This document shows, piece after piece, positions 1 to 10,587 of a stretch of DNA of 10,587 bases; within the stretch, counting starts at the first letter, position 1, and the number at the start of each line of letters is the position of its first letter. The stretch spans positions 1 through 10,587 of the forward strand of contig CAMLHU010000050.1 in the NCBI GenBank assembly GCA_946479825.1, given 5' to 3'. This DNA comes from an uncultured Gemmatimonadota bacterium. Its GTDB lineage: Bacteria; Gemmatimonadota; Gemmatimonadetes; Gemmatimonadales; GWC2-71-9. The translations under genes and the position numbers were made by a program. Below the pieces are notes generated by a model. It did not search any database. It was not told where the DNA came from and was given only the letters and a program-made list of their open reading frames with translations.

Positions 1-45
1 AGCACCGTTCGCGCAACTCGGATTCCGTGCTGGACGGGTGCCTAA
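1..45 (+). CDS. C-terminal tail of an unidentified cassette protein (partial)
   Basis: The frame starting at base 1 is open for 14 codons, ending in ...CWTGA, and stops at TAA 43-45 inside the left R box of the first attC-like site. The two complete cassettes to the right end in the same way, which is the only reason for choosing this frame. The other two plus-strand frames are also open through this short stretch, so the choice is tentative. Too little protein is visible to name a family. Confidence 0.3.
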   Translation, partial: STVRATRIPCWTGA

Positions 46-180
46 CCAGCGCTTGTCGCTGACGGCGCTGAAGTGCCACGCCTCCGCCTTGCCCCGTCCC
101 CCGTGCGGCATGCTGCGAAAGCAATAACTTGACTTGACGGCGGGACGGGCCCGCCGCAGCTAAAGCGCCCACCGTTAGGC
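40..180 (+). repeat. attC-like recombination site 1
   Basis: The left R box GCCTAAC (40-46) and right R box GTTAGGC (174-180) are perfect reverse complements and match RYYYAAC/GTTRRRY. Inside them GCGCTT (49-54) pairs with AAGCGC (163-168), separated from the R boxes by 2 and 5 bases, like the unpaired central spacer of attC sites. More pairing lies further in (CCCCGTCCC near 93-101 against GGGACGGG near 142-149). At 141 bases it is at the long end of the known attC size range. Recombination would cut between G174 and T175. Confidence 0.7.
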
Positions 181-205
181 GGCGGCAGGCAGCGAGGACC
201 AATTG

Positions 206-715
206 ATGCGTCGCATGACCAGCTCCCTTCTTGGGCTACTCGTTCCCATTGCCCTTGTGGCGCAGACGCCAGACAGCACGGCGCCGCGCCCCGCCAGCGT
301 GACGAAGGGCCAGATCACCGTTATATGCAGGAACGGCGCGACCGCTGCCAAGCCAGTAGGCGTCGGATTGACCTTTGGCCGGGATCCCGTCACCGCCGCC
401 CGTCTGGTGCCACGGGCGATCAGCGCCGCTGGTTTTGAGCTCCTCTCGTCGATCCCCGCGACCTACAACACTCGCGCCCGCCTGACCTGGCCCGACACTA
501 CCGCGGCAGACTCGTTCCGTTTTTACGCCTATCCCGGAGTGGTCGCTACCCTCGTGCTTGGACGCACCCGCACGGACTCCATTGCCGTCATCGGGATGGT
601 GGAGGCTCTCTGCTCGTCGAATCCGGGAGCACCTGACTCAACCGTGGCGGTCGCGTTGAGGATCGCCGCCGCCCAATTGCAGCAATCGCTCGAGGCGCTT
701 CGGCCCAGACGCTAA
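206..715 (+). CDS. secreted protein of unknown function (integron cassette)
   Basis: This 169-residue protein has a classic signal peptide: MRRM, a hydrophobic stretch (about residues 8-18, LLGLLVPIALV) and a likely cut near AQ/TPDS, so it should be exported. The mature part has two cysteines (Cys41 and Cys136) that could form a disulfide, and an Ala/Leu/Gln-rich C-terminal helix. I do not recognise a family. The start is ATG 206, with GAGG at 194-197 as ribosome binding site; a TTG one codon earlier is less likely. The gene begins about 25 bases after attC site 1, and its stop TAA lies in the left R box of attC site 2, so it fills one cassette. Expression would depend on a promoter further upstream or within the preceding attC; none is clear. 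Confidence 0.72.
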   Translation: MRRMTSSLLGLLVPIALVAQTPDSTAPRPASVTKGQITVICRNGATAAKPVGVGLTFGRDPVTAARLVPRAISAAGFELLSSIPATYNTRARLTWPDTTAADSFRFYAYPGVVATLVLGRTRTDSIAVIGMVEALCSSNPGAPDSTVAVALRIAAAQLQQSLEALRPRR

Positions 716-858
716 CCCCTACCTGACCAGCGCCGGGAGCTGGCGGGCCTTCCGGGCCGGCGCTCCGTGGACAGAATGTTGGATCGGGAGGCCGCTGTGG
801 AACGTTCGTTGGTGATCACCCAGGCTTGCGCCCGCAGCTCACGCGCGGCTCGTTAGGC
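710..858 (+). repeat. attC-like recombination site 2
   Basis: The left box CGCTAAC (710-716) contains the stop codon of the preceding gene. The right box GTTAGGC (852-858) is a perfect GTTRRRY. The left box has two changes from the exact complement. Inside, GAGCTGGCGGGC (737-748) pairs with GCCCGCAGCTC (830-840) with one bulged G, as in the extrahelical bases of attC stems. At 149 bases it is slightly longer than usual. It aligns along most of its length with site 3 (shared blocks GGGCCGGCGCT, a GATCG-GAGGC-GC-GTGGA motif, and GCCCGCAGCTC). Confidence 0.62.
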
Positions 859-916
859 CGCGACGACCAGGCAGCTTACCTCTGCGCCACGTGTCCACGT
901 GGCTACTGCATTCCCA

Positions 917-1510
917 ATGACCCTTTGGCGGCGTCTTATCTCAGTGCTGGCCGGCTGCTGCCTGGCGCTCCTGCGCCTGGCAAGCCCGCTACTCAAGTCA
1001 TACGTTCGGCACACAACCCGACACCACCCCCTTCACCATGGGCTTCGGCTCGCCATTACTGTACCGGACAACGGTGTCGAGGCCGTGACCTGCGATCGCG
1101 TCGCCGCGGCTGCTAGCCTTCTCGCCGTTCATGCTCCAGTCCACCTTCGTTGGTTGCAACGAGCGATCGTAGTCATCTTCGTCTCGCCCCAGCGGGGAGG
1201 GGGGTGGGTCCAACTCGTTCCTGAGGCCGGCATCCTCCGGTTCACCCCGCTATTGGTATGGCAGGGCACCACTGAACAGGTGGCATTGGAACTTGTGGCC
1301 GCCGCGACCCGCTTCCGTTTTCATATGGCTGGCGTAAGGGACGAGGGACAGAGCAGGCTCCCGATCGCTCGACGAGCAATTCTCGAACGCATTTGGCTAG
1401 CTGAACGCCTCCAGATGGGCGAGTCCGCCATTACCGAATGGAAGGGGAGGCTTCTCACAGCCCCGGCCCGCCGTTCCTCCCTTACGACCACCCGGCACCT
1501 TGACGCCTAA
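917..1510 (+). CDS. membrane-anchored cassette protein, possible HExxH-family relative without the motif
   Basis: The 197-residue product has an N-terminal hydrophobic segment (about residues 8-28, after MTLWRR) suited to a signal anchor. The rest looks soluble, probably outside the cytoplasm. Its layout (a helix near 62-88, an IFV-P-RGG segment near 87-95, then ELVAAATRFRF at 125-135 and LPIARRAILERIWLAERL at 148-165) recalls uncharacterised bacterial proteins that I remember carrying LVHEATHAR, a HExxH-type motif, followed by an arginine-rich I-x-LR helix. Here the HEATH positions read AAATR, so no metal site is expected. This relationship is from memory and unverified. The start is uncertain: ATG 917 or GTG 899, neither with a good ribosome binding site. 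The stop TAA lies in the left R box of attC site 3, so the gene fills its cassette. Confidence 0.6.
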   Translation: MTLWRRLISVLAGCCLALLRLASPLLKSYVRHTTRHHPLHHGLRLAITVPDNGVEAVTCDRVAAAASLLAVHAPVHLRWLQRAIVVIFVSPQRGGGWVQLVPEAGILRFTPLLVWQGTTEQVALELVAAATRFRFHMAGVRDEGQSRLPIARRAILERIWLAERLQMGESAITEWKGRLLTAPARRSSLTTTRHLDA

Positions 1511-1642
1511 TCTGGGCATGAAGCTGCCGGGCCGCTCGGGCCGGCGCTCGGTGGAACGACGGATGGATCGTGAGGCTGCCGTGGACTGTTGGACCGTGAT
1601 CGCTCGGGCTTGGGCCCGCAGCTCAAGCGCGTCCCGTTGACC
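1505..1642 (+). repeat. attC-like recombination site 3 (degenerate R boxes)
   Basis: The left box GCCTAAT (1505-1511) and right box GTTGACC (1636-1642) each differ at one position from RYYYAAC/GTTRRRY. AAGCTGCCGGGC (1521-1532) pairs with GCCCGCAGCTC (1614-1624) with one bulge and one mismatch, the same inner stem as in site 2. The length is 138 bases. Its similarity to site 2 supports common origin, but the decayed R boxes suggest it recombines poorly or not at all. Confidence 0.55.
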
Positions 1643-1659
1643 ACGCGAGGTACCGCAAC

Positions 1660-2181
1660 GTGGACTTCGTTTCCCACGGGCTCTGGGGTGGCATCGCGCT
1701 CGGCCGAAGTAGTCGCCGAAGCTTCCGGCTGGCATTCCTGTTCGGGATCGCCCCCGATCTCTGCTCCTTCGGGATCGTGGTGGTCGGCGGCCTCATCGCG
1801 CACGGCGCCGAGTTCACCCGCGGGATCGGACATCCGCCCGACCCTTCCCAGATCCCGGCCTACGTCCACCACCTTTACGACGTCACCCACAGCCTAGTGG
1901 ACTTCGCCCTGGCGTTCGGGCTGGTGTGGCTCGTCCGGAAGCGGCCCCTGTGGGAAATGGGCGCCTGGGGCCTGCACGTGCTCCTCGACATATTCACCCA
2001 CACCACGGCCTTCTTCCCTACCCCGTTCCTCTGGCCGCTCGCGGATGTTCGAGTTGACGGGCGGGCGTGGTCGGAACCGGACATCTTCTTCCCCAATGTG
2101 ACCCTGTTAGTCGTGCTTTACGCCGCGTTCATGTGGAAGCACAAAGGGTGGCCCAAGGGCGCCCAAGCACCAGAGAACTGA
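1660..2181 (+). CDS. YdjM-type membrane-bound metal-dependent hydrolase
   Basis: This 173-residue integral membrane protein carries the histidine/aspartate pattern of the YdjM (LexA-binding, inner-membrane putative hydrolase) family: His6 in SHGLWGG, Pro32-Asp33 in GIAPDL, His77-Ser78 in THSLVDF, and His106, Asp110, His114 in HVLLDIFTH. Several hydrophobic segments (about 25-48, 78-92, 103-112, 146-158) place these polar residues near the membrane. The substrate of this family is not established. The start is GTG 1660, with GAGG at 1647-1650 nine bases upstream; it begins 18 bases after attC site 3, a spacing typical of cassette genes. No attC follows the stop at 2179-2181, so it is either the first gene beyond the array or a cassette fixed in place by loss of its site. 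Confidence 0.78.
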   Translation: MDFVSHGLWGGIALGRSSRRSFRLAFLFGIAPDLCSFGIVVVGGLIAHGAEFTRGIGHPPDPSQIPAYVHHLYDVTHSLVDFALAFGLVWLVRKRPLWEMGAWGLHVLLDIFTHTTAFFPTPFLWPLADVRVDGRAWSEPDIFFPNVTLLVVLYAAFMWKHKGWPKGAQAPEN

Positions 2182-2365
2182 GGCGCGGATTCATCCTACT
2201 CGCATGGAGCGCAGCGCGCGGGGCCCGACCCCTGCACCCCCGGCCGGCTCACGGCGTACGCCCCTCGCCCCCGGCCATCTTGTCACTTCCCGCCGCAGGC
2301 CGCACCTTAGCCCCGATCCGTTCGCCGGCATTCCCACCGTCTCACTCGACCGGGGAGGCAAGGCC

Positions 2366-2788
2366 ATGAACGACGCACCGAGGTGGTTCCGTCCGACGGC
2401 CATCGTCGCGTTGCTGTGGAATCTGCTGGGCTGTGCGGCGTACCTGGCCGACGTGAGCATCTCCCCGGAACGACTGAGCAGGATGACGGCGGCCCAGCAG
2501 GCCCTCTATGCCGCCCGCCCCGCCTGGGCCGTGGCCGCGACCGCGACGGCCGTCTGGTTCGGCGCCGCGGGCTCGCTCGGCCTGGCGCTCCGCCGGAAGT
2601 GGGCGACGTGGCTCCTCGTCCTTTCCCTGGTCGGTGTCGTGGCGCAGGATCTCTGGCTGTTCGTCCTGAGCGGAGCCGCGCGTCAGGCCGGCGCCTCGGC
2701 GTTCGTCGCGCAAGGCCTGGTCCTGGTCGTCGCCATCGGCCTGGTCGCCCTGGCGCGGCGAGCGACAGCCCGAGCCTGGCTCGCCTGA
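2366..2788 (+). CDS. four-helix membrane protein (often annotated 'sugar transporter')
   Basis: The 140-residue product has four hydrophobic helices (about 11-29, 52-74, 80-101, 112-130) and a short polar loop ISPERLSRMTAAQQALY between the first two. I recognise the WFRP...LWNLLGCAAYLADV...QQALYAARPAW signature from small proteins that databases commonly label sugar transporter, but a transport role is not demonstrated for such proteins and the DoxX-like topology is equally consistent. The start is ATG 2366, with GGGGAGG at 2352-2358; longer readings from 2204 have proline/arginine-rich extensions unlike protein. It is the first gene of the plus-strand run. The 184 bases before it show no clear promoter or other feature. 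Confidence 0.72.
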   Translation: MNDAPRWFRPTAIVALLWNLLGCAAYLADVSISPERLSRMTAAQQALYAARPAWAVAATATAVWFGAAGSLGLALRRKWATWLLVLSLVGVVAQDLWLFVLSGAARQAGASAFVAQGLVLVVAIGLVALARRATARAWLA

Positions 2789-2963
2789 GCGTCCGCCGCA
2801 CCCGCCGATGCCCCGCCAGCGGATCCGGCGCGCACATTAGGGCGCTCGGTGTTCACAGACGGCGGGGGCGACCTACCGCTCACCCTCCGGACGTTTGGCC
2901 GACAGGCGCGACACCCGCCTCGGGCAACGCGCCGGCTCGCGACCCCCGTGGACGAGGACCCCG

Positions 2964-3425
2964 ATGACCAAGGTCACGCCGTTCCTGATGTTCAACGACC
3001 AGCTCGAGGCGGCCATGGCGTTCTACGCCGCCACCTTCCCAAATTCGGAGATCAGGAACGTCGCCCGCACTGGCGGCGACGGCCCGATCACGTCGGCCGA
3101 GTTCGTCGTCGGCGGCCAGGTCTTCATGGGCTACAACGGTGGTTCGTACTTCACGTTCTCCGAAGGGTTCTCGCTCTTCGTCGATTGCGAGGACCAGGCC
3201 GAGGTCGACCGGTATTGGGACCGGCTCGTCGAGGCCGGCGCCACGCCGATGCAGTGCGGCTGGATCAAGGACCCGTTCGGCCTCACCTGGCAGATCGTGC
3301 CGCGACGGTTCATGCTGCTCATCCGCGACCCCGACCCCGCCAAGGTCCAGGCGGTGATGAAGGCGATGCTGACGATGGTCAAGCTCGACGTTGCCGCACT
3401 CGAGCGCGCTTACAATGAGGCGTAG
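2964..3425 (+). CDS. VOC-family protein, PhnB-like
   Basis: This 153-residue protein belongs to the vicinal-oxygen-chelate (glyoxalase/bleomycin-resistance) superfamily, in the PhnB-like group once annotated as 3-demethylubiquinone methyltransferase. It opens with KVTPFLMFNDQLEAAMAFY, the first beta-alpha unit. SAEFVVGGQVFMGYNGG (44-60) is the central strand pair, and WIKDPFGLTWQIVP (100-113) is the family's closing motif. The C-terminal tail (about 120-153) is a helix common in this group. Such proteins are cytoplasmic dimers; the substrate cannot be told. The start is ATG 2964, with GAGG at 2954-2957. The previous gene is 175 bases away and the following YCII gene 48 bases, so it could head its own sub-operon. 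Confidence 0.85.
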   Translation: MTKVTPFLMFNDQLEAAMAFYAATFPNSEIRNVARTGGDGPITSAEFVVGGQVFMGYNGGSYFTFSEGFSLFVDCEDQAEVDRYWDRLVEAGATPMQCGWIKDPFGLTWQIVPRRFMLLIRDPDPAKVQAVMKAMLTMVKLDVAALERAYNEA

Positions 3426-3473
3426 CGGGATCCCCGTCGCGTGCCGGCGCGCACCTCCCTCCGGGCCCTGCCG

Positions 3474-3815
3474 ATGCCCCGCTACCTGATCTCATTCGAC
3501 GACGGCGCGATGGGCCACATCGCCGAGTCGGAACTGCCTGCCGTGGGCGAAGCGGCGCACGCGGTGCTCCGGGAGGCCAAGGCCGCCGGAGTCTGGATCT
3601 TCGGCGCCGGTGTCCCGCGCCAACGACCGAGCGTCGTCGCGACCGACGGGACGGTCTCCGACGGCCCCGCCCCGGAGACCGGGCCGGCCATCGGCGGGTT
3701 CGCGATCGTCGAAGTCCCCTCGCGCGCGGAGGCGCTCCGATGGGCCGCGCGCATCGCCCGGGCCTGCCGCTGCGCCCAGGAGGTCCGCGAGATCGGCTTC
3801 GACCCGGAGTCCTGA
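3474..3815 (+). CDS. YCII (DGPF) domain protein
   Basis: This 113-residue protein has the complete YCII-related fold of the DGPF type: MPRYLISFDD at the start, VATDGTVSDGP (55-65), IGGFAIVEVPSRAEAL (73-88), and ACRCAQEVREI (97-107) near the end. The family is ferredoxin-like in fold. In other bacteria DGPF proteins are often encoded next to ECF sigma factors; none is present here. His29 may correspond to the conserved YciI histidine, but an enzymatic role is not known. The start ATG 3474 is chosen because it gives the usual family N-terminus; the ribosome binding site is weak, so translation may be coupled to the VOC gene 48 bases upstream. Confidence 0.82.
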   Translation: MPRYLISFDDGAMGHIAESELPAVGEAAHAVLREAKAAGVWIFGAGVPRQRPSVVATDGTVSDGPAPETGPAIGGFAIVEVPSRAEALRWAARIARACRCAQEVREIGFDPES

Positions 3816-3826
3816 CGCCCCACGCA

Positions 3827-3849
3827 GCCGGTCAGCGCCGACGACCGGC
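3827..3849 (+). other. inverted repeat between YCII and small membrane protein genes
   Basis: GCCGGTC (3827-3833) and GACCGGC (3843-3849) form a perfect 7-base stem with a 9-base loop, 12 bases after the YCII stop and before the next gene's ribosome binding site. No T-run follows, so it is not a standard terminator. It may attenuate or stabilise the transcript, or be chance in GC-rich DNA. Confidence 0.3.
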
Positions 3850-3873
3850 CCTTCCCCGTTCCAGGACATTGCC

Positions 3874-4041
3874 ATGGACCGCGGCTACGCCGTAGGTTGG
3901 GGTACCCTCGCCCTCATCAACGCCGGCCTGGCCCAGACCAAGCGCCGCAGCGCGCTGGCCTGGTTCTTCATCTCCCTTCTATGCGGGCCGATCGCGACCT
4001 TCCTGATCGTCGTGCTCGGCCCCGGCCCGGGACCCTCATGA
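3874..4041 (+). CDS. small membrane protein, 55 residues
   Basis: The product has a weakly hydrophobic first segment (about 5-19, YAVGWGTLALINAGL), a basic loop QTKRRS (21-26), and a strong membrane segment (28-49) with a central CGPIATFLIVVL. A basic loop followed by an aromatic helix containing GP-A is a pattern I associate with tiny uncharacterised bacterial membrane proteins; I cannot assign a function. The start ATG 3874 has AGGA at 3863-3866. Its stop TGA overlaps the ATG of the following reductase in ATGA (4038-4041), so the two are probably translationally coupled. The tail GPGPGPS may simply be the price of that overlap. Confidence 0.65.
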   Translation: MDRGYAVGWGTLALINAGLAQTKRRSALAWFFISLLCGPIATFLIVVLGPGPGPS

Positions 4042-4667
4042 GCAAGGTCTTCGTCAACATCGCCCTCACCCTCGACGGCTACCTGGCCCCCGAAGGGATG
4101 CGGATGGACGACCCGGGGTACCTGAACTGGGGCGCCAAGTGGGGGGCGCTGATGGGCTGGCTCCTCTCCCAGCAGTACTTCCGCGAGAACCTCAAGTTCG
4201 GCTCCGGCGGCGAGACCGGCCCGGTCAACGACCTGGTCCGCCACACGATGGAGCGCACCGGCGCCAACATCATGGGCAAGCGGATGTTCGACCAGGGCGA
4301 GGTCTCCTGGCCCGACGAGGCCCCGTTCCACACCCCGGTGTACGTGCTGACCCACACGAAGCGCGGACCCTGGGCGCGCCCCGGCGGCACGACCTTCCAC
4401 TTCGTTAACGACGGCCCCGCCCGCGCCCTCGAACTGGCCAGGGCCTCGGCGGGCGGCCGCGACATCCGCATCTCGGGCGGCGCCGACGTGATCCAGCAGT
4501 ACCTCAACCTCGGCGCGGTGGACGAGCTCGAGATCGCCCTGGCCCCCGTGTTCTTCGGCGGCGGCCGGCGACTCTTCGAGCACCTGGCCGAACCCGGGCC
4601 GCAGTTCCGCATCGACAAGGTGCTGGACGGCCCCGCCGCCACCCACCTGCGCTACGTGCGCCGGTGA
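4038..4667 (+). CDS. dihydrofolate reductase-family (RibD C-terminal domain) protein
   Basis: This 209-residue protein has the RibD_C/DHFR-like fold: FVNIALTLDGYLA (5-17) for the first strand and substrate loop, NIMGKRMFD (77-85), VYVLTHTKR (101-109), ISGGADVIQQYLNLGAVDELE (145-165) with the NADPH-binding GG, and APVFFGGGRRLFE (169-181). By family it is a probable NAD(P)H-dependent reductase of an unknown small molecule, not a housekeeping folate enzyme. It is longer than simple members through an insert at about 18-65 (MRMDDPGYLNWG...ENLKFGSGGE). The start ATG 4038 overlaps the stop of the 55-residue membrane protein. A second, shorter paralog of the same family lies at 9151-9696. Confidence 0.88.
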   Translation: MSKVFVNIALTLDGYLAPEGMRMDDPGYLNWGAKWGALMGWLLSQQYFRENLKFGSGGETGPVNDLVRHTMERTGANIMGKRMFDQGEVSWPDEAPFHTPVYVLTHTKRGPWARPGGTTFHFVNDGPARALELARASAGGRDIRISGGADVIQQYLNLGAVDELEIALAPVFFGGGRRLFEHLAEPGPQFRIDKVLDGPAATHLRYVRR

Positions 4668-4725
4668 GGATGGCCCGACGGGCCGCTGACCGGATCCCTG
4701 ACCTGCTGACGCTGCGAGGCCTGTC

Positions 4726-5163
4726 GTGACACTCAAGCGGATGGACAACGTCGGCATCGTCGTCGAATCCCTGGACGAGGCCATCCCGTTCTTCGCCGAG
4801 CTCGGCCTGCGACTCGAAGGGCGGGCCACGATCGAGGGGGAGTGGGCCGGGCGGGTCACGGGCGTGAAAGGCCAGCGGGTCGAGATCGCGAGGATGCGCA
4901 CGCCCGACGGTCACAGCCGGCTCGAGCTCTCGCGCTTCCTCGCTCCGCCCATCGCGGCCGACCACCGGAACGCGCCGGTCAATGCCCTGGGCTACCTGCG
5001 CGCGATGTTCACCGTCGAGGACCTCGACGACACCCTTGCCCGCCTCCGCCCCCTCGGCGCACGGCTCGTCGGCGAGGTGGTGCAGTACGAGGACGTCTAT
5101 CGGCTCTGCTACATCCGCGGCCCCGAAGGAGTGCTCATCGGCCTCGCCGAGGAGCTCAAGTAG
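4726..5163 (+). CDS. VOC-family protein (glyoxalase/bleomycin-resistance type)
   Basis: This is a 145-residue VOC protein with two beta-alpha-beta-beta-beta modules. MDNVGIVVESLDEAIPFFAE (6-25) opens the first and HSRLELSRF (63-71) closes it; LRAMFTVEDLDDTLARL (91-107) opens the second and RGPEGVLIGLAEELK (131-145) closes it. Glu67 and Glu142 sit where many members bind metal. The usual first ligand histidine in HVGIVV is replaced by Asn8 in DNVGIVV, so metal coordination may be altered. The start is GTG 4726, with GAGG at 4716-4719 seven bases away; ATG 4741 is an alternative but loses the first strand lead-in. It follows the reductase by 58 bases in the same direction. Its substrate is unknown. 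Confidence 0.85.
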   Translation: MTLKRMDNVGIVVESLDEAIPFFAELGLRLEGRATIEGEWAGRVTGVKGQRVEIARMRTPDGHSRLELSRFLAPPIAADHRNAPVNALGYLRAMFTVEDLDDTLARLRPLGARLVGEVVQYEDVYRLCYIRGPEGVLIGLAEELK

Positions 5164-5203
5164 CTACCGGTCGGGCCGACGATGGCCGTGACCGCAACTG
5201 GCG

Positions 5204-6154
5204 ATGGGAGCGATCGACCGGTCGAGCCGCGTGCTGAAACGTCTCCGCCAGATCCTCGTGGGCACGCTGGTGCTCGTGGTCGGAGTGCCGGCGCTCGCCG
5301 TGGTATCCGTCGTCGCCTACACCGGCCACCTGGACCGCACCAATGGGCGCCTGCGCTCCTCCGGCGTCGAGCGGCGGTTCCTGCTGTTCGTGCCGCGCAC
5401 CTATGATCCCGCAAAGCCCACACCGCTCGTCATCAGCCTGCACGGCGCCGGCGCCTGGCCGGCGCAGCAGATGCACCTGACGCACTGGAACGCGCTGGCG
5501 GAGGAACAGGGATTCATCGTGGTGTATCCGGCCGCCCGGGGCCGCATCTGGCAGGTGCAGCGCCCCGGCGCCGATCCGTCGGAAGACGTGCAGTTCATCG
5601 CCGATCTCATCGACACCCTGGAGCACGCGTACCACATCGACCCGCACCGGATCTACGTCAACGGCTTTTCCCTGGGCGGCGCGATGGCGTTCGCGCTGAG
5701 CTGCCGGCTCTCCGGCCGCCTCGCCGCGATCGGCACGGTCTCCGCCGCCCAGGCCCTTCCCTGGTCCTGGTGCGGGGACCAGCATCCGATGCCGCTTATC
5801 AACTTCCACGGCACGGCCGACCTGGTGCCCTACGCCGGGGGCCGGTCGCCCGACCCGTTCAATCCCGTGATCTTTCCGGCCGTCCGGCAGTGGGCCGCCG
5901 ACTGGGCCCGGCGCAACGGGTGCCGCGACGCGCCGCGCGACTCCGCCGCCGCACCTGACGTCACCGTCACGCGCTACCGCGACTGTGCGGACGATGCCAC
6001 GGTGGCGCTGTACTCGATCTCGGGGGGCGGCCACGCCTGGCCCGGCGGCAAGCCCCTGCCGCGCTGGCCCTTCGGGCGCACGACCCGGTCGCTCGACGCG
6101 ACCCGGACCATGTGGGAGTTCTTCGAAGCCCACCCGCAGCCGACGTCCGACTAG
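5204..6154 (+). CDS. membrane-anchored alpha/beta hydrolase, PHB depolymerase/feruloyl esterase (LpqC) type
   Basis: The 316-residue product begins with a basic stretch and one hydrophobic helix (about 17-38), so it is anchored to or exported through the inner membrane. The hydrolase domain follows: ISLHGAGAW (77-85) as oxyanion region, VNGFSLGGAMA (152-162) with nucleophile Ser156 in G-x-S-x-G, FHGTADLVPY (201-210) with acid Asp206, and SGGGHAWPGG (273-282) with catalytic His277. This order and the HAWPGG motif are typical of the COG3509 polyhydroxybutyrate depolymerase/feruloyl esterase group. The likely substrate is an ester outside the cytoplasm; which one cannot be told. Start ATG 5204 lacks a clear ribosome binding site; GTG 5231 would still keep the helix. 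Confidence 0.86.
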   Translation: MGAIDRSSRVLKRLRQILVGTLVLVVGVPALAVVSVVAYTGHLDRTNGRLRSSGVERRFLLFVPRTYDPAKPTPLVISLHGAGAWPAQQMHLTHWNALAEEQGFIVVYPAARGRIWQVQRPGADPSEDVQFIADLIDTLEHAYHIDPHRIYVNGFSLGGAMAFALSCRLSGRLAAIGTVSAAQALPWSWCGDQHPMPLINFHGTADLVPYAGGRSPDPFNPVIFPAVRQWAADWARRNGCRDAPRDSAAAPDVTVTRYRDCADDATVALYSISGGGHAWPGGKPLPRWPFGRTTRSLDATRTMWEFFEAHPQPTSD

Positions 6155-6166
6155 GGCCGCCGACCG

Positions 6167-6853
6167 ATGCTGCCAGACCTGGCCACAAGGGAAGACTTCG
6201 ACGCCGACGCGGCCCCCTACTACGCGCGCCGTGACGGCGTCGGCTTCGTCCTGATGGCGGGCGTGGGCGCCGTGCTGCTCGTCGTGTTCGGGACGGACTG
6301 GCAGGCCACCGGAGCCGCCTTCTGGAGCCAGATGGGCCAGGCCCTTATCGTCGGGCTCTGCCTGGGGCTTCCCATCGGCCTCCTCGGCACGCTGGCCGAG
6401 CGGCACGAGCGCAAGGTCAAGGTCTGGCGCCGGCTCGATCGGATCTTCCGATGGGACCCGGCGCTCGTCCCTCCGGCCCCGCCCGGCGCGACCCATCGGT
6501 TGGTGTGCGCGGCCATCGTCTCGCTTCGGAAGGCCGCCGGGGGCTCGCTGTACGTCTGTCGCGACGGGCTGGTGTTCCAGCCGCATTATCCCCGCCGGCG
6601 CTGGCCGTGGCGCAGGGTTCAGCCGCCGCAGGCCCTCCGGATCGGCCCGCCTCGCACCATCGTCCTCGAGACCGGTCTGTTGCGTCGCGGGCACTGGCTT
6701 CTGCGCCCGCTGGATGAGCCGCGCAGGCAAGTGGTCCTGTGCACCTGGCAGGGCGGCAGCGTCGTGCTGTCCGTACCTCGCCTCGACCTGGTGCTGCCAC
6801 GGCTGCAACGGTGCGTCGATACGCTCAGGGCGACGGGGTCGGCGGCCGGCTGA
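6167..6853 (+). CDS. membrane protein of unknown function, possible bacterial PH-like domain
   Basis: The 228-residue product has an acidic N-terminus, two membrane helices (about 25-42 and 56-76), then a basic cytoplasmic segment (ERHERKVKVWRRLDRI, 79-94). In the C-terminal half, GGSLYVCRDGLVFQPHYPRR (125-144), WPWRRV (146-151) and repeated short strands resemble the beta-sandwich of bacterial PH or GRAM-like domains, in which a WPW-x-x-V turn is common. This is a shape judgement, not a sequence match, and I do not recognise the family. The gene starts 12 bases after the hydrolase stop, so the two are probably co-transcribed. It is the last gene of the plus-strand run, facing the 320-base repeats. 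Confidence 0.6.
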   Translation: MLPDLATREDFDADAAPYYARRDGVGFVLMAGVGAVLLVVFGTDWQATGAAFWSQMGQALIVGLCLGLPIGLLGTLAERHERKVKVWRRLDRIFRWDPALVPPAPPGATHRLVCAAIVSLRKAAGGSLYVCRDGLVFQPHYPRRRWPWRRVQPPQALRIGPPRTIVLETGLLRRGHWLLRPLDEPRRQVVLCTWQGGSVVLSVPRLDLVLPRLQRCVDTLRATGSAAG

Positions 6854-6899
6854 CGGGCGCCGGCACGGCCCCGGCCCCGGTGGTCCCAGCTGTCCCGCT

Positions 6900-7123
6900 C
6901 CGGCCACGATCTTCGCGGTCGGCGAAAGCCCTTCAGGGCGCCACGCCGAGCGGCGGCTTCAGCCGCCGGTCGCGCGAGGCGATCAGGGTGGAGCAACAGA
7001 GGGGCGGCCTTCCAGGCCGCCCTCAGGATTGGGAAATTGACGGCGCCCGTTTGCCGGCGGCTAAAGCCGCCGCTCGGCATGGCGCCGTAAACGGCTTGGC
7101 GGGACGGCGGGAATTGCGGGCCG
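6900..7123. repeat. 69-base imperfect inverted repeat inside the tandem unit
   Basis: Bases 6900-6968 read in reverse complement align without gaps to 7055-7123, with roughly three quarters matching. The centre holds a strong hairpin (7002-7022: GGGCGGCCT, loop TCC, AGGCCGCCC). The same arrangement recurs 320 bases later at 7220-7288 and 7375-7443. Small palindromes inside each arm keep their pairing despite changes: GCCCTTCAGGGC at 6928-6939 and GCCGTAAACGGC at 7084-7095. Confidence 0.75.
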
Positions 7124-7153
7124 ACAAGAGCCGGTGCCGCACGGAACCGTTCA

Positions 7154-7220
7154 AGCCGACCACATCAAACGCAGTTCTCCGTGCTCCTCCGTGTCCTCCG
7201 TGGTCCCAGCTGTCCCGCTC
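7154..7220 (+). repeat. dispersed CTCCGTG element, copy 1 (spans the unit 1/unit 2 junction)
   Basis: It runs from GCCGACCACATC through three CTCCGTG heptamers at 9-10 base spacing (CTCCGTGCTC, CTCCGTGTC, CTCCGTGG) to GGTCCCAGCTGTCCC. The same element recurs at 7474-7540 and 9913-9978 on the plus strand and at 9737-9800 on the minus strand; its right end alone is at 6879-6900. Confidence 0.8.
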
Positions 7221-7473
7221 CGGCCGCGATCCTCGCCGTCGGCGAAAGCCCTTCAGGGCGCCACGCCGAGCGGCGGCTTCAGCCGCCGGTCGCGCGAGGC
7301 GATCAGGGTGGAGCAACAGAGGGGCGGCCTTCCAGGCCGCCCTCAGGATTGGGAAATTGACGGCGCCCGTTTGCCGGCGGCTAAAGCCGCCGCTCGGCAT
7401 GGCGCCGTAAACGGCTTGGCGGGACGGCGGGAATTGCGGGCCGACAAGAGCCGGTGCCGCACGGAACCGTTCA

Positions 7474-7540
7474 AGCCGACCACATCAAACGCAGTTCTCC
7501 GTGCTCCTCCGTGTCCTCCGTGGTCCCAGCTGTCCCGCTC
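7474..7540 (+). repeat. dispersed CTCCGTG element, copy 2
   Basis: This is identical to the copy at 7154-7220, being its 320-base tandem counterpart across the unit 2/unit 3 junction. Confidence 0.8.
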
Positions 7541-7618
7541 CGGCCGCGATCCTCGCCGTCGGCGAAAGCCCTTCAGGGCGCCACGCCGAGCGGCGGCTTC
7601 AGCCGCCGGGCCGCCCCT

Positions 7619-8101
7619 TCACCGTCCCGCATCGGCCTGGAGCGTGCCGAGGAGCGCCTCGAGCTGGTCGAACGATTCGCCGGCGCCGCTGGTGCTCCCG
7701 ATGCCTTCGTCGAGCGCTTCCTTGGATGGATAGACGTCGCTCATTCGGACCAGCGTCTTGCCCCCCTGCTCTTCGAACGTGACGGTAGAGACCGCGCCGT
7801 CGCCGCTCCCCTCCTCGTTGGTCCAGACCAGGCGCTTGTTCGGCGTCACCTCGAGGTACTTGCCGAAGAACTCCATCGTCCCCGACTCGCCGTGGGCGAA
7901 CACCAGCTTGTACCCGCCCCCGGTGCGCGCGTCCATCTCGCAGGAGAGCAGCTTGATGGGGAACGACTTCGGCACCCACCACTGCTTGAACAGATCCGCC
8001 GTGGTCCACGCCTTGAACACCAGGTGGGCCGGCGCGTTGACGGTCCGGGTGACGACGACCTCGCGATCGGACGTCCGCTCTACCTTGGTCTCGTTCTTCA
8101 T
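7619..8101 (-). CDS. AHSA1/SRPBCC-domain protein
   Basis: This 160-residue protein of the START-like AHSA1 (activator of Hsp90 ATPase homolog) group has VVVTRTVNAPAHLVFKAWT (15-33) as first strand and helix, LFKQWWVPKSFP (37-48), DARTGGGYKLVF (57-68) and EFFGKYLEVTPNKRLVWTNEE (77-97), ending in a long helix (136-156) that roofs the hydrophobic cavity. The cavity binds an unknown small ligand; bacterial members are not known to act on Hsp90. Its ATG overlaps the stop of the ArsR-type gene in ATGA (8101-8098), so the two are translationally coupled, the usual arrangement of this pair. The gene ends next to the 320-base repeat array, which may serve as its transcript end. Confidence 0.9.
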   Translation of the reverse strand: MKNETKVERTSDREVVVTRTVNAPAHLVFKAWTTADLFKQWWVPKSFPIKLLSCEMDARTGGGYKLVFAHGESGTMEFFGKYLEVTPNKRLVWTNEEGSGDGAVSTVTFEEQGGKTLVRMSDVYPSKEALDEGIGSTSGAGESFDQLEALLGTLQADAGR

Positions 8102-8478
8102 CGGGACTCCTCACTCTCCGTGGTCCTGCGTGTGTTGGTGTGTTCCTGCCGCTGCAGATCCTCGACCACCTGGTCCAGCGCCTCGAAGCGCGCTTCCCAG
8201 AGCTGCCGGTACCGCTCAAGCCAGGCCATCTCATCCTCCAGTCGCCGGGGGCCGAGTCGGCAGGTCCGCACCCGCCCGACCTTTTCCGTGGTGACGAGCC
8301 CCGCCCGTTCCAGCACGCCGACGTGCTTTTTCATCCCGGTCAGGGTCATCCGGAACTGCCCGGCCAGGTCCGTGATCGAGGCGTCGGCGCGGCCGAGCCG
8401 CTCGAGCACGCCGCGGCGCGTGGCGTCCGACAGCGCGGCGAACGAGGCATCCAGGCGGGCCCTGTTAAACTGAACCAT
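8098..8478 (-). CDS. ArsR-type winged-helix transcriptional regulator
   Basis: This 126-residue regulator has ALSDATRRGVLERL (15-28) opening the winged helix, a helix-turn-helix at about 33-60 (SITDLAGQFRMTLTGMKKHVGVLERAGLV is the core region), and the wing TTEKVGRVRTCRLG (63-76). The C-terminal helix (81-110) is rich in W and E and probably forms the dimer. It lacks an evident metal-binding Cys pair, as in the group paired with AHSA1 proteins, which may sense the partner's ligand. Start ATG 8478 is chosen because MVQFN is the usual beginning of this group and because a promoter and palindrome are centred on it; upstream codons are promoter DNA. The tail RQEHTNTRRTTESEESR looks disordered. 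Confidence 0.9.
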   Translation of the reverse strand: MVQFNRARLDASFAALSDATRRGVLERLGRADASITDLAGQFRMTLTGMKKHVGVLERAGLVTTEKVGRVRTCRLGPRRLEDEMAWLERYRQLWEARFEALDQVVEDLQRQEHTNTRRTTESEESR

Positions 8479-8514
8479 ACGGTTCAGTATAGCGGTCACC
8501 CCGGCGACGCGCAA
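8469..8514 (-). promoter_or_regulatory. leaderless promoter with palindromic operator of the ArsR/AHSA1 operon
   Basis: On the minus strand TTGCGC (8514-8509), a 17-base spacer, and TATACT (8491-8486) form a good sigma-70-type promoter. Seven bases separate the -10 box from the ATG at 8478, so transcription should start at or within a base of the start codon; no ribosome binding site is present. The palindrome ACTGAACC-atac-GGTTCAGT (8469-8488) overlaps both the -10 end and the start codon, an ideal site for autorepression by the ArsR dimer. Confidence 0.7.
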
Positions 8515-8609
8515 GGGGACGGGGTGCGGCGCCGTTGGCCCATAGAAGGAGGCGGCCGGGCCGCTTAACTTCGGACCCTGGCCCCCTCCCCCGTCGCCCC
8601 GGAGCCCGA

Positions 8610-9080
8610 ATGCCCCGCTCGCCTCATCCCGACCACCCCGCTACGAGCGCTACCGGCGCCCTCGCGTGCCTGGTCGCCCTCGCGGCGCTCGGCACGGCCT
8701 GCACCCCACCGGCCCGGCAGGTGGCGATCATCGGCCAGGACTACGCGTTCCAGGCCCCGGCCACGCTCCCCGCGGGTCCGGCGACGATCACATTCGAGAA
8801 CCACGGCGCGGTGGCCCACGAGCTCTCGATCGCCCGGCTTCGGCCCGGCATCACGATGGACTCGGCGCTCGCCGGAGTCCGCGCCGGGGCGACCCCCGAT
8901 TCGTTCATTGACGGCACGGTCGGCATCCTCGTCGCCCGCCCCGGGCAGCCCAGCCTCGGCGCCCTCCACGTGGACCTCGCGGCCGGACGGACCTATGCCC
9001 TGGTGTGTCAGTTCCAGGACGCGCCAGACCAGCCTCCGCACATGGCCAAGGGCATGATCGGCAGCATCCGGGTGGAGTGA
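8610..9080 (+). CDS. cupredoxin-like exported protein, probable lipoprotein
   Basis: The 156-residue product has a hydrophobic export segment (about 16-29) ending in ALGTAC-TPP, with Cys31 as possible lipid anchor; the lipobox is imperfect because position -3 is Gly. The mature domain resembles small blue-copper proteins: a beta strand VAIIGQDYAFQAP (38-50), TITFENHGAVAHELSIARL (59-77) with His70, and ALVCQFQDAPDQPPHMAKGM (130-149) with Cys133, His144 and Met149. His-Cys-His-Met is a type 1 copper set, and H-x4-M matches plastocyanin/azurin spacing, although the Cys-to-His distance is longer. Start ATG 8610 has GGAG at 8601-8604. Copper binding and any electron-transfer role are inference. 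It is divergent from the ArsR operon, with 131 bases between. Confidence 0.72.
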   Translation: MPRSPHPDHPATSATGALACLVALAALGTACTPPARQVAIIGQDYAFQAPATLPAGPATITFENHGAVAHELSIARLRPGITMDSALAGVRAGATPDSFIDGTVGILVARPGQPSLGALHVDLAAGRTYALVCQFQDAPDQPPHMAKGMIGSIRVE

Positions 9081-9138
9081 TCCGCCGCGCCCGACGACAG
9101 CGACCCACCACCTGGTCTCGTGACGAGGGGCCCCGGCC

Positions 9139-9144
9139 GAGGAG
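9139..9144 (+). promoter_or_regulatory. ribosome binding site supporting a CTG start at 9151
   Basis: GAGGAG lies six bases before CTG 9151. No ATG, GTG or TTG occurs in that frame between the stop TGA at 9121-9123 and the ATG at 9229, which would cut off the first strand of the protein. Confidence 0.6.
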
Positions 9145-9150
9145 ACCACC

Positions 9151-9696
9151 CTGCGCCCGCTCCGTTATTCCATCAACCTCACCCTCGACGGCTGCGCCGA
9201 CCACCGCGCCATCATCCCCGACGAGGAGATGCACCAGCACGCGACCGGGAACATCGCGCGCGCCGACGCCCTGCTCTTCGGGCGGGTCACCTACCAGATG
9301 ATGGAATCGGCGTGGCGGACGGGAGCGCCGGCGGACTGGCGCCTGCCGTGGATGGAACCCTTTGCCGAGACCATCGACGCCAAGAAGAAGTACGTGGTCT
9401 CGAGCACGCTCGAACGGGTGGACTGGAACGCAGAGCTCCTGCGCGGCGACCTCAAGGCCGCCGTCCTGGCCCTCAAGCAGGAACCGGGCTACGGCCTCGC
9501 CACCGGCGGGCTCACCCTCCCCCGCGCCCTCGCCGAACTCGGCCTGATCGACGAGTACGAGTTCATCGTCCATCCTCGACTGGCCGGCCACGGCCCCACG
9601 CTCTTTGCCGGGCTCCCCAGGGAACTGGACCTCACGCTGGTGGACCGCCGGGAATTCCGCTCCGGCGCGGTGGTGCTGCGGTACGCGCCGAAGTAA
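9151..9696 (+). CDS. dihydrofolate reductase-family (RibD C-terminal domain) protein with CTG start
   Basis: This 181-residue protein has the RibD_C/DHFR-like fold: RPLRYSINLTLDGC (2-15), DEEMHQH (24-30), ALLFGRVTYQMMES (40-53), KKYVVSSTLERVDW (79-92), ATGGLTLPRALAELGLIDEY (117-136) with the cofactor-binding GG, and HPRLAGHGPTLFAGL (141-155). By family it is a probable NAD(P)H-dependent reductase of unknown substrate. The start is unusual: the conserved first strand and TLDG loop are encoded upstream of the first ATG (9229), and the only suitable codon is CTG 9151, preceded by GAGGAG. It follows the cupredoxin gene by 70 bases. It is only distantly similar to the reductase at 4038-4667, so a recent duplication is unlikely. 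Confidence 0.85.
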   Translation: MRPLRYSINLTLDGCADHRAIIPDEEMHQHATGNIARADALLFGRVTYQMMESAWRTGAPADWRLPWMEPFAETIDAKKKYVVSSTLERVDWNAELLRGDLKAAVLALKQEPGYGLATGGLTLPRALAELGLIDEYEFIVHPRLAGHGPTLFAGLPRELDLTLVDRREFRSGAVVLRYAPK

Positions 9697-9736
9697 TGGA
9701 GCGGGTCGTTGGACGCTGGAAGCATCGCGATCGATC

Positions 9737-9800
9737 GGGGACAGCTGGGACCACGGAGCGCACGGAGCAACACGGAGAACGGCGTGTGATGTGGTCGGCC
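9737..9800 (-). repeat. dispersed CTCCGTG element, copy 3 (inverted)
   Basis: Read on the plus strand it begins GGGGACAGCTGGGACCACGG, followed by CACGGAG repeats and TGATGTGGTCGGCC: the reverse complement of the element at 7154-7220, with small indels among the heptamers. Confidence 0.75.
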
Positions 9801-9912
9801 AGATCGGCTCCCGGCGCGTACCATCGAGCCCCCAGGGACGGCGCCGCCGCCGAACATCGTGTCTGCAGGGGACCGCACGAACCACCATGGATACGAAGTC
9901 GGAGCCTGTCCG

Positions 9913-9978
9913 GCCGACCACACTGGGCAGCGGTGCTCCGTGCTCCTCCGTGTCCTCCGTGGTCCCAGCCGTCCCCAT
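9913..9978 (+). repeat. dispersed CTCCGTG element, copy 4
   Basis: It runs from GCCGACCACACT through three CTCCGTG heptamers to GGTCCCAGCCGTCCCC. It has the same order as the copies at 7154 and 7474, with more differences on the left side, and faces the inverted copy at 9737-9800. Confidence 0.75.
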
Positions 9979-10066
9979 CCGGGCGAGATCCCCGCTGCCG
10001 AACGCCAAAGCCGCCCGCCGGCAGGGCACCTTGAAGCACCTGGACCGTCCAACGAGGATCGACTCC

Positions 10067-10585
10067 ATGCGCCGCCTTCCCGCCTTCCTGCTCGCCGCCC
10101 TCCTGCTGGCCGCCCCCGCCCGGGCCGCGGCGCAGCTGCCGCCGGACTCGCTCTTCAATCGGCTCGTCGGCCACTGGGTGCTCCGCGGGACGATCGCCGG
10201 CCAGCGGACGACCCACGACGTCACCTTCAGCTGGATGCTGGGCCGCGAATACGTCCAGATGCACGAGGTCTCGCGGGAGCGCCAGGCCGACGGAAAGCCG
10301 GCGTACGAGGCGATGGTCTTCTTTGGCCGCGATCCGCACACCGGCGAGTACGCCTGCCTCTGGCTCGACAACACTGCCGCATCGGCCTTCGACCCGGCGG
10401 GCACCGGCCGGGGACACGTGGCAGGCGACTCGATCGAGTTCCTGTTCCACTACACCCCGACGACCGGATTCCACACGACGTTCGTCTACGACCGGACGCG
10501 CGACGCGTGGCAGTGGCGTATGGACAACGACAGCGCCGGGGTGCGGCAGCCGTTCGCCCGGGTGGAACTCACGCGCACGAAGTGA
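10067..10585 (+). CDS. secreted DUF1579-like beta-barrel protein
   Basis: This 172-residue protein has a clear signal peptide (MRRLPAFLLAALLLAAPARA, 1-20, cut near AAAQ/LPPDS), so it is exported. The mature part starts with LFNRLVGHWVLRGTIAG (29-45), the G-x-W opening shared by lipocalin-like and DUF1579-type domains, followed by alternating strands (DVTFSWMLGREYVQMHEV 51-68, AYEAMVFFGRDPHTGEYACLW 79-99, SIEFLFHY 122-129, FHTTFVYDR 135-143, AWQWRM 147-152). This suggests a small beta barrel that binds a hydrophobic ligand; the ligand is unknown. ATG 10067 has GAGG at 10054-10057; longer readings from 9605 would run through the inverted-repeat element and lose the signal peptide. The gene ends two bases before the window does. 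Confidence 0.76.
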   Translation: MRRLPAFLLAALLLAAPARAAAQLPPDSLFNRLVGHWVLRGTIAGQRTTHDVTFSWMLGREYVQMHEVSRERQADGKPAYEAMVFFGRDPHTGEYACLWLDNTAASAFDPAGTGRGHVAGDSIEFLFHYTPTTGFHTTFVYDRTRDAWQWRMDNDSAGVRQPFARVELTRTK

Positions 10586-10587
10586 CC

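What the first reader, a model, noticed from the sequence alone, without database searches (positions are those of the whole stretch)
1..1642. Cassette array with three attC-like sites in a probable environmental chromosomal integron
Seen: three sites with R boxes (GCCTAAC/GTTAGGC at 40 and 174; CGCTAAC/GTTAGGC at 710 and 852; GCCTAAT/GTTGACC at 1505 and 1636), inner stems that pair with bulges, lengths of 141, 149 and 138, and gene stop codons inside each left R box. Known: this is how integron cassettes are built. Inferred: the integrase lies left of base 1 and the genes were captured. Sites 2 and 3 are alike in sequence while their genes are unrelated, as in chromosomal integrons.
Basis: partly seen in the sequence, partly recalled or inferred. 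Interest (0 to 1): 0.75.

Follow-up and report, generated by a model that had tools for sequence, protein, structure and literature searches.

The report
Tail of an integron cassette array
The left end of this stretch is best read as the end of an integron gene-cassette array, a chain of small captured genes each closed by a foldable recombination site; it is a real but ordinary example that reaches one gene further than first thought.

Summary
The three sites are there, and the stretch is best read as the distal end of an integron cassette array. A covariance model (R2) built from 30 attC sites of 8 intI-bearing records, none from the window, ranks the three sites as its top three of 17 hits in the window, all on the + strand: site 1 is clear (32.2 bits), site 2 borderline (16.2), site 3 matched by its inner arms only (11.2). 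An earlier, narrower model (R1) found none of them convincingly, and sites 2 and 3 would not beat chance alone. They rest on 101/138 identity to each other, a shared box register, and likeness to an attC beside an intI in another genome. Correction: the left box of site 2 is 721-727, not 710-716, so the site is 138 nt. Extension: gene 1660-2181 is probably a fourth cassette gene; its nearest relative lies between attC sites on a contig with intI, and the DNA similarity begins at the cassette junction. No integrase or attI was seen and no genome is held, so complete integron versus orphan cluster (CALIN), and chromosomal versus mobile, stay open. A new member of a known kind.

The parts
1..45 (+). 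last codons of a cassette gene cut by the window's edge; stop TAA 43-45 in the left box of site 1
   Evidence: frame read
40..180 (+). attC site 1, 141 nt (R'' 40-46, R' 174-180)
   Evidence: R2 32.2 bits, E 4e-7; bottom strand -40.1 kcal/mol, z -3.1
206..715 (+). cassette gene, 169 aa, orphan; hydrophobic N-terminus like a signal peptide (my reading, no call)
   Evidence: ORF; 5 homologs found; no Pfam, PHROG or PADLOC family, NCBIfam one match below cut-off
721..858 (+). attC site 2, 138 nt (R'' 721-727 instead of 710-716; R' 852-858)
   Evidence: R2 16.2 bits, E 0.0095, but 2 control hits this high in 35 kb; 101 of 138 identical to site 3
917..1510 (+). cassette gene, 197 aa, orphan (ATG 917 chosen by homologs; the longest frame starts at GTG 899)
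   Evidence: ORF; 6 homologs found; no family in four libraries
1505..1642 (+). attC site 3, 138 nt, degenerate (R'' GCCTAAT 1505-1511, R' GTTGACC 1636-1642)
   Evidence: R2 arms only, 1519-1625, 11.2 bits, E 0.22; identity to site 2
1660..2181 (+). probable fourth cassette gene, 173 aa, no recognisable attC after it
   Evidence: nearest relative (73%, L001) lies between attC hits on a contig with intI; similarity starts at 1635, one base before the GTT of site 3; leader 17 of 24
2182..10587 (.). DNA after the array: ordinary small-enzyme genes and an ArsR/AHSA1 pair, no attC
   Evidence: Pfam; no R2 hit above 9.3 bits; third-position GC 0.878-0.967 in ten genes against 0.747, 0.672, 0.833 in the three cassette genes

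Best explanation
Bases 1-2181 are the distal end of an integron cassette array: the end of one cassette, two whole cassettes, and a last cassette gene without a recognisable attC, followed by host DNA. By the established integron mechanism the bottom strand of each site folds into a hairpin (R''/R' and L''/L' arms, extra base on one arm) and an integron integrase cuts at the conserved GTT, which excises or inserts the gene with its site. Shown here by computation: boxes, register, bulge, model hits, likeness to attC sites beside intI, a cassette shared with another integron. Inferred: an integrase in the host now or once, and that these sites still recombine; site 3 may be weak.
For: R2, without window sequence, puts the three sites first, second and third of 17 hits, all on the + strand. 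R2 pairs covary in its training sites (92.2% of cells paired; 18 of 22 pairs changed on both sides; six slid controls 22.9-41.6%). The same GCTG[N]CGG/CCGCAGC core with the extra base in the Gemmatirosa integron (83 minus-strand sites by R1; intI), in G041 and in an attC about 1.2 kb from intI in G167. Sites 2 and 3 alike, genes unrelated. Relative of gene 1660-2181 is a cassette in a Gallionellaceae integron with a shared left junction. Third-position GC step after the array.
Against: R1 failed on the window. R2 was built from the class of attC that resembles the window, after I had seen the window (19 of 49 sites dropped). Sites 2 and 3 do not beat the filters-off control by score nor shuffles by free folding. 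Site 3 lacks good R boxes. The blastn matches to G167 are weak one by one (best E 0.004, others 0.67 to 8.2). No integrase or attI seen. IntegronFinder's or HattCI's own models could not be run.
Confidence: 0.9

Rival explanations
1. Orphan attC cluster (CALIN): the same kind of array, but with no integrase near it, left by decay or off-target insertion. It differs from the best explanation only in what lies left of base 1.
For: Only three sites, one of them degenerate, and no integrase in the window. CALIN are as common as complete integrons in RefSeq genomes (2961 against 2760; PMC9024848, passage).
Against: The array is cut by the window's left edge, so absence of an integrase is not established.
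Confidence: 0.4
2. Array ends at 1642 and gene 1660-2181 is a resident host gene that merely follows it.
For: Most relatives show no attC: of 80 loci only L001 has R2 hits with E up to 0.01; sub-threshold hits near the gene in L034 (R2, E 1.7, other strand) and L019 (R1, E 1.9). No attC follows the gene here.
Against: The nearest relative lies between two attC hits (24.7 and 41.3 bits) in an array with intI on the contig; similarity starts one base before the GTT of site 3; leader 17 of 24 against 12 of 27 just before it, though 36 of 66 and 76 of 143 further back; third-position GC 0.833 is below all ten downstream genes.
Confidence: 0.15
3. Sites 2 and 3 are copies of a dispersed 138-bp repeat or small mobile element, not attC.
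For: 73% identity over 138 nt; free folding not better than shuffles; other repeats exist in the window.
Against: Same box register and extra base as site 1 and as attC sites beside intI; each sits directly after a gene's stop and before the next gene; no copy elsewhere in the window, and only short partial matches in the 1.9 Mb of loci then held.
Confidence: 0.04

Closest known systems
Integron of Gemmatirosa kalamazoonensis KBS708 plasmid 1 (NZ_CP007129), cited as one of the largest plasmid-borne integrons in the IntegronFinder 2.0 paper (PMC9024848, passages read)
   Same: attC core GCTG[N]CGG/CCGCAGC with the extra base, 11 nt from the left box; cassettes end to end on one strand; probably the same phylum as the window's host (tentative)
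   Different: 83 sites by R1, mostly about 97 nt, against 3 of 138-141 nt; intI present
   Same: attC of 130 nt with like boxes, including GCTGcCGGGCC as in site 3; intI about 1.2 kb away
   Different: loop sequences differ; second attC is 99 nt
Gallionellaceae UBA2239 integron (L001, L106)
   Same: carries the relative of gene 1660-2181 as a cassette
   Different: attC sites shorter (58-93 nt among the 13 best)
CALIN (attC clusters lacking an integrase; PMC8618304 and PMC9024848, passages)
   Same: few attC sites, no integrase in the stretch held
   Different: absence of an integrase is not established here

Membership tests
Integron cassette array | attC with R''/R' and the conserved GTT at the cleavage point (PMC5371416, passages) | tested here: met
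   GTT in all three R' boxes; R boxes full in site 1, partial in sites 2 and 3
Integron cassette array | L''/L' arms with extrahelical base | tested here: met
   in all three sites at the same place
Integron cassette array | covariance-model hit | tested here: inconclusive
   R2: site 1 met, site 2 borderline, site 3 not significant (control); R1: none; published models not available
Integron cassette array | bottom strand folds better than chance | tested here: inconclusive
   site 1 yes; sites 2 and 3 no
Integron cassette array | two or more attC within 4 kb on one strand, one gene each (4 kb rule: PMC8352920, methods section) | tested here: met
   three sites within 1.64 kb, genes end at or just before each left box
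Integron cassette array | cassette found in an independent integron at the same junction | tested here: met
   gene 1660-2181 against L001; only this one of the cassettes
Complete integron | intI and attI next to the array | not testable with these tools
   array runs off the left edge; no genome held
CALIN | no integrase near the cluster | not testable with these tools
   same reason
Sedentary chromosomal integron | more than about 10 attC (PMC9024848, passage), alike within the array (recalled), on a chromosome | tested here: inconclusive
   three sites visible; sites 2 and 3 are 73% identical, site 1 differs; replicon unknown

The most novel reading that the evidence does not exclude
The gene of 1660-2181 is a cassette that moved between integrons of distant bacteria (a Gallionellaceae genome and a probably Gemmatimonadota host) and has settled at the array's end after losing its attC: a frozen step from mobile cassette to resident gene, in a family otherwise mostly found outside cassettes.
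Probability: 0.4. Interest if true: 0.45.

Novelty: new member of a known kind. Interest (0 to 1): 0.3.

Why it matters
It adds one environmental cassette array with two orphan gene families and one gene family seen both in and outside cassettes. Integrons are already listed for Gemmatimonadota (PMC8618304, passage) and about two thirds of metagenomic integron genes are of unknown function (PMC7370490, passages), so neither is a surprise. The cassette shared with a common left junction is the useful part: it makes movement of one gene between integrons of unrelated hosts testable.

Tried and rejected
Models: R1 (51 Gemmatirosa sites) was too narrow and found no window site convincingly. I then aligned 49 sites and dropped 19 before building R2: 15 of L146, L147, L148, L149, L151, L154 and L156, three of L106 and one of L139, because the left arm lay in another register or aligned poorly. 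This was after I had seen the window sites, so R2 leans towards their class; its pairing was given by hand. My notebook's last entry says 9 source records; the count is 8.

Not counted: L002 (71%) seemed to share the leader of gene 1660-2181, but 965 of 5000 random stretches score as high and no attC lies near it. G007 has intI and a relative of that gene on one contig (84,244 bases), but R2 found no attC in L007. Patterns from sites 2 and 3 gave 0 and 3 viral contigs; the one R2 hit there lies elsewhere. No plasmid similarity for 181-1660, no viral relative of 203-712, no Rfam match at gathering thresholds; six sub-threshold Rfam matches in 1-2300 are to unrelated families. Structure models: 206-712 has pLDDT 63.5, so its Foldseek hits are not used; 917-1507 has pLDDT 73.9, best Foldseek hits HExxH-domain and other metallopeptidase-like chains but none at E 0.001, and no HExxH in the sequence: a lead only. 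Paper searches: integron + Gemmatimonadetes + attC + gene cassette gave 0 papers, integron + Gemmatimonadota 19 (listing of 12 seen).

Full report
WHAT IS THERE. Each site has a left and a right R box and, inside them, two arms that pair with one extra base on the 5' arm at the same place: GCTGaCGGCG/CGCCGCAGC (site 1), GAGCTGgCGGGC/GCCCGCAGCTC (site 2), AGCTGcCGGGCC/GGCCCGCAGCT (site 3). Sites 1 and 3 have 11 nt between left box and GCTG. In site 2 this register points to ACCTGAC 721-727; so do its ungapped match to site 3 and the model hit. Site 2 is therefore 721-858, 138 nt like site 3, and the stop at 713-715 lies 5 nt before it. Sites 2 and 3 agree at 101 of 138 positions; their genes are unrelated.

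CHANCE AND FOLDING. In a motif-and-arm scan site 1 scores 18; 9 candidates in 2.49 Mb of control strand reach that, and the controls include one locus with a real array. Site 3 scores 14, not remarkable alone; site 2 is missed because its left box lacks AA. Free folding of the bottom strand is better than shuffles for site 1 (-40.1 kcal/mol, z -3.1; top strand -34.9, z -2.9) but not for sites 2 and 3 (z +0.8 and -0.7).

AN INDEPENDENT MODEL. Rfam gave no match at gathering thresholds. A first model, R1, from 51 attC sites of the Gemmatirosa plasmid 1 integron, failed on the window: 22 hits up to E 10, the best E 2.1, and at site 1 only a part with another left box. Its training sites are 40-45 nt shorter. 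I then took attC sites from records with intI over the TIGR02249 cut-off, aligned 49, dropped 19, and built R2 from 30 sites of 8 records. The named pairs hold in 92.2% of cells, 18 of 22 pairs show a change on both sides, and the six slid controls reach 22.9-41.6%. On the window with filters off R2 gives 17 hits up to E 10: site 1 (40-180, 32.2 bits, E 4e-7), site 2 (721-858, 16.2, E 0.0095), the arms of site 3 (1519-1625, 11.2, E 0.22), then 9.3 bits and less. Over 83 loci (1.3 Mb, default filters) only L001 and L101, both from replicons with an integron array, score above 15.6. With filters off, 35 kb of Gemmatirosa DNA gives 2 hits at or above 16.2 and 9 at or above 11.2, best 19.9. So site 1 stands on its own; sites 2 and 3 do not by score alone.

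THE SAME BOXES BESIDE INTEGRASES. The core GCTG[N]CGG/CCGCAGC with the extra base is that of the Gemmatirosa array (83 minus-strand sites with E at most 1.6e-5 by R1 in three fetched stretches, most of its training set among them; intI 856836-857774) and of three sites in G041. A further likeness is in G167: blastn pieces of sites 1, 2 and 3 fall in one place near intI, weak one by one (E 0.004 to 8.2); R2 calls that place an attC of 130 nt (993-1122, 34.4 bits), about 1.2 kb from intI at 2342-3286, with a second attC at 225-323. G167 was not used to build R2.

A FOURTH CASSETTE GENE. Gene 1660-2181 starts 17 nt after site 3. Its nearest relative (73%, Gallionellaceae, L001) lies between R2 hits at 9915-9984 (24.7 bits) and 10696-10762 (41.3 bits), neither used in R2; R1 saw both too (21.0 and 29.7 bits). 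The same contig (61,173 bases) carries intI (G001:C58), and its fetched 20 kb hold 13 minus-strand hits with E below 1e-4, four of them training sites. DNA similarity between window and L001 begins at 1635, one base before the GTT of site 3. From GTT to the start codon 17 of 24 columns agree; just before it 12 of 27, and over longer stretches before it 36 of 66 and 76 of 143. Of 6000 GTT-anchored control stretches 2 score as high, and none of 48 leaders of other homologs. So the gene was probably captured at this junction in both genomes. No attC follows it in the window. Of the 80 loci with relatives, only L001 has R2 hits with E up to 0.01.

GENES AND BORDER. The two whole cassettes encode orphans: 5 and 6 homologs found in a database of 5.8 billion proteins and no family accepted in Pfam, NCBIfam, PHROGs or PADLOC. 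Third-position GC is 0.747, 0.672 and 0.833 in the three cassette genes, against 0.878-0.967 in ten genes downstream, which puts the array's end between 2181 and 2366. Downstream are small-enzyme genes and an ArsR/AHSA1 pair.

HOST. No genome is held. The gene at 9151-9696 has its best hit in the plasmid collection on Gemmatirosa plasmid 1 (71%), and AHSA1, ArsR and RibD_C genes keep order and strands there, at 33%, 46% and 73% identity. Against this, the ArsR gene's best plasmid-collection hits are rhizobial (76%). Gemmatimonadota is likely, not shown.

HOW IT WORKS. By established knowledge (PMC5371416, passages read) attC sites recombine as folded bottom strands; only three bases at the cleavage point are conserved; lengths run from 57 to 141 bp, mostly through the loop; and the outer four bases of R' need not pair in an array. 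That fits site 3, whose GTT is kept while the rest of R' matches its left box poorly, and sites of 138-141 nt at the long end of the range. That an integrase acts on these sites is inferred.

VERDICT. A genuine, ordinary piece of a known kind: the tail of a cassette array, probably one gene longer than reported, with one left box corrected. Complete integron or CALIN, chromosomal or mobile, cannot be told from this window.

Noticed in passing
window 6875-7609; 9721-9816; 9930-10000: A 300-nt block is repeated in tandem at 320-nt spacing (98%), with a third partial copy, palindromic inner parts, an inverted partner at 9721-9816 and a partial copy at 9930-10000.
   Followed up: no
window 917-1507: The model of this orphan cassette protein has metallopeptidase-like (zincin) best matches, none at E 0.001, yet the sequence has no HExxH.
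   Followed up: partly
window 2366-9696: Run of small-enzyme genes: 3-dmu-9_3-mt, YCII, RibD_C twice, glyoxalase, PHB-type esterase, AHSA1 with an ArsR-type regulator; AHSA1-ArsR-RibD_C order also on Gemmatirosa plasmid 1, about 39 kb from its intI.
   Followed up: partly
L100, L104, L105 (NZ_CP007129 810-857 kb): In the Gemmatirosa integron the intI and its array lie on the same strand with the array after the 3' end of intI; two more attC hits lie about 24 kb on the other side of intI (L101).
   Followed up: no
phylum of G002: 60 of 199 genomes searched carry intI over the family cut-off; several of the fetched contigs end within about 3 kb of intI.
   Followed up: no
L001 about 10534-10583: A short GGCTAAC...GTTAGGC unit stands directly after the end of the relative of gene 1660-2181, before the R2 hit at 10696 (sequence printed).
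   Followed up: no
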